A stretch of DNA of 64,000 nucleotides. Source: Mediterraneibacter catenae (GTDB lineage Bacteria; Bacillota; Clostridia; Lachnospirales; Lachnospiraceae). The stretch lies in the NCBI RefSeq assembly GCF_008691045.1, contig NZ_VMSO01000001.1:248001-312000 (forward strand), read 5' to 3'. The notes below the pieces were generated by a model. That model saw nothing but the letters and a program-made list of their open reading frames with translations. It was not told the DNA's origin and searched no databases. Shown piece after piece: positions 1-64,000 of this stretch (its first letter is position 1; each line of letters opens with the position of its first letter). Made by a program: the position numbers and the translations under genes.

Positions 1-369
1 AAACCGGGAGAGACATCGAAGAGACTTGAGGAAGACGATTACGCAAGGCTGAAATACGACGGGACGGCGAAAGAAGACGGCATGATCATCTCCCGTGTGG
101 CGGAACTGGCAGAAAATCGGGGAGTGTCAATGACAGAGATTTCACTCGCATGGCTGCTCACAAAAGTGGCTGCGCCGGTAGTCGGCGCAACGAAGCTTTC
201 TCATGTGGAAGGCATGGCGAAAGCTGCGGAGATCTGTCTGACAAAAGACGAGATCACATATCTGGAAGAGCCGTACGTTCCTCACAGACTGGTAGGAGTC
301 ATGGCGCAGAATACAGCGGACCAGGCTAAGGAAAAACATGTCTGGTCTACAGGAAACCAGAAGCTATAA
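1..369 (+). CDS. Aldo/keto reductase, C-terminal part
   Basis: The gene enters from the left edge and 122 residues are visible. The segment with EIS-LAWLL, then VVGATK followed by the HVEGMAKAAEI stretch and a late LVG-V turn, matches the end of the NADPH-dependent aldo/keto reductase barrel (YajO/Tas type), where these residues help bind the cofactor phosphate. The catalytic Asp/Tyr/Lys/His residues lie upstream and cannot be checked. A strong hairpin terminator follows at 386-417, so the LysR gene downstream is probably a separate transcript. The family call is good. The substrate is unknown. Confidence 0.8.
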   Translation, partial: KPGETSKRLEEDDYARLKYDGTAKEDGMIISRVAELAENRGVSMTEISLAWLLTKVAAPVVGATKLSHVEGMAKAAEICLTKDEITYLEEPYVPHRLVGVMAQNTADQAKEKHVWSTGNQKL

Positions 370-385
370 TGGTAATCATCCATGC

Positions 386-417
386 AGGGCGGAAAAGGGA
401 GCCACCTTTTCCGCCTT
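386..417 (+). terminator. Hairpin terminator after aldo/keto reductase
   Basis: An 11-bp perfect stem (GGCGGAAAAGG / CCTTTTCCGCC) with a 6-base loop starts 19 bases after the stop codon. A short T-rich tract follows. Confidence 0.65.
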
Positions 418-473
418 GCTGTTTTCCGGAGGCAATGGTAGAATTGTTGCTATAGTGAGGTGAAGCGTGAACA

Positions 474-1361
474 ATGGAAATACGAGTGCTGAGATATTTC
501 TTGATGGTGGCAAGAGAAGAAAATATAACAAAGGCTGCGGAACTTCTGCATATCACACAGCCTACCCTGTCGTGGCAGCTCATGCAGCTTGAGGAAGAAC
601 TTGGGAAAAAGCTGTTTCAGCGGACCAATCACAGTATCCGTCTGACCGAGGACGGAATGCTTCTGCGGCGCAGAGCACAGGAGATCGTGCAGCTGGCGGA
701 TAAGACAGAGATGGAATTTAAGACGGGAGAGGAAGAGCTGTCGGGAAGCATTGCGATCGGAAGCGGCGAGGCGAACAGTGTGCAGGAATTTGCTGAAATC
801 ATCGGCAGGTTCCAGAAGAAGTATCCGCAGGTGCAGTATGATCTGTACACGGCAAATGCAGATGATATCAAGGAAAGACTTGACAAGGGGATACTGGATA
901 TCGGATTGCTGACAGAGCCTGTGGATATCGGGAAATATAATTTCTTACGTCTTAAGGGAAAAGAAAAATGGGGCATACTGGCGCGCAGGGATTCCGAGCT
1001 TGCGCAGAAAAGTGCAGTCAGACCGCAGGATCTGATGGATGTGCCGGTATTTCTGGCGCAGCGCCCGCTTGTAAGAAATGAACTCGAAGGATGGTTTGGA
1101 GAATACTATGACCAGATTCATGTGGCGGGAACATACAACCTGATCAATAACGTGGCAGTCATGGTAGAAAACAAAATCGGTGTGGCTTTCTGCTTTCAGT
1201 TACAGAACCGTTTTGACAATCTGAAATACATTCCGCTGTCTCCAGAGGTAGAGACGGGCGCTGTGATCGTCTGGAAGAAAGCGCAGACCATGAACCGGAC
1301 GATGCGTCAGTTTATCAATTTTATGAGAGAATATCAGGAAAAAGAGCGCCACACATTGTAG
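474..1361 (+). CDS. LysR-family transcriptional regulator
   Basis: This 295-residue protein has the standard LysR length. The N-terminal winged helix-turn-helix (about residues 1-60) contains the classic pattern [17 protein letters not shown] then [16 protein letters not shown]. Residues from about 90 onward form the periplasmic-binding-like effector domain, including the LDIGLLTEP segment. The ATG at 474 is preceded by a GTGAGGTG ribosome binding site. It follows the aldo/keto reductase in the same direction after a terminator. LysR proteins of this sort often control a nearby oxidoreductase, so that gene is the best target guess. The effector is unknown. Confidence 0.92.
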
Positions 1362-1384
1362 TGAAAAAGCAGGCGTTTTGTTAG

Positions 1385-1625
1385 AATATAATCCGTGAGT
1401 GTGGGTGCAATCCAATGCGCTGCTGATAATGTGACCGAAGAGATTCTCGCATAAGGCTTTTAATAGATCGTCCTTTGCTTCAAAGTGAGCGTAGAAGGTT
1501 GTCCTGCCTACATTAGCGGTATCGATGATTTCCTGTACCGTAATTTTACTGTAACTTTTTTCTGCCAAGAGCGTACTGAACGCAGTAAAAATAGCTGCTC
1601 TCGTTTTTCGCTGTCGCCTGTCCAT
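1385..1625 (-). pseudogene. TetR/AcrR regulator, truncated after the DNA-binding domain
   Basis: The start at 1625 is supported by AGAAGGAGC just upstream. The first roughly 80 residues are a convincing TetR head: [13 protein letters not shown], then [21 protein letters not shown] (helix-turn-helix) and KDDLLKAL. Homology stops near a CTHTHGLYS segment. The frame then stays open for about 65 codons antisense to the 3' end of the LysR gene, down to position 1200, with no family resemblance. The ligand-binding half is therefore gone, probably by a deletion that joined it to lysR. It is divergent from the metal ATPase at 1822, which it probably once controlled. Whether a short DNA-binding product is still made is open. 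Confidence 0.75.
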
Positions 1626-1821
1626 AATAGCTCCTTCTGTACAATTTTTCAAAAAAGTTCCATACGAAACATGGAACTGATATTATCCATTGTATTTGAC
1701 TGGCATCTTACCTACAATAAAAAAGAACACAATGTTCATTATCAAATTTATTGTACGGCAAATATAAATGACCGTCAAGAACTGAACGGACTGATATGTC
1801 GTGCAGATTGGAGAATCTACC

Positions 1822-3717
1822 ATGATAAAGAAGCTTAATGATTTTTTGTCCGGATTTCCCATGACGATTGTGGCCGGTGCATTTCTTTTGCTGGATTTAG
1901 TGCCGCATTTAATGGAAGAGTTTGGTGGCTCATCAATGCGGCTTTCCTTTTTGCCGTTAGATCCTGCATGGGGAACTGTTATTATCAGCGGGATTCCGCT
2001 TTTGTATCTGGCAATATGGCGGATTATTTATAATCCCGGCATCAGCAAAATATCTTCTGCCCTTTTGATCTGCATTGCCATGTTTGCTGCTATTGCAATC
2101 GGAGACTTGTTCGCCGCAGGAGAAGTTGCGTTTATCATGGCGATTGGCGCACTTTTAGAGGATGCTACCACCAATCGGGCAAAAAAGGGATTGAAACAGT
2201 TGATCAGACTTGCTCCAACGAAAGGGCGCAGACTAACAGACGGGAAAGAGAAAATGATACCGGCGGAGGAAATCAGGCAGGGAGATATTTTGCGTATTCT
2301 GCCAGGTGAAACGATTCCGGTTGACGGAACAATCATAAACGGTGAAACCTCTGTTGACCAGTCCATTATGACGGGAGAATCCCTGCCAGTTGATAAAGGG
2401 GCAGGAGAGGAAGTTTTCTGCGGCACTATCAACCGTTTTGGTTCGATTGACATTTCAGCAACAAAAGTGGGCGAAAACAGCTCCTTGCAAAAGCTGATCC
2501 GCATGGTACAGGACGCAGAGAACAAGCAGGCTCCCATGCAGAGAATTGCCGACAGGGCGGCGAGCTGGCTTGTGCCGGTCGCTTTGCTTATTGCAATTTT
2601 AGCCTATGTATTTACCGGTAATATCGTTACTGCTGTAACCGTGCTGGTCGTGTTCTGTCCCTGTGCCCTCGTACTGGCAACACCTACTGCAATTATGGCG
2701 GCAATCGGGCAGGCGACAAAACATGGTGTGATCATCAAGTCCGGCGAAGCCCTTGAAAAAATGGGAAAAGTAGACATGATTGCTTTTGATAAGACCGGTA
2801 CTTTAACTTATGGCCGATTAGATGTCAGCGACATGATTTCTTTTGATGAAACAATCAGTGAAACAGAGATGCTTTCTCTGGCCGCTTCCGCTGAAACCAG
2901 GAGTGAACATCCGCTGGGAAAAGCGATTGTGGAATATGCAAAATCAAAAGAAGTTCCGTTGATGGAATCAAACAGCTTTAACATGATTACCGGCAAGGGG
3001 ATTTTTGCAAAGGTGGGCAGTCACAGCCTGCTTTGCGGAAACGAAAAATTTCTCACAGAAAACGGAGTTTGGATTGATAACAAGGTTCAATCCGCATTGG
3101 AACGGCTTCGCATACAGGGAAAAGCCTCTATTCTTGTTGCAGAAGGTCAAAAATGTATCGGTGTTATTGCGCTTTCTGATGTGCTGCGCCCGGAAGCAAA
3201 AGAAATGGTTTCCCGTCTTTCGGATATGCATACTCGCACCATTTTACTTACCGGAGACAATCAAAAAACAGCTGACTATTTTGCACAGAAGGTTGGTATT
3301 TCCGAAGTTCGGGCGGAACTACTGCCGGAAGAAAAAGTGCAGAGTATTGAGAATCTGCAGGCAGAGAATCACAAAGTCTGTATGATCGGTGACGGTATCA
3401 ATGATGCACCGGCGCTTAAAACGGCGGATGTAAGCGCCGCTATGGGAAGTATGGGAAGCGATATTGCCATAGACGCTGCGGAAATTGCCCTGATGAGTGA
3501 TGATCTTTCAAAGATACCGTATCTGAAGCGGCTGTCTAATGCTACAGTTAAGACCATTAAAGTCAGCATTACCTTATCTATGTGCATCAATTTTGCAGCG
3601 ATTGTGCTGTCGCTTATGGAATTATTGACACCTACTACCGGGGCGCTGGTACATAACGCAGGTTCTTGTTTTGTGGTGCTGATCGCCGCACTGCTATATG
3701 ATAGAAAGTTTGAATGA
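1822..3717 (+). CDS. Heavy-metal translocating P1B-type ATPase
   Basis: This 631-residue inner-membrane pump uses ATP hydrolysis to move a transition-metal ion. Visible motifs are TGES (actuator, about residues 184-187), CPC in the metal-gating helix (279-281), DKTGTLT with the phosphorylated Asp at about 323, the P1B-specific SEHP histidine near 363, and GDGINDAP near 523. There is no N-terminal metal-binding domain and no Cys-rich tail. The last helix carries HNAGS where Zn/Cd pumps have an Asp and Cu pumps have Met/Ser, so the metal cannot be assigned; a Mn/Zn pump of the CtpC kind is a possibility. I chose ATG 1822 because GGAG sits 9 bases upstream. A frame open from 1801 lacks a site. 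The partner TetR gene is broken, so expression may be deregulated. Confidence 0.92.
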   Translation: MIKKLNDFLSGFPMTIVAGAFLLLDLVPHLMEEFGGSSMRLSFLPLDPAWGTVIISGIPLLYLAIWRIIYNPGISKISSALLICIAMFAAIAIGDLFAAGEVAFIMAIGALLEDATTNRAKKGLKQLIRLAPTKGRRLTDGKEKMIPAEEIRQGDILRILPGETIPVDGTIINGETSVDQSIMTGESLPVDKGAGEEVFCGTINRFGSIDISATKVGENSSLQKLIRMVQDAENKQAPMQRIADRAASWLVPVALLIAILAYVFTGNIVTAVTVLVVFCPCALVLATPTAIMAAIGQATKHGVIIKSGEALEKMGKVDMIAFDKTGTLTYGRLDVSDMISFDETISETEMLSLAASAETRSEHPLGKAIVEYAKSKEVPLMESNSFNMITGKGIFAKVGSHSLLCGNEKFLTENGVWIDNKVQSALERLRIQGKASILVAEGQKCIGVIALSDVLRPEAKEMVSRLSDMHTRTILLTGDNQKTADYFAQKVGISEVRAELLPEEKVQSIENLQAENHKVCMIGDGINDAPALKTADVSAAMGSMGSDIAIDAAEIALMSDDLSKIPYLKRLSNATVKTIKVSITLSMCINFAAIVLSLMELLTPTTGALVHNAGSCFVVLIAALLYDRKFE

Positions 3718-3740
3718 AAAGTATTTTGCAAAATGTGCCA

Positions 3741-3905
3741 TTAGAAAGAGCCGCTGCCCAAATGGGCAGTCTTCTCCTCATAGCGGTCGATCACATCCTG
3801 AAGTGTGATCGACTTCATTTCTTCTTCTTCTTCGTGTTCAAGATCATATTCCCGGAGGGAGAAGAGAAAAAGAAGTGATTTGCTCAGGGTCAGAGGGGAA
3901 CGGAT
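3741..3905 (-). pseudogene. Acidic C-terminal remnant of an unrecognised gene
   Basis: Reading leftward, a frame ends at the stop 3741-3743. It encodes a tail with a Glu run (EHEEEEE), then ITLQDVIDRYEEKTAHLGSG. The composition looks protein-coding, but there is no credible start or ribosome binding site, and the frame continues upstream without a recognisable domain. Its position beside other mobilizable-element scraps (4388, 9150) suggests it is the left scar of that element. I do not recognise the parent family. Confidence 0.35.
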
Positions 3906-3938
3906 GAGAATTTTCAGAAGGAAAGGGGGTTGGACAAG

Positions 3939-4271
3939 TTGAAGGTTGGAATTATCAGATGTATGCAGACGGAAGACTACTGTCCGGGAACTACGGATTT
4001 TAAAGCCATCCGGGAGCGGACAGGCGTCTTTGAGGGGATTGAGGAGGAGATAGAGATCGTCGGTTTTATCAACTGCGGGGGATGCCCGGCGAAGAAAGCA
4101 GTTCTGCGGGCAAGAGAACTTGTAAGGCGCGGGGCAGATACGATCGCTTTCGCAAGCTGTATCCGTAAAGGAACTCCGATCGGCTATCCGTGTCCGTTTG
4201 CAAAGAAAATGAAAGAGATTATTGAAAAAGATCTACGGGAGAAAATCCGGTTTCTTGATTATACACATTAA
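3939..4271 (+). CDS. CGGC-domain protein
   Basis: This small 110-residue cytoplasmic protein has the CGGC family hallmarks: an N-terminal VGIIRCMQTEDYCPG, the central INCGGCPAKKA motif, and a distal SCIRKGTPIGYPCPF. The five or so conserved cysteines suggest metal or redox chemistry, but the function of the family is not established. I prefer TTG 3939 as the start, since AAAGGGGG (3922-3929) is then 9 bases away and family members begin MKVGIIRC. The TTG at 3930 would touch the ribosome binding site. A terminator follows at 4287-4330, making this a single-gene unit. Confidence 0.8.
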   Translation: MKVGIIRCMQTEDYCPGTTDFKAIRERTGVFEGIEEEIEIVGFINCGGCPAKKAVLRARELVRRGADTIAFASCIRKGTPIGYPCPFAKKMKEIIEKDLREKIRFLDYTH

Positions 4272-4286
4272 GGTGTGGAAACTCAT

Positions 4287-4330
4287 ATGGAGCCGATTGG
4301 TTCGATCAAGAATCAGCCGGCTCCATTTTT
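4287..4330 (+). terminator. Terminator after CGGC gene
   Basis: ATGGAGCCG (4287-4295) pairs with CGGCTCCAT (4318-4326) and is followed by a T run. Confidence 0.7.
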
Positions 4331-4387
4331 CATATTGAAAAATTTTGTTATGCAGTTTTCAGCAAAGATATCTGTTTTCAGATTCCG

Positions 4388-4741
4388 GTGAAGGCGTATA
4401 TCTGGCAATCATATCACCGGAGGTTCTCTCCGTTAGAGGCGATCACATCCCTGTACCAGTACCTTTCCGCAGAGGACAACAAAACCTATCTCCCCAATAT
4501 CGTCACCTCCACGCTGAAAAGCATTGTGGCGGAAAGTGATCATCGGCAGAACCGGATGATTTTCAAGCTGGCCGTGGAGCTGGCGGTCATGATGAATGTG
4601 GTCGCAGCGAATAACAACATCGATCCGGTGTTACTGGAACGCCTGCGGGGAGAATGTGTCAAGGAAGTCAAAAGGCTGAATGGCTCCTTCTCTTTTGATG
4701 ATGCGGTGAGCTGGCAGAAAGGATGGGAAGAAAACGAGTAG
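4388..4741 (+). CDS. Mobile-element-associated conserved protein, N-terminus doubtful
   Basis: This 117-residue reading begins at a GTG with only a weak upstream site. The body (YHRRFSPLEAITSLYQYLSAED, TYLPNIVTSTLKSIVAESD, QNRMIFKLAVELAVMMNV, LERLRGECVKEVKRLNG) resembles small accessory proteins found near relaxase genes in clostridial mobilizable elements. I recall the family but not a function. Open frame continues upstream of 4388 without a good start, so the first residues have probably been lost. It lies immediately before the promoter of cargo cassette 1 and in the same orientation as the broken relaxase at 9150, consistent with one former element. Confidence 0.55.
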   Translation: MKAYIWQSYHRRFSPLEAITSLYQYLSAEDNKTYLPNIVTSTLKSIVAESDHRQNRMIFKLAVELAVMMNVVAANNNIDPVLLERLRGECVKEVKRLNGSFSFDDAVSWQKGWEENE

Positions 4742-4755
4742 CAATTGAAAACGAA

Positions 4756-4804
4756 TTGCAATCCCCGGTTCCTCTTGATATAATAATGGTTAGATATTAC
4801 TAAC
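4756..4804 (+). promoter_or_regulatory. Cassette 1 promoter with GTTAG-N6-CTAAC operator
   Basis: The -35 is TTGCAA (4756-4761), followed by a 17-base spacer and a -10 of TATAAT (4779-4784). A perfect inverted repeat, GTTAG(4789-4793)-N6-CTAAC(4800-4804), starts 4 bases after the -10 box and covers the expected transcription start. The same architecture with identical spacing recurs at 6284-6332. This points to repression by a dimeric regulator, for example TetR-like, which is not encoded in the cassette. Confidence 0.75.
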
Positions 4805-4832
4805 TCATTTGCATATAGGAGGATAGATAGCC

Positions 4833-5642
4833 ATGTCCGAATTTGGTATAGTAGAAGATACAATGTTTATTCCTATGGTGGGAAGGATTTACGCCAGCGA
4901 AAAGTTTCCGGGTATTTTATATGATAAAAAAGCACTTTCATTAAAAGAAAAGCTGCCATCCGCACTGTTGGAAACAGGAAATCAAAGTCAATACACGCTA
5001 CTGGCTTCTGCATCCCGTTCCGCTAATATGGATCGGCATATCCAGAACTTCCTGAAACGTAAGCCGGATGGTGTTGTCATACAGTTGGGCTGCGGACTGG
5101 AGACAACATATGATCGCAATGACAATGGGCAAACCCAATGGTATGCTGTAGACCTTCCGAATGTAATCGAATACCGGCGCAGTTTGCTCCCGGAACCTGA
5201 GAAGGAAACTTATCTTTCAGGGGATGCTTTTTCAGACGGATGGCTCAGGCAGATCCGAAGGAACATGCCTGATACGCCTCTTCTGGTTACTGCAGGAGGT
5301 TTGTTCCATTACTTTCAAGAGGAAAAAGTTTTTGGCCTTCTGCAGATGCTGGAAGGTTTCGGGAATATAGAGCTTGTGTTTGATACGGTAAATAAAAGCG
5401 GCATGAAAATGTTGCAGAAGAAATATATGAAGCAGATGGGACATGAAAATGCCCGAATGTTTTTTTATGTGAATTCGGCTGAAAATCTGGTTACCACACT
5501 AGGTAGAGGTGTCAAAGTATTGGCGGATGAACCATATTACAAGTTTATCAAACGAGATGGATTAAAAATCATTACAAAAATCAGTATGGATATTTCAGAT
5601 CGATTTGGAATGCTCAAAATGATCCATCTGGAGTGGAGGTAA
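4833..5642 (+). CDS. Class I SAM methyltransferase, LCM/PPM type
   Basis: This 269-residue cytoplasmic enzyme is predicted to move a methyl group from S-adenosylmethionine to a carboxyl or hydroxyl. Motif I is VVIQLGCGLETTYDR at about residues 82-96, followed by WYAVDLPNVIEYRR (acidic loop binding the SAM ribose) and LLVTAGGLFHYF. This arrangement is typical of the leucine carboxyl methyltransferase-like family that includes polyketide O-methyltransferases. GGAGG precedes ATG 4833. It is the only intact gene of cassette 1. The membrane-protein gene just downstream is broken. The substrate is unknown. A detoxification or drug-modifying role is only an inference from the mobile context. Confidence 0.82.
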   Translation: MSEFGIVEDTMFIPMVGRIYASEKFPGILYDKKALSLKEKLPSALLETGNQSQYTLLASASRSANMDRHIQNFLKRKPDGVVIQLGCGLETTYDRNDNGQTQWYAVDLPNVIEYRRSLLPEPEKETYLSGDAFSDGWLRQIRRNMPDTPLLVTAGGLFHYFQEEKVFGLLQMLEGFGNIELVFDTVNKSGMKMLQKKYMKQMGHENARMFFYVNSAENLVTTLGRGVKVLADEPYYKFIKRDGLKIITKISMDISDRFGMLKMIHLEWR

Positions 5643-5649
5643 TGTAAAT

Positions 5650-6132
5650 ATGGTGGTCATGATAGAAAGTCTGATTGGTATCTTATTATTCACAATCCTG
5701 ATTGTGTCGCCGACGCTGAAAAATCCCCTTGCCTCAGTGGGAGATTATCCCCGGCCATAAGGGAGAAATGTATGGAATTAGGATTAATCGAAAAAAGAGA
5801 ACAACGTTTCCCAGGTCAGATATCATCTAGAAAGGAATCGCCCTGCTTGCTTTTGTGTTCATCTTCGCTGTTATCCTGAAACAGTTTAATGGAGCGGATA
5901 CATTCTGGAAAGGGGTTCGGGATTCCTACATGATCTGGCTGATCATTGATTGGTATGATGCTCTTGTACTCGATAGCATCTGGTTTTGCCATTCGAAAAA
6001 AGTCAGGATACCAGGCACAGAGGATATGGAAGAATATAAGGATTACTGTTTTCATATTAAGCAGTCCTGTATTGGTATGCTTCTTGGCTTGCCCGCCTGT
6101 CTTGCAGTGGGAGTGATTACAGCAATCCTCTG
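5650..6132 (+). pseudogene. Broken first copy of the four-helix membrane protein
   Basis: This stretch is nearly identical to the intact gene at 8560-9045 but dead. A run of five C (8659-8663 in the good copy) is four C here (5749-5752), which shifts the frame to a TAA at 5758 after 36 codons. Farther on, a base change creates TAG at 5828 in the restored frame. The last 90 or so codons would still read (FIFAVILKQFNGADTFWKG and onward). The ribosome binding site GGAGG is retained. Confidence 0.9.
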
Positions 6133-6214
6133 ATCAGCCATCAAATGATATAAAACAGAATATGATTCGCATTCAGTAGGAAATCTCTTACTATGTCTCC
6201 TGCTCTTCCTTTAC

Positions 6215-6265
6215 TCTAAAATGGAAGGAGGTTTCTCATGACCCGCCATGTCACTATCAAATGAT
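6215..6265 (+). pseudogene. Relaxase start remnant at the end of cassette 1
   Basis: The sequence with GGAAGGAGG and an ATG at 6238 matches the relaxase ribosome binding site and first codons at 9135-9175. Only about eight codons (M-T-R-H-V-T-I-K) remain before a stop. It shows that cassette 1 once also abutted the relaxase gene. Confidence 0.7.
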
Positions 6266-6283
6266 TAACAGGTAAAAAATGAA

Positions 6284-6332
6284 TTGCAGTCCTATACGTC
6301 TCCTGATATAATATTAGTTAGTTGTTGCTAAC
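6284..6332 (+). promoter_or_regulatory. Cassette 2 promoter with GTTAG-N6-CTAAC operator
   Basis: TTGCAG (6284-6289), a 17-base spacer, TATAAT (6307-6312), then GTTAG(6317-6321)-N6-CTAAC(6328-6332). The gap from -10 to palindrome equals that in cassette 1, while the spacer bases inside the palindrome differ. This points to selection on the half-sites. Confidence 0.75.
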
Positions 6333-6358
6333 CCGATTGTGTATAGGAGGGTACATCC

Positions 6359-7012
6359 ATGTTTACTGTTCGTCCATATAAGGAAGAAGATGCTGCGGCC
6401 TGCGGGGATTGCTTCTACGAAGGATTCTTTTCATGCTCTGTGGATCAGAACGATAAAATACTTTTGCGTGACTACGCACAGATCCTGATTGAAAAATGCA
6501 ATTTCACCTATGTTGCGGAAACGGAGGATCATCAGGTCGTAGGATTCATCTGTGGAAAATATGATAAGCGTTTCAGCAAGGCTCTGGCAGCTCAGTATGA
6601 GACAAAAAAGCACTATGGCCGTTGGTGTAAAATGTTCCTCAAGTTCTATCTGAAAAGATATAAAATGTCAGCACCATTCCAGAAGCAGTTTGATGCCTTT
6701 TTCCGTCAGCTACAGGAAAGGGATAAGGAAACCGTTGGGAAATGCGATCTGGAACTCGTTGCCCTTTCGTCCAGAAGGAATTACAGAAAGGGGTTGGGAA
6801 CCGCATTGGTCACACACTTTTTGAATCGGGCAAAAGCTGATGGAGCAGATCGTGTGCGGCTTTTTACGAACACTCTTGCATCGTGGGAGTTTTATGAAAA
6901 ACGTGGATTTAAGAAAGTGGCAGAGAAGCCCTTTCAGGATGGCTCCGGCAATCAGTCCCTCGTTTATGAGTACGTTTTGAAGGAGCATGAATATGAAAAA
7001 CACCATCTGTGA
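6359..7012 (+). CDS. GNAT-family N-acetyltransferase
   Basis: This 217-residue protein is predicted to move an acetyl group from acetyl-CoA to an amine. The fold is visible as an N-terminal beta/alpha unit (FTVRPYKEEDAAACGDCFYEGFF), a central VVGFICGKYD strand, and motif A with the CoA-binding loop RRNYRKGLGTALV at about residues 139-151. It ends with the typical WEFYEKRGFKKVAEK. The insert at about 66-100 is longer and more basic than in minimal GNATs. It is the first gene of cassette 2, behind GGAGGG. Its last 20 bases overlap the next gene, so the two are likely translationally coupled. Confidence 0.88.
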   Translation: MFTVRPYKEEDAAACGDCFYEGFFSCSVDQNDKILLRDYAQILIEKCNFTYVAETEDHQVVGFICGKYDKRFSKALAAQYETKKHYGRWCKMFLKFYLKRYKMSAPFQKQFDAFFRQLQERDKETVGKCDLELVALSSRRNYRKGLGTALVTHFLNRAKADGADRVRLFTNTLASWEFYEKRGFKKVAEKPFQDGSGNQSLVYEYVLKEHEYEKHHL

Positions 7013-7697
7013 AAAACTGATGTGGTCAGCGATGACACCTGCTATTTTCAAATATATCGCAGCCAATTGCAAAAATACGGATACATTCAGGGTGAAGAAG
7101 AAATCGCGTAAAAACTTTAAAGATATGTTGGCGAGGACACCCGACATAGGCGGTTTTACGAAAAATCCTCTGCGAATCTGTCTTTCCGGCGGAATTGTCT
7201 GGATGGCAGTTTATAAGGCAATGGATGGGGCGATGAGCCATGAGCAGTTCGGGGAAATGGTGACAGCCACGATGCAGGCGTCGCTCATTAAAAAAGCTTT
7301 CGGGAGTAAAAATCCATTTGATATGGAATATCAAAAAAAGAAAGTCAAGAAGGACAGAATTGCAAATGCCATATCCGACAGCGAATTCAACTGGATGACG
7401 GAGACGATTCCCGGAAGGGATGCAGACGAATACACCATCAACTATCACAGGTGCGGCCTGTGTGCGCTTGGAAAACAGGAGCATTTGGAAGAACTGATAC
7501 CCTATATGTGTGCCATGGATTTTATTTCTGTTGATCTCATGGGCGGCGTGTTATACAGGACAGGTACACTTGCAGAGGGCGCAGAAAAGTGTGATTTCTA
7601 TGTTTGCAAAAAGGACTCTAAATGGGATAAAGAAAGAAAATACGGACAGCAATCCAAGCTGCAAAAACAGGGAGAGTTGGGAAAGTGGAATATGTGA
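6993..7697 (+). CDS. L-2-amino-thiazoline-4-carboxylic acid hydrolase family protein
   Basis: The protein has 234 residues. The C-terminal block CAMDFISVDLMGGVLYRTGTL, then AEGAEKCDFYV, is the signature of the ATC-hydrolase family (named after AtcB, which opens the thiazoline ring to S-carbamoyl-cysteine). The wider family is diverse, so the real substrate may differ. The middle contains YHRCGLCALGK with three closely placed polar or thiol residues. I chose ATG 6993 because AAGGAG lies 7 bases upstream. The ATG at 6987 would be one base from that site. It overlaps both neighbours (20 and 13 bases), which places it firmly in the operon. Confidence 0.75.
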   Translation: MKNTICEKLMWSAMTPAIFKYIAANCKNTDTFRVKKKSRKNFKDMLARTPDIGGFTKNPLRICLSGGIVWMAVYKAMDGAMSHEQFGEMVTATMQASLIKKAFGSKNPFDMEYQKKKVKKDRIANAISDSEFNWMTETIPGRDADEYTINYHRCGLCALGKQEHLEELIPYMCAMDFISVDLMGGVLYRTGTLAEGAEKCDFYVCKKDSKWDKERKYGQQSKLQKQGELGKWNM

Positions 7698-8557
7698 CGG
7701 TTGCACAGGAGGGCTTCTATGGACTTTATCATGTCCCTGTTAAGGATCATGATCCCAAAAAGGTCGTCATCGTAGTAGGCGGCAGCGAAGGGAATGAAAA
7801 TATCCCGATGAATGTGGGTGCTATGTTTGCCAGGTGCGGCATCGCCGCGTTAGGTATTTGTTACTGGAACGTAGACGGGCTGCCGAAAGAACTGGTTCGG
7901 GTGCCTGTCGATCCATTTGAAAAAGCGATCCTGTGGCTGAAAAACAAAGGATATGAAAAGATTATCATGTATGGCATTTCAAAAGGCGCTGAACTGGTAT
8001 TGCTTTGCGCTTCTCTTATGCCGGATATCTGCGGCGTTGTTGCCCTCTCCCCGATCCACTGTATATGGGGAGGCATGTACGGGAATAAAAGCATGGCATC
8101 GAAAACTTTTTCATCTGCCTCCGAATTCACATACAGGGGAAAAGATTTTCCGTGTATGACAGCGCATCTGAAATATGGGCCGGCAATCCGGAACCTCATC
8201 CTCCATCAGCAGTTCGAGTTATCCTACATCTACGAAGAACCGCTGAAACATTTTGATGAGGATACAGCCATTCATGTGGAGAACATTCAGGGAAACATTT
8301 TATTTATTTACGCAAAGGAAGATCTCATGTGGCCCAGCAAAGAGGCAGTGGCATATATGGTAAACCGCCTGGAAAAACACCGGTTTGCTTTCCGGGTGGA
8401 TGTCTTGGAATATGAAAAAGCAAGCCACATTCTTGTTCCATTAAATCCATCTAAGCTGAAAATGTTTAAAATTGAGAGACAATATCCGGAAGATTGCAGG
8501 CGCAGCCGTGAAGACGCTTTCCATAAAACGATAAAATGGATATCGGAGGTAAAGTGA
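7685..8557 (+). CDS. Alpha/beta hydrolase, acyl-CoA thioester hydrolase/BAAT C-terminal type
   Basis: The protein has 290 residues and no signal peptide. KVVIVVGGSEGNE near the N-terminus forms the oxyanion strand. MYGISKGAEL at about residues 97-106 holds the G-x-S-x-G nucleophile elbow. KEDLMWPS gives the acid-bearing loop and KASHILVPL the late catalytic His. This order matches the C-terminal domain of bile acid-CoA:amino acid N-acyltransferases and acyl-CoA thioesterases, with Ser rather than Cys as nucleophile. The start is GTG 7685, inside the end of the preceding gene. The stop TGA precedes the next ATG by two bases. Acyl-CoA or a related activated acid is a likely substrate class (inference). 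Confidence 0.78.
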   Translation: MEYVTVAQEGFYGLYHVPVKDHDPKKVVIVVGGSEGNENIPMNVGAMFARCGIAALGICYWNVDGLPKELVRVPVDPFEKAILWLKNKGYEKIIMYGISKGAELVLLCASLMPDICGVVALSPIHCIWGGMYGNKSMASKTFSSASEFTYRGKDFPCMTAHLKYGPAIRNLILHQQFELSYIYEEPLKHFDEDTAIHVENIQGNILFIYAKEDLMWPSKEAVAYMVNRLEKHRFAFRVDVLEYEKASHILVPLNPSKLKMFKIERQYPEDCRRSREDAFHKTIKWISEVK

Positions 8558-8559
8558 AT

Positions 8560-9045
8560 ATGGCGGTCATGATAGAAAGTTTGATTGGTATCTTATTATT
8601 CACAGTTCTGATTGTGTCACTGACGCTGAAAAATCCCCTTACCTCAGTGGGAGATTATCCCCCGGTCATACGGGAGAAATGTATGGAATTAGGATTGATC
8701 GAAAAAAGAGAACAACGCTTTACCAGGGCAGATATCCTCCGAAAGGGGATCGCCCTGCTTGCTTTTGTGTTCATCTTCGCTGTTGTCCTGAAACAGTTTA
8801 ATGGAGCGGATACATTCTGGAAAGGGTTTCGGGATTCCTACCTGATCTGGCTGATCATTGATTGGTATGACGCTCTGATACTTGATTGTATCTGGTTTTG
8901 CCATTCGAAAAAAGTCAGGATACCAGGCACAGAGGATATGGAAGAATATAAGGACTATCGTTTTCATATCAGGCAGTCCTGTATTGGTATGCTTCTTGGC
9001 CTGCCCGCCTGTCTTGCAGTGGGAGCGATTACAGCAATCCTCTGA
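8560..9045 (+). CDS. Four-helix membrane protein of unknown function
   Basis: The protein has 161 residues with hydrophobic stretches at about 5-22, 64-80, 93-112 and 143-161. A charged loop (REKCMELGLIEKREQRF) follows the first helix and a cytoplasmic-looking KKVRIPGTEDMEEYKDY segment precedes the last. I do not recognise a domain of known function. ATG 8560 is chosen over GTG 8554 because the broken copy at 5650 keeps the ATG but not the GTG. It closes cassette 2, two bases after the hydrolase. Recurrence at the end of both cassettes, behind unrelated cargo, suggests it belongs to the carrier or serves any cargo. Confidence 0.75.
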   Translation: MAVMIESLIGILLFTVLIVSLTLKNPLTSVGDYPPVIREKCMELGLIEKREQRFTRADILRKGIALLAFVFIFAVVLKQFNGADTFWKGFRDSYLIWLIIDWYDALILDCIWFCHSKKVRIPGTEDMEEYKDYRFHIRQSCIGMLLGLPACLAVGAITAIL

Positions 9046-9149
9046 TCAGCCATCAAATGATATAAAACAGAATATGATTCGCATCCGGCAGGAAATCTCT
9101 TTCGAGGTCTCCTGCTTTTTCTTTACTCTAAAACGGAAGGAGGTTCCCC

Positions 9150-9500
9150 ATGGCCCGTCTGGTCACCAAATTTAAGTACCTGAAGCCGGATCAGGAAAAG
9201 CCCATCGGCGGGTATGCCACCTACATCGCCACCCGTGAAGGTGTGGAGAAGATCGATGAGTCTTTCAAGCTGGCTCCAGCAACCGTGAAACACCAAAAGC
9301 TCATCGAAAAGCTCCTGCGGGATTTTCCGGATAGCGCTGCGATGCTGGAGTATGAGGACTACCAGAGAGAAAAGACCGTAGGAGTTGCCTCTGAATTTAT
9401 CACCCGTGCCATTGAGGATAATGCCCATGAGATCCTGAACCAGAGAACCTATGCCGACTACATCGGCACCCGGCCTGGTGCGGAACGGTTTGGCAGCCAT
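9150..9500 (+). pseudogene. MobP3/MobL-type relaxase, N-terminal fragment
   Basis: ATG 9150 follows GGAAGGAGG. The first roughly 115 residues match the start of MobP3-type relaxases (MARLVTKFKYLKP, then GYATYIATREGVEKI, and later YADYIGTRPGAERFGSH). Homology ends near 9500. The frame then runs into unrelated sequence to a stop at 9593, while the flavodoxin-like reductase takes over in another frame. Relaxases nick the transfer origin, so loss of the rest makes the element immobile by its own means. No integrase or oriT could be recognised. Confidence 0.8.
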
Positions 9501-9834
9501 CATCCGTTCTGCGATCCTCTCTTCAGATATGATCGTATTTGCAACCCCGCTTTATTATTACGGGATGTCAGCACAGTTAAAAATTGCAGTTGACAGATTT
9601 TGTGCATATAACAGCAGCATCACCAGAAAGAAGATGAAGTCCGCACTGTTAGCTGTGGCATGGAACAGCGATAACTGGACATTTGATTCTCTGGAGAGCC
9701 ACTATCGTACTCTGGTCAGATATCTGCACTTTGATGATCAGGGGATGGTACTTGGAAGAGGCTGTGGAAGTCCGGGGATGACGAGAAACACCGAGTATCC
9801 AGAGAAGGCGTATGAATTAGGAAGATCACTTTGA
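9490..9834 (+). pseudogene. Flavodoxin-fold NAD(P)H reductase, C-terminal fragment
   Basis: From about 9490 the frame reads AAIIRSAILSSDMIVFATPLYYYGMSAQLK, then IAVDRFCAYN. This is the central FMN-binding region and dimer helix of NADPH-dependent FMN reductase or multimeric flavodoxin proteins, and it carries on to a natural C-terminus (EYPEKAYELGRSL). The N-terminal half (P-loop-like SPR-x-GN and the first Cys region) is absent, having been replaced by the relaxase. No ribosome binding site precedes any internal start. A similarly beheaded paralogue lies at 59253. Confidence 0.82.
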
Positions 9835-9867
9835 TAGGATACATAATATATAGAGCCATATGCAGAC

Positions 9868-9907
9868 AGGGAGTGCAGTCGGAGTATATTACCGACTGCA
9901 CTCCCTG
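9868..9907. terminator. Bidirectional terminator between reductase remnant and MerR gene
   Basis: A 15-bp perfect stem, AGGGAGTGCAGTCGG (9868-9882) with its complement (9892-9906), has a 9-base AT-rich loop. It lies between convergent genes. Confidence 0.7.
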
Positions 9908-9912
9908 ATTTA

Positions 9913-10272
9913 TTACTGCATATTTTTTTCATTGTTACGGATCTGATAGCGGAGATAATCCAGTTTGCTTATCTGCTTCTCACGGAAATGGATATCATCA
10001 AGCAGAGTCTGCCGTTTTTGCTCAAGCATTTTAAGACGGCTGCTGTCGCTGCCGTTCTGTTCCAGAAGAAGTTTCATATAGGTCTCTATCTCAGAGACTT
10101 CAAATCCGATATCGTGTAAGGTCATGATCAGCCCAAGACGTTCCAGGTCGGTGTCGTCATACTGCCATGCACCCATTACTTTCCTGACCGCTCCGCACAG
10201 TCCCCAGCGCTCATACTCATGAAGAATTTCAAGAGGTATGTTATAACGCTCACTTGCCTCATTAATTGTCAT
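9913..10272 (-). CDS. MerR-family transcriptional regulator
   Basis: This 119-residue protein is a short MerR regulator. The winged helix begins at MTINEASERYNIPLEILHEYERWGL, followed by the wing DDTDLERLGLIMTLHDIGFEVSEI. A C-terminal coiled coil (LEQKRQTLLDDIHFREKQISKL) mediates dimerisation. There is no ligand domain and no conserved metal-binding Cys, as in stress-type MerR proteins. ATG 10272 has AAAGGAGAG upstream. A 25-bp dyad upstream (10330-10354) is the likely operator. It is divergent from the DUF4405 gene, the probable target along with itself. Confidence 0.88.
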   Translation of the reverse strand: MTINEASERYNIPLEILHEYERWGLCGAVRKVMGAWQYDDTDLERLGLIMTLHDIGFEVSEIETYMKLLLEQNGSDSSRLKMLEQKRQTLLDDIHFREKQISKLDYLRYQIRNNEKNMQ

Positions 10273-10329
10273 ATGCTCTCTCCTTTCAGAATGTAACAAT
10301 CCAGCCAGATCCTTTGGTCAGTTTCATTG

Positions 10330-10354
10330 TAGACTCTAAATGAAAACGTGTCTA
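10330..10354. promoter_or_regulatory. Dyad in the MerR/DUF4405 divergent region
   Basis: TAGAC-N15-GTCTA forms a spaced palindrome between the divergent genes. The left part, TAGACTCTAAAT, resembles operators of stress-type MerR regulators. A second, wider inverted repeat (TGTCTAATAC 10349-10358 and GTATTAGACA 10412-10421) overlaps it. Confidence 0.5.
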
Positions 10355-10493
10355 ATACCTATATTGGATTCATATCAATGCCTGAAATGAATGTTCGTCG
10401 ATTCAACATGAGTATTAGACATTAAACAGAAAAATCGGTATGCTTATATTGTGAAAAGCAGGAAGGAGGGATTTTTCTGAAACCTAAGATGAA

Positions 10494-11069
10494 ATGTTTG
10501 TTCTTTTTATTTTCCATCATCTCCTGAACCGGAACTGGTATAGCAATCTGTTCAGAGGAAAATATACACCGCTGCGTATTTTGCAGACAGCAGCAGACGT
10601 GCTGCTTCTGGCGGCAATGATCGGGCTGATGGTAAGCGGGATCATCCTGTCCAGAGTGGTATTCGATTTTCTTCCCATATCCGGCGGCATGGGATTTGCG
10701 CGGACGCTCCACATGCTTGCCTTGTACTGGGGATTCCTGCTCATGAGTCTGCATCTGGGGCTTCACTGGGGCATGATCATGGGCATGTTCCGGAAAGCGG
10801 CCGGCATCGAGCATCCTTCACGGATCAGGACATGGATACTGCGCGTTCTGGCAGTCGGACTTTGTGCATACGGGATATATGCCTTTGCTAAAAATGGTAT
10901 CGCTTCCTATATGTTTTTACAGACACATTTTGTTTTCTTTGATATGGATCAGCCTCTGCCGCTCTTCTTTGCAGAATATATCGGCATGATGGGGCTGGGG
11001 GCAGTTCTTGCTCATTATATAGGAAAACTGCTCCGGAGATCCGGATCAAAGCAGATTAAGAAAGATTGA
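10494..11069 (+). CDS. DUF4405 membrane protein, N-terminus deleted
   Basis: The 191 residues resemble DUF4405 proteins, which look like cytochrome b561-type four-helix membrane domains with heme-ligand histidines. Here HHLLNRNW, HMLALYWG and LHLGLHWGM retain several His. The first helix is missing. A well-placed GGAGGG at 10465 leads to a CTG codon followed by K-P-K-M, the usual family start, but that frame breaks at about 10492 and the rest continues in another frame from ATG 10494. About 35 residues appear deleted. The product may still be made without helix 1, or the gene may be dead. DUF3737 follows 18 bases later. Confidence 0.65.
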   Translation: MFVLFIFHHLLNRNWYSNLFRGKYTPLRILQTAADVLLLAAMIGLMVSGIILSRVVFDFLPISGGMGFARTLHMLALYWGFLLMSLHLGLHWGMIMGMFRKAAGIEHPSRIRTWILRVLAVGLCAYGIYAFAKNGIASYMFLQTHFVFFDMDQPLPLFFAEYIGMMGLGAVLAHYIGKLLRRSGSKQIKKD

Positions 11070-11087
11070 TAAATGGAGGTTTTTGGT

Positions 11088-11924
11088 ATGAAACAGATTC
11101 AGAATCAGACATTTGATGAGGAAAGAGCTCTTTATGGAAGTAAGGGTATTCTGGTGAAAGACTGTACTTTTGACGGGCCGGCGGACGGTGAGAGCGCATT
11201 TAAAGAAAGCTCAGATATTGAAGTGGAAAAGTGCTTTTTCAATCTTCGGTATCCGTTCTGGCATGATCAAGGTCTGTCAGTCAGCAGCTCGGAAATGACA
11301 GAGCTTTGCCGTGCCGCTCTCTGGTATTCGGATCACATCAGCATTTCCGACAGCCGGCTTCATGGGATCAAGGCTCTTCGCGAATGCATCGATGTAAAAA
11401 TGAATGGATGCGATATCATTTCCCCTGAATTTGGATGGTCTGTCCACAATATTGAGATGAATGACTGCGATGTTCAGAGTGAATATTTTATGATGCGTTC
11501 CTCAGAGCTGAATTTCCATGACGTACGTATGCAGGGAAAATATTCATTTCAGTATATTGAGAACGCTGTATTTGAGTCATGCACATTTGACACGAAGGAT
11601 GCTTTCTGGCACGCGAAAAATATTGTGGTGAGGAACAGCGTTGTGAAAGGCGAATATCTGGCGTGGTACAGCGAAAATATTACTTTTGAGAACTGCCGTA
11701 TTATCGGTACACAGCCGCTGTGTTACTGCAAGGGCCTAAAACTTATTAACTGCGAAATGATCGACGCAGATCTTGCCTTTGAGCGGTCAGATGTGGAAGC
11801 TGTGATCACAACACCGATGATAAGCATTAAAAATCCACTGTCAGGGCACATCAGTGTTCCGGCTGTAAATGAGATCATCCGGGATATCGAAGGGGCGGAC
11901 GGAGTAGTAGAGATACAGGATTAG
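11088..11924 (+). CDS. DUF3737 family protein
   Basis: This 278-residue protein has no signal peptide. Regularly spaced short strands with conserved small and aromatic residues (DCTFDGP, DIEVEKCFFN, HISISDSRLHG, NIEMNDCDVQS, NAVFESCTFD, NITFENCRIIG) indicate a right-handed parallel beta-helix, as expected for DUF3737. Its biochemical role is not established. ATG 11088 is chosen because ATGGAGGT lies 10 bases upstream; the in-frame ATG at 11073 is itself part of that site. Its 3' end overlaps the convergent TetR gene by four bases. Co-transcription with DUF4405 is likely. Confidence 0.85.
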   Translation: MKQIQNQTFDEERALYGSKGILVKDCTFDGPADGESAFKESSDIEVEKCFFNLRYPFWHDQGLSVSSSEMTELCRAALWYSDHISISDSRLHGIKALRECIDVKMNGCDIISPEFGWSVHNIEMNDCDVQSEYFMMRSSELNFHDVRMQGKYSFQYIENAVFESCTFDTKDAFWHAKNIVVRNSVVKGEYLAWYSENITFENCRIIGTQPLCYCKGLKLINCEMIDADLAFERSDVEAVITTPMISIKNPLSGHISVPAVNEIIRDIEGADGVVEIQD

Positions 11925-12508
11925 TCTTCGTTTCGCCCCGCCAATCCAGCTCCGTCCAGTCCGTGCAGGATCAGGCGGGTCGCAAGCGGGATCATCTCTT
12001 CGATCGGGATTCTCTGGCCGTCCACTTCCCACTGGCGGTAGATGACGCCGAGACACACAGAGAAATATGTAATGATCAGATTGCTCTCAAAGCGGTTGTA
12101 CTGAGGAAAGCAGTCGTATTTCGCAAAGAAATGCTCACGGATCAGATCAGAGGGGCTGTTTGAATCTGTCACATTTCCTTTGGCGGAAAGAATCTTCTTA
12201 TCGACCGGATCAAGCGCTGCCATGAACTGAAAGCTGTGCTGTATGATCTTCTCCACATCGTCCGGGAAAACCGTCTCTGAGATCATCCGCAGTGTGGGTT
12301 CCATAAGTTTGAACTGAAGCTCGGTGAGCAGATGATCCAGAGAGGGATAGTGCAGATAGAAGGTCTTCCGGTTGATCTGGGCTCTCTCTGTAAGTTCTTT
12401 GATCGTGATCCTGGAATATTCAGTCTCTGCTATCATCTCACGGAATGTCTTTTGTATCAGATTTTCATTTTTAATAAAACGCAGATCCTGTTTCGGTGTG
12501 GAACTCAT
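11921..12508 (-). CDS. TetR/AcrR-family transcriptional regulator
   Basis: This 195-residue protein is complete. The N-terminal helix-turn-helix reads SRITIKELTERAQINRKTFYLHYPSLDHLL at about residues 32-61. The remainder is a helical TetR_C-type ligand domain. It ends converging on DUF3737. Upstream lies a 285-base gap containing a copy of the dispersed palindromic repeat (12663-12763). The target is unknown. Confidence 0.9.
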   Translation of the reverse strand: MSSTPKQDLRFIKNENLIQKTFREMIAETEYSRITIKELTERAQINRKTFYLHYPSLDHLLTELQFKLMEPTLRMISETVFPDDVEKIIQHSFQFMAALDPVDKKILSAKGNVTDSNSPSDLIREHFFAKYDCFPQYNRFESNLIITYFSVCLGVIYRQWEVDGQRIPIEEMIPLATRLILHGLDGAGLAGRNED

Positions 12509-12662
12509 CTCCGTTTTCAGCTCCTTCGCATGGTTTTGTGCAATAAATTAATACACATATTTGTAAAAATGAGTATTAAGCCACAAGATAGAACATATGC
12601 CCATTGTGGTAAATAGATATTTTTATTATTATAATACCAGGATAAAAAACAATCAAGAAAGT

Positions 12663-12763
12663 AGCAGTTCAGCCCTCGCCACTCGCAAAGCCGCAATGAT
12701 GTGCTTATTACGGCTGCGCCGCGTCTTTACTTATATACTGGCGTCAGATGGCTGAACTGTTGC
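12663..12763. repeat. Dispersed palindromic repeat, short copy
   Basis: About 101 bp bounded by GCAGTTCAGCC and GGCTGAACTGTTGC. It shares the inner CCGCA...GTGCTTATTACGG hairpin with the copies at 34417 and 53505 but lacks their second, long hairpin. It is not coding. Confidence 0.7.
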
Positions 12764-12793
12764 GTGATTGATATAGAAAATGGAGGTGCGAAT

Positions 12794-13396
12794 ATGAAAT
12801 TTCGCTACATAACAATTGAAAGAGAATACGGAAGCGGGGGAACAAAGATCGCACGAAGACTTTCAGAAGTCAGCGGTGTGCCGTGTTACGGGAGGGAGAT
12901 CCTTGAAGCGGTTGCAAAGAAGCAGGGAATCCCGGTAGAGCGAATCAACCAATACGAAGAAAAAGCAACAGGAAGTCTGATTTACTCTATGTTTGTCATG
13001 AGCCGTGTCCAGACAGGTGACCCGAATATGCTGACAAAAGAAGGAAAGGTATTTCTCGATGAGCAGCTTGAGATCCGGAGACTTGCCATGGAAGGACCGG
13101 CAATCTTTCTTGGACATTGTGCCAGTGACGCCCTGAGAGACCAGAAAGGCGTCATAAAAGTATTTATCCATTCCGAGAACGAGGAAGAGGTAAAGAACAG
13201 GATAGCGAAAGATTACGGAATCGCTCCGGGAGATGTGGAGTCGACCCGCAGGTTCTATAATAAAAAGAGAGCAGGGTATTTCCGGGCCAATACAGGAAAT
13301 GAATGGAAGGATCTGAAGAATTATGATGTGGTCCTTGACTCGGCTAAGCTGGGAATCGAGGGATGTGTGAACATACTTAAAGGTATTTTCGAATAA
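12794..13396 (+). CDS. Cytidylate kinase-like family protein
   Basis: The protein has 200 residues. The N-terminal ITIEREYGSGGTKIARRLSE is the family's variant P-loop, followed by VPCYGREILEAVAKKQG. A C-terminal Arg-rich lid (STRRFYNKKRAGYFR) is typical of NMP-kinase folds. These proteins are common in Lachnospiraceae and are not the housekeeping Cmk. Nucleoside monophosphate phosphorylation is assumed but not shown. ATG 12794 follows ATGGAGG. A frame open from 12701 passes through the dispersed repeat and was not used. A terminator lies downstream at 13417. Confidence 0.85.
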   Translation: MKFRYITIEREYGSGGTKIARRLSEVSGVPCYGREILEAVAKKQGIPVERINQYEEKATGSLIYSMFVMSRVQTGDPNMLTKEGKVFLDEQLEIRRLAMEGPAIFLGHCASDALRDQKGVIKVFIHSENEEEVKNRIAKDYGIAPGDVESTRRFYNKKRAGYFRANTGNEWKDLKNYDVVLDSAKLGIEGCVNILKGIFE

Positions 13397-13416
13397 TAAG
13401 AAGATGTACATAAAGC

Positions 13417-13479
13417 TCCGCAGGATCAGAGTGATACACTGTCATTTTTAAGACAGGCAGCCTGATCCTGCGGATTTTT
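13417..13479 (+). terminator. Terminator after the cytidylate kinase-like gene
   Basis: TCCGCAGGATCAG (13417-13429) pairs with CTGATCCTGCGGA (13462-13474), followed by five T. The loop holds a smaller CTGTC/GACAG hairpin. It lies between convergent genes and may serve both. Confidence 0.75.
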
Positions 13480-13503
13480 GTTTTACTGTGCAGTTCTAGT
13501 AGG

Positions 13504-14172
13504 TTACGCCCATTCGAAGTGATCTGCCCCTGCACCCAATTCGAAATGATATTTCGCGATGCCGAGATCGATCTTTGTGTAAAAACCGAATCCGGCTTTT
13601 GCAGAGACTTTATTTCCATCAAGTGTGAACAGGAATTTCTGCTGATTCATGGCAGTCGGAGCGAGCAGCGCAGCTTCTGCACCGGCTCTGAACCAGTCGG
13701 GAAGCGGTCTGTCTGCTTTGGCTATTGCCTCTACAGGTTTTGACTTGTGAGGAACGCCGTTAGTCTTGCCGTATCCGAGGGAGATAACGATGCACAGCTT
13801 CTCCCCGCTGTTTACGGTGAACGCCGTCTTCACTTTGCTGTAAGTCATTGCTACCCAGCAGGTGTTTAAGCCTAGCTGCTGTGCTTTCAGGACAAGCCTC
13901 TCGCCATAGTATCCGCATTTTTCATCCAGATCAGGTCCTTTTTTACCAATCATGGCGATATAGTTTCTGACGCCGCTGAATTTTCCATAGTGTGCCATGA
14001 AACTGTCAAAGGCTTTCGGTTCATCTTTTACGAGCTGTATGTACAGCCCGCTTTCTTTGTTGCATGCTTCAATCTCGTTCTCCAGTTCGGCGATAACGCT
14101 CTCTTCGAGTGGTCTGTCCTCATACTGGCGAACACTGTGTCTTTCTTTCATTGCTTCTTTTAAATCCATCAT
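13504..14172 (-). CDS. Nitroreductase-family protein (TM1586 type)
   Basis: This 222-residue predicted FMN-dependent oxidoreductase starts with MDLKEAMKERHSVRQYEDRPL, the nitroreductase phosphate-binding RHSxRxY motif. GYYGERLVLKAQQLGLNTCWVAM matches the TM1586-like putative nitroreductase group, in which two half-domains are fused. ATG 14172 has ATGGAGAG 7 bases upstream. It follows an ArsR gene by 61 bases in the same direction, so the pair is probably an operon under ArsR control. The electron acceptor is unknown. Confidence 0.88.
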   Translation of the reverse strand: MMDLKEAMKERHSVRQYEDRPLEESVIAELENEIEACNKESGLYIQLVKDEPKAFDSFMAHYGKFSGVRNYIAMIGKKGPDLDEKCGYYGERLVLKAQQLGLNTCWVAMTYSKVKTAFTVNSGEKLCIVISLGYGKTNGVPHKSKPVEAIAKADRPLPDWFRAGAEAALLAPTAMNQQKFLFTLDGNKVSAKAGFGFYTKIDLGIAKYHFELGAGADHFEWA

Positions 14173-14233
14173 GTCTATTCTCTCCATTCTTTATGTTTTC
14201 AGTAAGATGCTGCGGCTCATTTTGCTGTTCCTG

Positions 14234-14593
14234 TCATTCTGTAGTATTACGGGCAGGCAGGTTTTCCATGATTTTTTTTGCATGAGTCAGCATATGCAGC
14301 AGACGCTCCATGACATCCGAGTCCGCATCAAAATAGTAATAATTCTTTGTACCTTCTTTGCGGACCTGCAGCAGACCGGCGTCTTTGAGTATCTGGATAT
14401 GGTGGGATACGGCCGGTCGAGAGAGGTGTGTCTTCTCCGTGACGGCTCCTACGCGGACGCCGCCGCACTGTCCCATCTTCATCATTTCCAGAATGAGGTG
14501 CTGACGGTTCTCGTCTCCGAGCGCCAGCAGGATCTTCCGGCAGCTCTCAAACTCTGCCGCGAGTTCGGCAAGCTCTTTCTCATGATCTGTCAT
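14234..14593 (-). CDS. ArsR/SmtB-family transcriptional regulator
   Basis: This 119-residue winged-helix repressor has CRKILLALGDENRQHLILEMM, the recognition helix HLSRPAVSHHIQILKDAGLL and the wing VRKEGTKNYYYF. No paired CxC metal site is evident, so it may respond to something other than arsenic or cadmium. ATG 14593 has AAAGGAG upstream. It is upstream of, and co-directional with, the nitroreductase, which it probably regulates. Confidence 0.9.
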   Translation of the reverse strand: MTDHEKELAELAAEFESCRKILLALGDENRQHLILEMMKMGQCGGVRVGAVTEKTHLSRPAVSHHIQILKDAGLLQVRKEGTKNYYYFDADSDVMERLLHMLTHAKKIMENLPARNTTE

Positions 14594-14787
14594 AATTACA
14601 CTCCTTTGGTTTATCAGATTAAACCATTGTACCATAGAGATGAGATTTTGCAACATTGGTAAAGAAAATCGAGTTGATTACAGGCTGCAGTTTAGAAACA
14701 GCGCACTGGAAAATGCGTTGACAACTAATCCTCTTTTTTGGAAATCCTTTTTCACATAGAGAATATTTCTTTTTTCTTGAAATAACG

Positions 14788-15354
14788 ACTCCCGGATGGA
14801 TAAGCACGCGCCCTTATCTGCTGGCGCTCTGTGCAGTTGCTGCAATTTTCCTCGCGCTGTTAAGAGTCAGCCTTAAAATCCTGAAAGGTTTCAAGGTATT
14901 TGACGATATTCTGCAGCGGCAGTGTGATCCGAAACAGTATCTTGCGGTCATAAGTTATGGGGTATCTTATGGAAAAGAGCTTCGGCTTAAAGGTTATCAA
15001 AAATCTGTATTCCTGTTGATGCAGCAGAGATATGCATTAGCATTGATGGGAAATGCACAATTAGAAGAAAGCAGACGATACCTGAATGAAGAGTGGAGCG
15101 GAAAGAAGAAAGAACGTCTTTATAAACAGACTGTACTCAATCTGGATCTGGTGGAAGCATACCAGCAGCAGGATGCAGACCGGTATAATGAACTATATGA
15201 CCGGGCTGACCGGTCGATCAAAAGGAATAAGCTTTTTGGCGCGGAGAAGTTGTTTCTTGAACATCAGTATAAACAGGCCATAGATTTTCTGGAGGGATAC
15301 AGAGTCCGGACAGCTTATGACAAAGTGATCAGGTCATATCTTCTCGGACAGTGA
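14788..15354 (+). pseudogene. Membrane-anchored repeat protein lacking its start
   Basis: A continuous frame runs from about 14788 to the stop at 15354. It reads a hydrophobic helix (YLLALCAVAAIFLALLRVSL), then a soluble helical part with TPR-like pattern (QQRYALALMGNAQLEESRRYL, LDLVEAYQQQD, RYNELYDRADRSIKR, YKQAIDFLEGY). No ATG, GTG or TTG with a ribosome binding site occurs before the helix, so the 5' end seems lost. An internal ATG at 15016 could give 112 residues without the membrane anchor. I do not recognise the family. Confidence 0.5.
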
Positions 15355-15474
15355 ATAACCATTATGGGACAGAGCAATTGGCAGGAAAGCTCCGGTCATT
15401 TTCCATGAAAGAGGGAGAAAAAAACGTCGGTGCCATATTTGAATCTTTACAGATTTACAGAGGAGAAGATTGCT

Positions 15475-15675
15475 ATGCCGCAGACGGACAGCATGTATCT
15501 GTATGTTGTGGCGGAGGCAAGACGGCTGATGCTTGACGAGAACCGGAATGCGACCGAGGCAGCCTTTGAGATCAGATATGAGAGTGCGTCATAGTTCACG
15601 CGGGATTATCGGAAGATGTTCGGAGCGTCACCGAAAGAAGATGTGGAGAATCTCAAGCAGCAGCTTCGGAAGTGA
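15475..15675 (+). pseudogene. AraC-family regulator, C-terminal scrap with a stop codon
   Basis: The frame reads AEARRLMLDENRNATEAAF, then EIRYESAS, TAG (15592-15594), then FTRDYRKMFGASPKEDVENL. This is the second helix-turn-helix of an AraC protein, in which the stop stands where Gln (CAG) is usual in the YES-x-SQF motif. The DNA-binding half up to that point and the whole sensor domain are missing. It is clearly non-functional. Confidence 0.75.
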
Positions 15676-15710
15676 ACAATTAAAGAAATGTGCAAATTTT
15701 TCAGAGAAAC

Positions 15711-15828
15711 TCGGGGTCTGTTTTTTGTCCCAACTCTTCTGACAGGGCGCCCAGATTTTCCAACAGGCTGATAACAGCACTGGATTTACCCTGACTTATA
15801 TACTCATTTCTTTCGCCTCCGCTCTGTG
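15711..15828 (-). pseudogene. Possible tail of an Rpn/PD-(D/E)XK-type protein
   Basis: On the minus strand a short frame reads GKSSAVISLLENLGALSEELGQK and ends at a stop at 15711. This resembles the LLE-LG-(V/A)-PEE-L tail common in Rpn-family nuclease/transposase proteins. It is only about 39 residues long, so this is a weak call. The rest of the 355-base gap 15676-16030 holds nothing else I can support. Confidence 0.25.
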
Positions 15829-16030
15829 TATTTCCGGATCTTATCTGTATATAATGCTTTAAATATATGGCATCACCGGTAGCGCCGGAGTACCAGCAAA
15901 AATTTGAGGATAGTGGAAATCAGATAAGGTATGAGGTAATATATAGGGAAAGGCTGCAGTTTTCGTTGCAGTGGGCTGCAGATACAAAAAACAGTTCCGG
16001 AAAACAGAGGACAGAAAGAAGGAATGGGAC

Positions 16031-16897
16031 ATGTGGCTTTTCTATGCTATAGGCTCTGCGTTTTTTGCCGGGGTGACTTCGATCCTGGCAAAATGCGGGA
16101 TAAGGAAGACAGATTCTACCGTGGCGACGGCAGTGCGCACGGTGGTAGTCCTTATCTTTTCATGGATCATGGTGCTCATATCAGACTCCTTTGACCAGAT
16201 CACTTCCATCAGCGGATATACGTTTGTATTCCTGATTCTGTCGGGCGCTGCCACGGGGGCGTCGTGGCTGTGTTACTTCAAGGCGCTGCAGACAGGGGAT
16301 ATCAACAAAGTGGTACCAATCGATAAGTCCAGTACCGTCCTTACGATCATACTGGCGCTCATCTTCCTTCGTGAGGGCATTTCCCTCCCGAAGGCTGTGG
16401 CAGTTGTCGCTATCGCGGCGGGCATCCTGCTGATGATCGAGAGAAAAGATGTGGAGGAGACGAAGCAGACAGGAAAAGGCGGATGGCTGCTCTATGCAGT
16501 CGGTTCGGCTTTCTTCGCCAGTCTGACGGCGATCCTCGGTAAGATCGGCATCTCCGGCGTGGAGTCCAATCTGGGAACCGCCATCCGTACATGTGTGGTG
16601 CTCGTCATGGCGTGGGGAATGGTATTTGTCACCGGAAAGCAGCGGGAAGTCAGGAAGATCGGCAGAAAGGAGATGGGATTTATCTGCCTTTCCGGTGTTG
16701 CTACAGGGGCGTCATGGCTGTGCTATTACCGTGCGCTGCAGGAAGGTCCCGCAAGCATCGTAGCGCCTGTTGATAAACTGAGCGTATTGGTAACAGTCGT
16801 CTTCTCGTATTTTGTGTTCGGAGAAAAACTGGGGAAGAAAGAGGCGGCAGGGCTTGCGCTGCTCACTGCCGGTACGGTGGCGATGGCGTTATTGTGA
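16031..16897 (+). CDS. EamA/DMT-family transporter
   Basis: The protein has 288 residues with about ten hydrophobic helices in two homologous halves. Each half shows GSAFFA and GASWLCYFKALQ-GD / GASWLCYYRALQEG, the internal duplication typical of the drug/metabolite transporter superfamily. It is an inner-membrane secondary transporter. The substrate cannot be told. ATG 16031 is preceded by GAAGGAA. It stands alone, with decayed genes upstream. Confidence 0.88.
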   Translation: MWLFYAIGSAFFAGVTSILAKCGIRKTDSTVATAVRTVVVLIFSWIMVLISDSFDQITSISGYTFVFLILSGAATGASWLCYFKALQTGDINKVVPIDKSSTVLTIILALIFLREGISLPKAVAVVAIAAGILLMIERKDVEETKQTGKGGWLLYAVGSAFFASLTAILGKIGISGVESNLGTAIRTCVVLVMAWGMVFVTGKQREVRKIGRKEMGFICLSGVATGASWLCYYRALQEGPASIVAPVDKLSVLVTVVFSYFVFGEKLGKKEAAGLALLTAGTVAMALL

Positions 16898-16984
16898 ACA
16901 GTCTTTAAGAATGCGCTGCATCAGGTGACGAAAGAGTAATGGACAGACTATTGATAAGAAGGACAGACAAGACGTGCCGGGGAC

Positions 16985-17224
16985 TTAACAGTCTCCGGCA
17001 TAGTATGATACAACTGCAAAATAATCTGTCGGATAGTCAAATTCCAGAGTAAGGGGCAGGCACTTCCCATTCTCGAGATACTCTGCCTGCAGCTTACGCT
17101 GAATACCGGTGCAGCCATTGATATCCGTCCGCTTCCCATCGGGAGATACGACCATTATCCTGCCGACGCATTGATTTACTACTTTCAGAAAACTCTTCAT
17201 ATTCAGTATTTTTACTTTTATCAT
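16985..17224 (-). CDS. Small conserved protein of unknown function
   Basis: This 79-residue cytoplasmic protein begins MIKVKILNMKSFLKVVNQC, continues with SPDGKRTDING and ends TDYFAVVSYYAGDC. I recognise it as a frequent small protein of gut Clostridia but know no function. AGGAGG lies just upstream on the minus strand. The AraC gene upstream reads the same way 93 bases away, and the two may be co-transcribed. Confidence 0.7.
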   Translation of the reverse strand: MIKVKILNMKSFLKVVNQCVGRIMVVSPDGKRTDINGCTGIQRKLQAEYLENGKCLPLTLEFDYPTDYFAVVSYYAGDC

Positions 17225-17316
17225 AGCGAAACCTCCTTAGCTGTAAATCAGTCTTTTTGTACTTCCTGTTACAATAATTATAGAAGTTCCGCATTCTGTG
17301 AAATATCCCTTTCCTG

Positions 17317-18237
17317 TCAGCTTTTATCATTATCCTGCCATTTGCGGCGGTACTCCAGAGGCGTATATCCTGTGTGTTCCCGAAATGTCTTTCCGAAATA
17401 GCTGCTGCTCCCCAGACCACAGGCATGGCCTATGGCTGTTACGGATTCGCGGGTTTCTGCAAGCATCCGGCAGGCCATCTGCAGCCGGATGCTTGTCAGG
17501 TATTCCGTCGGAGTCATGTGAAGGCAGTTCTGAAAGACTCTGTAACATTCCCGCTCACTGAGAAAGGCGGCCGCTGCCAGATCCCGGACGGAGATTTTTT
17601 CAGCAAAATGATCATGTATATAGATCATCATTGTCTTGATCTTATCATCGGACTTTTTGTCCGGAGCTGTTTCCTCATGTATTAATTCAGATGAAGAGAG
17701 CTCAAGCAGCTTGAGCCATATCTGCGAGAGAGCATTCCTCAGCCTGACTTCATAGCCGAATTCATTCTCGTCCAGTCGGAAAGCCTGCCGGATCATAGTG
17801 AGGATCTCTGCCTGTTCTGGAACATCGGGCGTGAGACGGATCAGCTCGAGCTGTGAGGCTGCGGCAAGGGGAGTGACGTACTTCTTTTCGATCAGATTCC
17901 CGTATGCACCTGAGATCAGGACAGGGTCAAAAATATGGAGATACTGGATATTTTCCTCCGTGCGGGAGAGCATTTGCGTCATATGCAGCACATTGGAATT
18001 GACCATCCCTCCGGTGCCGGCAGGGAATAGTTCTGTGCCGCCCGGCGTGTGATACCTGATTTCCCCGCTTTCCATGTAAAAGAGCTCGACTGCCTTGTGC
18101 CAGTGCCACGGCACGAAAAACTCTCTGTAGTGATCCAGTTCGGCGCGCGAAGCAATATATGGAAATTCCGGTGTGAATCCCGGCAGATTTTCTTCGCTGC
18201 TGCCGGAATGTAATTGGATACTGTGGACGATCTGCAT
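17317..18237 (-). CDS. AraC-family transcriptional regulator
   Basis: The protein has 306 residues. An N-terminal cupin-like sensor (WHWHKAVELFYMESGEIRYHTPGG, about residues 45-75) is followed by the double helix-turn-helix at about 205-300 (ISVRDLAAAAFLSERECYRVF, then GHACGLGSSSYFGKTFREHTGYTPLEYR). This organisation is common in sugar-responsive AraC regulators. ATG 18237 has AGGAGGG upstream. No transporter or hydrolase is adjacent, so the target is unknown. Confidence 0.9.
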   Translation of the reverse strand: MQIVHSIQLHSGSSEENLPGFTPEFPYIASRAELDHYREFFVPWHWHKAVELFYMESGEIRYHTPGGTELFPAGTGGMVNSNVLHMTQMLSRTEENIQYLHIFDPVLISGAYGNLIEKKYVTPLAAASQLELIRLTPDVPEQAEILTMIRQAFRLDENEFGYEVRLRNALSQIWLKLLELSSSELIHEETAPDKKSDDKIKTMMIYIHDHFAEKISVRDLAAAAFLSERECYRVFQNCLHMTPTEYLTSIRLQMACRMLAETRESVTAIGHACGLGSSSYFGKTFREHTGYTPLEYRRKWQDNDKS

Positions 18238-18486
18238 CTTTTTCCCTCCTGCTTTCTCCTGTCGGTATTTTAACATAATTCTGCCGGATAAGATAATTTT
18301 AGCAATTCAGAAATAAAAGTCAAACATTCCGGAAGCACAAAATGAAACATTAAATGAAATTGTCTGCCCCTATTTAAATTACAGCGGATTTCAGGCGGCA
18401 GGATTCTGATAATTTGTGACAGGAAAAAGATATCAGATATGCGGTATGCGTGTTAAAATAAAAACTGAAAACAGATAATAGGAGAG

Positions 18487-18511
18487 CCTGACAGTTTTCT
18501 GTCAGGTTTTT
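18487..18511 (+). terminator. Leader hairpin with T-run before the HD gene
   Basis: CCTGACAG-TTTT-CTGTCAGG followed by TTTTT lies 58 bases before the HD-domain gene and downstream of a plausible promoter region. The nearest plus-strand gene upstream is at 16897, so it may act as an attenuator rather than a gene-end terminator. The rest of the 330-base gap 18238-18568 is AT-rich with no other signal I can support. Confidence 0.6.
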
Positions 18512-18568
18512 CCGGTTGAAAAGAGTCTGTCTTTCTGAAGTAAGTTTGAAATTATAGGAAGGGGATAT

Positions 18569-19171
18569 ATGATGAAACTGGATCGGAAAAGAGCGGAACT
18601 CGAACTGGAGCGGGCGGGAAAGCTGAATCCCGGGAAATGGACAGATCACTCCCGTTATACGGCGCAGGCGTGTGAGAATATAGCGGCGCGCTGCGACGGT
18701 ATGTCTCCTGATACGGCATACTGTTACGGCCTGCTGCATGACATCGGGCGGTATGCCGGGGTGACTTCAGAGAAGCATCTGATCGACGGCTACCGGTTCT
18801 GTATGGAGCGTGGATGGGAGAAAGCGGCACAGATCTGTATCTCACATGCATTTATGATACAGGATATCAGCACATCGATCGGAACTTTTGATGTGACGGA
18901 AGAAGATTATAAGTTTATGGAGCATTTTGTCAAAAATGCGGTTTATGATGACTATGACAGGTTAGTGCAGTTATGTGATTCCCTTGCGCTCCCATCCGGT
19001 TTCTGCCTTCTGGAGAAGCGCTTTGTGGACGTGGCACTCCGGTACGGCACACCGCCGGTCATGGCAGAGCGCTGGCGCCGGACACTTGAGATCAGGGATA
19101 TGTTTGAGGAAAAGATAAACGGTTCCATTTATGAACTGCTTCCGGGTGTGGAAGAAAATACATTCAGATGA
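18569..19171 (+). CDS. HD-domain phosphohydrolase
   Basis: The 200-residue protein has metal-binding histidines and aspartates visible as DHSRYTA (His near residue 26), then GLLHDIGRYAG (HD pair near 57-58) and a later HA and D. This is the HD superfamily, whose members hydrolyse phosphate esters of nucleotides or related compounds. GGAAGGGG precedes ATGATG at 18569. It is followed 44 bases later by a HAD phosphatase, so a two-gene operon for nucleotide or sugar phosphate turnover is plausible. Confidence 0.85.
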   Translation: MMKLDRKRAELELERAGKLNPGKWTDHSRYTAQACENIAARCDGMSPDTAYCYGLLHDIGRYAGVTSEKHLIDGYRFCMERGWEKAAQICISHAFMIQDISTSIGTFDVTEEDYKFMEHFVKNAVYDDYDRLVQLCDSLALPSGFCLLEKRFVDVALRYGTPPVMAERWRRTLEIRDMFEEKINGSIYELLPGVEENTFR

Positions 19172-19215
19172 GCAGTCCGGTAGGTTTCGGTTTGTTTGAC
19201 GGAAAGGAGTAGTAT

Positions 19216-20019
19216 ATGAATACAGACATCAAAATTGCAGCGGTAGATATCGACGGTACTTTTGTGCGTTCTGACTATACATATGATGTGCCGCGCTTTA
19301 AGAAGATACTGGCGCGGATGAAAGAGGCGGGATGCAGTTTTGTCGTGGCGAGCGGCAATCAGTATTATCAGCTCAGGGATCTTTTCCCGGGATGTGATGA
19401 TGAATTGTCCTTTGTGGCGGAAAACGGCGCGTTTGTCAAAGATCGTACCGAGATCATCTTTGCCGCTGACATACCGAAAGAGACAGTCCGCTTTGTCGCT
19501 GATCTGTGCGAGGAATATCCGGAGATACAAAATGTGATGTGCGGTCTGCGGAGCGCTTACTGCGAGCGAGGAGCAGTGAGCCGGGAGTTTTTTGAGCTTA
19601 CAAAGATATACTGCCACCGGCTGGACTGGGCAGATGATTTCAGGGAAGTAGATGACCGGATACTCAAATTCGCAGTCACAGTACCGGATGAAAAAACATA
19701 CTATTATTACGATATGTTCCGTGAGCGGCTTGAAGGAAGACTGGAGCCGACAACAAGCGGGCACGGGGCGATCGACCTGATCCTGCCGGGATGCCATAAA
19801 GCGTCAGGGCTGAAAAGACTGGCAAAGCGCCGCGGAATATCGCCGGAACAGTGCGCAGCGTTCGGTGACGGCGGCAATGATATCGAGATGCTGAAATACT
19901 GCGGACACAGCTATGCCATGGCGAACGCTCCGGAGGAGGTAAAACAGGCCGCGAGAAGTGTGTGCCCGTCAAATGAAGAGGACGGTGTGCTTGTGACACT
20001 TGAGGAATTGTTCCCGTAA
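19216..20019 (+). CDS. Cof-type HAD-IIB phosphatase
   Basis: The protein has 267 residues. HAD motifs in order are AAVDIDGTF (nucleophile Asp near residue 11), VVASGN (motif II), a lysine in the cap region, and AFGDGGNDIEML (motif IV, acidic pair). The C2B cap lies between motifs II and III, as in Cof/YbiV-like sugar phosphatases. AAAGGAG precedes the ATG. The specific substrate cannot be inferred. Confidence 0.92.
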   Translation: MNTDIKIAAVDIDGTFVRSDYTYDVPRFKKILARMKEAGCSFVVASGNQYYQLRDLFPGCDDELSFVAENGAFVKDRTEIIFAADIPKETVRFVADLCEEYPEIQNVMCGLRSAYCERGAVSREFFELTKIYCHRLDWADDFREVDDRILKFAVTVPDEKTYYYYDMFRERLEGRLEPTTSGHGAIDLILPGCHKASGLKRLAKRRGISPEQCAAFGDGGNDIEMLKYCGHSYAMANAPEEVKQAARSVCPSNEEDGVLVTLEELFP

Positions 20020-20020
20020 A

Positions 20021-20097
20021 TTTTAGCTCCTTCAAGGCACTTGAACGACGCGTGCAGAGACGTACGCGGAGTGAAAGTAACGTAGAAGGTGCTAAAA
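20021..20097. repeat. Inverted repeat after the HAD gene
   Basis: TTTTAGC(T)CCTTC at 20021 pairs with GAAGG(T)GCTAAAA ending at 20097. The roughly 50-base middle contains CGACGCG and CGTACGCG tracts. It may be a terminator for the HAD operon but has no clear U-run. Confidence 0.45.
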
Positions 20098-20137
20098 TAA
20101 GCCCTTCAGCGACCGTGTTGCCCCTTGTACACTGACG

Positions 20138-20653
20138 CTATTCATTTTTTATATAACATAATATTTTAGCTGTTAAAGGTCTGAATAGGAAATATAATAT
20201 ATAACCCAGAACTCCACCGAATACATTTGTTATCAGATCAGTTATATCCGATGACCTGAAATCACTTACTAATGGCTGCAATATCTCAATGCCTAAACTT
20301 AGTAAAAATGTATACAGCATTATTTTTATTAAGCTTGTCTTGCTTTTAATAAGTGGCAATAAGAATCCGAAAGGAATTGTCATTATAACGTTTAAAACTA
20401 TCTGTCTGATAAAATCACCCCTGCCGTATGAAACATCAATGAAAGGAACTAAATTCATCGGAACATAAGAGTGATTAAATACGAATGGCAGAGAGGTAAT
20501 TACAGGCATTAAAGTAAAATATAATACAAAAGATAAATATATATACATCAGAGTATTTATAAATAATATGTCTTTTCCTTCTGCTTTCCACTTCCTATAG
20601 AATATAAAGAGATAAATAATAGCTAAAACAATAAAATCTACTGTATTTTTCAT
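20138..20653 (-). CDS. VanZ-like membrane protein
   Basis: The protein has 171 residues with four to five hydrophobic helices. YVPMNLVPFIDVSYG and LNVIMTIPFGFLLPLI, then GIEILQPLVSDFRSSDITDLITN, match the VanZ family, first seen in glycopeptide resistance clusters. Most members have unknown roles. ATG 20653 follows TGGAGG. The gene is visibly richer in A and T than its neighbours, which suggests separate acquisition. Confidence 0.85.
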   Translation of the reverse strand: MKNTVDFIVLAIIYLFIFYRKWKAEGKDILFINTLMYIYLSFVLYFTLMPVITSLPFVFNHSYVPMNLVPFIDVSYGRGDFIRQIVLNVIMTIPFGFLLPLIKSKTSLIKIMLYTFLLSLGIEILQPLVSDFRSSDITDLITNVFGGVLGYILYFLFRPLTAKILCYIKNE

Positions 20654-20770
20654 ATTGCCTCCATTTATGAATCGTTTTCGTAAAGTATATCTGTAATATG
20701 CAGAAACCACAATTAATTATTTCTTAAGTTTGAAATTTAACATTGAAAAGATATTTGTGGAGGTGCTGGT

Positions 20771-21358
20771 ATGTCGATACAACCGCGGGTCAGGCAGAAG
20801 CCGCACTTTGTATTGACAACAAACGTGGACCATCAGTTCTGGAAAGCAGGATTTGCAGACGAGGACATCTTCGCCACTCAGGGAGATTACGGAGAGATCC
20901 AGTGTGCGAGAGGATGTCACGAAAAAGTATATGATGCTGAGGAAATGTTTCTGGAGATGAATAGAGCGCGGAAGGACTGTGAGATCCCGTCTGATATGGT
21001 CCCGCGCTGTCCGGTCTGCGGCGGCAATATGGCGATGCATTTACGGTGCGACCAGTATTTTGTGGAGGATGAACACTGGAACGAAGCGGCAGGAAGATAT
21101 GCCGCATTTCTGAAAGAACATCAGAAAGATAAGGTCGTACTTCTGGAACTGGGCGTTGGGTTCAATACGCCGACGATTATTCGGTTCCCGTTCGAGAAGA
21201 TGGTAAGAGAGAACGACAGATGGACACTTGTCCGGCTGAATCTCAGGGAAGCAGTAGTGCCGGAGAGCTTTCACAAAAGAGCGGTTGGGATCAATGAAGA
21301 TATATGCAGGTGCATGGAAGATATCAGGAAAGAGGCGGAAAAAGATGTGGTTCGGTAA
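20771..21358 (+). CDS. SirTM-type sirtuin lacking its N-terminal NAD-binding part
   Basis: This 195-residue protein corresponds to the back two-thirds of class M sirtuins, which ADP-ribosylate lipoyl-carrier proteins in other bacteria. It has HFVLTTNVDHQF (residues 12-23), TQGDYG, two Cys pairs (C45/C49 and C80/C83) of the structural zinc site, and LLELGVGFNTP (residues 124-134). The first Rossmann strand with the GAGAGLS loop is absent. The short MSIQPRV start has a GGAGG site, so the product may be made but should not bind NAD alone. It overlaps the macrodomain gene by 14 bases. Compare the complementary truncation at 24427. Confidence 0.8.
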   Translation: MSIQPRVRQKPHFVLTTNVDHQFWKAGFADEDIFATQGDYGEIQCARGCHEKVYDAEEMFLEMNRARKDCEIPSDMVPRCPVCGGNMAMHLRCDQYFVEDEHWNEAAGRYAAFLKEHQKDKVVLLELGVGFNTPTIIRFPFEKMVRENDRWTLVRLNLREAVVPESFHKRAVGINEDICRCMEDIRKEAEKDVVR

Positions 21359-22235
21359 ATATAAAGACGAAAAAGATAAAGAGAAACAGAACAGCGCGGG
21401 CGGAGAGCAGGAAGAGAGGCTTGACTATCTGCTACGTGAATTTAAGGAAGATTCCGTGCAGTACAGAGACCTGGAAACAGGAGAGGACTATCGGGAGAAG
21501 CGAAGACTCCTGCGCTCCCTTATGAATATCCGTATGCCGGGAAAAATGAATGAAGAAGTCCTGCGGGTGCAGGATGATTTCCTGACCGAGGAGGCAAAAG
21601 AAAAAGGAATCGTAGAACTTAGTGATATCCCGACAGTGGGAGAGCAGTACGGCAGCAGCCATCCGTATGCAGATAAACTGTCCGTCTGGCAGGGAGATAT
21701 CACCAGACTCCATGTCGGAGCTATTGTCAATGCGGCGAACTCGCAGATGCTCGGATGCTTCGTGCCATGTCACGGATGCATCGACAATGCCATCCACAGC
21801 GCGGCGGGGATTGAACTGCGTGAGGCGTGCAGCCTTTATATGCACCGGCGGCGCATACAGTACGGTTCCCGCTATGAGGAGCCGACAGGTCAGGCTGTCC
21901 TGACAGAAGGATACAATCTGCCTGCGGAGTACGTGATCCACACAGTGGGTCCTATTGTTGGACGGGGGCTGAATCAGGGCCTGAGGGACGATCTGAGGAA
22001 CTGCTATCAGAATGTACTGAAGTGTTGCGTGGAGCATAAGATACGATCTGTTGCGTTTTGCTGTATCAGCACCGGCGAATTTCATTTCCCGAATGATGAG
22101 GCGGCGAAGATTGCTGTGGAGACTGTGACGGAGTTTTTAAACGAGCATAGTGCGGATTTTGACCGGGTGATCTTCAACGTATTTAAAGAAGTGGATAAAC
22201 TCCTGTATGAGGAAGAACTTACCTGTAATAATTGA
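21345..22235 (+). CDS. Zn-type macrodomain ADP-ribose hydrolase
   Basis: The protein has 296 residues. An N-terminal helical extension (about 1-105) precedes the macrodomain. The core shows VWQGDITRLHVGAIVNAAN, MLGCFVPCHGCIDNAIHSAAG (Cys/His/Cys metal site with the ADP-ribose loop), YVIHTVGP and CISTGEFHFP. This subtype is the usual partner of SirTM and removes the ADP-ribose mark. The gene begins inside the end of the sirtuin gene, consistent with coupled translation. The ATG at 21345 has only a modest AGAGGCGG site. Confidence 0.88.
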   Translation: MWFGKYKDEKDKEKQNSAGGEQEERLDYLLREFKEDSVQYRDLETGEDYREKRRLLRSLMNIRMPGKMNEEVLRVQDDFLTEEAKEKGIVELSDIPTVGEQYGSSHPYADKLSVWQGDITRLHVGAIVNAANSQMLGCFVPCHGCIDNAIHSAAGIELREACSLYMHRRRIQYGSRYEEPTGQAVLTEGYNLPAEYVIHTVGPIVGRGLNQGLRDDLRNCYQNVLKCCVEHKIRSVAFCCISTGEFHFPNDEAAKIAVETVTEFLNEHSADFDRVIFNVFKEVDKLLYEEELTCNN

Positions 22236-22286
22236 CATTACAATGGACAGCAGGTAAAATAAATCTCAAAAGGAGATGAGAGCATC

Positions 22287-22715
22287 ATGCAGATTTCAAG
22301 CAGATTTACAATCGCTATCCATATGCTGACCTGTATGGAGACGTTTAAAGAAGATTATAAGATAACGAGCGACTTTCTCGCTTCCAGTATTAATGTAAAT
22401 CCCGTCATTATCAGACGAATCCTGTCACAGCTAAAAGAGGCAGGCATTATCGAGGTGAAGAGAGGAACGGGCGGAGCGGCCATTACAAAACCATTGAATG
22501 AAATCACGTTTCTCGACATTTATCGTGCGGTAGAATGCATAGAGGAGAATACGCTGTTCCATTTCCACGAGAATCCGAATCCGAACTGTCCGGTAGGGAA
22601 GAATATCCATAATATTCTCGATGACAAGCTGTACCGGGTTCAGTCGGCGATGGAGAGGGAACTGAAAGCCATCACTCTGGCAGATGTGATGGCAGACCTT
22701 GGAAAATATATCTGA
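22287..22715 (+). CDS. Rrf2-family transcriptional regulator
   Basis: The 142-residue winged-helix protein starts MQISSRFTIAIHMLTCMETF, with a recognition region SINVNPVIIRRILSQLKEAGII and a glycine-rich wing (RGTGGAAI). It lacks the three-Cys Fe-S cluster of IscR. Only scattered Cys remain (CMETF, NPNCPVG), as in YwnA/Saro-type redox regulators. AAAAGGAG precedes the ATG. It sits 51 bases after the macrodomain gene and may control the island. Confidence 0.9.
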   Translation: MQISSRFTIAIHMLTCMETFKEDYKITSDFLASSINVNPVIIRRILSQLKEAGIIEVKRGTGGAAITKPLNEITFLDIYRAVECIEENTLFHFHENPNPNCPVGKNIHNILDDKLYRVQSAMERELKAITLADVMADLGKYI

Positions 22716-22752
22716 GACAGCAAATGAAGATGCGGGAGTTTTTCCTGCATCT

Positions 22753-23097
22753 TCATTCGTTATCCGCATCTGTGCACAGCCGTTTTTTATATTCTGTTCC
22801 CCATTTCTCCATCGCATCCAGTATAGGTTTCATAGATTCCCCCAGAGGAGTCAGGGAGTATTCCACTCTGGGCGGCACTTCCGGATAGGCAGTGCGCGCG
22901 ACGATACCATCGGACTCCAGTGCGCGCAGGCTGTCTGCCAGAACTTTCTGGCTGATGCCTTCCAGATCTTTGCGCAGTTCGTTGAAGCGCCACGGACGTG
23001 CAAGGAGATTGCGCAGGATCAGCAGTTTCCATTTGCTGCCGATCAGTTGTACAGTCGTCGCCACCGGACATGCCGGCATCTCTTCTTTTGTGAGCAT
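22753..23097 (-). CDS. HxlR-family transcriptional regulator
   Basis: The 114-residue protein has the HxlR pattern CPVATTVQLIGSKWKLLILRNLL, then RFNELRKDLEGISQKVLADSLRALE and YSLTPLGESM. The N-terminal Cys is at the position used as redox switch in YodB/HypR-type members. It is divergent from the nitroreductase at 23245, the usual arrangement for electrophile- or quinone-responsive control. The Rrf2 gene converges on it. Confidence 0.9.
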   Translation of the reverse strand: MLTKEEMPACPVATTVQLIGSKWKLLILRNLLARPWRFNELRKDLEGISQKVLADSLRALESDGIVARTAYPEVPPRVEYSLTPLGESMKPILDAMEKWGTEYKKRLCTDADNE

Positions 23098-23244
23098 TTG
23101 ATCACCTCGTTTTCATATAATCAATTGAGAAATGTGCGAAATGCGAGCTGCTCGCATGGTGCAGGGGATGTCCCGCCGTGGCAAGCGGAAAAGACGGCGA
23201 TTTCTATGCAGCAGATCCACAGTGTTGGAAGGAGGTCGAATAAG

Positions 23245-23847
23245 ATGACAGAACGGAATAATGTGACAGTCATGGAGGCGATCATGCACCGCCGTGCGAT
23301 CCGGCGGTACGATCCAAGGCAGATCGAGGAGTCGGATCTTCAGCAGATCCTTGAGGCAGGCATGTACGCTCCCAGTGCAGGCGGGCGGCAGGGCGTGATC
23401 TTTGCAGTATGTCAGGACAGGAAAGTCAATGAAAAGCTCGGAAAGATCAAGCGGGCCAATTCCAAATGGAACATGGCGTCGGGAAATAACTATATATCAA
23501 AAGAGCAGCCGAGTGTCGCTGATGATCCGAAACTGACCAATGCATTTTATGATGCTCCCACTGTCATTACTATGTTCGCGCCGAAGAATTTCCTCTTCTC
23601 TGCGGAAGACTGTGCGACAGCGGCGGAGAATATGATGCTTGCGGCGGACGCTCTGGGCGTGGGATCCTGCTATATCGGACAGGGATGGACAGCGTTCGCA
23701 GATCCGTATGGTCAGGAAATCCTGAAGAAATGGAACATCCGCCCGGACTCTTATGCGGTCATGCAGCTCCTGCTCGGTTATCCGAGAGAAGGAGACAGAC
23801 ATCCCGCGCCGAAGCCGCGCAAAGAGGGACGCATACTCCGGGTGTGA
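23245..23847 (+). CDS. Nitroreductase-family protein
   Basis: The 200-residue FMN-dependent enzyme contains the phosphate-binding HRRAIRRYDPR and the mid-region YAPSAGGRQGVIF. It also has the dimer helix ATAAENMMLAADALGVGSCYIGQG and the C-terminal LLLGYPREGDRHPAPKPR. It reduces nitro or quinone-like compounds with NAD(P)H (family knowledge). ATG 23245 is supported by GGAAGGAGG. The open frame extends back to 22699 across the HxlR gene and was not used. It is followed 46 bases later by the PPOX/ferredoxin gene. Confidence 0.9.
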   Translation: MTERNNVTVMEAIMHRRAIRRYDPRQIEESDLQQILEAGMYAPSAGGRQGVIFAVCQDRKVNEKLGKIKRANSKWNMASGNNYISKEQPSVADDPKLTNAFYDAPTVITMFAPKNFLFSAEDCATAAENMMLAADALGVGSCYIGQGWTAFADPYGQEILKKWNIRPDSYAVMQLLLGYPREGDRHPAPKPRKEGRILRV

Positions 23848-23893
23848 TCTGGAGATGCAATGCGGATAAAGAATGATAAAGGAGGAACCACAG

Positions 23894-24430
23894 ATGGACG
23901 CAAGGACCTGTCTTCAGAAATTACAGTATGTCGGTGTGCTGGCATTCGCCACCGTGGACAAAGAAGGAGCGCCGCAGGTGCGCAACATCAGTGCTGTTCA
24001 CTACGAGCCTGATGCTATATATTTTTTTACAGCCAGAGGAAAAGATTTCTGCCGGGAGCTGCTATCCGACGGACGGGTGCAGATCCTCGGATATACAAGG
24101 TATAAGGAGATGATACGCCTGTCCGCAAAGGCGGAACCGGCTCCGGATGAGGAACAGGAGAAGTGGATCAGAACGATATTTGAGGATCAGCCTTACCTTT
24201 CAAATGTATATCCGGGAGATACAAGAGAGATTGGCATTGTATTTGTGATAAGAAATGCGCAGATTGAATATTTCAATCTGGGAGTGAACCCGATCTTTCG
24301 GGAAAGTTATACGGTGGGGAAGGGACAGATTGCTGAAAAAGGATATGAGATCACGGAGAAATGTATCGGCTGCGGAACCTGTATGAAGCACTGCCCGGTA
24401 TCCGCGGTAAAGAAGAGGGGAGACAAATGA
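23894..24430 (+). CDS. PPOX-class flavin protein with a 4Fe-4S motif
   Basis: The protein has 178 residues. The N-terminal split-barrel (LAFATVDKEGAPQVRNISAVHY, YFFTARGKDF) is the pyridoxamine 5'-phosphate oxidase-like flavin fold. The C-terminus adds one ferredoxin motif, CIGCGTCMKHCP, near residues 158-169. The fusion suggests electron transfer between an Fe-S cluster and flavin in a redox-stress setting. AAAGGAGG precedes ATG 23894. The following sirtuin gene starts in an ATGA overlap, so the two are coupled. Confidence 0.88.
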   Translation: MDARTCLQKLQYVGVLAFATVDKEGAPQVRNISAVHYEPDAIYFFTARGKDFCRELLSDGRVQILGYTRYKEMIRLSAKAEPAPDEEQEKWIRTIFEDQPYLSNVYPGDTREIGIVFVIRNAQIEYFNLGVNPIFRESYTVGKGQIAEKGYEITEKCIGCGTCMKHCPVSAVKKRGDK

Positions 24431-25146
24431 TGTCTGTACAGCGATTATTTCGGAGAAATGGGGAGACTTACAACGAGAAGATAAAGAGGCTGGGGAATGT
24501 TCTTGCGGAGGCAGATACAATTGTGATCGGTGCGGGGGCAGGGCTTTCCACATCGGCGGGTTTTGTGTACGACGGAGAACGCTTTGAGAAATATTTTTCA
24601 GATTTCAAAACAAAATATGGATTCCGCGATATGTATTCGGGAGGGTTCTGGCCCTACGATACATTGGAAGAACACTGGGCGTACTGGAGCCGGTATATCT
24701 GGATCAACCGGTATATGGATGCCCCGGAGCCGGTGTATGACGAACTGCTTGATCTTGTAAAGGATAAAGATTATTTTGTTTTGACGACAAATGTAGATCA
24801 CTGTTTTCAGAAAGCGGGATTTGACAGGGAAAGACTTTTCTATACGCAGGGAGATTACGGTCTGTTCCAGTGTTCGGAACCGTGCTGCCAGAAGACGTGG
24901 GACAATAAAGAGGTGATCCGTCAGATGGTTGAGCGGCAGAAAGATATGTGTGTTCCGTCCGAACTGGTGCCGCACTGTCCGGACTGCGGGAAACCCATGT
25001 CCATGAACCTGTGGGCGGATGATACATTTGTGCAGGATGCGACATATGTATGCATTAATTACAGGGATGCGGCGGTGCCGCAGGAGATTGCTGAGCGGTC
25101 GATCTGTATAGATGGGGATATTGGGGAGATACTGATAGAATTATAA
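24427..25146 (+). CDS. SirTM-type sirtuin with an internal deletion
   Basis: The 239-residue protein keeps the N-terminal half: IVIGAGAGLSTSAGFVYDG (about residues 32-50), the WAYWSRYIWINRY helix, LTTNVDHCFQKAGF, TQGDYG and CSEPCC/CPDC zinc ligands. It then jumps from DDTFVQD directly to ATYVCINYRDAAVP. The roughly 45 residues with the LELGVG-x-NTP strand seen in the paralogue at 20771 are missing in frame, near position 25044. That strand contributes to the NAD/ADP-ribose pocket, so activity is doubtful. It overlaps the PPOX gene by four bases. Confidence 0.82.
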   Translation: MMSVQRLFRRNGETYNEKIKRLGNVLAEADTIVIGAGAGLSTSAGFVYDGERFEKYFSDFKTKYGFRDMYSGGFWPYDTLEEHWAYWSRYIWINRYMDAPEPVYDELLDLVKDKDYFVLTTNVDHCFQKAGFDRERLFYTQGDYGLFQCSEPCCQKTWDNKEVIRQMVERQKDMCVPSELVPHCPDCGKPMSMNLWADDTFVQDATYVCINYRDAAVPQEIAERSICIDGDIGEILIEL

Positions 25147-25170
25147 GAGAGCAGATTCCATTTAAATTCT

Positions 25171-25206
25171 AAAACAGAAAAATGTTAAAAGTTGCAAAAA
25201 TCTTTT
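25171..25206. repeat. Direct repeat, first copy, before the AAA gene
   Basis: About 35 bases starting AAACAGAAAAATG and ending TTGCAAAAATCTTTT recur at 25256-25290, 50 bases apart. Here the palindrome at the end is incomplete. Confidence 0.6.
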
Positions 25207-25255
25207 CTAAAACCGCGTCGATATATTGAGCTGGCATTTGTTTTGTGATAAAATA

Positions 25256-25294
25256 GAACAGAAAAATGCTGAGAGTTGCAAAAATCTTTTGCAA
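25256..25294. repeat. Direct repeat, second copy, with TTGCAAAA-ATC-TTTTGCAA palindrome
   Basis: This is the second copy of the repeat. Its 3' end forms a perfect 8-bp palindrome (25276-25294) lying immediately before GGAGG at 25295. It is likely an operator or a translation-blocking hairpin for the ATPase gene. Confidence 0.55.
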
Positions 25295-25306
25295 GGAGGT
25301 CGCTGA

Positions 25307-26602
25307 ATGGAGATCCGCAGAAATTTCTATCTGGACAAATTGATAAAAAGAAAGAACAATGGTCTTATTAAGGTTATCACTGGTATTCGCAGGTGTGGTA
25401 AGTCCTATCTGCTCAATAACCTTTTCTATCATCATTTACTAGAGAGCGGCGTGGACGTTGACCATATCATACGTTTTGCCTTTGACTCAGCGGATGATCT
25501 GTACTTGATCGGCGAAAGCCTTATTGGGATTGAAAAAGAAAAGCGTGGGGCAGACCCGGAAAAATTCATGGCTTATGTCCGAACCAAAGTCGTTGACGAT
25601 GGAATGTATTATTTGCTGCTTGATGAAATTCAGATGTTGGATTGTTTTGAAGCTGTATTGAATAGTTATCTGCGTAAGGATAACATGGATGTATTTGTGA
25701 CAGGAAGTAATGCAAAGCTCCTGTCCAAAGACATTGCTACTGAGTTTGCCGGCCGTGGCGATGAAGTTCATATGTATCCTTTAAGTTTTGCGGAGTTTAT
25801 GTCTGTATATGAAGGCGATAAGTATACGGGACTGTCTGAATATATGCTCTATGGCGGCATTCCCTCAGTTGTCTTGCGTGATGGGGCAAATGATAAAGCT
25901 GTGGCATTACAGAATCTGTTCAGTGAAATATATATCCAGGATATATGCAGGCGGAACCGTGTCAAGAATATCGGCGAATTGGAGGATCTGCTGAACACTC
26001 TTTCTTCTGCGATTGGTTCTCTGACTAATCCGGAGAAGCTTAAAAACACTTTTAGAACTGTGAAGAAATCTAAAATAACTTCCAATACCATTAAAAAGTA
26101 TTTGGATTATTTTGAAGATTCATTCCTGATCGAGTCCGCACAGCGCTATGACATCAAGGGAAAGTCATATATTGAAACCCCAAAAAAATATTACTTTTCT
26201 GACCTTGGACTTCGGAATGCAAGAATTAACTTTCGTCAGTTTGAACAGACTCATTCTATGGAAAATGTGATTTACAATGAGCTTCGTATGCGTGGTTACA
26301 GCGTGGACGTAGGAGTTGTACCTATCGCTGAAAAAGATCGGACCGGGAAAGTAACACGTAAGCAGTTGGAAGTTGATTTTGTGTGTAATCTTGGTTCTTC
26401 CAGATACTATATTCAATCTGTCTATACCCTGCCTGATGAAGCAAAGCGCACTCAGGAGGTCAGACCATTCAGAAAGATAGATGATTCTTTCAAGAAAATC
26501 ATCATTACCAGGGACATGGTGCCGATGCAGTATGATGAATATGGTATCCTGACCGTAAACATCTATGATTTTCTGCTTGACCCGAAATGTCTTGAAAAAT
26601 AA
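25307..26602 (+). CDS. AAA ATPase with DUF4143 domain
   Basis: The protein has 431 residues. The Walker A is GIRRCGKSYLLNN (about residues 25-37) and the Walker B is YYLLLDEIQML near 101-111, with a sensor TGSNAKLLS. The C-terminal half (FIEDSFLIESAQRYDIKGKSYIETPKKYYFSDLGL region and onward) is DUF4143. These ATPases are widespread in gut bacteria. A role as solitary ATPases or in toxin-like systems has been suggested but not shown. GGAGG precedes ATG 25307. It stands alone between direct repeats and the DUF5131 gene. Confidence 0.88.
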   Translation: MEIRRNFYLDKLIKRKNNGLIKVITGIRRCGKSYLLNNLFYHHLLESGVDVDHIIRFAFDSADDLYLIGESLIGIEKEKRGADPEKFMAYVRTKVVDDGMYYLLLDEIQMLDCFEAVLNSYLRKDNMDVFVTGSNAKLLSKDIATEFAGRGDEVHMYPLSFAEFMSVYEGDKYTGLSEYMLYGGIPSVVLRDGANDKAVALQNLFSEIYIQDICRRNRVKNIGELEDLLNTLSSAIGSLTNPEKLKNTFRTVKKSKITSNTIKKYLDYFEDSFLIESAQRYDIKGKSYIETPKKYYFSDLGLRNARINFRQFEQTHSMENVIYNELRMRGYSVDVGVVPIAEKDRTGKVTRKQLEVDFVCNLGSSRYYIQSVYTLPDEAKRTQEVRPFRKIDDSFKKIIITRDMVPMQYDEYGILTVNIYDFLLDPKCLEK

Positions 26603-26661
26603 AGAAGTAAGTCAAAATGCCGAAAAAAATTGCCAGATTACCGAAAAAGGAGTATAAACAT

Positions 26662-27537
26662 ATGCATGACATCTGGAATCCATGGCACGGCTGCAGGAAG
26701 TGCTCGGAGGGATGCGAAAACTGTTATATGTATTTTCTTGACCGGATGCGGGAGCAGGACGGGAGCCGGATCTACCGGACTAAGAACGGCTTCCGCTATC
26801 CGTTGTCCAAGGACCGGCAGGGAAAGTACAAAGTAAAGAGTGGAGAGATGATCCGGGTCTGTATGACTTCGGATTTTTTCCTTGAAGAGGCGGATGAATG
26901 GCGGGATGAGGCGTGGTCTGTCATGCGTGAGAGGAAGGATGTGAAGTTTTTTCTTCTGACGAAGCGGCCTGAGCGCGTCTCTTTCTGTCTTCCCTACGAC
27001 TGGGGAAATGGATGGGACAATGTCTTCTTCAATGTAACCTGCGAGAACCAGAGGCGGGCGGATGAGAGGATACCGATCCTGTTTGAGCTGCCCTTTAAGC
27101 ACAAAGGAATTATGACCGCTCCGCTGATCGGTCCGGTGGATATTGAAAAATATCTGCCGGCAGGGCAGATCGAACAGGTGATATGCGGCGGGGAGAACTA
27201 TGACGGTTCCCGTCTCTGCCGCTATGAGTGGGTAAAGCTCTTAAGTGATCAGTGCAGAAAATATGACGTTACATTCAACTTTATCGAGACGGGCACCTGT
27301 TTTGCGGTGGGTGAAAAAGTATACCGCATTCCGGATAAGAGGACGCAGGCTCAACAGGCATTCCGGTCGGGGTTGAATTATAAGGGGAAAGAGATCCATT
27401 TCCATCTGACAGATGAATGGGGGTATGACATCCCGGAGGAAGAGCTCTATGTTCCCCATTATCATCCGGTCACATGTGTGGAATGTTCCAACCGTCTGAC
27501 GTGCAACGGATGCTCAGACTGTGGAAAGTGTTCCTAG
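26662..27537 (+). CDS. DUF5131 (phage Gp37/Gp68-like) protein
   Basis: The 291-residue protein begins MHDIWNPWHGCRKCSEGCENCYMYF, the cysteine-rich radical-SAM-like start of DUF5131. VFFNVTCENQRRADERI and CGGENYDGSRLCRYEWVKLLSDQC follow, and a Cys-rich tail (CVECSNRLTCNGCSDCGKC) adds seven cysteines. It probably binds one or more Fe-S clusters. The reaction is unknown. ATG 26662 is preferred because AAAGGAG lies 10 bases upstream; an in-frame ATG at 26617 has none. The family is often phage-borne, but no other phage genes are nearby. Confidence 0.82.
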   Translation: MHDIWNPWHGCRKCSEGCENCYMYFLDRMREQDGSRIYRTKNGFRYPLSKDRQGKYKVKSGEMIRVCMTSDFFLEEADEWRDEAWSVMRERKDVKFFLLTKRPERVSFCLPYDWGNGWDNVFFNVTCENQRRADERIPILFELPFKHKGIMTAPLIGPVDIEKYLPAGQIEQVICGGENYDGSRLCRYEWVKLLSDQCRKYDVTFNFIETGTCFAVGEKVYRIPDKRTQAQQAFRSGLNYKGKEIHFHLTDEWGYDIPEEELYVPHYHPVTCVECSNRLTCNGCSDCGKCS

Positions 27538-27582
27538 TGCAGCGATTACAGTTATATAAGTTATTACGAGGGAAGGATAGCT

Positions 27583-28386
27583 ATGCAGTCAAGATCAAAA
27601 ATGTTAAAAAAAGCTTTTACCACGGCATTCCCCTATACGATATCGATATTTGCCGGATTCTGGTTCCTGGGTATTACATATGGGATATACATGAATGTGT
27701 CAGGATTCAGCTTCTGGTATCCGATGCTCATGAGTGTGACGATATTTGCCGGCTCGATTGAATTCGTGACCGTCAATATGCTCCTTGGAGCATTTAATCC
27801 GCTGCAGGCCTTTGCTATGACACTGATGATCAATGCGAGGCATCTGTTCTACGGGATTTCCATGCTGGACAAGTTCCGGGGAGTCGGCAGGAAGAAGTTT
27901 TATCTTATATTCGGGATGTGTGATGAGACGTTCTCAATTAACTATACAGCAGACATTCCGGAAGATGTGGACAGGGGATGGTTTATGTTTTTCGTCACTC
28001 TTCTGAATCATTTTTACTGGTTCTCCGGCGCGACACTGGGCGGTATCTTCGGGTCTCTGATCAATTTTAATACAGAAGGTCTTGAATTTGTCATGACAGC
28101 TATGTTCGTGGTAATCTTTCTTGAACAGTGGCTTAAGGAAAAAGATCACACGAGTTCTCTCATCGGACTGGGGATCTCGATTCTCTGCCTTATCGCATTC
28201 GGAGCGGATAACTTTATCATCCCGGCAATGCTTGCAATCCTCGGCGTGCTGACGCTGATGCGGCATCCGCTTGAAAGAAAAGATGGTGTGGAAAGCAAAG
28301 CCGGAGTAAATGAAGTGGAAGACAGTCAGTCAGAAAAGAAGAATGTTGAGCTGAGCAGTCTTGGGGAAGGAGGAGATGTACAATGA
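27583..28386 (+). CDS. azlC: AzlC-family branched-chain amino acid exporter subunit
   Basis: The 267-residue membrane protein has about six helices. [49 protein letters not shown] and [10 protein letters not shown] are characteristic of AzlC, the large subunit of the two-component exporter of branched-chain amino acids and their analogues. The roughly 40-residue hydrophilic tail ([20 protein letters not shown]) is unusually long. Its stop overlaps the ATG of azlD in an ATGA. Confidence 0.92.
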
Positions 28387-28709
28387 CGCTGACACAACAG
28401 ATCATCACAGTTGCAATGGTAGTCCTCGGCACGGCGGTCACCCGCTTCCTGCCCTTTCTTTTATTCCCGGCAGGCAGGACGACGCCGAAGTATGTACAGT
28501 ATCTGGGCAGAGTGCTGCCTGCGGCAGTATTCGGCCTGCTCGTCGTTTACAGTCTGAAAGACGTGAGCATCCTCACCGGAAGCCACGGCATACCGGAGCT
28601 GATCTCGATCGTTCTGGTTATTGTGCTCCATGTGTGGAAACGGCAGATGCTTCTGTCTATTGCCGGAGGGACAGTGTGCTACATGCTGTTAGTGCAGCTC
28701 GTTTTCTGA
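28383..28709 (+). CDS. azlD: AzlD-family branched-chain amino acid exporter subunit
   Basis: This 108-residue small subunit has four helices. [32 protein letters not shown] and [20 protein letters not shown] fit AzlD. It is translationally coupled to azlC through a four-base overlap, and GGAAGGAGG lies inside the azlC end. Confidence 0.92.
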
Positions 28710-28882
28710 AGATGTGAATTGTGAGCGCAGCACGGAACATTCCGGAGCTATCACAGCAGAGATTTTGACCGGTATAATTTTAATCATTTAGAAACAAAAC
28801 AAAAACATTTTGGAAATAATGAACAGCTATTGTGAAATCAGATGTGCATTTTGGTGCGGAACTTCATTCGAGGAGGAAGACT

Positions 28883-30037
28883 ATGCGCGGATTTCACATT
28901 CCGATATGGCGGAAGATGACTGCTAAAATAAAAAAAGTAAAAATGCCTGACCTGAGCCTGCAGGTAAAGATAATGCTGTACATTGCCGCCCTCGCCTGTG
29001 CCGTGCTGTCAATAGTCAGTATCACATGCGGGGGCATTTTCCCGCCGGCAGCAGAGTATGCGGTATATACTGCAGCCGGAATTACGCTGTTTGTGTCCTG
29101 TTTTTATTTGGCGGGGGACCTGGACCTGCTGAAGCAGAAGATCATGGAGCTGGCACGTTCGAATACACTGACCGCACGACTCACGGACGATATAGAATAC
29201 AGATCGGTTCTGTTTGCTGTGTGCGGAGTCTGTATGAATATAGTGTTTGCCCTGTTCAATGGCATCGCCGGATGGATGAGCCGGTCCGCGTGGTTTGGCA
29301 CGCTGTCCGCGTATTATCTGATCCTCGGGATGATGCGCGCCTATTGGATATTTCACAGTCAGGACAAAGTGAGAAACCGGGAAAATCAAAGGAGCAGCCG
29401 TGCCCCGGAGAGGAATATATGGCGCTGTTACGGCGTCCTGTTCCTCTTTCTGGCAGTCGTCCTCTGCGGGGCGGGAAGCCTTTATGTAAATCCGGAACAT
29501 ACCGCATGCGTGGCAGACGGTCCGGATTTCCCGGATGTATTTAAGCCTGTAGCATCAGCTCAGGCAAAAGCCGCCGGCATGTCAGCAGCGACCCTCTATG
29601 TCTATTATGATAATAAGGAGGATATGTTTCGCAAGGTTTACATGGATGTGAAAAAGCACATGACAGAGAAATGCAGCAGGGATATTGATCCGGAGGGCAG
29701 CGTAGAAGAGGCGGTCAGAAAACTCTGCGGAAACCTGCTTGACTATATGCAGGAATACACGGATGAATTTTTATTCATAGAACAGGCGTGTAATTCTCCT
29801 ATGACAACGGATGAAATGCTGGAGACGCTTGAACAATATAACAAAGACACGGTAAGGATTTTTCAGAGAGGGATAGAGGAAGGAATCTTGAAACCGGCCT
29901 CACCCGCTCTTCTTATCAGCTTTTGTTACTATCCGATCCAGCAGATTTTCAAAGAATGGCGGAAAGACAGATCCATGCTTCCCGATGTGGATTTTGATAT
30001 GGTCTTTCAGATGTGCTGGGATGCAGTCAAACGATAA
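28883..30037 (+). CDS. Chimera: truncated membrane protein fused to truncated TetR regulator
   Basis: A single 384-residue frame starts at ATG 28883 behind GAGGAGG. Residues 1 to about 205 form an uncharacterised membrane protein with helices at about 30-50, 60-77, 108-127, 138-155 and 182-200. From about 221 it becomes a TetR/AcrR protein: PVASAQAKAAGMSAATLYVYYDNKEDMFRKVYMDV (helices 2-3 and 4), then a full ligand domain ending at 384. The TetR part lacks its first helix and the membrane part seems to lack its last. A deletion joining two genes in frame is the simplest explanation. A membrane-tethered regulator is possible but unlikely. Confidence 0.75.
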   Translation: MRGFHIPIWRKMTAKIKKVKMPDLSLQVKIMLYIAALACAVLSIVSITCGGIFPPAAEYAVYTAAGITLFVSCFYLAGDLDLLKQKIMELARSNTLTARLTDDIEYRSVLFAVCGVCMNIVFALFNGIAGWMSRSAWFGTLSAYYLILGMMRAYWIFHSQDKVRNRENQRSSRAPERNIWRCYGVLFLFLAVVLCGAGSLYVNPEHTACVADGPDFPDVFKPVASAQAKAAGMSAATLYVYYDNKEDMFRKVYMDVKKHMTEKCSRDIDPEGSVEEAVRKLCGNLLDYMQEYTDEFLFIEQACNSPMTTDEMLETLEQYNKDTVRIFQRGIEEGILKPASPALLISFCYYPIQQIFKEWRKDRSMLPDVDFDMVFQMCWDAVKR

Positions 30038-30156
30038 AAGAGGCACCTGCCTGGTGCTTCCTTTTTTACAATATAAATTAAATGAATATTCGATTAAAAA
30101 GTGGCGTGGTGGAAAAGAAGTAATCCGTATTCGGAAAGGGAAAGGAGTAATAAGAA

Positions 30157-31040
30157 ATGAGATACACAGAATTCAAAAACGGCATAAAGCTTTCTAAGCT
30201 GGGATTAGGCGCCATGCGCCTTCCACAGACCGAACCCGGTTTCGGAAAACCTGTCGACGAGGTAAAAGCACGGGAACTTATTGATTATTGCATGGCGCAC
30301 GGTGTGAATTACTATGACACTGCTTATATTTATCATGGGGGAAGATCAGATATTTCGGATTTTCATTTCACGGAACGCCAGGCTGCCTGAGAAGACTTCT
30401 GGAAAAAAACGAATGGGATTTTGTACAGATACAGCTGAATTATTATGACTGGTATCAGGGGACTGCAAGACAGCAGTATGAAATATTAAGAGAACATGAT
30501 ATTCCTGTTATGGTAATGGAACCCGTTCATGGAGGCATGTTAGCCGTTCTTCCGGAAGACTGCAGACAGCTTCTGCAGGACAAGAATATCTCACCGGCCG
30601 GGTGGGCGCTTCGATTTGTAATGAATCTCCCAGGCGTATCGGTTACTCTCAGCGGTATGTCTGAGACGGGGCAGGCGGAAGAAAATACAGCAGCGGCAGA
30701 TTCAGAGCATAGTCTGACCCGGAAAGAACTTTCACGGCTGGAGAGGATCAGCGAGATACTTCACAAAAAAATAGCGGTTCCCTGTACCGGATGCCGCTAC
30801 TGCTGTGACAACTGTCCTCAAGGCCTGGATATTCCTTTTTTGCTGTCGGCATATAATGATTATCGTGATGAAGCTGCTGCATTAGGCGATAAAAATCTGG
30901 CAGTCTGGCGGCTGTTCCGCCTAAAAGCGTTAGCAAAAGAAAAACAGCCCTCTGCCTGTATCGGGTGCGGCAGTTGTACGGAACATTGTCCGCAGGGGCT
31001 TGATATCCCTTCCTATATGCGGGAAATGTCAGCGGTATGA
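30157..31040 (+). pseudogene. Ferredoxin-type aldo/keto reductase with central deletion and frameshift
   Basis: The start at 30157 (MRYTEFKNGIKLSKLGLGAMRLP, GVNYYDTAYIYHGG) is good and behind AAAGGAG. At about 30340-30350 roughly 90 residues are missing and the frame changes. The rest reads from FGFSFHGTPGCLRRLLEKNEWDFVQIQLNYYDW in another frame to a normal end with two 4Fe-4S motifs (CTGCRYCCDNCP and CIGCGSCTEHCP). The lost segment includes catalytic Lys/His of the barrel. Two stops follow the first part, so no full-length product is possible. Confidence 0.85.
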
Positions 31041-31086
31041 TGGAGTTATGCGGATGAGGAGACAAAAGAGGAAAAAAGCTAAAAGA

Positions 31087-31125
31087 GCGATGTGCAGTCT
31101 GGTAAAAACTCAAACTGCGCATCGC
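31087..31125. terminator. Hairpin between convergent aldo/keto reductase genes
   Basis: GCGATGTGCAGT (31087-31098) pairs with ACTGCGCATCGC (31114-31125). There is no strong U-run, so this is a probable terminator only. Confidence 0.45.
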
Positions 31126-31177
31126 TTCCGGGGAATGCAGCCACAGCCTTTTTGGGACGCATTTGACTGTTCAATAC

Positions 31178-32017
31178 CTATACGAGCGACATAAACCACT
31201 CGACAGTCGCCGGGTCGTAGTGGGAGAAGAACAGGCTGTTTCCTGTATCCAGAGCTTCAATCTCTTTCATCTCCTCATCGGTCAGGGAGAAGTCAAAGAT
31301 ATTAAAGTTTTCTTCCATACGGTTCTTGTGTGTGGATTTCGGGATCAGCACTACATCACTCTGAAGAAGGAAACGGAGTGCTGTCTGAGCTACAGATTTG
31401 CCGTATTTTTCACCAATTTTTTTCAGCACCGGATTGTTGAAATAATCGTTCTTGCCTTCTGCAAAAGGTCCCCATGACATAATCTGGGTTCCGTTCTTTT
31501 TCATGTATTCTTTTGCGGTCTTCTGCTGCTGGAATACATGGGTCTCAACCTGATTTACAGCCGGTTTGATCCTGGAGAAATGGAAGATATCCAGATACCG
31601 GTCCGGATAGAAGTTGGAAACACCGATGGCGCGTACCTTGCCCTCATCGTAAGCCTCTTCCATTGCGCGGTAAGTTCCGTAGTAATCGCCGAAAGGCTGA
31701 TGGATCAGGAGCAGATCGATATAGTCTGTCTGCAGCTTCTTCAGAGATTCTTCAATAGAAGCTTTCGCCTTTTCATATCCCGCGTTTGTGATCCATACTT
31801 TTGTCGTGATGAAAAATTCTTCTCTCGGTAGTCCGCATTTTTTCAGGGCGTTTCCGACTCCTTCTTCGTTGCCGTACGCCTGGGCAGTATCAATGCTTCT
31901 GTAGCCTGTCTCAATTGCTTCCAGCACGCAGCGTTCTGTCTCTTCCGGCGGTGTCTGATATACTCCGTATCCTAATTTCGGCATTTTGACGCCATTGTTT
32001 AATGTAACATAATCCAT
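31178..32017 (-). CDS. Aldo/keto reductase (2,5-diketo-D-gluconate reductase type)
   Basis: The 279-residue NADPH-dependent carbonyl reductase carries GYRSIDTAQAYGNEEGVG, holding the catalytic Asp and Tyr (about residues 41-46). TTKVWITNAGYEK holds the Lys, DLLLIHQPFGDYY the His, and VLIPKSTHKNRMEEN the cofactor-phosphate loop. ATG 32017 has AGGAGG upstream. It is divergent from a LysR gene whose start is 119 bases away, the standard pairing for inducible reductases. Confidence 0.93.
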   Translation of the reverse strand: MDYVTLNNGVKMPKLGYGVYQTPPEETERCVLEAIETGYRSIDTAQAYGNEEGVGNALKKCGLPREEFFITTKVWITNAGYEKAKASIEESLKKLQTDYIDLLLIHQPFGDYYGTYRAMEEAYDEGKVRAIGVSNFYPDRYLDIFHFSRIKPAVNQVETHVFQQQKTAKEYMKKNGTQIMSWGPFAEGKNDYFNNPVLKKIGEKYGKSVAQTALRFLLQSDVVLIPKSTHKNRMEENFNIFDFSLTDEEMKEIEALDTGNSLFFSHYDPATVEWFMSLV

Positions 32018-32136
32018 GATAAATACCTCCTGTCTGTCTGTTTTCATTTATAAGTTTACAGCTGGAGCAAAAAAAAGTACAATAAAAATACAGGAATCCA
32101 GATTCCTGAAAATGAATAGTGAAAGGAAAGAGGAAA

Positions 32137-32994
32137 ATGTTGAATCTGCTGGAGCTGGAGCAGCTTTCCGCATTTGCAGAATACGGAACACTATCGAAAG
32201 CTGCTGAAAAACTGAATATTTCACAGCCTACGATCACAAGGACGATGCAGCGTCTTGAGGAGGAGTTTGGGGTACCGTTATTCGAACGAAGCAAGAATCA
32301 CATTGCGCTGAATGAAACAGGAGAGCAGGCTGTCAGTTATGCCGTACAACTTCTGAAAGATGCGAAAGAGGCAGTGGATGCTGTCCGGGCGTTCGACCGG
32401 AGCCGGCATACGATCACGGTCAGTTCCTGCGCGCCTGCACCACTGTGGAGGCTGCTCCCGGCACTGTCGGATGCATTTCCGGATATGACACTGTCATCCT
32501 CTATTAAGAATAACGCATCGGTACTGGAAGATGTGAAATCCGGTCACTGCCTTCTGGCGGTACTGCCGGGGATACCGGAAGAGGGGAAGATTCCGGAAAC
32601 ATATTGCTGCCGGCCCTTTATGAAAGAAAATCTGGCGGTGTGTGTGCCTCCCGACCATGTGCTTGCATGGTATAAAGAGGTGTCTTTTGAAGTGCTAAAC
32701 GGATATAATTTCCTGCTGGGCACAAGGCTCGGGTTCTGGGATGACATGTGCCGGGAGAAAATGCCGGCTTCAAGGTTTCTGGTACAGACGGATCAGTTTA
32801 CAATGGAGGAACTGATCAGGGAATCTTCCCTGCCCTGCTTTGTGACGGACGTTGCTGAATATGACGAAGAAATTTACGGAGACAGAATTGTCATACCTGT
32901 CTCAGACCAGGCGGCGAAGATAACATTTCACATAGTATATAACGGGACAGATAAAAAATATGCCCCGGCGTTTGCACAGCTTTTTAACTTCTGA
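32137..32994 (+). CDS. LysR-family transcriptional regulator
   Basis: The 285-residue protein has an N-terminal helix-turn-helix (FAEYGTLSKAAEKLNISQPTITRTMQRLEEEFG). The effector domain has several Cys (VSSCAPAP, CCRPFM, LPCFVTD) that might sense redox state (inference). ATG 32137 follows AAGGAAAGAGG. It is divergent from the aldo/keto reductase at 32017, its likely target. Confidence 0.92.
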   Translation: MLNLLELEQLSAFAEYGTLSKAAEKLNISQPTITRTMQRLEEEFGVPLFERSKNHIALNETGEQAVSYAVQLLKDAKEAVDAVRAFDRSRHTITVSSCAPAPLWRLLPALSDAFPDMTLSSSIKNNASVLEDVKSGHCLLAVLPGIPEEGKIPETYCCRPFMKENLAVCVPPDHVLAWYKEVSFEVLNGYNFLLGTRLGFWDDMCREKMPASRFLVQTDQFTMEELIRESSLPCFVTDVAEYDEEIYGDRIVIPVSDQAAKITFHIVYNGTDKKYAPAFAQLFNF

Positions 32995-33118
32995 CCATGG
33001 CAGACACCGCTTTTAATATTCCGGAAACGAAACGGAAACGCTTTGTCAATAAAACGGGGTTATCTTTATATCGTCAAACGGAAATAAAGATCATATAAAG
33101 AAAGAAGGAGCAAAGCAA

Positions 33119-33240
33119 ATGGCAAAATCAAAGCTTGTAAAAGCAAATCAGAAAATCGCCGATTCAGCGGCCGGCGGTTACAAGAAAATTGAGAGAGGTG
33201 TAGTCGGCGGATATAAAAAGATTGAAAATGGCGAAGGCGG
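33119..33240 (+). pseudogene. Small GGYKKIE-repeat protein, cut off by a palindrome
   Basis: ATG 33119 with AAGGAG starts MAKSKLVKANQKIADSAAGGYKKIE, then a second GGYKKIENG. This is a familiar small clostridial protein with two GGYKKIE repeats and a longer acidic C-terminus. After about residue 40 the sequence becomes unrelated and runs through the GGGGACGTAGTAAAA palindrome into the antisense of aroF. The C-terminus has been replaced. The function is unknown. Confidence 0.6.
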
Positions 33241-33280
33241 GGGGATTGAAATAATACGGATAGGGACAGGGCAAAACGCA

Positions 33281-33321
33281 ATTGGGGACGTAGTAAAACC
33301 GCATTTTACTACGTCCCCAAT
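33281..33321. repeat. GGGGACGTAGTAAAA palindrome, copy 1 (bidirectional terminator-like)
   Basis: ATTGGGGACGTAGTAAAA (33281-33298) pairs perfectly over 18 bp with 33304-33321 across a 5-base loop. It lies 3 bases from the 3' end of aroF and downstream of the truncated small protein. The same core palindrome occurs at 61247. Confidence 0.75.
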
Positions 33322-33323
33322 AT

Positions 33324-34355
33324 TTAACATTGCTCAGCTATCGTATACAGCAGTTTCTCCGTATCCTCCCAGCCAAGGCACGGGTCGGTGATGGATTTCC
33401 CGTATACATGGTCGGTTCCGATCTGCTGGCATCCTTCTACGAGGTAGCTCTCGATCATAACGCCTTTGACAAGTTTCCGGATATCCTCATCAATCCGGCG
33501 GCTGTGCAGGATTTCTTTCACGATGCGGATCTGCTGTTTATATTTCTTGCCGGAGTTGGAATGGTTGGCGTCGATGAGAACAGCCGGGTTTTCCAGATCC
33601 CTCTCCTCGTATTTTTCAAGAAGAAGCTGGATATCTTCATAATGGTAGTTGGGGATCGTATTTCCGTGTTTGTTTACGGCCCCTCTGAGGATCGTGTGGG
33701 TGAGCGGATTCCCTTCTGTCCGAACTTCCCAGCCTCTGGAGATAAAATCATGTCCTCCCTGTGCCGCAACGACAGAGTTGAGCATGACGGAGAAGTCTCC
33801 GCTGGTGGGGTTCTTCATGCCGACAGGGATATCCAGTCCGCTGACCATAAGGCGGTGCTCCTGATTCTCTACGGAGCGGGCTCCGATGGCTACATAGGAG
33901 AGAATATCGGAGAGATAGTGCCAGTTGTCCGGGTAGAGCATCTCATCAGCGGCAGTAAGTCCGGTTTCTGAGATGGAACGGATATGCATATGGCGGATCG
34001 CAAGGATTCCTGCAAGGATATCCGGCTTTGCCTCAGGGTCCGGCTGATGGAGCATCCCCTTGTATCCCTCGCCCGTAGTACGGGGCTTATTTGTATAGAT
34101 CCGGGGCACAAGCACAAGGCGGTCTGCCACCTTTTCCTGTACCTTTGCCAGACGGTTTGTATATTCGCATACGGAGTCTTCATTGTCGGCCGAGCAGGGT
34201 CCTACGATCACGAGAAACTTGTCGGATTCGCCTGTGATCACGTCGCGTATAAGCCTGTCGTGCCCGGCTTTTATTTTTTTCATTTCTGCGGACAAGGGCT
34301 CCAGCGCTTTGACCTCGTCCGGAGAAGGCAGTTGTCTGATAAATGTAAAACTCAT
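33324..34355 (-). CDS. aroF: 3-deoxy-7-phosphoheptulonate (DAHP) synthase, type I
   Basis: This 343-residue cytoplasmic enzyme makes DAHP from phosphoenolpyruvate and erythrose 4-phosphate, the first step of aromatic amino acid synthesis. Visible signatures include FLVIVGPCSADNEDS, RIYTNKPRTTGEGYKGM, GARSVENQEHR, MKNPTSGD and DANHSNSGKKYKQQ with metal and substrate ligands. Its length fits the AroFGH class, which includes the N-terminal feedback region. GAGGGAAA precedes ATG 34355. No other shikimate gene is adjacent. Confidence 0.95.
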   Translation of the reverse strand: MSFTFIRQLPSPDEVKALEPLSAEMKKIKAGHDRLIRDVITGESDKFLVIVGPCSADNEDSVCEYTNRLAKVQEKVADRLVLVPRIYTNKPRTTGEGYKGMLHQPDPEAKPDILAGILAIRHMHIRSISETGLTAADEMLYPDNWHYLSDILSYVAIGARSVENQEHRLMVSGLDIPVGMKNPTSGDFSVMLNSVVAAQGGHDFISRGWEVRTEGNPLTHTILRGAVNKHGNTIPNYHYEDIQLLLEKYEERDLENPAVLIDANHSNSGKKYKQQIRIVKEILHSRRIDEDIRKLVKGVMIESYLVEGCQQIGTDHVYGKSITDPCLGWEDTEKLLYTIAEQC

Positions 34356-34416
34356 TGTATTTTCCCTCTGTAATTTTTATTTTAGTTCATTGGCGGATCG
34401 GCTGATTCCGCCGGAC

Positions 34417-34580
34417 GTAACAGTTCAGTCCGCGCCATTCGTAAAACCGCACTTCGTGCTTATTGCGGCTGACACCGTTGTTTTACTCATTGACAGACGC
34501 TCAACTCATCTGAATGCCAGTCGATGGATTCTTATGCGAACATAAATCCGTCGACTGGCATCAGATGGCTGAACCGTTAC
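34417..34580. repeat. Dispersed palindromic repeat, full copy
   Basis: A 164-bp element bounded by GTAACAGTTCAG and CTGAACCGTTAC. Inside are hairpin 1 (GTAAAACCGCA...TGCGG...GTTTTAC) and hairpin 2 (GCCAGTCGATGGATT / AATCCGTCGACTGGC with a CGAA loop). It is the best match to the copy at 53505. It contains no coding sequence. Confidence 0.8.
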
Positions 34581-34638
34581 CAACGGACAAATTATAATAC
34601 AGAGAAGGGAAATTGTCGATACTTCCGCATAAAAAGTC

Positions 34639-34667
34639 TTGACAGATGAGAAAAAAACGTTTATATT
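34639..34667 (+). promoter_or_regulatory. Promoter of the ATP-grasp operon
   Basis: TTGACA (34639-34644), a 17-base spacer and TATATT (34662-34667) give a near-consensus promoter. The implied start near 34674 leaves a leader of about 205 bases. Confidence 0.8.
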
Positions 34668-34680
34668 AACACCCATAGCA

Positions 34681-34714
34681 AGGGCGCTTGATCATTTGGT
34701 CAAGTGTCCTTTTT
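34681..34714 (+). terminator. First leader hairpin with U-run
   Basis: AGGGCGCTTGA pairs with TCAAGTGTCCT (two G-U pairs) and is followed by TTTT. It begins only about 8 bases after the predicted transcription start. Confidence 0.6.
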
Positions 34715-34758
34715 ACATATATATGAATAAAGGACCGTCCTCAGGCGGTCAGGAGACA

Positions 34759-34806
34759 AAGGCGTTTCTTCTGCTGTATGGTGCAGTGCATAGGAACGTC
34801 TTTTTT
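34759..34806 (+). terminator. Second leader hairpin with six-T run
   Basis: AAGGCGTTTC (34759-34768) pairs with GGAACGTCTT (34793-34802), with an inner CTGC/GCAG step, and runs into six T. It lies 70 bases before the first gene, so read-through must be controlled or the terminator must be leaky. The leader as a whole matches no riboswitch class I know. Confidence 0.6.
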
Positions 34807-34878
34807 GTTTATAGGAAACTCCGTTCCGCGGACAGCAGGCCGGGCGGGGATTTGATTTATGTCAGGAGGAAACACAGC

Positions 34879-36201
34879 ATGAAAGAACTGGTAGAACACA
34901 CAGAAGGGATCAACCGGCTGATGGCGCGGTACGGCGTCAAATTCGGGATTTATAAGGGCGGTGAATTCCACGAGCAGCTCTTTCCGTTCGACGCGATCCC
35001 GAGGGTCATCACCCATGATGATTTTCAGCAGCTTGAAAAAGGCCTGATCCAGCGGGTAGACGCGCTGAATCTGTTCCTTAATGATATATACAGTGAGAAG
35101 AAAATCATAAAAGACGGCGTTATACCGGAAGAATTTGTATTTATTTCCTCCGGTTATCTGCCGCAGTGTGAGGGCATCACGCCACCGAAAAACATATACA
35201 GCCACATATCAGGTATCGATCTGGTGCTTGGAAAAGACGGAGAATGGTACATACTGGAGGACAACTTACGGATTCCTTCCGGCGCATCCTATCCCATGAT
35301 CGCCAGAGAGATATGCAGAAGAGTATCGCCTGCTACATTCAGCAACAACTCTGTTGTAGATAACAGGAACTATGCAGCAATGCTGCGGCAGACCATGGAC
35401 TGGGTGAATACCGGCGGGATTCCGGTCATCATGACGCCGGGGCGCTACAATGCGGCATACTTTGAGCACTCCTATCTGGCGGAGAGAACGGGCAGCGAGC
35501 TTGCCACCTGCACGGATCTGTTTGTGGAAGACAATTACCTGTATTACAGGGATTACCGGGAGAAGAAACAGAAAGTGGGAGTGATCTACCGGAGGATCTC
35601 GGACGAATATCTGGACCCCATGACATTTAATCCGGAATCGCTGATCGGCATCCCGAACATTATGGACGTGTACCGCAGCGGAAATGTGGCTATTGTGAAT
35701 GCTCCGGGAAACGGAGTGGCTGACGATAAGGGCATCTATTATTTCGTTCCCAAAATGATCCGATATTATCTGGATCAGGAGCCGATCCTCAAAAATGCCC
35801 CGACTTATCTGCCGTTCTACGATGAGGACAGAAAATATGTGCTCGACAATCTGGAAAAGCTGGTTGTCAAGGATGTGGCGGAAGCCGGGGGATACGGCGT
35901 GATCTTCGGAAATGAGCTGAGCAGCGAGAAGCTCTCGGAGATGAAGAAACTGATCGAGAAAGAATCCAGACGTTTCATTGCCCAGGAAGTCGTGGATTTT
36001 CAAGATATGGAAGTCATGGAAGGAGAGGACAGAGTGCTCAGGAAAGCAGATCTCCGGGCGTTTGTCCTGTCAGGTGAAACGACAAAGGTATGGCCCAGCG
36101 GCCTTACCAGATTTTCGAGGAATGCGGATTCATTTGTGGTGAATTCATCACAGGGAGGAGGATTTAAAGACACATGGGTATTATCTCAATGGAAAAAGTA
36201 G
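34879..36201 (+). CDS. Circularly permuted ATP-grasp protein
   Basis: The 440-residue predicted amide ligase has YGVKFGIYKGGEFHEQLFPFDAIPRVIT at the N-terminus, IDLVLGKDGEWYILEDNLRIPSG, VVDNRNY and GGIPVIMTPG. VDVYRSGNVAIVNAPGNGVADDKG-like and VVKDVAEAGGYGVIFG segments follow. Together they are typical of the CP_ATPgrasp type 2 family, predicted by comparative genomics to join amino acids or peptides using ATP. ATG 34879 follows AGGAGGA. The open frame back to 34639 runs through the promoter and leader hairpins and is not coding. The next gene begins 28 bases before its stop. Confidence 0.9.
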   Translation: MKELVEHTEGINRLMARYGVKFGIYKGGEFHEQLFPFDAIPRVITHDDFQQLEKGLIQRVDALNLFLNDIYSEKKIIKDGVIPEEFVFISSGYLPQCEGITPPKNIYSHISGIDLVLGKDGEWYILEDNLRIPSGASYPMIAREICRRVSPATFSNNSVVDNRNYAAMLRQTMDWVNTGGIPVIMTPGRYNAAYFEHSYLAERTGSELATCTDLFVEDNYLYYRDYREKKQKVGVIYRRISDEYLDPMTFNPESLIGIPNIMDVYRSGNVAIVNAPGNGVADDKGIYYFVPKMIRYYLDQEPILKNAPTYLPFYDEDRKYVLDNLEKLVVKDVAEAGGYGVIFGNELSSEKLSEMKKLIEKESRRFIAQEVVDFQDMEVMEGEDRVLRKADLRAFVLSGETTKVWPSGLTRFSRNADSFVVNSSQGGGFKDTWVLSQWKK

Positions 36202-36848
36202 ATCATCTGTACTGGCTCGGACGCTATACAGAGAGAGTTTATACAACGCTGCGGGTGTTCTTTCATATCTATGACAAAATGATCGAACAGCCGGAAGGAA
36301 TTTATGCGAAATACTGCGAAAGACTGAATATCCCGAATATCTATACATCCAACCGGCAGTTCGTCATGTCATATCTTTTCAATGAAGACAATCCGGATTC
36401 TCTGCGCTCCAATATGGAACGTGCCTATGATAATGCAGTGGTACTCAGAGATGAGCTGAGCACCACGGTACTTTCCTATGTACACCTTGCAGTGGGGGCT
36501 TTTGAGGGATGCAGGAAAACGACGGCCCCGCTTCTCGAACTGCAGCAGGTGATCGATGATCTGCTCGCTTTCTGGGGAGGAGCAGACGATTACGTGGAAC
36601 AGGAGGACTGCCGCAATATCCTCAAATGCGGGAAATATGTAGAGCGGCTTGACCTCTGCATGCGGCTTGATTATCATACGGAAAATCTGGAAAAAGAGTA
36701 CAGAAAACTGTGTAACAGGCTTGGAAAAACAAATCTGGTTTACCATGAGGCAAGTCTGAACCGTCTGGAAGAGATCATACTGCGGGAGGAGCATCCGGAG
36801 CAGTACTACAGGGAAGCGCTGGGGTGCCTGGGTGCTCTGCTGGCATAG
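36174..36848 (+). CDS. Alpha-E domain protein
   Basis: The 224-residue all-helical protein starts with the family hallmark DHLYWLGRYTERVYTTLR and contains NPDSLRSNMERAYDNAVVLRDELS, a characteristic run with conserved E-R and N-A pairs. Alpha-E proteins almost always accompany circularly permuted ATP-grasp and transglutaminase genes, and are thought to work with them in making or modifying a peptide. It overlaps the ATP-grasp gene by 28 bases. Confidence 0.9.
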   Translation: MGIISMEKVDHLYWLGRYTERVYTTLRVFFHIYDKMIEQPEGIYAKYCERLNIPNIYTSNRQFVMSYLFNEDNPDSLRSNMERAYDNAVVLRDELSTTVLSYVHLAVGAFEGCRKTTAPLLELQQVIDDLLAFWGGADDYVEQEDCRNILKCGKYVERLDLCMRLDYHTENLEKEYRKLCNRLGKTNLVYHEASLNRLEEIILREEHPEQYYREALGCLGALLA

Positions 36849-36886
36849 GTGGCCGATTTACAGCTGGCCAATTTAGAGGCTTGATT

Positions 36887-37771
36887 ATGAGAAAATTAAA
36901 ATTTGAGTATAGTATGGAACTGAAATTTTCATCTCCGGTGAGCAGACATTATTTTGCACTGCGCTGCGTCCCCGGGGATTCTTTGCGGCAGAAGATCACG
37001 CTGACCGAATGCCGTGTGAGTCCTGCCGATTACACAAGTGCGGATAAAGACGGATTCGGGAACCTGAAGATCAGCGGAGGCTGCCGGAGATTACATGATA
37101 TGTTCAGCTATTATGTCGCGGGCACAGCCGTTGTGCAGGGAATGATCGTGCAGAAATGTCCTCTTCATCCCATGTACCGGTATCCGTCTAAGTATACTGA
37201 ACCCGGACCGGAGATTACTTCATTTGCAGAGAAAGTGTCACAGAAGTGCAAAAGACAGGGAGCAGAGACGGCTATGGACAGGGCAGTGTGCGCCATGCAT
37301 GATCTGTATATCCGTTTTCAATATATCCCTGGTGTGACGGATATAGGAACGACTGCAGAGCAGGCGCTCATGCAGGGAAAGGGCGTATGTCAGGACTATG
37401 CCCATATCATGATCGCAGTGATGCGCAGGATGGGAATCCCGGCACGGTATGTAAACGGTCTGATGATCGGGGAGGGAGCCACCCATGCGTGGGTGGAAAT
37501 TTATACGGACGGCGGCTGGTACGGTCTGGACCCGACAAATGACCTGTATATCGATGATTACTATATCAAGCTCGCTCACGGGCGGGATTACGCGGACTGC
37601 GTGGTAGACAAAGGAATCTTTCTGGGAAATGCATCTCAGGAACAGAAAATATATGTGAATGTGGAGGAAATCAGTGATGGTAGAGACAGTAGTGTCAATG
37701 GAACTGCCGGTGGACGAGAAGCTGACGATCCGGAAAAACCGGATCATGCCGGCACATCCTACAGGGGATGA
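36887..37771 (+). CDS. Transglutaminase-like cysteine protease
   Basis: The protein has 294 residues. The catalytic triad is visible as GKGVCQDYAH (Cys168), GATHAWVEIY (His200) and GLDPTND (Asp215). The N-terminal beta domain with a YVAGTAVVQ segment matches the bacterial transglutaminase N-terminal domain. There is no signal peptide, so it acts in the cytoplasm. It is expected to cleave or transfer a peptide amide bond, possibly on the product of the ATP-grasp/alpha-E pair. ATG 36887 has only a weak AGAGG site. The gene end overlaps the next gene by 95 bases. Confidence 0.88.
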   Translation: MRKLKFEYSMELKFSSPVSRHYFALRCVPGDSLRQKITLTECRVSPADYTSADKDGFGNLKISGGCRRLHDMFSYYVAGTAVVQGMIVQKCPLHPMYRYPSKYTEPGPEITSFAEKVSQKCKRQGAETAMDRAVCAMHDLYIRFQYIPGVTDIGTTAEQALMQGKGVCQDYAHIMIAVMRRMGIPARYVNGLMIGEGATHAWVEIYTDGGWYGLDPTNDLYIDDYYIKLAHGRDYADCVVDKGIFLGNASQEQKIYVNVEEISDGRDSSVNGTAGGREADDPEKPDHAGTSYRG

Positions 37772-38654
37772 AAAGAGGATCGCGATCGTGACGGGGACTC
37801 ACGGAGATGAGCTGGAAGGCCAGTTCGTGTGTTATGAGCTGCTCAGAAGGCTGAAGGCGGAGCCGGGATATCTGAAAGGAATTGTGGACGTCTATCCGGC
37901 GCTTAATCCTCTGGGGATCGATTCGATCACGAGAGGAATTCCCATGTTTGATCTGGATATGAACCGGATTTTCCCGGGCAATGAGGAAGGCCCTATGATG
38001 GAGTCTGTCGTGTACGGGCTCATGGAAGACCTGAAAGGCGCAGATCTGTGCGTGGATATCCATGCCAGCAATATTTTTCTGATGGAGCTGCCTCAGGTGC
38101 GGATCAATGAGCTCACGGCGGAAACCCTTGTCCCTCTTGCAAAGAAGATCAATGTAGATTTTGTGTGGGTCCATGCGTCGGCCACAGTTCTTGAGTCCAC
38201 TCTTGCTTACAGTCTGAACAGTATCGGAACCCCCACACTGGTCGTTGAGATGGGTGTAGGTATGCGGATCACGAAAGAATACGGATATCAGCTCGTGGAA
38301 GGAATCCTGAATGTGATGAAGGAACTGGGTGTCTGGGAAGGCGATGTGGGAGAAGTACGGACTCCCATCGTATCTACGGACCGGGAGGTGGGATACCTGA
38401 ACGCGGACGGTGCAGGGATCTATGTGCCCCATGTAAAGATCGGCGAACAGGTAGAAGAGGGAACGCTTCTTGGCGAGATCTTAAATCCTCTGACCGGGGA
38501 TGTGGAGCAGTCGGTGACAGCGCCGATCTCAGGACTGGTATTTACGAGAAGAGAGTATCCGGTCGTTTACAGCGGTTCACTGCTGGGACGGATACTTGGC
38601 AGCAGCGACAAAGAAAAGGAGGCGGATGATAATGCGGAAGACGGAAATATATAA
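37677..38654 (+). CDS. M14/AstE-family metallo-amidohydrolase
   Basis: The 325-residue protein is of the succinylglutamate desuccinylase/aspartoacylase class. Zinc ligands are intact in TGTHGDELEGQF (His42, Glu45) and CVDIHAS (His129). MNRIFPGNEEG and LVVEMGVGMRI form the rest of the pocket. The C-terminal barrel (VEEGTLLGEILNPLTGDVEQ) resembles a lipoyl-like cap. It hydrolyses an N-acyl or peptide-like amide. GGAGGAAA precedes ATG 37677. It overlaps the genes on both sides. Confidence 0.88.
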   Translation: MVETVVSMELPVDEKLTIRKNRIMPAHPTGDEKRIAIVTGTHGDELEGQFVCYELLRRLKAEPGYLKGIVDVYPALNPLGIDSITRGIPMFDLDMNRIFPGNEEGPMMESVVYGLMEDLKGADLCVDIHASNIFLMELPQVRINELTAETLVPLAKKINVDFVWVHASATVLESTLAYSLNSIGTPTLVVEMGVGMRITKEYGYQLVEGILNVMKELGVWEGDVGEVRTPIVSTDREVGYLNADGAGIYVPHVKIGEQVEEGTLLGEILNPLTGDVEQSVTAPISGLVFTRREYPVVYSGSLLGRILGSSDKEKEADDNAEDGNI

Positions 38655-39567
38655 GCTGGGATCACCGTACCGGGAGGATCTCACGATCAGCGGCTATACC
38701 TTCGGACATGGGCGTAAATCAGCGTGTATCGTGGGAAGCATCCGGGGAAATGAAATACAGCAGCTCTACGTCTGCTCCCAGATCGTAAGGAAGCTGGAAG
38801 AGCTTGAGGCGTCTCACGCCATCGCCTCCGGTAAGGAGATCCTTGTGGTGCCTTCTGTCAACCATCACGCCATGAACATCGGCAAGAGATTCTGGCCGGT
38901 GGACAATACGGATATCAACCGTATGTTCCCGGGATACGATCAGGGAGAGACGACGCAGAGGATTGCGGACGGTGTGTTCCGGACGGTAAAAGATTATGAC
39001 TACGGCATACAGTTTGCAAGCTTTTACATGCCGGGAGACTTTATCCCACACGTCCGTATGATGGACACGGGCAGGCAGAATACTAGCCTTGCCGGGCTGT
39101 TCGGACTTCCCTATGTAGTGGTGAGAAAGCCAAAGCCTATAGATACGACCACACTGAACTATAACTGGCAGATCTGGGATACCAGCGCATTCTCCCTGTA
39201 TACGATGGAGACGGACTTTATCGACGAAGTGTCTGCTCAGCAGGCGGTATCCGCAGTGCTGCGTTTCCTGACCAGAATGGGTATTCTGAAATACAACAGC
39301 CATAACGGATACATCTCTACGGTGATCGGCGAGGAAGAACTGGCATCCGTGCGGACAGCTTCAGGCGGCATATACAGAAGACTGTGCCATCCCGGAGACG
39401 AAGTGCGGATGGGGACACCCCTTGCCGAGATCGTCCATCCTTATGAGGGAAATGTAATCTCTACAGTGCTTTCCCCGACAGAAGGAATTGTATTTTTCAC
39501 ACATAAAAAACCCCTTGTGACGGAGAATGAAGTAATCTGCAAGATCATACGCAGGCTGCATGCATAA
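38632..39567 (+). CDS. M14/AstE-family paralogue lacking two zinc histidines
   Basis: The 311-residue protein is homologous to the preceding gene along its length (NTDINRMFPGYDQGE, VRMGTPLAEIVHPYEGNVISTV). Where the first has T-H-G-D-E, this one has SIRGNE (Arg38, Glu41), and the later zinc His is replaced within QFASFYMPGD (127-135). It therefore should not bind zinc in the normal way. Possible roles are a substrate-binding partner or regulatory subunit of the active paralogue, or changed chemistry (inference). AAGGAGG precedes ATG 38632, and its start overlaps the previous gene by 23 bases. Confidence 0.85.
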   Translation: MRKTEIYKLGSPYREDLTISGYTFGHGRKSACIVGSIRGNEIQQLYVCSQIVRKLEELEASHAIASGKEILVVPSVNHHAMNIGKRFWPVDNTDINRMFPGYDQGETTQRIADGVFRTVKDYDYGIQFASFYMPGDFIPHVRMMDTGRQNTSLAGLFGLPYVVVRKPKPIDTTTLNYNWQIWDTSAFSLYTMETDFIDEVSAQQAVSAVLRFLTRMGILKYNSHNGYISTVIGEEELASVRTASGGIYRRLCHPGDEVRMGTPLAEIVHPYEGNVISTVLSPTEGIVFFTHKKPLVTENEVICKIIRRLHA

Positions 39568-39611
39568 CGAAAAAAGTGGGGCTGTCGGGAAATAGATAGT
39601 CCCTTTTTCGG

Positions 39612-39734
39612 TCAAGGTGATGATCCATATTGCATGTCCCCGGGAAGATTTGAGAAATTCAGTTCTTCTTTTGTCGGAGTAAACAGGATTTCAATTCGGT
39701 TCATGATTTCCAGATAACAGGCTTCTTTACTCAT
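39612..39734 (-). CDS. Possible 40-residue small protein
   Basis: An ATG at 39734 with a GGAAACGGAG stretch upstream opens 40 codons (MSKEACYLEIMNRIEILF, then TPTKEELNFSN). The amphipathic pattern and clean stop are coding-like. I do not recognise a family, and it could be the head of a lost gene. The rest of the 380-base gap holds the ROK promoter region. Confidence 0.35.
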   Translation of the reverse strand: MSKEACYLEIMNRIEILFTPTKEELNFSNLPGDMQYGSSP

Positions 39735-39912
39735 TTTTGTTTTCTCCGTTTCCTTCCTTAATACTGTATTGAAAATACAGAAGAACTGTGTCTGCGATAT
39801 GATGCTTTTATGAAATTCAAGGGAAATTGATGTGAATTCACGCTATATTTCCGAAGGATAGAATGCATTCCAGAAAATGCGTGACAGTTTTGAAAAAAAA
39901 ATATATAATTAT

Positions 39913-39934
39913 TTTTATTAAAGTAATAATAAAA
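39913..39934. promoter_or_regulatory. Palindrome at the ROK regulator promoter
   Basis: TTTTATTA (39913-39920)-N6-TAATAAAA (39927-39934) is a perfect spaced palindrome 14 bases before the ROK gene start. A related AT-rich site lies at the promoter of the dehydrogenase (41291-41318), in which TTACTTTAATAAA is the reverse complement of part of this one. Confidence 0.6.
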
Positions 39935-39948
39935 GTGAGGGATAACAA

Positions 39949-41100
39949 ATGAGACAGAATGCTGCCAGAGGACTGGAACCGAAACGCAGTAATAAGATCC
40001 GGACAGCAAAATTCATCTCAGCCAGGGGAATCACGTCCAAGACAGAGATTTCCGTAAGCCTGAAGTTGAGTATGCCTACTACGCTGCAGAACGTAAAAGC
40101 GCTGGTGGAGGAAGGGATCGTTGAGGAGACAGGAGAATACGAATCCACCGGAGGACGAAAAGCAAAAGCGCTGTCAATTTGCGGCGATGCAGGATATGCC
40201 GTCGGGGTTGATATTACGAATAATCATATTACCATGGTGATAGTAAATGCAAAGAAAGAGATAATGGCTTCTGAGCGAGTCAGATGTGTCTATGAGAACT
40301 GTACACAGTATTATGATTTTTTGGTGCGCGCAGTATCTGACTTTATAGAGAAACAAGGTGTGGAATTGACAAAGATTGCCGGAATCGGCTTCTCACTGCC
40401 CGGTATTGTTGATAAGGAGCAGAGCCTGCTCCTGCGTTCCCACACACTAAAAGTACAGAATGTAAGCTTCCGGTCTGTCGGCAATGCTCTTGGGTATCCC
40501 TGTGACATTGAGAATGATGCCAACAGCGCAGCCTATGCCGAGCTGGGAACAGCGGCAGTATCCGGCGATGCAGCAGAAGATGAAGAAACGAATGCAGTAT
40601 ATCTCTCTTTAAGCAATACGGTAGGTGGCTCGATCTGTTTCGGCGGACAGCTGTATTCTGGAGATAATTTTAAGAGCGGCGAATTCGGCCATATGGTGAT
40701 CGAAAAGAACGGCAGGCAGTGTTACTGCGGAAAGCGGGGGTGTATGGACGCCTACTGTTCAGCGCTGGTCCTTCAGGAAAATACAGACAGAAGTCTGGAA
40801 TGCTTTTTCGACGGGGTGAGAAAAAAGGAACCGGAAATCCTGAAAGTATGGGACAGATATCTGGATGATCTGGCGACAGCAGTGACAAACCTTCGGATGA
40901 TATTCGACTGCCGGATCGTACTGGGCGGATATGTGGGAGGTTATCTGGAAGAGTTTATGCATGAGCTGTCCAGAAAAGTGATGCAGTATAATAATTTCGA
41001 CGTGGACACGTCCTATCTCCGGACAGGAAAGTATAAGTTGAATGCCGCGGCGTATGGAGCGGCGTTAAAATTTATAGAAAGCATATTTGACAATATATAA
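39949..41100 (+). CDS. ROK-family transcriptional regulator (XylR/NagC type)
   Basis: The protein has 383 residues. The N-terminal winged helix (RTAKFISARGITSKTEISVSLKLSMPTTLQNVKALVEEGIV) is followed by a ROK sugar-kinase-like domain. That domain shows AGIGFSLPGIVD, IENDANSAAYAELG and the zinc-binding motif GEFGHMVI...CYCGKRGCMDAYCS. The DxGxT phosphate motif is replaced by VGVDITNN, so it binds sugar rather than phosphorylating it (family knowledge). It precedes the dehydrogenase/GPH transporter pair, which it very likely represses. Confidence 0.93.
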   Translation: MRQNAARGLEPKRSNKIRTAKFISARGITSKTEISVSLKLSMPTTLQNVKALVEEGIVEETGEYESTGGRKAKALSICGDAGYAVGVDITNNHITMVIVNAKKEIMASERVRCVYENCTQYYDFLVRAVSDFIEKQGVELTKIAGIGFSLPGIVDKEQSLLLRSHTLKVQNVSFRSVGNALGYPCDIENDANSAAYAELGTAAVSGDAAEDEETNAVYLSLSNTVGGSICFGGQLYSGDNFKSGEFGHMVIEKNGRQCYCGKRGCMDAYCSALVLQENTDRSLECFFDGVRKKEPEILKVWDRYLDDLATAVTNLRMIFDCRIVLGGYVGGYLEEFMHELSRKVMQYNNFDVDTSYLRTGKYKLNAAAYGAALKFIESIFDNI

Positions 41101-41159
41101 TACAGAGTGAACGGAAGCGCCCCGGGAGGCGGGACGTCATCTCTCTAAATAGAAGACAG

Positions 41160-41195
41160 GAACTTCAGCAGTAAAGCAGCTGGGGTTCTTTTTTT
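41160..41195 (+). terminator. Terminator after the ROK gene
   Basis: GAACTTCAGC (41160-41169) pairs with GCTGGGGTTC (41179-41188), followed by seven T. Confidence 0.8.
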
Positions 41196-41257
41196 GTGTG
41201 CTTTTCACAAAAAGAGAACACCATAATTGTGCACTTGAGAGAAACCGCAAAATCTAA

Positions 41258-41318
41258 TTGACAAACAGGGATAATAAGATAATAATATAATTACTTTAAT
41301 AAAACAATTAATAAAAGT
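41258..41318 (+). promoter_or_regulatory. Promoter and operator region of the dehydrogenase gene
   Basis: TTGACA (41258-41263), a 17-base spacer and AATAAT (41281-41286) form a promoter. Just downstream, an AT-rich sequence with TTACTTTAATAAA and AATAAAAGT repeats the half-sites found at 39913-39934, consistent with ROK binding over the start. Confidence 0.55.
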
Positions 41319-41340
41319 CAAAACAAAAGGAGAAAAAGAA

Positions 41341-42411
41341 ATGGAAGGAAAAATGAAAACAGCGGTTATGCTCGGAATCGGGGAAATGGGATTTGAGGAG
41401 CGCGATATTCCTCAGGTAAAGGACGACGAGGTGCTTGTAAAGCTGGAATATGTGGGAATCTGCGGAAGCGACCTGCATTATTATGAGACCGGTGCGATCG
41501 GGGACTATGTAGTCGAACCGCCTTTCGTGCTCGGCCATGAGCCGGGAGGCACTGTTGTGGAAGTAGGAAAGAATGTTACTCATCTGAAAGCAGGAGATCG
41601 TGTGGCACTGGAACCCGGAAAGACATGTGGACACTGCGAATTCTGTAAGACAGGAAGATACAACCTCTGTCCCGACGTGGTGTTCTTTGCAACTCCTCCG
41701 GTAGACGGCGTGTTTCAGGAGTATGTGGCGCATGAGGCAGATCTCTGCTTCAAACTTCCGGACAATGTGAGCACACTGGAGGGCGCCCTGATCGAACCGC
41801 TGGCTGTCGGATTCCATGCAGCAATTCAGGGAGATGCACACCTCGGACAGAAGGCGGTGGTGATGGGAGCCGGCTGTATCGGACTTGTGTCCATGATGGC
41901 ATTGAAGGCAAGAGGCGTATCTGAAGTATATGTCGTGGACATCATGGAAAAGCGCCTTCAGAAAGCCCTTGAGCTTGGAGCAGACGGGGTGATCAACGGC
42001 GCAGAGGAAAATGTGGAGGAGAAGATCCGTCAGATCACAGACGGAAGAGGCGTGGATCTTGTGATCGAGACAGCGGGTACAGAGGTTACCACCCGGCAGG
42101 CCATCAGTATTGCGAAGAAAGGCTCCAATATCGTCCTTGTGGGATACAGCAAATCCGGAGAAATGACACTTCCAACGAGTCTTGTGCTTGACAAGGAGCT
42201 GACGTTCAAGACAGTATTCCGCTACCGTCATATTTATCCTATGGCGATCGAAGCGGTATCACAGGGAAAAGTGAACCTGAAAGGGATCGTGACAGATATT
42301 TTTGATCTTGACGACGCACAGAAAGCGATGGACTACAGTGTGAACAACAAGGCTGATATTGTAAAAGCAGTCATCCGTATCTGCAAAGACGGAGAAAAGG
42401 CCGGAGAATAA
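41341..42411 (+). CDS. Zinc-dependent polyol dehydrogenase (xylitol/sorbitol dehydrogenase-like)
   Basis: This 356-residue medium-chain dehydrogenase has the catalytic-zinc region GICGSDLHYYETG and GHEPGG, and the structural-zinc loop CGHCEFCKTGRYNLC with four Cys. The NAD-binding VVMGAGCIGLVSMM is followed by an acidic residue (VVDIMEKRL), which favours NAD over NADP. It oxidises a sugar alcohol to a ketose. Xylitol, sorbitol or a related polyol cannot be separated by sequence alone. AAAGGAG precedes the ATG. The GPH symporter follows 35 bases later. Confidence 0.92.
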   Translation: MEGKMKTAVMLGIGEMGFEERDIPQVKDDEVLVKLEYVGICGSDLHYYETGAIGDYVVEPPFVLGHEPGGTVVEVGKNVTHLKAGDRVALEPGKTCGHCEFCKTGRYNLCPDVVFFATPPVDGVFQEYVAHEADLCFKLPDNVSTLEGALIEPLAVGFHAAIQGDAHLGQKAVVMGAGCIGLVSMMALKARGVSEVYVVDIMEKRLQKALELGADGVINGAEENVEEKIRQITDGRGVDLVIETAGTEVTTRQAISIAKKGSNIVLVGYSKSGEMTLPTSLVLDKELTFKTVFRYRHIYPMAIEAVSQGKVNLKGIVTDIFDLDDAQKAMDYSVNNKADIVKAVIRICKDGEKAGE

Positions 42412-42446
42412 GACAAATCTGAAACAGGAAGGAGAGTCGGAAGAGC

Positions 42447-43805
42447 ATGGAAAAGGGAGCGACAAATGTAAAGGTGCCGCTGATCAGCAAGATCGCATAC
42501 GGCATGGGAGATGTGGGCTGTAATTTCAGCTGGATGTTTGTAGGAAATTTCCTGATGATATTTTACACGGATGTATTCGGGATCAGTATGGGAGCAGTGG
42601 CGGCACTGATGCTGTTCTCCAGATTCTGGGATGCCATCAATGACCCGGTGATCGGGGCCCTGAGCGACAAAACGCATACGCGGTGGGGAAGATATCGTCC
42701 GTGGCTTCTCATCGCGGCGCCTCTGACTGCTCTGGTGCTGATCCTTACATTCTGGGCTCATCCGGACTGGTCGGACACTTCAAAGATCATTTATATGGCT
42801 GTTACATACTGTATTCTCGTACTGGGATATACGTGTGTTAACATTCCCTACGGAACCCTCTGCGGAGCTATGACGCAAAATATTGAAGAGCGTGCGAAGA
42901 TCAATACATTCCGTTCCGTGAGCGCCATGATTGCTATCGGAGTGATCAATATTATCACAGTTCCGCTCATTTCAGCACTGGGCGGAGGCAGCGATCAGAG
43001 AGGATATCTTCTCATTGCGGTGATCTATGGATGCATTTTTGCAGCTTGTCACATCTTCTGTTTTTCAAAGACAAAGGAAGTAGTGGAAGTGCCCGCAAAG
43101 CAGAAACTGTCTCTGAAGACACAGCTTGCCGCGGCGGCAAAGAACAAACCGTATATGATCGCTGTTGCAGGGCAGCTTTTGTTCGGACTGACACTCTACG
43201 GCAGAAATGCGGACGCGTTATATTATTTTACATATGTTGAAGGAGATGCGGCTCTGTTCAGTACCTACTCCCTGTTTATCATCATTCCATCGATTATTGG
43301 GGCGGCCTGCTTCCCGGTGATGTTTCGTCTGACAGGGAATAAAGGAAGGGCAGCGTCTATATTCGCACTGCTTACCGGGATCAGTATGTTTGCAATGTAT
43401 TTCTTTACGGCAACAGATACACCGGTTACATTTTACCTGTTCTCTGCACTGGCACAGTTTTTTTTCTCCGGTTTCAATACTGCGATCTATGCGGTCATAC
43501 CGGACTGTGTGGAATACGGAGAGTGGAAGACAGGCCTCCGGAATGACGGTTTCCAGTATGCATTCATTTCACTGGGCAATAAAGTGGGTATGGCGATCGG
43601 AACCTCTCTTCTTGCGGCAGTACTTGAAATGTGCGGCTATGTGGCGAATCAGCAGCAGAACTCTGCGGTACTCAGTGTGATCCGCCATTCATTTACCACA
43701 GTTCCGGGCATCCTGTGGGTTGTAACGGCTGTTGTACTTCTGTTCTACCGTCTGAACAAAACAACTTATAATAAGATCATAGCAGAATTACAGAGTAGAA
43801 AATGA
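42447..43805 (+). CDS. GPH-family sugar:cation symporter
   Basis: The 452-residue protein has twelve predicted helices. SKIAYGMGDVGCNFSW and FWDAINDPVIGALSDKTHTRWGRYRPW are the glycoside-pentoside-hexuronide signature, and AVIPDCVEYGEWKTGLRNDG is the conserved helix 9-10 loop. It imports a sugar or polyol with a cation. Its place after the dehydrogenase and the ROK regulator suggests it brings in the dehydrogenase substrate. Confidence 0.93.
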   Translation: MEKGATNVKVPLISKIAYGMGDVGCNFSWMFVGNFLMIFYTDVFGISMGAVAALMLFSRFWDAINDPVIGALSDKTHTRWGRYRPWLLIAAPLTALVLILTFWAHPDWSDTSKIIYMAVTYCILVLGYTCVNIPYGTLCGAMTQNIEERAKINTFRSVSAMIAIGVINIITVPLISALGGGSDQRGYLLIAVIYGCIFAACHIFCFSKTKEVVEVPAKQKLSLKTQLAAAAKNKPYMIAVAGQLLFGLTLYGRNADALYYFTYVEGDAALFSTYSLFIIIPSIIGAACFPVMFRLTGNKGRAASIFALLTGISMFAMYFFTATDTPVTFYLFSALAQFFFSGFNTAIYAVIPDCVEYGEWKTGLRNDGFQYAFISLGNKVGMAIGTSLLAAVLEMCGYVANQQQNSAVLSVIRHSFTTVPGILWVVTAVVLLFYRLNKTTYNKIIAELQSRK

Positions 43806-43849
43806 CAGTTCAGATATGCTGTATAACAAACCGAAAACGGGTAAAACGG

Positions 43850-43878
43850 TTGACAATTATCAAAAACGGATATATTAT
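43850..43878 (+). promoter_or_regulatory. Promoter of the HTH-Uma2 gene
   Basis: TTGACA (43850-43855), a 17-base spacer and TATTAT (43873-43878), 27 bases before the ATG at 43905. AAAACGG occurs three times around it and could be a binding site for the gene's own HTH domain. Confidence 0.7.
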
Positions 43879-43904
43879 AGAGCATAAGGAAGGAGGTATG
43901 CCTT

Positions 43905-44789
43905 ATGCTCTATGAGAACCTGAATCAGCGGAAGAAAGAACTGGGACTGACAACAGAACAGCTCTCCCAGCTGTCGGGAGTGCCGGTGGGAACGATCAAT
44001 AAGATCTTAAGCGGGGAGACGCGTTCTCCGCGATATGATACGCTTCGTGCTCTTGAGGATGTCTTGTATGGCGCTGCAGGCAGCGGGAACCTGGAACCTG
44101 ATCCCGGCAGAAGCATCTATGATACAGCTTATGACCGGACAGACAGTTTATGGGCAAAAGCCGGCGATGAGGCATATCGGAATCTGCCGGATGCTGTCAG
44201 AGAAGCGGCTGCTCCGTATGTTACGAAAAGACAGGGAGAATATACGGCAGACGATTACAGGAAGCTGCCCGAAGATGTCCGGGCGGAGCTGATCGACGGC
44301 GTGCTTATTTTTCTTGAAGCTCCTACATTTACACATCAGGAGATGGTGACAGAAATTTTGCTGGATTTTGGGTTTTATATCCGAAAAAACAAGGGACTCT
44401 GCCGTGTGCTCCCGTCGCCTCTGGATGTACAGATTGACTGCGACGACAGAACCATCGTGCAGCCGGATATCGCTCTGATCTGCAAAGAGGAAAGAATCAC
44501 GCGGAAAGGAATCTATGGGGCGCCGGACTTCTGCATTGAGATCGTCTCGGATTCCAGCCGGAAGAGGGACTACGGGATTAAGGTGCAGAAGTATATGAAT
44601 GCCGGCGTGCGGGAATACTGGATCGTGGACCGAAAGAGGGAAAAGATCGTATGCTATTGGTTCGAGGGTGAGGATGCTCCGGAAATCTCGATGTATACGT
44701 TCCGTGATAAAGTGCCTGTGAGGATTTATGACGGACAGCTTGAGATCGACTTCCCGGGAATCATGCAGCGCTTGTGGAAAGAAGAGTAA
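43905..44789 (+). CDS. HTH (XRE) plus Uma2-type nuclease-fold protein
   Basis: The protein has 294 residues. Residues 1-60 form an XRE helix-turn-helix (QRKKELGLTTEQLSQLSGVPVGTINKILSGETRSP). The C-terminal 170 residues match the Uma2 PD-(D/E)XK fold: PEDVRAELIDGVLIFL, VQPDIALIC, APDFCIEIVSDSSRKRDYGIKVQKYMNAGVREYWIVD with D...E-x-V and the trailing K/Y. The intervening 80 residues are a linker. Uma2 proteins are abundant and poorly understood. The fusion to a DNA-binding domain suggests site-directed action or autoregulation. It stands alone between a promoter and a terminator. Confidence 0.85.
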   Translation: MLYENLNQRKKELGLTTEQLSQLSGVPVGTINKILSGETRSPRYDTLRALEDVLYGAAGSGNLEPDPGRSIYDTAYDRTDSLWAKAGDEAYRNLPDAVREAAAPYVTKRQGEYTADDYRKLPEDVRAELIDGVLIFLEAPTFTHQEMVTEILLDFGFYIRKNKGLCRVLPSPLDVQIDCDDRTIVQPDIALICKEERITRKGIYGAPDFCIEIVSDSSRKRDYGIKVQKYMNAGVREYWIVDRKREKIVCYWFEGEDAPEISMYTFRDKVPVRIYDGQLEIDFPGIMQRLWKEE

Positions 44790-44813
44790 AAAGGGGCCGC
44801 AAAGCCCCTTTTT
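44788..44813. terminator. Bidirectional terminator between Uma2 gene and hcp
   Basis: AAAAAGGGGC / GCCCCTTTTT with a 6-base loop sits between convergent genes. Confidence 0.85.
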
Positions 44814-44822
44814 AAAATGATA

Positions 44823-46415
44823 TTATCCGAGTATCTCCTTGAGATCCTGCTCCGGTGTTGTGGTCGGGCGGATTCCGTAATTCTTCACAAGAAAATCAAG
44901 CACGCCAGGTGACAGAAATGCCGGCAGCGTGGGTCCGAGATAAATATTCCGGATACCCAGGTGCAGGAGTGTCAGCAGGATGCAGACAGCTTTCTGCTCA
45001 TACCATGAAAGTACAAGTGTCAGTGGCAGGTCGTTGACGCCGCAGTCAAACGCATCCGCCAGAGCAAGAGCGGCCCGGATCGCGCTGTAGGCATCGTTGC
45101 ACTGTCCCATATCCATGATCCGCGGGAGACCGCCGATGGTACCGAGATCAAGGTCGTTGAACCGGTATTTCCCGCAGGCGAGAGTGAGTACTGCCGTATC
45201 GGCCGGTGTCTGCTTTACAAAATCTGTATAATAGCTGCGGCCTTTTCTCGCTCCGTCGCATCCGCCTACAAGGAAGATGTGCTTTAAGGCGCCGCCTTTT
45301 ACTGCATTTACGATCGTACCTGCGGCGGATAATACGGTATTGCGCGCAAATCCTGTGGTGACAGTTTTTCCGCCGTTGATCCCGGTGAATTCGCGGTCCT
45401 CCGGGTAACCGCCCAGTTCCAGCGCTTTTTCGATGACAGGAGTGAAGTCTTTATCTTCTCCAATGTGGATAACTCCCGGATAAGAGACAACTTCTGTTGT
45501 AAATACACGGTCCGCATAACTTGCTTTCGGCGGCATCAGACAGTTGGTCGTAAACAGGACCGGAGCAGGAATATCTGCGAATTCTTTCTGCTGATTGTGC
45601 CATGCGGTACCCAAATTACCCTTCAGATGCGGGTAGGCTTTCAGTTTCGGATATGCGTGTGCCGGAAGCATCTCGCCGTTGGTATAGATATTGATCCCTT
45701 TCCCTTCTGTCTGTTCCAGAAGAAGCTGCAGGTCTTTCAGGTCATGCCCGCTGATCACGATAAACGGTCCTTTTTCAACTGTAAGCGGAACAGTGACAGG
45801 CACCGGATCCCCGTAGCTTTCAGTGTTTGCCTGATCCAGAAGCGCCATACATTTCAGATTGATCTCGCCCACTTTCATTACGATGGGAAGAAGCTGCTCC
45901 ATGTTCAGATCTTCGCCGATGGCGAACATTCCTTCATAGAAGAAGGTATTGACTTCCTCATCAGAATATCCCAGAACCATAGCGTGATACGCATATGCCG
46001 CCATTCCTCTGAGACCGAACAGAATCAGGGATTTCAGAGAGCGGATATCCTCGTCGGCATTCCACAGCAGTCCCATATTGTAATCTTCCGTTCTGCCGCA
46101 CGGCTGCGCGCAGCCTCCACAGCCGGGGATGAGGGAGTTTTTCTCTCTTGTTACATTTTCAATCTGCTGTCTGATCGTCTCTTCGTTAAAGTTTACATTG
46201 GTGATCGTTGTGAACAGCCCCTCGATCATTGCCTGGTGAGTGGACGGAGAGGGCGTATTTCCGCTGGCTGCCCGTGCAAGGCCGATCAGGGCGCCTGTAA
46301 GTTTATCCTGAAGTCCTGCCACATCTGCGCTCTTTCCGCAGACTCCGGCTTTGCCGGTGCATCCGGTACATCCTGCAGTCTGCTCACACTGAAAACAAAA
46401 CATATTATCTGACAT
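44823..46415 (-). CDS. hcp: Hydroxylamine reductase (hybrid cluster protein)
   Basis: The 530-residue cytoplasmic Fe-S protein carries near its start FCFQCEQTAGCTGCTGKAG and VCGKS, which supply the cysteines of the N-terminal cubane cluster. Hybrid-cluster ligands occur in CGGCAQPCGRTEDY, TTNCLMPP, LVGGCDGARKGRSYY, LTLACGKYRFN and MGQCNDAYS. Hcp reduces hydroxylamine or NO in anaerobes under nitrosative stress. ATG 46415 is preferred (AGGAGG at 8 bases) over the ATG two codons earlier. It is divergent from a Crp/Fnr regulator, an HcpR-like pairing. Confidence 0.96.
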   Translation of the reverse strand: MSDNMFCFQCEQTAGCTGCTGKAGVCGKSADVAGLQDKLTGALIGLARAASGNTPSPSTHQAMIEGLFTTITNVNFNEETIRQQIENVTREKNSLIPGCGGCAQPCGRTEDYNMGLLWNADEDIRSLKSLILFGLRGMAAYAYHAMVLGYSDEEVNTFFYEGMFAIGEDLNMEQLLPIVMKVGEINLKCMALLDQANTESYGDPVPVTVPLTVEKGPFIVISGHDLKDLQLLLEQTEGKGINIYTNGEMLPAHAYPKLKAYPHLKGNLGTAWHNQQKEFADIPAPVLFTTNCLMPPKASYADRVFTTEVVSYPGVIHIGEDKDFTPVIEKALELGGYPEDREFTGINGGKTVTTGFARNTVLSAAGTIVNAVKGGALKHIFLVGGCDGARKGRSYYTDFVKQTPADTAVLTLACGKYRFNDLDLGTIGGLPRIMDMGQCNDAYSAIRAALALADAFDCGVNDLPLTLVLSWYEQKAVCILLTLLHLGIRNIYLGPTLPAFLSPGVLDFLVKNYGIRPTTTPEQDLKEILG

Positions 46416-46492
46416 TTTCATAACCTCCTGTCAGCGCCGGCCGTGTTTTTGTTTATCTACCGGCACTGTGATTGATTTCTGTATTGCATCGC

Positions 46493-46550
46493 TTGACGAT
46501 GTATCATGAGTATAGTACGATGTTTAAAACATAACAGTTGTAAATACAAC
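46493..46550 (+). promoter_or_regulatory. Promoter and palindromes upstream of the Crp/Fnr gene
   Basis: TTGACG (46493-46498), a 17-base spacer and TACGAT (46516-46521) form a promoter. Two palindromes follow, ATGTTT-A-AAACAT (46520-46532) and GTTGTA-AA-TACAAC (46537-46550), both in the divergent hcp/crp region. Confidence 0.55.
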
Positions 46551-46562
46551 AGAATGGGAATT

Positions 46563-47222
46563 ATGAAAAAATATTTATCACTATTAAAAAATTCAAAGCT
46601 GTTTCAGGGAATCAGTGAAGATGAATTTACCTCCATGCTGGAATGCCTGTCAGCTGTTACACGGGACTACCATAAAGGAGAATATGTATTCAGCAGGGGA
46701 GAGCGCATTGACAGCGTGGCGTTGCTTCTGGAGGGATGTATCCATATTCAGAAAGAAGATTACTGGGGGAATCTGAGTATCCTCAGCGAGATTTCAGAAG
46801 GAGAGATATTCGGTGAAGTGTATGCATGTCTCGGGAGTGATGAATTACTGAATAATGCAGTCGCCGTAAAGCCGAGCAAAGTGCTCTTCCTGGATGTGAA
46901 GCGGATCCTTACCATGTGCCCGTCGGCATGTCAGTTCCACGGACGATTGATCCGCAACCTGCTCACCGTGCTCGCTCAGAAGAATAAAATGCTTACTCAG
47001 AAGCTGGAACACATGTCAAAGAGAACGACGAGAGAGAAATTGTTATCTTATTTATCGGAACAGTCCCAGAGAGCAGGGAGTCCGGTATTTGATATCCCCT
47101 TTAACCGGCAGCAGCTCGCGGACTTTCTCTCCGTGGACCGGAGCGCCATGTCCGCAGAGCTGTGCAGGATGCGGGATGAGGGGATACTGTCCTTTGACAG
47201 AAATCACTTTGTACTGAAATGA
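46563..47222 (+). CDS. Crp/Fnr-family regulator (HcpR-like)
   Basis: The protein has 219 residues. The cyclic-nucleotide-binding-like beta roll (KLFQGISEDEFTSML, GEYVFSRGERIDSVALLLEGCIHI, GEIFGEVYACLG) is followed by the helix-turn-helix (NRQQLADFLSVDRSAMSAELCRMRDEGIL). It lacks the four N-terminal Cys of Fnr. Divergence from hcp suggests it is the NO- or nitrosative-stress regulator of that gene, as HcpR is in related anaerobes. ATG 46563 was chosen over 46554 and 46506 because the others have no ribosome binding site. Confidence 0.88.
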   Translation: MKKYLSLLKNSKLFQGISEDEFTSMLECLSAVTRDYHKGEYVFSRGERIDSVALLLEGCIHIQKEDYWGNLSILSEISEGEIFGEVYACLGSDELLNNAVAVKPSKVLFLDVKRILTMCPSACQFHGRLIRNLLTVLAQKNKMLTQKLEHMSKRTTREKLLSYLSEQSQRAGSPVFDIPFNRQQLADFLSVDRSAMSAELCRMRDEGILSFDRNHFVLK

Positions 47223-47265
47223 CAGAACTGAAGAGCAGACAGAACAGTCAGATCGGACTGCCTGG

Positions 47266-48495
47266 TCAGAAGGATATCTGTTCTGCATATATTTTCACAA
47301 GTTCCAGTGCAACCGCACACGCTGCGTCCATACCTTCGACTGTGATATGCTCATATGGCCCGTGATATCCGTGACCGCCGGTTCCCAGGTTGGGACAGGG
47401 CAGTCCTTTGAAGCTTAACTGGGCGCCGTCTGTGCCGCCCCGGATTGGGAGGATCAGCGGTGTGACGCCTGCATTCCGGCAGGCTTTTTTTGCATTCTCG
47501 ATCAAGTGCATACAGCCGGAGATGATTTCGGCCATGTTGCGGTACTGGTCTGTTATGGTGAGGGCAGCAGTGCCGCGTCCCCATTTCTGATTGATCTTTT
47601 TTTCTATATTCCGAAGTGTCTCTTTGCGCTCTTCAAATTTCGCTGCATCATGATCCCGGATGATATACCGGAGTACTGCATTTCCCACATCACCTTTCAT
47701 GTCAATGAGATGATAGAAGCCCTCGTATCCGTCTGTATCACGCGGTGTTTCTCCCTCGGGCAGCATGGAGTTGATCTCCATGGCCACGAGAGAAGCATTT
47801 ACCATAACATCTTTGGAAGAGCCCGGATGGACATTTACGCCGCTGATCTGGAATTCCGCTTTGGAGGCATTGAAGTTCTCATACTGGATCTCACCTTCCG
47901 TGTCCCCGTCCAGTGTGTAGGCGAAGTCCGCACCGAATTCCTCCACATCGAAATGAGCGGCTCCCATGCCGATCTCCTCGTCCGGAGTAAAGGCGATGGA
48001 AATAGGGCCGTGAGGGATATTTTCATCCAGGATCCGTTCTGCCATGGTCATGATTTCGGCGATTCCCGCTTTATCGTCTGCGCCGAGGATCGTAGTTCCG
48101 TCGCTTGTGATCAGGGTGCGTCCTTTCAGATCCTTTAAGTGTGGGAACATATCCGGCGACAGGACGCGGCCGCTTGTGCCGAGGGGAAGTTCCCGCCCGT
48201 TGTAATCCTCGTGGATCTCGGGGGTGATCCGGTGATCACAGAAGTCGGATACTGTGTCCAGATGTGCAATGAATCCAAGATTCGGCCGGTCTTCATAGCC
48301 CGGCGTGGCAGGAATGTGGGCGTACAGGTAACACTGGGTATCCACTTTCACGTCCGTGATCCCCATTGTAAAAAGCTCCCGGTACAGATGCTGTGCCAGT
48401 TCGAACTGGCAGGCGGAGGAGGGCACGGTATCGCTCTCCTCGTCGCTGGGAGTTCTGATCACTGCATATTTTAATAATCTCTCGAATGCTTTCAT
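47266..48495 (-). CDS. pepT: Peptidase T (tripeptidase)
   Basis: The 409-residue M20B metallopeptidase releases the N-terminal residue of tripeptides in the cytoplasm. GFIAHLDTVSDF holds the first zinc His and Asp, TILGADDKAGIAEIM the bridging Asp, FTPDEEIGMGA the catalytic Glu pair, and GGHGYHGPYEHI the late His. RGGTDGAQLSFKGLPCPNLGTG is diagnostic. It stands alone. The convergent Crp/Fnr gene ends 43 bases away. Confidence 0.96.
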   Translation of the reverse strand: MKAFERLLKYAVIRTPSDEESDTVPSSACQFELAQHLYRELFTMGITDVKVDTQCYLYAHIPATPGYEDRPNLGFIAHLDTVSDFCDHRITPEIHEDYNGRELPLGTSGRVLSPDMFPHLKDLKGRTLITSDGTTILGADDKAGIAEIMTMAERILDENIPHGPISIAFTPDEEIGMGAAHFDVEEFGADFAYTLDGDTEGEIQYENFNASKAEFQISGVNVHPGSSKDVMVNASLVAMEINSMLPEGETPRDTDGYEGFYHLIDMKGDVGNAVLRYIIRDHDAAKFEERKETLRNIEKKINQKWGRGTAALTITDQYRNMAEIISGCMHLIENAKKACRNAGVTPLILPIRGGTDGAQLSFKGLPCPNLGTGGHGYHGPYEHITVEGMDAACAVALELVKIYAEQISF

Positions 48496-48526
48496 TTTAA
48501 TTGTCTGATCCTTTCCTGATAATTAT

Positions 48527-49744
48527 CTAATATATCCTGCATTTTACCGCATATCGTATTGAAACACCAGTAGTAAGCATAATCATACACAGACCGGAAA
48601 TGAAGAACCACACATTCACACCTACTTTTTCTGCTATAGGACTGCTGAAAAGTAAGCCGATTGGCATTGTAACAGATGAAATCAGCGTGAGAACCGAAAA
48701 TGCACGTCCCATCTTGTCTGGGGATATGGTTTCCTGCATATACGCAGTCAGCGGAATTGTATGGACATTTCCGGAAGCTCCTAAACAGATACAACTTCCT
48801 GCAAAGAAAAACCATCCAACATAAGCAGGTGGTATAATACCGCAGATCAGCGACATAACTCCCATTGCAAACAAACCGATAAAAGAAACTCTGATTTTCC
48901 GGTTTATCTTTAGAACACTGGAAAATAAAAGGGAGGATACCATCATGCCGATTGCAAAAGATAACTCCACGGCACTGCCATACATTGCCGATAACTTAAA
49001 ATAATCGCTTGTCATCAACGGATAAAAGGAGGATAGTGGCGCATAAAAGAACATACAGAGTGCCTCTGCAATCACGATATAAAATAATTTTTTATCTTCT
49101 TTGAATACCTGCAATCCCTCTTTTATTTCTGCTATAAAATGCTGTTCCTTCCGTTCTGCTTTTTCAAGTTTTGGGATTTTAGCGACTGCTAACGCAATAC
49201 TTGCTAAAATTGCCCCGGCCACATCACTCATTAAAACGATTGACATCGGGAAAATTGCATACAAAGACGCACCGATTACCGGTCCAAGCAAAAATGAGCC
49301 TGAATTCAGAAGCTGCATCCACCCATTTGTTTTTACTAACTGGTTTTTTGGTACAAGCTGCGGAATAATTGACTGTATTGCCGGCTGCTGGAATGTACTT
49401 CCAATCCCTCGGACACATAGCATGACAAATACTGTCCACACCGGCAGGTCAAAAAAGAATAGTAATACTGCGTAAATCAGCGCAATCGTCCCCATTGCCA
49501 TATCCGAAAAAATAGAGATAAATTTTCGGTTATAACGGTCAGCTGCAATTCCTGCCAGCGGACTGAATAAGGTCATTGGAAGATAGGCAACAATCCCCGA
49601 TATCCCCAACATTAACGGCGAAGATGTTTTCTCGGCAAGCCACCAGATAAGAGCAAACTGAACACCGTGACTTCCTAACATTGAAACTGCCTGTCCCAAT
49701 GCAACGATCATAAACTGTGATTTCCATTTTTGTGTTTTTTCCAT
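48527..49744 (-). CDS. MFS efflux transporter (Mef/enterobactin-exporter type)
   Basis: The 405-residue protein has twelve helices. LGQAVSMLGSHGVQFALIWWLAEKT and SPLAGIAADRYNRKFISIFSDM carry the MFS motif A region of drug exporters, and VRGIGSTFQQPAIQSIIPQLVP is typical of the macrolide-efflux-like group. Its A+T content is higher than that of its neighbours. ATG 49744 follows GAGAGG. It lies 126 bases downstream of a MarR gene in the same direction, so it is likely under that repressor. Confidence 0.88.
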   Translation of the reverse strand: MEKTQKWKSQFMIVALGQAVSMLGSHGVQFALIWWLAEKTSSPLMLGISGIVAYLPMTLFSPLAGIAADRYNRKFISIFSDMAMGTIALIYAVLLFFFDLPVWTVFVMLCVRGIGSTFQQPAIQSIIPQLVPKNQLVKTNGWMQLLNSGSFLLGPVIGASLYAIFPMSIVLMSDVAGAILASIALAVAKIPKLEKAERKEQHFIAEIKEGLQVFKEDKKLFYIVIAEALCMFFYAPLSSFYPLMTSDYFKLSAMYGSAVELSFAIGMMVSSLLFSSVLKINRKIRVSFIGLFAMGVMSLICGIIPPAYVGWFFFAGSCICLGASGNVHTIPLTAYMQETISPDKMGRAFSVLTLISSVTMPIGLLFSSPIAEKVGVNVWFFISGLCMIMLTTGVSIRYAVKCRIY

Positions 49745-49870
49745 ATCAAATTGTCCTCTCGTTTTCAAAATAGTTTTTCAAACAGGGGACAATATCAAAT
49801 GTGATCATCCCCTTATTGTGCTGCTGCCGACATCAAGCCACCTCCCTTCATAAGATTTTGTTTTCCGTTT

Positions 49871-50302
49871 TTATAACATGGCTTCCAGATATTTTTTTAA
49901 TCCGTCACGATATTTTTTTGTGAGCGTCAGATATTGCTGCTGTTCCTCCTCTGTCCACTCGTTCCAGATTTTGTTTTCAATTTCGTGCAGAGGCATTATT
50001 TTTTCTGATGAAAATTTCTTTCCCTTTTCAGTCAGGCAGAGAATTGTGTTTCTGCCTTTTCCTTGTTTTAAATATACGATTTCCTCTTTTTCCAATTTGC
50101 GAATGGCAGAATTGATTGTCTGGCGGCTGATACCTGTAAGTTTGCTTATTTCACTTTGCAGGCATTGCCCGTCTTTCTCACAAAGTACATATAGAATATT
50201 TTGAACGCTGTCCGAAATTCCTGTTTTTACAGCCGCTTCGTGGTATAAAGCATTGATTTCTCCTGCTAAATAGGTATATTGCCCGGTTTCTAAATAGTGC
50301 AA
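49871..50302 (-). CDS. MarR-family transcriptional regulator
   Basis: The 143-residue winged-helix repressor has LQSEISKLTGISRQTINSAIRKLEKEEIV as the recognition region and a wing with KGKGRNTILCLTEKGKK. The start is TTG 50302, supported by GAGGAGG 8 bases upstream and by lack of any closer ATG. Its promoter contains two 15-bp direct repeats (50325-50365) bracketing the -10, a strong sign of autoregulation. The MFS exporter downstream is the presumed target. Confidence 0.9.
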   Translation of the reverse strand: MHYLETGQYTYLAGEINALYHEAAVKTGISDSVQNILYVLCEKDGQCLQSEISKLTGISRQTINSAIRKLEKEEIVYLKQGKGRNTILCLTEKGKKFSSEKIMPLHEIENKIWNEWTEEEQQQYLTLTKKYRDGLKKYLEAML

Positions 50303-50324
50303 ATTTATTCCTCCTCATCAGATG

Positions 50325-50365
50325 TCCGATTTCGTACATTTTTTATTATATCCGATTCCGTACAT
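50325..50365 (-). promoter_or_regulatory. MarR promoter with two direct repeats
   Basis: TCCGATTTCGTACAT (50325-50339) and TCCGATTCCGTACAT (50351-50365) differ at one base. Their starts are 26 bases apart, and ATTATA (50345-50350; TATAAT on the minus strand) lies between them. A regulator bound here would block polymerase. Confidence 0.75.
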
Positions 50366-50368
50366 AAG

Positions 50369-50797
50369 TCAATAGATTTTTATCAGTGACTTCTCCATCC
50401 AGATATGCGGGCAGTCTTCATCAAAATCCGGTTCTCCGAAAATGGTATAGCCCTGCTTTTCATAAAAAGGTCTTGCCTGCTGCTGGGCGTGCAGGCGGAC
50501 GGTGTTGCCGCCAGAGTTTCTGATCTCGGATTCAGCAGCGGAAAGGATCCGGGAACCGAGATGATTTCCGCGAAATTCTTTTTCAACGGCGATTCGCCCG
50601 ACGATATATTCGCCCTGTGTCTGTCCGGGGAAAAACCGGCATGTGGCGGCGGGAATCTGGTCTATGTACAGGACAAGATGAACAGCGTTCCCGTCTGTTT
50701 CATCAAATTCATCATGAAAGCCCTGTTCTTCCATAAACACTTCTTTTCTGATCTTAACGGCATCCTTGTGTAATGTATGATAAACTTTAATATCCAT
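50369..50797 (-). CDS. GNAT-family N-acetyltransferase (ElaA-like)
   Basis: The 142-residue protein has IRKEVFMEEQGFHDEFDETD at the start, then YIVGRIAVEKEFRGNHLGSRIL (motif A, acetyl-CoA binding) and HAQQQARPFYEKQGYTIFGEPDFDEDCPHIWM, which is typical of ElaA/YjcF-type acetyltransferases. The substrate is unknown. GAGGAG precedes ATG 50797. The MarR promoter begins immediately beyond its stop. Confidence 0.9.
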   Translation of the reverse strand: MDIKVYHTLHKDAVKIRKEVFMEEQGFHDEFDETDGNAVHLVLYIDQIPAATCRFFPGQTQGEYIVGRIAVEKEFRGNHLGSRILSAAESEIRNSGGNTVRLHAQQQARPFYEKQGYTIFGEPDFDEDCPHIWMEKSLIKIY

Positions 50798-50998
50798 TAT
50801 GCTGCTCCTCAGTTGTGACCAATGTTAGTATTCGGCTGCGGCATTTTTTAGTCTGATCATCGCCCGCGATAAATGCATTGTAGCATTTTCAGTAATTCTT
50901 GGTCAAGGGATGTCTGAATGTGTTAGAATAAGTGTGGCAGCTCAGCTTTGCGAATGGAGCGGGGGGAACTGTCATTGAACGATAAAGGACGAAATATC

Positions 50999-52348
50999 AT
51001 GAAGAATAGAACACAGACGCTTTTGTTTGATAATAGAAAACTTGCCGCCCTTCTGATCCCTCTGGCTCTGGATCAGCTCCTGAATTCTTTTATGGGAAGT
51101 GTGGATACCTTTGTAGTCAGCAATCTGGGATCTGCGGCGATCTCTGCGGTATCTCTGGTGGATTCCATTAATATGCTGATTGTGCAGGCGTTTTTCGCTC
51201 TTGCTTCCGGCGGTACGGTGGTATGTTCCCATTACCTTGGTTTACGGAACAGGGAGCATGCAAATGGCGCTGCAAGGCAGCTGGTATTTATTACATTGTT
51301 CATGTCCGTTGTTATAACGGTGCTATGCCTGATCTTTAACCATCAGATTCTGAGAGTGATCTTCGGAGAAGTTGAGCCTGAGGTTATGGAGAAGGCGAGA
51401 CAGTATTTCTTCATTTCCGCAGTTTCATACCCGTTTATTGCTCTGTATGACGACGGAGCATCAATCCTCAGAGCACAGGAAAACAGCCGTTTCCCGATGA
51501 TGATCTCTGTGGCGGCAAACGGGGTCAACTTGGCGCTGAATCTGCTTTTTGTATGGAAACTGCATCTGGGAGTTCCGGGTTCTGCTTTCGCAACCCTGCT
51601 GGCAAGGATCTTTTCCATGATCGTTGTTATGATCAGACTGCGAAGAAAAGATCTGGAGATTGTATTGAAAGATTATCTGTCGATCCGCCCGGACTGGAGG
51701 GTGATCCGCAGGATCCTGAATATTGGTATCCCTTCCGGTGTGGAGAATGGTATGTTCCAGTTCGGGAAACTTGCGATCCAGTCTACGGTGTCACTAATGG
51801 GAACGGCGGCCATCGCAGCTCAGGGAATGACCAATATTATCGAGAACCTGAACGGAATCCTTGCTCTGGGCGTTGGCGTCGGCCTGATGACGATTGTCGG
51901 GGAGACACTGGGGGCCGGAAGAAAAGAAGAGGCAGTCTATTATGTGAAAAAACTGTGCATCATATCGGAGGTTATTATTATCGTCTCATGCCTTGTCATG
52001 TATGCATTTGTCCGCCCGATCACGTATTTTGGCGGCATGGAATCGGAGAGCGCAAAAATGTGCATCTACATGGTAACATGGATCACCGTTGTAAAGCCGG
52101 TGGTATGGGTCATGTCTTTTATACCTGCGTATGGATTCCGGGCGGCGGGAGACGTGAAGTTTACCATGATAGTCTCTGTGGTCTCTATGTGGGTCTGCCG
52201 GGTTACATTTGTGATCATTCTGGCGAGAGTATTCGGCATGGGTCCTATGGCAGTGTGGATCGGTATGTTTACGGATTGGACCGTGAGGTGCATTATCTAT
52301 ACGGTAAGGTTCAGAAGCCGCAGATGGCTGGAGCACAGGGTTATTTGA
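50999..52348 (+). CDS. MATE-family efflux transporter
   Basis: The 449-residue protein has about twelve helices in two homologous halves. ALLIPLALDQLLNSFMGSVDTFVVSNLGSAAISAVSLVDS opens the first half. FQFGKLAIQSTVSLMGTAAIAAQGM opens the second. GRKEEAVYYVKK is the typical inter-helix loop. It exports cationic drugs or metabolites in exchange for Na+ or H+. ATG 50999 follows AAAGGA. A strong terminator ends the unit at 52385-52426. Confidence 0.92.
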   Translation: MKNRTQTLLFDNRKLAALLIPLALDQLLNSFMGSVDTFVVSNLGSAAISAVSLVDSINMLIVQAFFALASGGTVVCSHYLGLRNREHANGAARQLVFITLFMSVVITVLCLIFNHQILRVIFGEVEPEVMEKARQYFFISAVSYPFIALYDDGASILRAQENSRFPMMISVAANGVNLALNLLFVWKLHLGVPGSAFATLLARIFSMIVVMIRLRRKDLEIVLKDYLSIRPDWRVIRRILNIGIPSGVENGMFQFGKLAIQSTVSLMGTAAIAAQGMTNIIENLNGILALGVGVGLMTIVGETLGAGRKEEAVYYVKKLCIISEVIIIVSCLVMYAFVRPITYFGGMESESAKMCIYMVTWITVVKPVVWVMSFIPAYGFRAAGDVKFTMIVSVVSMWVCRVTFVIILARVFGMGPMAVWIGMFTDWTVRCIIYTVRFRSRRWLEHRVI

Positions 52349-52384
52349 TGGTGTCCTGCTGCTGCATTATCAGGAAGCCTATGA

Positions 52385-52426
52385 AAAAAAGATTTCAGTG
52401 TTAGAAATAGCACTGAAATCTTTTTT
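52385..52426. terminator. Bidirectional terminator between MATE and LacI genes
   Basis: A 16-bp stem, AAAAAAGATTTCAGTG (52385-52400) with its complement (52411-52426), gives A/U runs on both strands between convergent genes. Confidence 0.85.
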
Positions 52427-52433
52427 ATATCTG

Positions 52434-53468
52434 TCAGAAGTTAAGATCCCCTGTGGAAGCCCTGAATTTCAATGTTGTCTGGACGTGTGTGATCCGGTAG
52501 GGCATATCCGGTTCGTTGATGCGGGAGAGCAGCATATCTGCCGCAATATAACCCATCTTAGAACTGGGAATGTCAACAGTTGTCAGGCGGGGTTCGACGA
52601 TTCTTGACTCCGTAGAGTTGTCAAAACCTGTAATCAGGATATCGCCAGGTACATTTATTCCGCACTTTTTAAGGGCACGGATCAGGTTGACCGCAGTGGC
52701 GTCATTGGCACACACAATTACTTCAGGAAGCTGCAGTGTCCGATTGACCGTTTCCTCAAGGGTTTGGGAATCTGAGAAGACTGAACGGCCGGTGAACTGT
52801 GTGCTGCAGGGCTCGAGCTGATTGGCGCTGAGGGCGTGTACAAAACCCTGATATCTCTCCGAGAAAGAACGGCAGTGTCCCGGATTCCCGGCAAATGCAA
52901 AGCGCCGGTATCCGTTTTGTATCAGTGTATCAGTGAGATTAAACATACTCATATGATTTTCCATGAGCAGAAAATCCGCATTGATCTGCGTCATGTCAAT
53001 ATCGGCCGCTGTATCGAGGAAGAGAAGAGGGATATCGAGAGTGTTCAGCATCTCGATATATTCCGGGTCAAACAGCTCGAGACATATGATTCCGGCAGTC
53101 TTTTCCTTATTAAAACCCATTGGAAGATTTAACGAAGCAATCTCTGTATCCCTTACCGGAAACATGGACAGCCGGTAGTTATTCTTGCTCATCCGCTCCT
53201 GAAAAGTGTTCAGTGCATAGGTACCAAAATGGGATCCGTAAGGCATATTCTGTGTGATCAGGGCAAGTTCCTTTACCTCTCCTTTTTCTGCCGGGGAAGG
53301 CTCTGAGATATAGATGACCCGGCGGTATCCCATTTCCGCAGCTTTCTCAAGTATTTTCTGCCGGGTGTCCGCGGCAAGGACGCCCGTATTATTCAGTGCT
53401 TTTGATACCGTATTTCTGGAAAGACCTAAAGCGTCTGCAATATCCTGAATCGTGATTTTCTTTTCCAT
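52434..53468 (-). CDS. LacI-family transcriptional regulator
   Basis: The protein has 344 residues. The helix-turn-helix and hinge read ITIQDIADALGLSRNTVSKALNNTGVLAADTRQKILEKAAEMGY. The sugar-binding domain contains FAFAGNPGHCRSF, EVIVCANDATAVNLIRALKKCG and ILITGFDNSTESRIVEPRLTTVDIPSSKMGYIAADML. It is divergent from the ABC importer/GH32 operon, so it most likely represses that operon until a fructan or sucrose-derived inducer binds. Confidence 0.93.
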   Translation of the reverse strand: MEKKITIQDIADALGLSRNTVSKALNNTGVLAADTRQKILEKAAEMGYRRVIYISEPSPAEKGEVKELALITQNMPYGSHFGTYALNTFQERMSKNNYRLSMFPVRDTEIASLNLPMGFNKEKTAGIICLELFDPEYIEMLNTLDIPLLFLDTAADIDMTQINADFLLMENHMSMFNLTDTLIQNGYRRFAFAGNPGHCRSFSERYQGFVHALSANQLEPCSTQFTGRSVFSDSQTLEETVNRTLQLPEVIVCANDATAVNLIRALKKCGINVPGDILITGFDNSTESRIVEPRLTTVDIPSSKMGYIAADMLLSRINEPDMPYRITHVQTTLKFRASTGDLNF

Positions 53469-53504
53469 TTATAGTACCTCCCGAATAATAGTGATGATGC
53501 ATTA

Positions 53505-53666
53505 TAACAGTTCAGCACGCGCCATTCGTAAAACCGCACTTCGTGCTTATTGCGGCTGCCGCCGCTGTTTTACTCATTGACAGGCGCTCAGCACATCTGA
53601 TTATCAGCCGGCAGATTCTTATGCAAGCATAAATCTGCCGACTGATATCATATGGCTGAACTGTTA
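53505..53666. repeat. Dispersed palindromic repeat, full copy
   Basis: A 162-bp element bounded by TAACAGTTCAG and CTGAACTGTTA. It shares hairpin 1 exactly with the copy at 34417. Hairpin 2 (ATCAGCCGGCAGATT / AATCTGCCGACTGAT, GCAA loop region) differs at paired positions. It lies between the LacI gene and the ABC promoter. Confidence 0.8.
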
Positions 53667-53686
53667 CATTTAATGTAATGGAATTG

Positions 53687-53910
53687 TGCAAATTTGTCAA
53701 ATGTAAAAATGTTAAAAGATAGATATTATCGGAATCGGAACTGCTGGTTTTACATAAATTGTTAAAATGGTGCATTTGTAAAATGAAAATGTTATGCAAA
53801 TGTAAAAATGTGATTGACATTATGCACAATAAATGATACTATAATCACAACCTATAAACTATCTATGCATAAAAAGATCGATCGAAAAATGCAAGATGTG
53901 CAAATGTAAA
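53687..53910 (+). promoter_or_regulatory. Sugar operon promoter with repeated TGCAAATGTAAA sites
   Basis: TTGACA (53814-53819), a 17-base spacer and TACTAT (53837-53842) form the promoter. TGCAAATGTAAA occurs exactly at 53795-53806 and 53899-53910, with related sites TGCAAATTTGTC at 53687 and TGCATTTGTAAA at 53771. These flank the promoter and are candidate LacI operators. Confidence 0.6.
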
Positions 53911-53927
53911 CACAGGAGGGGCTTAAA

Positions 53928-54869
53928 ATGAGAGTTTTCCGTAAAAAAAACACGGCAGTCATCGCTAAGCAGACGCCGCGGGAAAAACTGAAGTATGTAA
54001 AAAAGAACTGGCAGCTGTATGTGTTCTTTCTTCTGCCGGGGCTGCTGCTTACGCTGATCTTCAAGTATGGTCCGATGGGCGGTATCCTGATCGCCTTTGA
54101 GGATTACAATGTAATCGAAGGCGTGCTCGGAAGTCCGTGGGTGGGACTGGATTATTTCCGAAGATTTCTTTCGTCACCGGATTTTATGAACTATCTGATG
54201 AACACGCTGAAGTTGAGTGTATTCGGGCTGTTATGGGGCTTCCCGATTCCGATCATCCTCGCGCTTCTGCTCAACCAGATCCGCAGGACGGGGATTAGAA
54301 AGAAGATCCAGCTGCTGATCTACGCGCCGAACTTTATCTCGGTCATCGTACTCTGCGGTATGGTCCGCATGTTCCTTTCTCCGGTGGGACCGATCAATTC
54401 ATTATTCGGGATCGACACCAACTGGATGACAATGCCGGAAGCATTCCGGACGATCTACATCGCCAGCGGGATCTGGCAGACTGCCGGGTGGTCTTCCATC
54501 ATGTATACGGCGGCGCTGTCCAATGCCAGCAAGGATCTGGAAGAAGCGGCGATCGTGGACGGAGCGAATATCCTGCAGCAGATCCGTTACGTACAGCTTC
54601 CTGCGATCAAAGATATCATCGTGATCCAGTTTATCCTTCAGGCCGGCAACATCATGAGCATCGGATTTGAGAAAGCCTATGCGCTGCAGACAGATATGAA
54701 CCTGCCGGCTTCCGAGATCCTTTCTACATATGTATACAGGCTCGGTCTTCTCAACGGAGACTACGGATATTCAACGGCAGTCGGTCTCTTCAATTCAGTG
54801 ATCAACGTGATCCTTCTGATCTTTGTGAACTGGGTAGTGAAGAAGTTGAACGACGGCGAAGGATTATAA
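53928..54869 (+). CDS. Sugar ABC transporter permease (LplB type)
   Basis: The 313-residue inner-membrane protein has six helices. KNWQLYVFFLLPGLLLTLIFKYGPMGGILIAFEDYN opens it. The EAA loop that contacts the ATPase reads EEAAIVDGANILQQIRYVQLPAIKDI near residues 204-229. This is the LplB subgroup of CUT1 permeases. AGGAGGGG precedes the ATG. It is first in the operon. No ATPase gene is present, so a shared MsmK-type ATPase elsewhere is likely. Confidence 0.93.
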   Translation: MRVFRKKNTAVIAKQTPREKLKYVKKNWQLYVFFLLPGLLLTLIFKYGPMGGILIAFEDYNVIEGVLGSPWVGLDYFRRFLSSPDFMNYLMNTLKLSVFGLLWGFPIPIILALLLNQIRRTGIRKKIQLLIYAPNFISVIVLCGMVRMFLSPVGPINSLFGIDTNWMTMPEAFRTIYIASGIWQTAGWSSIMYTAALSNASKDLEEAAIVDGANILQQIRYVQLPAIKDIIVIQFILQAGNIMSIGFEKAYALQTDMNLPASEILSTYVYRLGLLNGDYGYSTAVGLFNSVINVILLIFVNWVVKKLNDGEGL

Positions 54870-54881
54870 AAGGGGGATTTG

Positions 54882-55781
54882 ATGATGGAAACGAGAAGAA
54901 AAATGAAACTCGGAACATCCGACAAAGTGATTCTCGGCGTCGGATATACACTGCTCGGCCTGTTCGTGCTGGCAGTCTTTGTGCCGCTTGTGTACGTAGT
55001 CCTCGCCTCCTTTATGGACCCGAACGTGCTGAACAATCAGGGGCTGAGCTTCAACTTTAAGGACTGGACGCTGGACGCCTACAGGCGTGTGCTGGAAAAT
55101 GATATGATCTGGCGGGGCTTTGCCAACTCATTCTTCTATTCAGCGGGATTTACGGTGATCTCGGTGTTAGTGACGCTGCTCGCCGCATACCCGATGTCCA
55201 AGAAGGAGTTTGTTGGACGGAACTTTTTCAACGTGATCTTTGTGATCACGATGTTCTTCGGCGGCGGGATGATCCCCACGTTCATCCTGATCAACAACCT
55301 GCACATGGTCAATACGATCTGGGCGATCCTCCTTCCGGGCGCGTTCAACGTGTGGAACATGATCCTCGCAAGGACTTATTTCCAGTCGATCCCGGGAGAA
55401 CTCAGAGAGGCGTCCTCGCTGGACGGGGCGAGCGAGATCCAGCATTTCTTTAAGATCATGATACCGGTGTGCAAGCCGATCATCGCCGTGCTGGCGCTGT
55501 GGTCCTTCGTGGGAATGTGGAACAGCTATTTCGACGCCATGATCTACTTAAACGACGCGGATATGCAGCCGCTGCAGCTTGTCTTACGGTCGATCCTCGT
55601 ACAGAATACTCCTCAGCCGGGTATGATCGCAGATATCCAGAGCACGGCGGAGATGGCGAAGGTGGCGGAGCTTTTGAAATACGCGACGATCGTTGTATCG
55701 AGCCTTCCGCTTCTGATCATGTATCCGTTCTTCCAGAAGTATTTTGACAAGGGAATCATGGTAGGTTCTGTAAAAGGTTAG
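54882..55781 (+). CDS. Sugar ABC transporter permease (YtcP/LplC type)
   Basis: The 299-residue partner permease has six helices and the EAA loop ELREASSLDGASEIQHFFKIMIPVCKPII near residues 180-210. It closes with PFFQKYFDKGIMVGSVKG, the typical CUT1 end. AGGGGGA lies before ATG 54882. It is 12 bases after the first permease. Confidence 0.93.
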   Translation: MMETRRKMKLGTSDKVILGVGYTLLGLFVLAVFVPLVYVVLASFMDPNVLNNQGLSFNFKDWTLDAYRRVLENDMIWRGFANSFFYSAGFTVISVLVTLLAAYPMSKKEFVGRNFFNVIFVITMFFGGGMIPTFILINNLHMVNTIWAILLPGAFNVWNMILARTYFQSIPGELREASSLDGASEIQHFFKIMIPVCKPIIAVLALWSFVGMWNSYFDAMIYLNDADMQPLQLVLRSILVQNTPQPGMIADIQSTAEMAKVAELLKYATIVVSSLPLLIMYPFFQKYFDKGIMVGSVKG

Positions 55782-55795
55782 GAGGCTGAGAATCG

Positions 55796-57502
55796 ATGAA
55801 AAATAGGATCAAAAGACTGACAGGTCTTGGCCTGTCCCTCATATTGACACTGTCCCTGTTCGGGTGCAGCAGCGGGACCGCACAGGTTGCAGATACAGAT
55901 CCGGATACTCCGGTCGAAGAAGTAACATTTCCGCTCAAAGAGACGAAAGAGCTTTCGTTTATCACAAGCGCTCCGGCGACGACCACGCAGGAGCCCAATG
56001 AGAAACTGATCTTCCAGAGGCTGGAGGAGCAGACCAATGTACATATCGACTGGACGTGTTTTGTGGACGACCAGTTTGCAGATAAGAAAAACCTCGCCCT
56101 GGCACAGTTTGGAAACCTGCCGGACGGACTTTTCACGGCGGGCATGAACGACTATGACCTGCTCCGGTATGCAAAACAGGGGATCATCATCCCGTTGGAG
56201 AATCTGATCGACAAATATATGCCGAACCTTCAGGCGGTGTTTGAGAAATATCCGGAGTACCGGACCATGGTGACTGCGCCGGACGGACATATCTACTCGT
56301 TCCCGTGGATCGAGCAGCTGGGTGAAGGCAAAGAAGCGATCCAGGCCATCGGTGATATCCCGTATATTAATAAGAAATGGCTGGATTTCCTCGGACTCGA
56401 TGTGCCGACCACAACAGACGAACTGGAGCAGGCGCTGATCGCATTCCGCGATAACGCGGACGCTCTTGAAGAAGAGTTTGATATCGAGGGCGATGTGATC
56501 CCCATGTCATTTATCATCAACAACGGCGACCAGGATCCCGCGATCCTGATCAACGGCTTCGGGGAAGGCTATGGAGATACCGGAGATCATTTCGCGGTGA
56601 CAGACGACGGAGAAGTGATCTATACAGCGGTGCAGGAGGGCTACAAGGAAGGAATCGAGTGGCTCCACTCTCTTGTAGAACAGGATCTTGTAGACCCGGA
56701 AGCATTTACCCAGGAGTGGTCCACCTATGTGGCAAAGGGAAAGAACCACAGATACGGCCTCTGCTTTACATGGGACATCGCAAATATCGACAACTATGAG
56801 GATTACGTGATGATGCCGGCGCTTGCGGGACCGGACGGCCTTGTCAATATTACAAGGCAGAATGGAAGCGAGACCAGCGGATTTGACCGCGGAAGATGCG
56901 TGCTTACGACAAGCTGCCGGGATACGGCACTTGCGGCGGCATGGATCGACCAGATGTACGCTCCCCTCCAGTCTCCGCAGAACAACTGGGGAACCTACGG
57001 AGAGAAGGACGCGGACAACATTTTTGAGATGAGCACCAACGCCGAGGGCGGTCCGATGCTCAAACACCTCGACCTGGGGGACGCTTCCCCGGTGGAAGTG
57101 CGGCAGGCGCAGTCCGTCAACGGCCCGCTGGCTGTGCTGAATGATTATTATGACGTCTATGTGACACAGCCGGACGATGCCAAATGGCGCCTCGACAATA
57201 TGCATGAGGTTTATCTGGACGATATGCACAGCAAGTATGTATACCCGAATGTATTTATGAGCATCGACGACACGAACAGAGTGTCGCAGCTGGATACAGA
57301 TATTAAAAAGTACGCGGAACAGAAGAAAGCGGACTGGATCTTAAACGGCGGGATCGAGGAAGAGTGGGACGAGTATCTCCAGAAGATGGAAGACTACGGC
57401 CTGTCAGAATACCTCCAGATCAAGCAGAAATATTTCGACAGCTATCAGGAGTCCCTTGCGGAAATGGAAGCGGGATCTTCTGAGGCTGCGGCAGAAAATT
57501 AA
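55796..57502 (+). CDS. Sugar-binding lipoprotein of the ABC transporter
   Basis: The 568-residue protein has a lipoprotein signal peptide (KNRIKRLTGLGLSLILTLSLFGC, lipidated Cys24), so it is anchored outside the cell membrane. The mature part is a large extracellular solute-binding protein of the LplA-like type that accompanies LplB/YtcP permeases (QLEEQTNVHIDW-like and GIIIPLENLIDKYMPNLQAV segments). The large size suits oligosaccharides. Followed by a GH32 gene, it probably captures sucrose, kestose or short fructans. Confidence 0.9.
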   Translation: MKNRIKRLTGLGLSLILTLSLFGCSSGTAQVADTDPDTPVEEVTFPLKETKELSFITSAPATTTQEPNEKLIFQRLEEQTNVHIDWTCFVDDQFADKKNLALAQFGNLPDGLFTAGMNDYDLLRYAKQGIIIPLENLIDKYMPNLQAVFEKYPEYRTMVTAPDGHIYSFPWIEQLGEGKEAIQAIGDIPYINKKWLDFLGLDVPTTTDELEQALIAFRDNADALEEEFDIEGDVIPMSFIINNGDQDPAILINGFGEGYGDTGDHFAVTDDGEVIYTAVQEGYKEGIEWLHSLVEQDLVDPEAFTQEWSTYVAKGKNHRYGLCFTWDIANIDNYEDYVMMPALAGPDGLVNITRQNGSETSGFDRGRCVLTTSCRDTALAAAWIDQMYAPLQSPQNNWGTYGEKDADNIFEMSTNAEGGPMLKHLDLGDASPVEVRQAQSVNGPLAVLNDYYDVYVTQPDDAKWRLDNMHEVYLDDMHSKYVYPNVFMSIDDTNRVSQLDTDIKKYAEQKKADWILNGGIEEEWDEYLQKMEDYGLSEYLQIKQKYFDSYQESLAEMEAGSSEAAAEN

Positions 57503-57524
57503 GCAGGAAAGGAATCGGATCAAT

Positions 57525-59018
57525 ATGACAAGTCAGACGCTGCGTGAAGCAAGAAAATATGAAGAGGCATCTGAGAAAATGATAAAGCAGGAGGAACGCC
57601 CGGATTTTCATCTGTCGGTGCGGACCGGCTGGATGAACGACCCCAATGGATTCTCATATTATAACGGACAGTACCATCTGTTTTACCAGTACAACCCATA
57701 TGCACCGCGCTGGGACTCCATGCACTGGGGGCACGCGGTGACGAAAGATTTTCTGCACTGGGATTATCTTCCGGCAGCTCTGGCGCCGGATGAGGCTTAC
57801 GACCGGGACGGCTGCTTTTCCGGGAGCGCGTTGACGCTCCCGGACGGCAGACAGCTGCTGATGTACACCGGAGTGCTGCGCGAGCGTAAGGAGAATGGAG
57901 AACACTGCGATACGCAGACCCAGTGCCTTGCCGTGGGCGACGGCGTGGATTATGAGAAGTGTGCGGGGAATCCGGTGCTGGAGAAAAACGATATCCCAGA
58001 AGGAAGCAGTGTCCATGACTTCCGGGATCCGAAGATGTGGCAGGCGGAAGACGGCACCTATTGCTGCGTGGTCGGGAACCGGCCGGCGGACGGAAGCGGG
58101 CAGATCCTTTTGTACACCAGCCCGGACGGCTTTCAGTGGAAGTTTAAAAGCGTGCTTGCCGCGAACAATAACCGGTTCGGCAAGATGTGGGAATGCCCAG
58201 ATTTCTTCAGACTGGACGGCAAATGGGTCCTTCTGACAAGCCCGCAGGATATGCTGCCGGAAGGGTTTGAGTACCATAACGGGAACGGCACCCTCTGCCT
58301 GATCGGAGAGTATGATGAGGAGACCGGGAAATTTACGGAACAGCATAACCAGGCGATCGACTACGGGATCGACTTCTATGCTCCGCAGACGGTCCTGACT
58401 CCGGACGGCAGACGCGTGATGATCGGCTGGATGCAGAACTGGGATGCCTGCAGCCTTCGCTCCCCGGAGGAAAAATGGTTCGGTCAGATGAGCCTTCCCA
58501 GAGAACTGTTTCTAAAAGGCGGCCGGCTTTATCAGAGACCGGTGAGAGAGCTGGATGAAATGAGAAGAAACAAAGTAGAATACCACAATGTGACGTTCTC
58601 CGACGTGATCAGCCTGAACGGGATCAGGGGAAGAAAAGTAGACATGGAACTGACCCTGCGCCCGGCGGAAGGGGAGAAGCTGTATCAGAAGTTTGCCCTG
58701 CGTTTCGCGCAGGATGAAAAGTACCAGACAGCGGTCAGCTTCCGTCCCCGCGAGTCGGTCCTCAAGGTGGACCGGAAATTCTCCGGCTCCAGAAGGGCGA
58801 TCATCCATCAGAGAAGAAGCCTTGTGAACAGTACAAACGGAGAGCTGAAGCTCAGGGTGATCCTGGACCGGTTCAGTGTGGAAGTCTTCGTAAACGACGG
58901 TGAACAGGTCATGACGGCAACCATGTATACGGATCAGTCGGCGGACGGGATCTCCTTCTTCGCAGACGGAACGGTGAATATGGATGTGGTGAAATATGAC
59001 CTGGTGTCTGAAGGATAG
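57525..59018 (+). CDS. Glycoside hydrolase family 32 (sucrose/fructan hydrolase)
   Basis: This 497-residue enzyme hydrolyses terminal beta-fructosyl bonds. The nucleophile lies in GWMNDPNGF (Asp39), the transition-state Asp in FRDPKMW (Asp168), and the acid/base in WECPDFF (Glu223). A C-terminal beta-sandwich follows from about residue 340, including LRVILDRFSVEVFVNDGEQVMT. There is no signal peptide, so it works inside the cell on imported sugar. ATG 57525 follows AGGAAAGGA. It is the last gene of the operon. Confidence 0.94.
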   Translation: MTSQTLREARKYEEASEKMIKQEERPDFHLSVRTGWMNDPNGFSYYNGQYHLFYQYNPYAPRWDSMHWGHAVTKDFLHWDYLPAALAPDEAYDRDGCFSGSALTLPDGRQLLMYTGVLRERKENGEHCDTQTQCLAVGDGVDYEKCAGNPVLEKNDIPEGSSVHDFRDPKMWQAEDGTYCCVVGNRPADGSGQILLYTSPDGFQWKFKSVLAANNNRFGKMWECPDFFRLDGKWVLLTSPQDMLPEGFEYHNGNGTLCLIGEYDEETGKFTEQHNQAIDYGIDFYAPQTVLTPDGRRVMIGWMQNWDACSLRSPEEKWFGQMSLPRELFLKGGRLYQRPVRELDEMRRNKVEYHNVTFSDVISLNGIRGRKVDMELTLRPAEGEKLYQKFALRFAQDEKYQTAVSFRPRESVLKVDRKFSGSRRAIIHQRRSLVNSTNGELKLRVILDRFSVEVFVNDGEQVMTATMYTDQSADGISFFADGTVNMDVVKYDLVSEG

Positions 59019-59030
59019 TCTGTATCCGGA

Positions 59031-59110
59031 AAAGATACTTTATCGGAGGAGCAGGCTGCAAAGATACAGAAGAATGACGAACCGGAGGTAAAAGAGTATG
59101 GAGAGATTGC
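59031..59110 (+). pseudogene. Short C-terminal scrap of an unknown gene
   Basis: A frame reads DTLSEEQAAKIQKNDEPEV and then KEYGEIAV before a stop. It looks like an authentic protein tail but has no start or ribosome binding site. It lies between the GH32 stop and a terminator and is probably a deletion remnant. I do not recognise the family. Confidence 0.3.
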
Positions 59111-59189
59111 TGTCTGATACAGCTTCTGATCCGGGAACGAAATAAAAGTGAGGGTGTGGACGATACCCGTGAATAAGAGATTGAGTGAT

Positions 59190-59217
59190 AAAAACCGGCT
59201 TATCAAAGCCGGTTTTT
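59190..59217 (+). terminator. Terminator after the sugar operon
   Basis: AAAAACCGGCTT (59190-59201) pairs with AAGCCGGTTTTT (59206-59217) over a 4-base loop and ends in five T. It probably ends transcripts from the GH32 operon. Confidence 0.85.
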
Positions 59218-59252
59218 GTCGCCCCATTCGCACATTCCATCCAGGATAGGGA

Positions 59253-59750
59253 TCGGCGCTCATAAAATCCTTTACAGTAGGAGCGGAAAGTGCGGGTAAT
59301 ACAGTGACGGAATTTTTCTTAAGCGGCATGGATATTCACGGCTGCAGAGGATGCTTCGGCGGGCACAGCAGCAGGGAATGTCCCTGTGTTCAGAAGGATG
59401 ATATGGATCAGATCTATCCGGCGGTAAAAGAGTCCGATGTGGTCGTCCTTGCCACACCGCTTTATTACTGGAATATGAGCGGTCAGATCCGGACAGCGAT
59501 CGACCGTCTGTTTGCGCTGGAGGAAGGCGACGGCAATCTCCTCAGAGGACACGACAGATCTTCCGCGCTTTTGATGGCAGCAGAAGGAAACGGATTTGAT
59601 GACGTCCTTCTTTATTATGACCACCTGATGGAGCACCTGAGATGGAAGAATTTTGGCCATGTCCTTGCCGGAGGCAACGGTGATGTGGGAGATATAGAGG
59701 GAAAACCAGAGCTTAAGGAAGCCTATGAACTGGGAAAATCAATAAAGTAG
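59253..59750 (+). pseudogene. Flavodoxin-fold reductase lacking its N-terminus
   Basis: From about 59253 the frame reads ALIKSFTVGAESAGNTVTEFF. MDIHGCRGCFGGHSSRECPC (iron-sulfur or redox Cys cluster typical of multimeric flavodoxins) and VVLATPLYYWNMSGQIRTAIDRLFAL follow. The opening strand with the S-x-R-x-x-GN FMN phosphate loop is absent, and an in-frame stop lies at 59247. A GTG at 59304 might restart translation but would lack FMN binding. It is related to the fragment at 9490. Confidence 0.75.
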
Positions 59751-59861
59751 TTCAGAAGCAAAAGCAGAACTGCACTGCCGGCCGGTGCCCCGTATCTATT
59801 GACGAACCCCAAAGAACGGAGTAAGATATCCATTGCAAAATGGAATGGAGGGGACCGGACA

Positions 59862-61226
59862 TTGAAAACCAGTAAATATGAAATAGATATGTGCAACGGA
59901 TCGATCATGGATAAATTGATCTCGTTTTCACTTCCACTTATGCTTTCCAGTATCCTGCAGCTGATGTTTAATGCGGTGGATATTATTGTGGTCGGAAGGT
60001 TTGACAGCAGTCAGGCGCTTGCGGCGGTCGGCTCGACAACTGCACTGATCAATATTTTCACCAATCTTTTTATCGGCATCTCGCTGGGGGCAAATGTCCT
60101 TGCGGCCAGGTATTTCGCAGCAGGGCGCGATAAAGAGATGTCGGAGGCGGTACATACAGCAATCACGCTTGCGCTGATCAGCGGTGTTATCATGGCATTT
60201 GTCGGAGCAGGGGCTTCCAGACTGGCACTTGACCTTATGGATACGCCCGCGGATGTGATCGATCAGTCTGTTACTTATATGAGAATTTATTTTATGGGAA
60301 TGCCGTTTTTCATGTTATATAACTACGGAGCGGCAGTTTTAAGAGCAGTAGGAGACACCAAGCGCCCGCTGCTCTTCCTTGCGACAGCAGGGATGGCGAA
60401 TGTTGCACTGGATCTGCTGCTGGTGATCGTTATCCCGCTGGGGGTAGCGGGTGTAGCTATCGGGACGGTGAGTTCCCAGTTCGTTTCCTGTATACTGGTG
60501 TTGTGGTGCCTCCACAGGTCAGACGGGAGCTATCAGCTCCGGTTCTCGAAGCTCACGATCAAATGGATCTACCTGAAACGCATCTTTCAGGTGGGTATAC
60601 CCGCGGGAATCCAAAGCACGGTGATCAATTTTTCCAATGCAATGCTCCAGTCGTCTGTCAATTCGTTCGGATCGACGGCAATGGCGGGCTATACGGCGGC
60701 AAATAATGTTCTCGGATTTTTATATGTGTCAGTCAATGCTGTCACACAGGCGTGTATGAGTTTCACCAGCCAGAACTACAGTGTGGGCAAGCAGAAACGT
60801 ATGGACAGGATCCTTCTGGACTGCATGATCCTGTCGGCGGGGGTATCAGCAGTGCTCGGCGTCGGGGCATACATATTCGGTTCGCAGGTCCTTGGGATCT
60901 ATACATCGGATGCAGAAGTAATTAAGTGCGGCATGGAGATCCTGTCGATCACGACAGTACCGTATTTCCTCTGCGGCATCATGGATCTGATCCCGGGAGC
61001 ACTTCGCGGGATGGGGCACTCTGCTGTCCCTATGGTATTGTCCGTGATCGGTACAGTTGGGACAAGGATCGTGTGGATCTACGGATTCTTCCCGCATCAC
61101 AGATCGCTGTTCTTCCTGTTCATCTCCTATCCGGGATCTTGGATTGCGACAATCCTCATGCAGGCAGTGTGCTTCTATTTCGTTCGGAAAAAGTGTATAC
61201 GACAGTTAAAAACCGTTAATGGATAA
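59862..61226 (+). CDS. MATE-family efflux transporter
   Basis: The 454-residue protein has twelve predicted helices in two halves. SFSLPLMLSSILQLMFNAVDIIVVGRFDSSQALAAVGSTTALI starts the first half and FQVGIPAGIQSTVINFSNAMLQSSVNSFG the second. GALRGMGHSAVPM is characteristic. The start is TTG 59862: GGAGGGG is 7 bases upstream and family members begin K-(T/N)-x-KYEIDMCNG. An in-frame ATG at 59799 is too far upstream. The palindrome at 61226-61293 ends it. Confidence 0.92.
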   Translation: MKTSKYEIDMCNGSIMDKLISFSLPLMLSSILQLMFNAVDIIVVGRFDSSQALAAVGSTTALINIFTNLFIGISLGANVLAARYFAAGRDKEMSEAVHTAITLALISGVIMAFVGAGASRLALDLMDTPADVIDQSVTYMRIYFMGMPFFMLYNYGAAVLRAVGDTKRPLLFLATAGMANVALDLLLVIVIPLGVAGVAIGTVSSQFVSCILVLWCLHRSDGSYQLRFSKLTIKWIYLKRIFQVGIPAGIQSTVINFSNAMLQSSVNSFGSTAMAGYTAANNVLGFLYVSVNAVTQACMSFTSQNYSVGKQKRMDRILLDCMILSAGVSAVLGVGAYIFGSQVLGIYTSDAEVIKCGMEILSITTVPYFLCGIMDLIPGALRGMGHSAVPMVLSVIGTVGTRIVWIYGFFPHHRSLFFLFISYPGSWIATILMQAVCFYFVRKKCIRQLKTVNG

Positions 61227-61293
61227 AAAATGGAAATGGTGGAAATGGGGACGTAGTAAAATCGCATTTTACTACGTCCCTATTTCCATTTTT
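61226..61293. repeat. GGGGACGTAGTAAAA palindrome, copy 2 (bidirectional terminator-like)
   Basis: The inner stem GGGACGTAGTAAAA (61248-61261) pairs with TTTTACTACGTCCC (61267-61280). An outer stem AAAAATGGAAAT / ATTTCCATTTTT lengthens it. It lies between the convergent MATE and YeiH genes. Confidence 0.75.
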
Positions 61294-61301
61294 GGATAGA
61301 T

Positions 61302-62309
61302 TTACCATATACCAAGCACATGCTGCATCCCCAAACTTACAAGTGAGATCCCCAGCCAGCAGCAGAATCCGGTGAAGATCGGTTTCCCGCCGGTCTTTAC
61401 CAGTTTGACGATGTTTGTGTTGAGTCCGATCGCCGCCATCGCCATGACAATCAGGAATTTACTCAGCTCCTTGAGCGGATCCGTCACGCTGACCGGAAGC
61501 TGGAATACTGTGGTCACGACGGATGCCAGCATGAAAAAGAGTACAAAGAACGGAAAAGCTTTTTTCAGGCTGAAGGTCGAGCCTGCCGAATTTTTCGCCT
61601 TCTTCCCGCGCCAGATGGCAAGGATCAATGTGATCGGAATGATCGCAAGGGTTCTTGTCATTTTTACGATTGCAGCGGATTCCAGTGTATTGCTTCCGTG
61701 GATTCCGTCCCATGCAGTCGCGGCGGCCGTAACAGAAGAAGTATCGTTGATGGCTGTTCCGGCGAACAGGCCGAAGCCCTCGTTGCTTAAGCCCAACATG
61801 GATCCCAGTGTGGGAAAAATGAGAGCAGCGAGCACATTGAACAGGAAGATGACAGAGATGGACTGTGCCACTTCCTCGTCGGTGGCCTCTATTACCGGAG
61901 CTGTAGCTGCGATGGCGCTCCCGCCGCAGATCGAAGAACCGACTCCTACCAGTATTGCGTTGTTTGTGCGCAGTTTCAGCGCTTTGTATAAGATAAATGC
62001 GATGATAAGGGAGGTCGCGATCGTAGAGATGATGATCGGAAGAGACTGTTTTCCCTTAGCGAGGATCTCGGTCAGGTTCATGCCGAATCCTAAAAATACC
62101 ACGGCCGCCTGCAGAATCTTTTTGGAAGTATAATTGATGCCCGCGGTAAAGGGTTCCTTTTTTGTCAGTATCAATGTAAGGATCATACCGATGAGTATGG
62201 CGAATACCGGACCGCCGATGACAGGGAGTGCCTGCCCGAGAAACCAGGACGGTACTGCGATAATAAGGCAGAGCAGGAGCCCTGCTCCGTTTTTCTTTAA
62301 GAAGTTCAT
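61302..62309 (-). CDS. YeiH-family putative sulfate/sulfite exporter
   Basis: The 335-residue membrane protein has about ten helices. [74 protein letters not shown] and [14 protein letters not shown] are typical of the YeiH/UPF0324 family, proposed to export sulfate or sulfite. AAGGAAGG precedes ATG 62309. It is divergent from a LysR gene, the same arrangement as yeiH/yeiE, supporting a sulfur-oxyanion or sulfite-stress role. Confidence 0.9.
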
Positions 62310-62402
62310 TGTTTTATTTCCTTCCTTTATGATTTCCAATATTTGTCTGCAAGTCATAAGATATCATAAAAAAATCATAAAATAAAATTATTAATATTTA
62401 TT

Positions 62403-62427
62403 TTATCATAAATATATGTTATGATAA
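62403..62427. promoter_or_regulatory. LysR-type palindrome in the yeiH/lysR intergenic region
   Basis: TTATCATAA (62403-62411)-N7-TTATGATAA (62419-62427) is a perfect spaced palindrome of the T-N11-A LysR-box form, between the divergent genes. Confidence 0.7.
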
Positions 62428-62455
62428 TGCGCAGGGAGTAGTTCTTTATAGATTT

Positions 62456-62494
62456 GGGCGGAGTTCTGACAGATCTCCGCCCGGGTTTCTTTTA
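62456..62494 (+). terminator. Hairpin in the leader of the LysR gene
   Basis: GGGCGGAG (62456-62463) pairs with CTCCGCCC (62475-62482), followed by a T-rich tract ending 45 bases before the ATG at 62539. There is no plus-strand gene upstream to terminate, so this may attenuate the regulator. Confidence 0.55.
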
Positions 62495-62538
62495 CATATT
62501 GTCAGTTTTGTGTTGCCGAAGATAAGGGGAGTGAGGTA

Positions 62539-63465
62539 ATGCTTGATTTTAGGATGGAAACATTTCTAACTGTATGTCAGTGTATGAATTTCACGCGAGC
62601 ATCGGAAAAACTGAATATCACACAGCCTGCGGTGTCCCAGCATATTCATTTTCTGGAGAAGCATTATAATACGAAACTTTTCCGATATGAGGGTAAGAAA
62701 TTAAAGCTCACGGGTGCCGGAGAGATCCTGCGAAATGCATCGCTCACTATGATGCACGACGAGATTTCCATGCAGAATCAGATGCAGAAGAGCGAAGAGG
62801 AGGAAGAGATCCGTTTCGGGGCTACCAGGACAGTCGGCGACGTGCTCATGGGCCGAATTCTCGAGCGTTATCTGCGGGAATACCCGGATGCAAGGATATG
62901 CATGATCGTGGAGAATACGCAGGAACTTCTGAAGAGACTGGACGAGGGGACGATTGACTTTGCCCTTGTGGAAGGCTTTTTTCAGAAGAATGAATACGAT
63001 TACCAGAAGTATTCGGAGGAAAACTATATTGCGGTATGTGCGCCGGACTATGTATTCTACGGACAGAATGAAGCCGGTTCTTCCGGCGGTTTAAGAGACA
63101 CTGCGCCTTCCGGACAGATGATGGGCATTGAGAATCTTTTTCATGAACGCCTGCTTGTACGCGAGGAGGGATCGGGAACGCGTGAGGTGCTGGAACGCTG
63201 TCTGGATGCTCAGAATCTGAGTGTGCGGGACTTTGACAAAGTGATGGAAGTGGGAAGTCTTCAGACTATCAGGGAGTTGACAAAAGCCGGATGCGGTATT
63301 ACATTTTTATATGAGACTGCTGTGCGGGAGGATTTGAAAAAGGGGATTTTGAAAAGGATTCCACTGAAAGGTTTCGATATTTCCCACGAATTCAACTTTA
63401 TCTGGAGGCGGGGGAGCATCTATGCGGACAGGTATAAGGAGATTTTCTGCAGGTTTTCCGTATAG
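62539..63465 (+). CDS. LysR-family regulator (YeiE/CysL-like)
   Basis: The protein has 308 residues. The helix-turn-helix is METFLTVCQCMNFTRASEKLNITQPAVSQHIHFLEKHYN. The effector domain includes GTIDFALVEGFF and REEGSGTREVLERCL, typical of the CysL/YeiE branch that senses sulfur oxyanions. It is divergent from yeiH, and the palindrome between them is the probable operator. GTGAGGT lies before ATG 62539. Confidence 0.92.
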   Translation: MLDFRMETFLTVCQCMNFTRASEKLNITQPAVSQHIHFLEKHYNTKLFRYEGKKLKLTGAGEILRNASLTMMHDEISMQNQMQKSEEEEEIRFGATRTVGDVLMGRILERYLREYPDARICMIVENTQELLKRLDEGTIDFALVEGFFQKNEYDYQKYSEENYIAVCAPDYVFYGQNEAGSSGGLRDTAPSGQMMGIENLFHERLLVREEGSGTREVLERCLDAQNLSVRDFDKVMEVGSLQTIRELTKAGCGITFLYETAVREDLKKGILKRIPLKGFDISHEFNFIWRRGSIYADRYKEIFCRFSV

Positions 63466-63512
63466 CGGATTTTCACATTAGAGATATAATAAGAAGGAAG
63501 TGAACTTAAGAG

Positions 63513-64000
63513 ATGTTACAGGTAGAACATTTGTCATATGATGTTGTAGAAGAAGGAAAACAGTCGGAGATCTTATCTGACGTGAGCTTTACTGTAAATG
63601 ACGGAGAGATGCTTGTGATCACCGGACCGAACGGCGGAGGAAAGTCCACACTTGCCAAACTGCTCATGGGGATCAACAAGTCTACCGCGGGAACGATCAC
63701 TCTTGACGGACAGGATATCACGGATTACACCATCGATGAGCGTGCTAAGGCGGGCATCGGCTTTGCATTCCAGCAGCCGCCCCGTTTTAAAGGAATGACG
63801 GTGCGCAGACTTCTGTCACTGGCAGCAGGACAGCCGCTGGACGAGAAGACGTGCTGTAATCTTCTGAGCAGTGTAGGTCTCTGTGCAATGGAGTATATTG
63901 ACCGTGAGGCGGATGCAACGCTCTCGGGTGGTGAAATGAAGAGGATTGAGATTGCGACTGTTCTGGCGAAACAGCATAAGATCTGTGTATTTGACGAACC
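63513..64000 (+). CDS. sufC: SufC-like ABC ATPase, start only
   Basis: The gene runs off the right edge and 162 residues are visible. The Walker A is ITGPNGGGKSTLAKLLMG, the Q-loop FAFQQPPRFKGMTV, and the signature LSGGEMKRIEIATVLA, followed by the Walker B VFDEP. The wording around the signature is that of SufC, the ATPase of the Fe-S cluster assembly scaffold SufBC. GAAGGAAG precedes ATG 63513. A sufB-like gene should follow outside the window. Confidence 0.85.
   Translation, partial: MLQVEHLSYDVVEEGKQSEILSDVSFTVNDGEMLVITGPNGGGKSTLAKLLMGINKSTAGTITLDGQDITDYTIDERAKAGIGFAFQQPPRFKGMTVRRLLSLAAGQPLDEKTCCNLLSSVGLCAMEYIDREADATLSGGEMKRIEIATVLAKQHKICVFDE

Follow-up and report, generated by a model that had tools for sequence, protein, structure and literature searches.

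The closest described relative of the locus studied here is the operon that combines an ATP-grasp, an alpha-E and a transglutaminase gene, which was reportedly recognized together with Anbu by Iyer and colleagues in 2009. Anbu is the hydrolase usually named with this operon. Two papers list Anbu as its hydrolase member (PMC5666114, PMC6376114), and the second adds that the ATP-grasp protein of the Yersinia operon frees phosphate from ATP and that Anbu was inactive toward the peptides assayed there (PMC6376114). According to another study, the DUF404/407-DUF403-transglutaminase cluster of Burkholderia is NtrC-dependent under nitrogen limitation (PMC5491218).

The window, i.e., the whole analysed stretch of 64,000 nucleotides from the gut bacterium Mediterraneibacter catenae (Lachnospiraceae), contains an operon that resembles the Anbu operon in having the three core families and a hydrolase as a further member (genes A to E). 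The two differ in that the window operon has an AstE-type pair (genes D and E) in place of Anbu and a short alpha-E protein. Matches to the Anbu/HslV/proteasome family (PF00227) were absent from the host genome, whereas 10 of 14 control genomes were positive, and D-E could therefore fill the hydrolase place of Anbu. We regard the locus as a variant in which the three-gene ligase core is known, and the combination of a predicted active and a zinc-less AstE-type protein standing in the place of Anbu appears to be new. The pair was undescribed in the literature searched, some of it available only as excerpts; the core 2009 operon study was outside that scope, and an earlier description in print is possible. 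AstE relatives free an amino acid from a small amide, so that the number of candidate substrates is small, and an operon version with an AstE-type hydrolase offers a tractable handle on the operon product.

All five genes are encoded on the forward strand and either overlap or are separated by short gaps, in agreement with a previous sequence-only reading of this DNA as a five-gene operon. The same gene order is found in many genomes, and a sample of 334 genera of the window's family includes 48 with gene A; the operon pattern is thus far beyond chance. The only other genome of the same genus in this sample (G768) is without gene A. The sequence-only reading had placed the start of the operon and of its ATP-grasp gene at 34639, which we corrected to 34879. 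The TTG at 34639 is situated inside a promoter-like element (TTGACA-17-TATATT, 11/12; 34639..34667, forward strand) upstream of the corrected start, and AGGAGG, a Shine-Dalgarno sequence, precedes the ATG at 34879. Fetched homologs of gene A have a Met near the equivalent position, and, judged by frame lengths, the frame upstream of it is open for only ~15 codons in L078 and ~2 codons in L080. The promoter-like site is weak by itself, since 12 such sites were found vs. 7.3 expected in shuffles. A terminator-like hairpin followed by a T run is located just 3' of gene E (39578..39603, forward strand; 7 such hairpins found vs. 4.2 expected in shuffles). An Rfam scan of positions 34300-40000 gave no match over the gathering score, and hence no RNA element in the operon.

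The features of the predicted amidoligase operon, namely an ATP-grasp protein of the CP_ATPgrasp group, an adjoining Alpha-E protein and a transglutaminase-fold protein with a conserved Cys-His-Asp set, were all found in genes A, B and C (domain matches from Pfam); the earlier reading had already named the three genes as such a set. Gene A (34879..36201) encodes a circularly permuted ATP-grasp protein (putative amidoligase, 440 aa; CP_ATPgrasp_2, PF14403, E-value 2.7e-138), and in its 83-row alignment, which like those of B and C left out the distant family f60 and L221-L223, 159 of the 440 residues reach a conservation of at least 98%. Gene B (36174..36848, 224 aa) belongs to Alpha-E (PF04168, E-value 9.8e-20) and is a shortened member, because the match spans only positions 6-164 of the 294-position profile; two E-R pairs are conserved (E20 R21 and E157 R158). 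Gene C (36887..37771, 294 aa) matches Transglut_core (PF01841, E-value 9.3e-21) and has conserved Cys168, His200 and Asp215, which we take to be the Cys-His-Asp triad.

Gene D (37677..38654, 325 aa) encodes a predicted AstE/AspA-type zinc hydrolase (AstE_AspA_cat, PF24827, E-value 2.7e-23, 82.9 bits vs. a cut-off of 25). The zinc ligands His42, Glu45 and His129 were found where the sequence-only reading had located them, and Glu191 was found in addition at the general-base position; Asn96-Arg97 of the DxNR motif, the HxxE motif and the second His are likewise present. These residues presumably serve as in the family at large, i.e., as zinc ligands and a general-base Glu, and on this evidence D has what is predicted to be a full zinc-hydrolase site. 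Among solved structures, the D model is matched best by DoeB/EutE, an N-acetyl-diaminobutanoate deacetylase that shares the zinc motif (PDB 6twm; Z 32.0, rmsd 2.3 over 299 residues), and 3cdx (Z 31.1) and 3na6 (Z 31.0) are about as good. Nevertheless, D (61.0 bits) and E (38.3 bits) are below the DoeB equivalog cut-off (TIGR02994, 402.7), and AstE succinylglutamate desuccinylase (PRK05324) was rejected as well, with E at 20.8 bits vs. a cut-off of 170 and D unlisted at an E-value of 0.001. A further fold relative is CphZ, the cyanophycin dipeptide (beta-Asp-Arg) hydrolase (PDB 8ein, 8eip; Z 29.1 to D and 27.0 to E), described as an AstE-fold isopeptide hydrolase that acts downstream of the product of an ATP-using ligase (PMC10206079). 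Identity with CphZ was dismissed, as the genome has no cyanophycin synthetase over the family cut-off (best TIGR02068 match 150.9 bits vs. a cut-off of 850).

Gene E (38632..39567, 311 aa) overlaps gene D by 23 nt, so that the two overlapping AstE/M14 paralogs of the previous reading stand. It encodes a member of the same family (PF24827, E-value 1.3e-11, 44.8 bits vs. a cut-off of 25), and the solved structures closest to its model (pLDDT 90.7) include 3cdx, DoeB and CphZ (Z 27-29; 28.8 to DoeB). E indeed has Arg38 in place of the first zinc His, and the second zinc His is also gone (Ala129); Tyr190 occupies the general-base position, and Glu41 and Asp94-x-Asn96-Arg97 (DxNR) are kept, which together mark E as a putative pseudoenzyme. 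The alignment of many second copies that had been suggested as a check demonstrated that the Arg is conserved: outside family f60, Arg38 is present in all 117 rows having a residue there (one fragment is gapped; identical copies of D and E were merged beforehand). Two short patterns, one spanning the Arg, were used to find a set of 80 loci, which is therefore biased toward it; the 150-genome and 334-genera searches described here are free of this bias. When gene A alone served as the route to the locus, all 29 E genes retrieved had Arg38, although some of them may come from species already represented in the other sets.

Conservation of E extends well beyond this position. The 37 aligned E rows share 40 invariant columns, at a mean column identity of 63%; the 36 aligned D rows share 35, at 57%. 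Outside f60, Arg38, Gln43-Gln44, Asp171, Asn176, Gln180, Ser188 and Tyr190 occur in every row with a residue, and His140, Trp179 and Gln127 are conserved with few exceptions. Only against L071 does dS stay below 1 for every gene of the operon, and there the dN/dS ratio is lowest for E (0.012, followed by 0.024 for D, 0.036 for A, 0.094 for B and 0.197 for C); in the other comparisons dS is near or above 1, and against L076 A (0.024) is lower than E (0.042). A locally mutated or decaying E is ruled out by the invariance of Arg38, the dN/dS ratio against L071 and the 40 invariant columns, and we give this explanation next to no credence even though zinc-keeping second copies exist in one distant family. 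Judged from its sequence, E retains the AstE/AspA fold and carries its own set of invariant residues, and this dead copy appears to have gained its own job. In L183, E and a methyltransferase domain form a single fused protein.

That distant family is f60, in which the A-B-C-D-E order recurs far from the family of the window. Its second copies keep the zinc ligands in six of six cases and have Met at the general base, and the general-base Glu is absent from all 20 second-copy rows aligned. The sequence-only reading had held that zinc-keeping second copies would mark the change as a local mutation only. Such copies do exist, but the change is not local, given Arg38 in all other rows, and therefore the f60 copies date the loss of the zinc site. 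The loss looks stepwise, with the base going first and zinc later. In a tree built by a quick method (SH-aLRT), D groups with the f60 D proteins in a single clade (support 99). The free search left E and its f60 counterparts ungrouped, and forcing them together raised the likelihood by 6.6; forcing D with the f60 E proteins lowered it by 33 (p 0.062). The common origin of second copies is thus suggested by synteny, the shared TDINRMFPGY motif and the constraint test rather than by a strong branch. Placed in order, D, the zinc-keeping second copies and E suggest that a metalloenzyme site was lost in steps and that a different set of residues then became fixed, a good test case for gain of function in pseudoenzymes. 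We consider it quite improbable that E is an active hydrolase of altered design that holds a metal through other residues (e.g., Glu41, His140 or Asp94). Glu41 is invariant, His140 occurs in 123 of 124 rows, and six distant second copies have a full zinc site, but His140 aligns with Gln140 of D and not with a zinc ligand, all second copies aligned are without the base, and the invariant Arg where a metal ligand would stand makes binding of a cation less likely.

The two genes mostly occur together. A search of 150 family genomes with E detected an E-type gene in 35, 33 of which also have D; E without D was found in two (L039, and L062 with a truncated E), and a D-type match without E in none. 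This pattern, together with the overlap or abutment of D and E in most loci, points to a joint product and argues against E being an enzyme of a new kind that works without metal, or a ligand sensor acting on its own, with Arg38, Tyr190, His140 and TLNYxWQ/AFSxY as the new site; moreover, the fold alone reveals no activity. We find that explanation doubtful, although it accommodates the invariant columns of E (several common to D, others E-specific and polar), its near-fixed residue set and the L183 fusion. It also accommodates the conservation of E in four loci where D has lost His42 (L034, L047, L070, L127), which implies a role without active D, so that supporting D catalysis would not be the only task of E.

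The previous reading had coupled the pair to the peptide ligase, and this held in part. The pair is often found apart from A-B-C (of 122 distinct D rows, 42 were classed as stand-alone), so that the D-E substrate need not come from this ligase, and three of nine A-positive genomes in a phylum survey have the ligase genes without D-E. On the other hand, every one of the 69 operon copies of D has intact catalytic positions, vs. 32 of 41 stand-alone ones (9/41 altered; Fisher p 7.5e-5, with 8 unknown and 3 partial D rows left out, L150 dropped because of a gap, and fetched stretches of unequal length). That D is never altered beside the ligase genes fits a ligase-hydrolase couple. The tie is weaker once relatedness is counted, with six inferred losses of D-site integrity on stand-alone branches (47% of tree length; p ~0.011). 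Most stand-alone pairs belong to one clade of 33 rows (30 stand-alone, 3 of unknown context; support 90), and a purL frame opens on the same strand within 252 bp downstream in 14 of 38 stand-alone loci with more than 400 bp of downstream sequence, three of these purL being confirmed by TIGR01857. Both observations would suit an independent D-E deacylase for amino-acid or nucleotide salvage, placed behind A-B-C through shared regulation. We rate this as unlikely, since the A-B-C-D-E order recurs in the far-off f60 and altered D sites occur only where A-B-C is absent.

Our preferred reading, held on sequence evidence with not quite even confidence, is that D and E form a two-subunit amide hydrolase serving an ATP-grasp amide-synthesis operon. 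The operon probably makes and cuts an amide: A, with B and C, would form an amide or isopeptide of a polar amino acid, and D would cleave that amide or its breakdown product. E would join D in a heteromer as a non-catalytic, ligand-binding partner, in which Arg38 may fill the old zinc site against Glu41 and the pocket may hold the same or a related ligand uncut, setting D specificity, stability or feedback. More tentatively, we propose as one possibility that an Arg-Glu pair replaced zinc in E, leaving a non-hydrolysing pocket for the operon product or the D substrate, and that the f60 second copies are a surviving intermediate with the zinc site kept and the base lost. If so, E would act within a ligase-hydrolase cycle either as an integral sensor or as the subunit that holds the substrate. 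Recycling of nitrogen or of amino acids is the most likely function of the system as a whole.

The ATP-grasp proteins of the RimK and RloC type are of another type than that of the window operon. In RimK/RimB and RloC/RloA, the ATP-grasp protein adjoins a peptidase, and RimB binds and regulates RimK (PMC12239564); these peptidases are aspartic, unlike the hydrolase of the window operon. A precedent for a zinc-bearing subunit with a paralog that is without zinc ligands is TldD/TldE, described as a zinc protease active only together with its zinc-less paralog (PMC5810440), although the fold is different and the D-E heterodimer is only proposed.

A role in anti-phage defence was set aside, as none of the five proteins matched a PADLOC family at an E-value of 0.01. 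In favour of the preferred reading, five loci have beside the operon an ABC transporter whose binding protein belongs to family 3 (polar amino acid type), but the link is limited to 4 of 122 distinct D rows (3/69 operon rows and one contig-edge row) and 1 of 36 further loci (L264); the upstream binding protein of L266 is of another type (SBP_bac_1) and was left out of this count. Plasmid records matched E in 41 cases and D in 430, all below 60% identity, with at most 27% identity for the best ten of 41 and at most 32% for the best ten of 430. Among the plasmid matches listed, the annotation, where given, was desuccinylase/aspartoacylase family or peptidase M14.

The five genes lie on one strand of the 3.18-Mb Lachnospiraceae genome (34879-39567) and encode an ATP-grasp protein (A, 34879-36201), a short Alpha-E protein (B, 36174-36848), a transglutaminase-fold protein (C, 36887-37771), an AstE/AspA-type zinc hydrolase (D, 37677-38654), and its paralogue without the zinc histidines (E, 38632-39567). 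Overlaps of 28, 95, and 23 nt join A to B, C to D, and D to E, respectively, and B and C are 38 nt apart. The sequence-only reading had started A at 34639, inside promoter-like sequence; this start is replaced by the ATG at 34879, which has a Shine-Dalgarno sequence and upstream of which the frame is short in some relatives. No AstE_AspA match besides D and E, and no match to PF00227 (the family that includes Anbu, the hydrolase of the known ligase operon), was found in the host genome. The closest titled match of E belongs to Candidatus Mediterraneibacter vanvlietii (99%).

The proposed loss of zinc histidines from the second copy was borne out by a joint alignment of 44 rows (14 each of D and E, 6 each of the distant-family D and E, and 4 outgroup proteins), in which we take the aligned positions to have the zinc-ligand and general-base roles known for the family. 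The first zinc His is Arg in all 14 E, is kept in 13 of 14 D (Tyr in locus L034), and is kept in every distant D, distant E, and outgroup row. The second His, present in all other rows, is Ala (7), Thr (5), Pro (1), or Val (1) in E. Every D, distant D, and outgroup row has Glu as the general base; the residue there is Tyr in 14/14 E and Met in 6/6 distant E. Glu45, Asp94, and Asn96 are retained in 44/44 rows, and Arg97 in every row except one D. Over all distinct rows, E position 38 is Arg in 117, His in six, and missing in one fragment.

All six His rows come from one distant family, f60 (possibly heliobacteria, a guess); outside f60, every E row with a residue at this position has Arg. In a phylum survey, A was found in 9 of 398 genomes, the window's own included: three (G443, G486, G397) have A with D and Arg-type E, two of f60 (G452 and G474, loci L182 and L181) have A with D and a second copy retaining both His, and in three (G171, G368, G318) D and E were not found. 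A search of 82 genomes from the class to which G474 belongs found the zinc-keeping copy in six of nine f60 genomes (the other four fetched as L224-L227). Second copies with intact zinc ligands, named earlier as the refuting case, do exist, in six f60 genomes, against Arg38 in the 117 other E rows. These f60 copies look like an intermediate, with the zinc ligands kept and the general base replaced. The distant second copies share with E the sequence TDINRMFPGY followed by a GETTQRIADG-like sequence. In the tree, all D form one clade (support 99), and E and distant E form separate groups; a tree joining the latter two scores slightly better and is not rejected. A natural fusion of full-length Alpha-E and transglutaminase adjoins an ATP-grasp gene at L223:4564-6465, with neither D nor E in the fetched stretch.

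When 150 genomes of the window's family were searched with E and the rows interpreted by eye, 43 gave some match: 35, counting the window's genome, have an E-type gene, one (G025) has a short E-like remnant only, and seven have weak matches of other kinds. D accompanies E in 33 of the 35; the two exceptions are G061 (L039) and G124 (L062), the latter with a truncated E adjoining a cut A. A second family survey, searched with A only and not looking at E, found A in 51/397 genomes (48/334 genera) and not in G768, its one other genome of the same genus. Both D and E lie downstream of A in 29 of 36 newly fetched loci (in L270 as broken pieces only), a contig edge precedes D in three (L245, L252, L256), and four have neither (L251, L268, L269, L271), three of these four also with A, B, or C missing or cut. 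All 29 E genes reached through A alone have Arg at position 38. Operon decay is seen at L270:7535-10615 (broken A, C, D, and E pieces) and L271:2524-4012 (cut A and C), and the E-type protein at L183:6672-8240 carries a fused methyltransferase domain (Methyltransf_11, E 4.3e-22).

Conservation of E is somewhat above that of D, with mean column identity of 63 vs. 57% and 40 (37 rows) vs. 35 (36 rows) invariant columns. Against L071 (dS 0.11-0.23), dN/dS (NG86) is 0.012 for E, 0.024 for D, 0.036 for A, 0.094 for B, and 0.197 for C. Beyond L071, dS is near or above 1 and the values are rough, several cells and the whole L086 comparison being without value: E gives 0.042 (L076), 0.037 (L078), and 0.034 (L084), and the ranges are 0.024-0.052 for A, 0.058-0.122 for B, 0.128-0.144 for C, and 0.066-0.101 for D. 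The lowest rough value belongs to E in L078, to E in L084 among three genes with a value, and to A in L076. AlphaFold models (pLDDT 90.7 for E, 89.0 for D) match identical solved chains (DoeB/EutE, 3cdx, 3na6, CphZ), in agreement with the sequence profiles, and Arg38 would contact Glu41 in the former zinc site of E.

Of the 122 distinct D rows, 69 are accompanied by A-B-C or by no fewer than two of these genes, 42 are stand-alone, 8 lie too near a contig end to be classed, and 3 are partial. Most stand-alone D-E pairs belong to one E clade (support 90), whose 33 rows are 30 stand-alone and 3 of unknown context; the others fall in a few further places. Seven checked D positions are intact in 69/69 operon rows and altered in 9/41 stand-alone rows (Fisher p 7.5e-5). 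Correction for descent weakens this tie (p about 0.011 for six loss events, all assumed to fall on the stand-alone branches, which account for 47% of tree length), and an independent-pairs test has no power. Stand-alone D of L034, L047, L070, and L127 lack the first zinc His (Tyr or Gln) and E is retained, so that both copies look inactive. A same-strand purL frame opens 0-252 bp downstream of D-E in 14 of 38 stand-alone loci (L034, L047, L050, L051, L054, L055, L057, L059, L067, L070, L129, L130, L146, and L149); all three candidates tested exceeded the TIGR01857 cut-off. An ABC transporter of the polar-amino-acid type, its binding protein always matching SBP_bac_3, adjoins the operon in L035, L038, L061, L065, and L264 and none of the 42 stand-alone pairs, the stretches being of unequal length; stand-alone L045 has one weak binding-protein match without a permease. 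A cytidylate-kinase-like gene (PF13189) adjoins the operon in L032, L038, and L065.

ATP-grasp enzymes are amide makers, and AstE-type enzymes cleave small amides to free an amino acid. Catalytic-type residues are conserved in C and D and lost in E, and E itself is conserved. A would make an amide that D may cut, and E would pair with D and bind ligand. The theme of the system is likely nitrogen, because published work describes NtrC dependence of a homologous Burkholderia cluster (PMC5491218), a rise of Anbu in Pseudomonas putida under nitrogen limitation (PMC5666114), and tracking of urea genes by the operon's domains in marine metagenomes (PMC3597751), and because amino-acid transporters stand beside some operons. 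The ligase set is already known (Iyer et al., 2009, as cited in PMC5666114 and PMC6376114), as is a ligase adjoining a peptidase that regulates it, RimK/RimB (PMC12239564). In the literature searched, with Iyer et al. (2009) covered via citing papers, we found no description of this AstE pair, in which one member looks active and the other has a fixed Arg and no zinc ligands, or of its zinc-keeping relative.

Upstream of and outside the operon, a palindromic element (34495-34585; 17-nt arms, RNA fold z -8.7) recurs at 53582-53667 and is one copy of a dispersed REP- or MITE-like repeat, with 31 match rows genome-wide at E 0.01 (self and own reverse match counted) and some copies recurring at about 166-nt spacing. 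An odd frame at 28832-30037 joins an N-terminal membrane-like part to a TetR regulator without the start of its DNA-binding domain (the TetR_N match starts only at profile position 23), and may be a deletion junction or an assembly effect.
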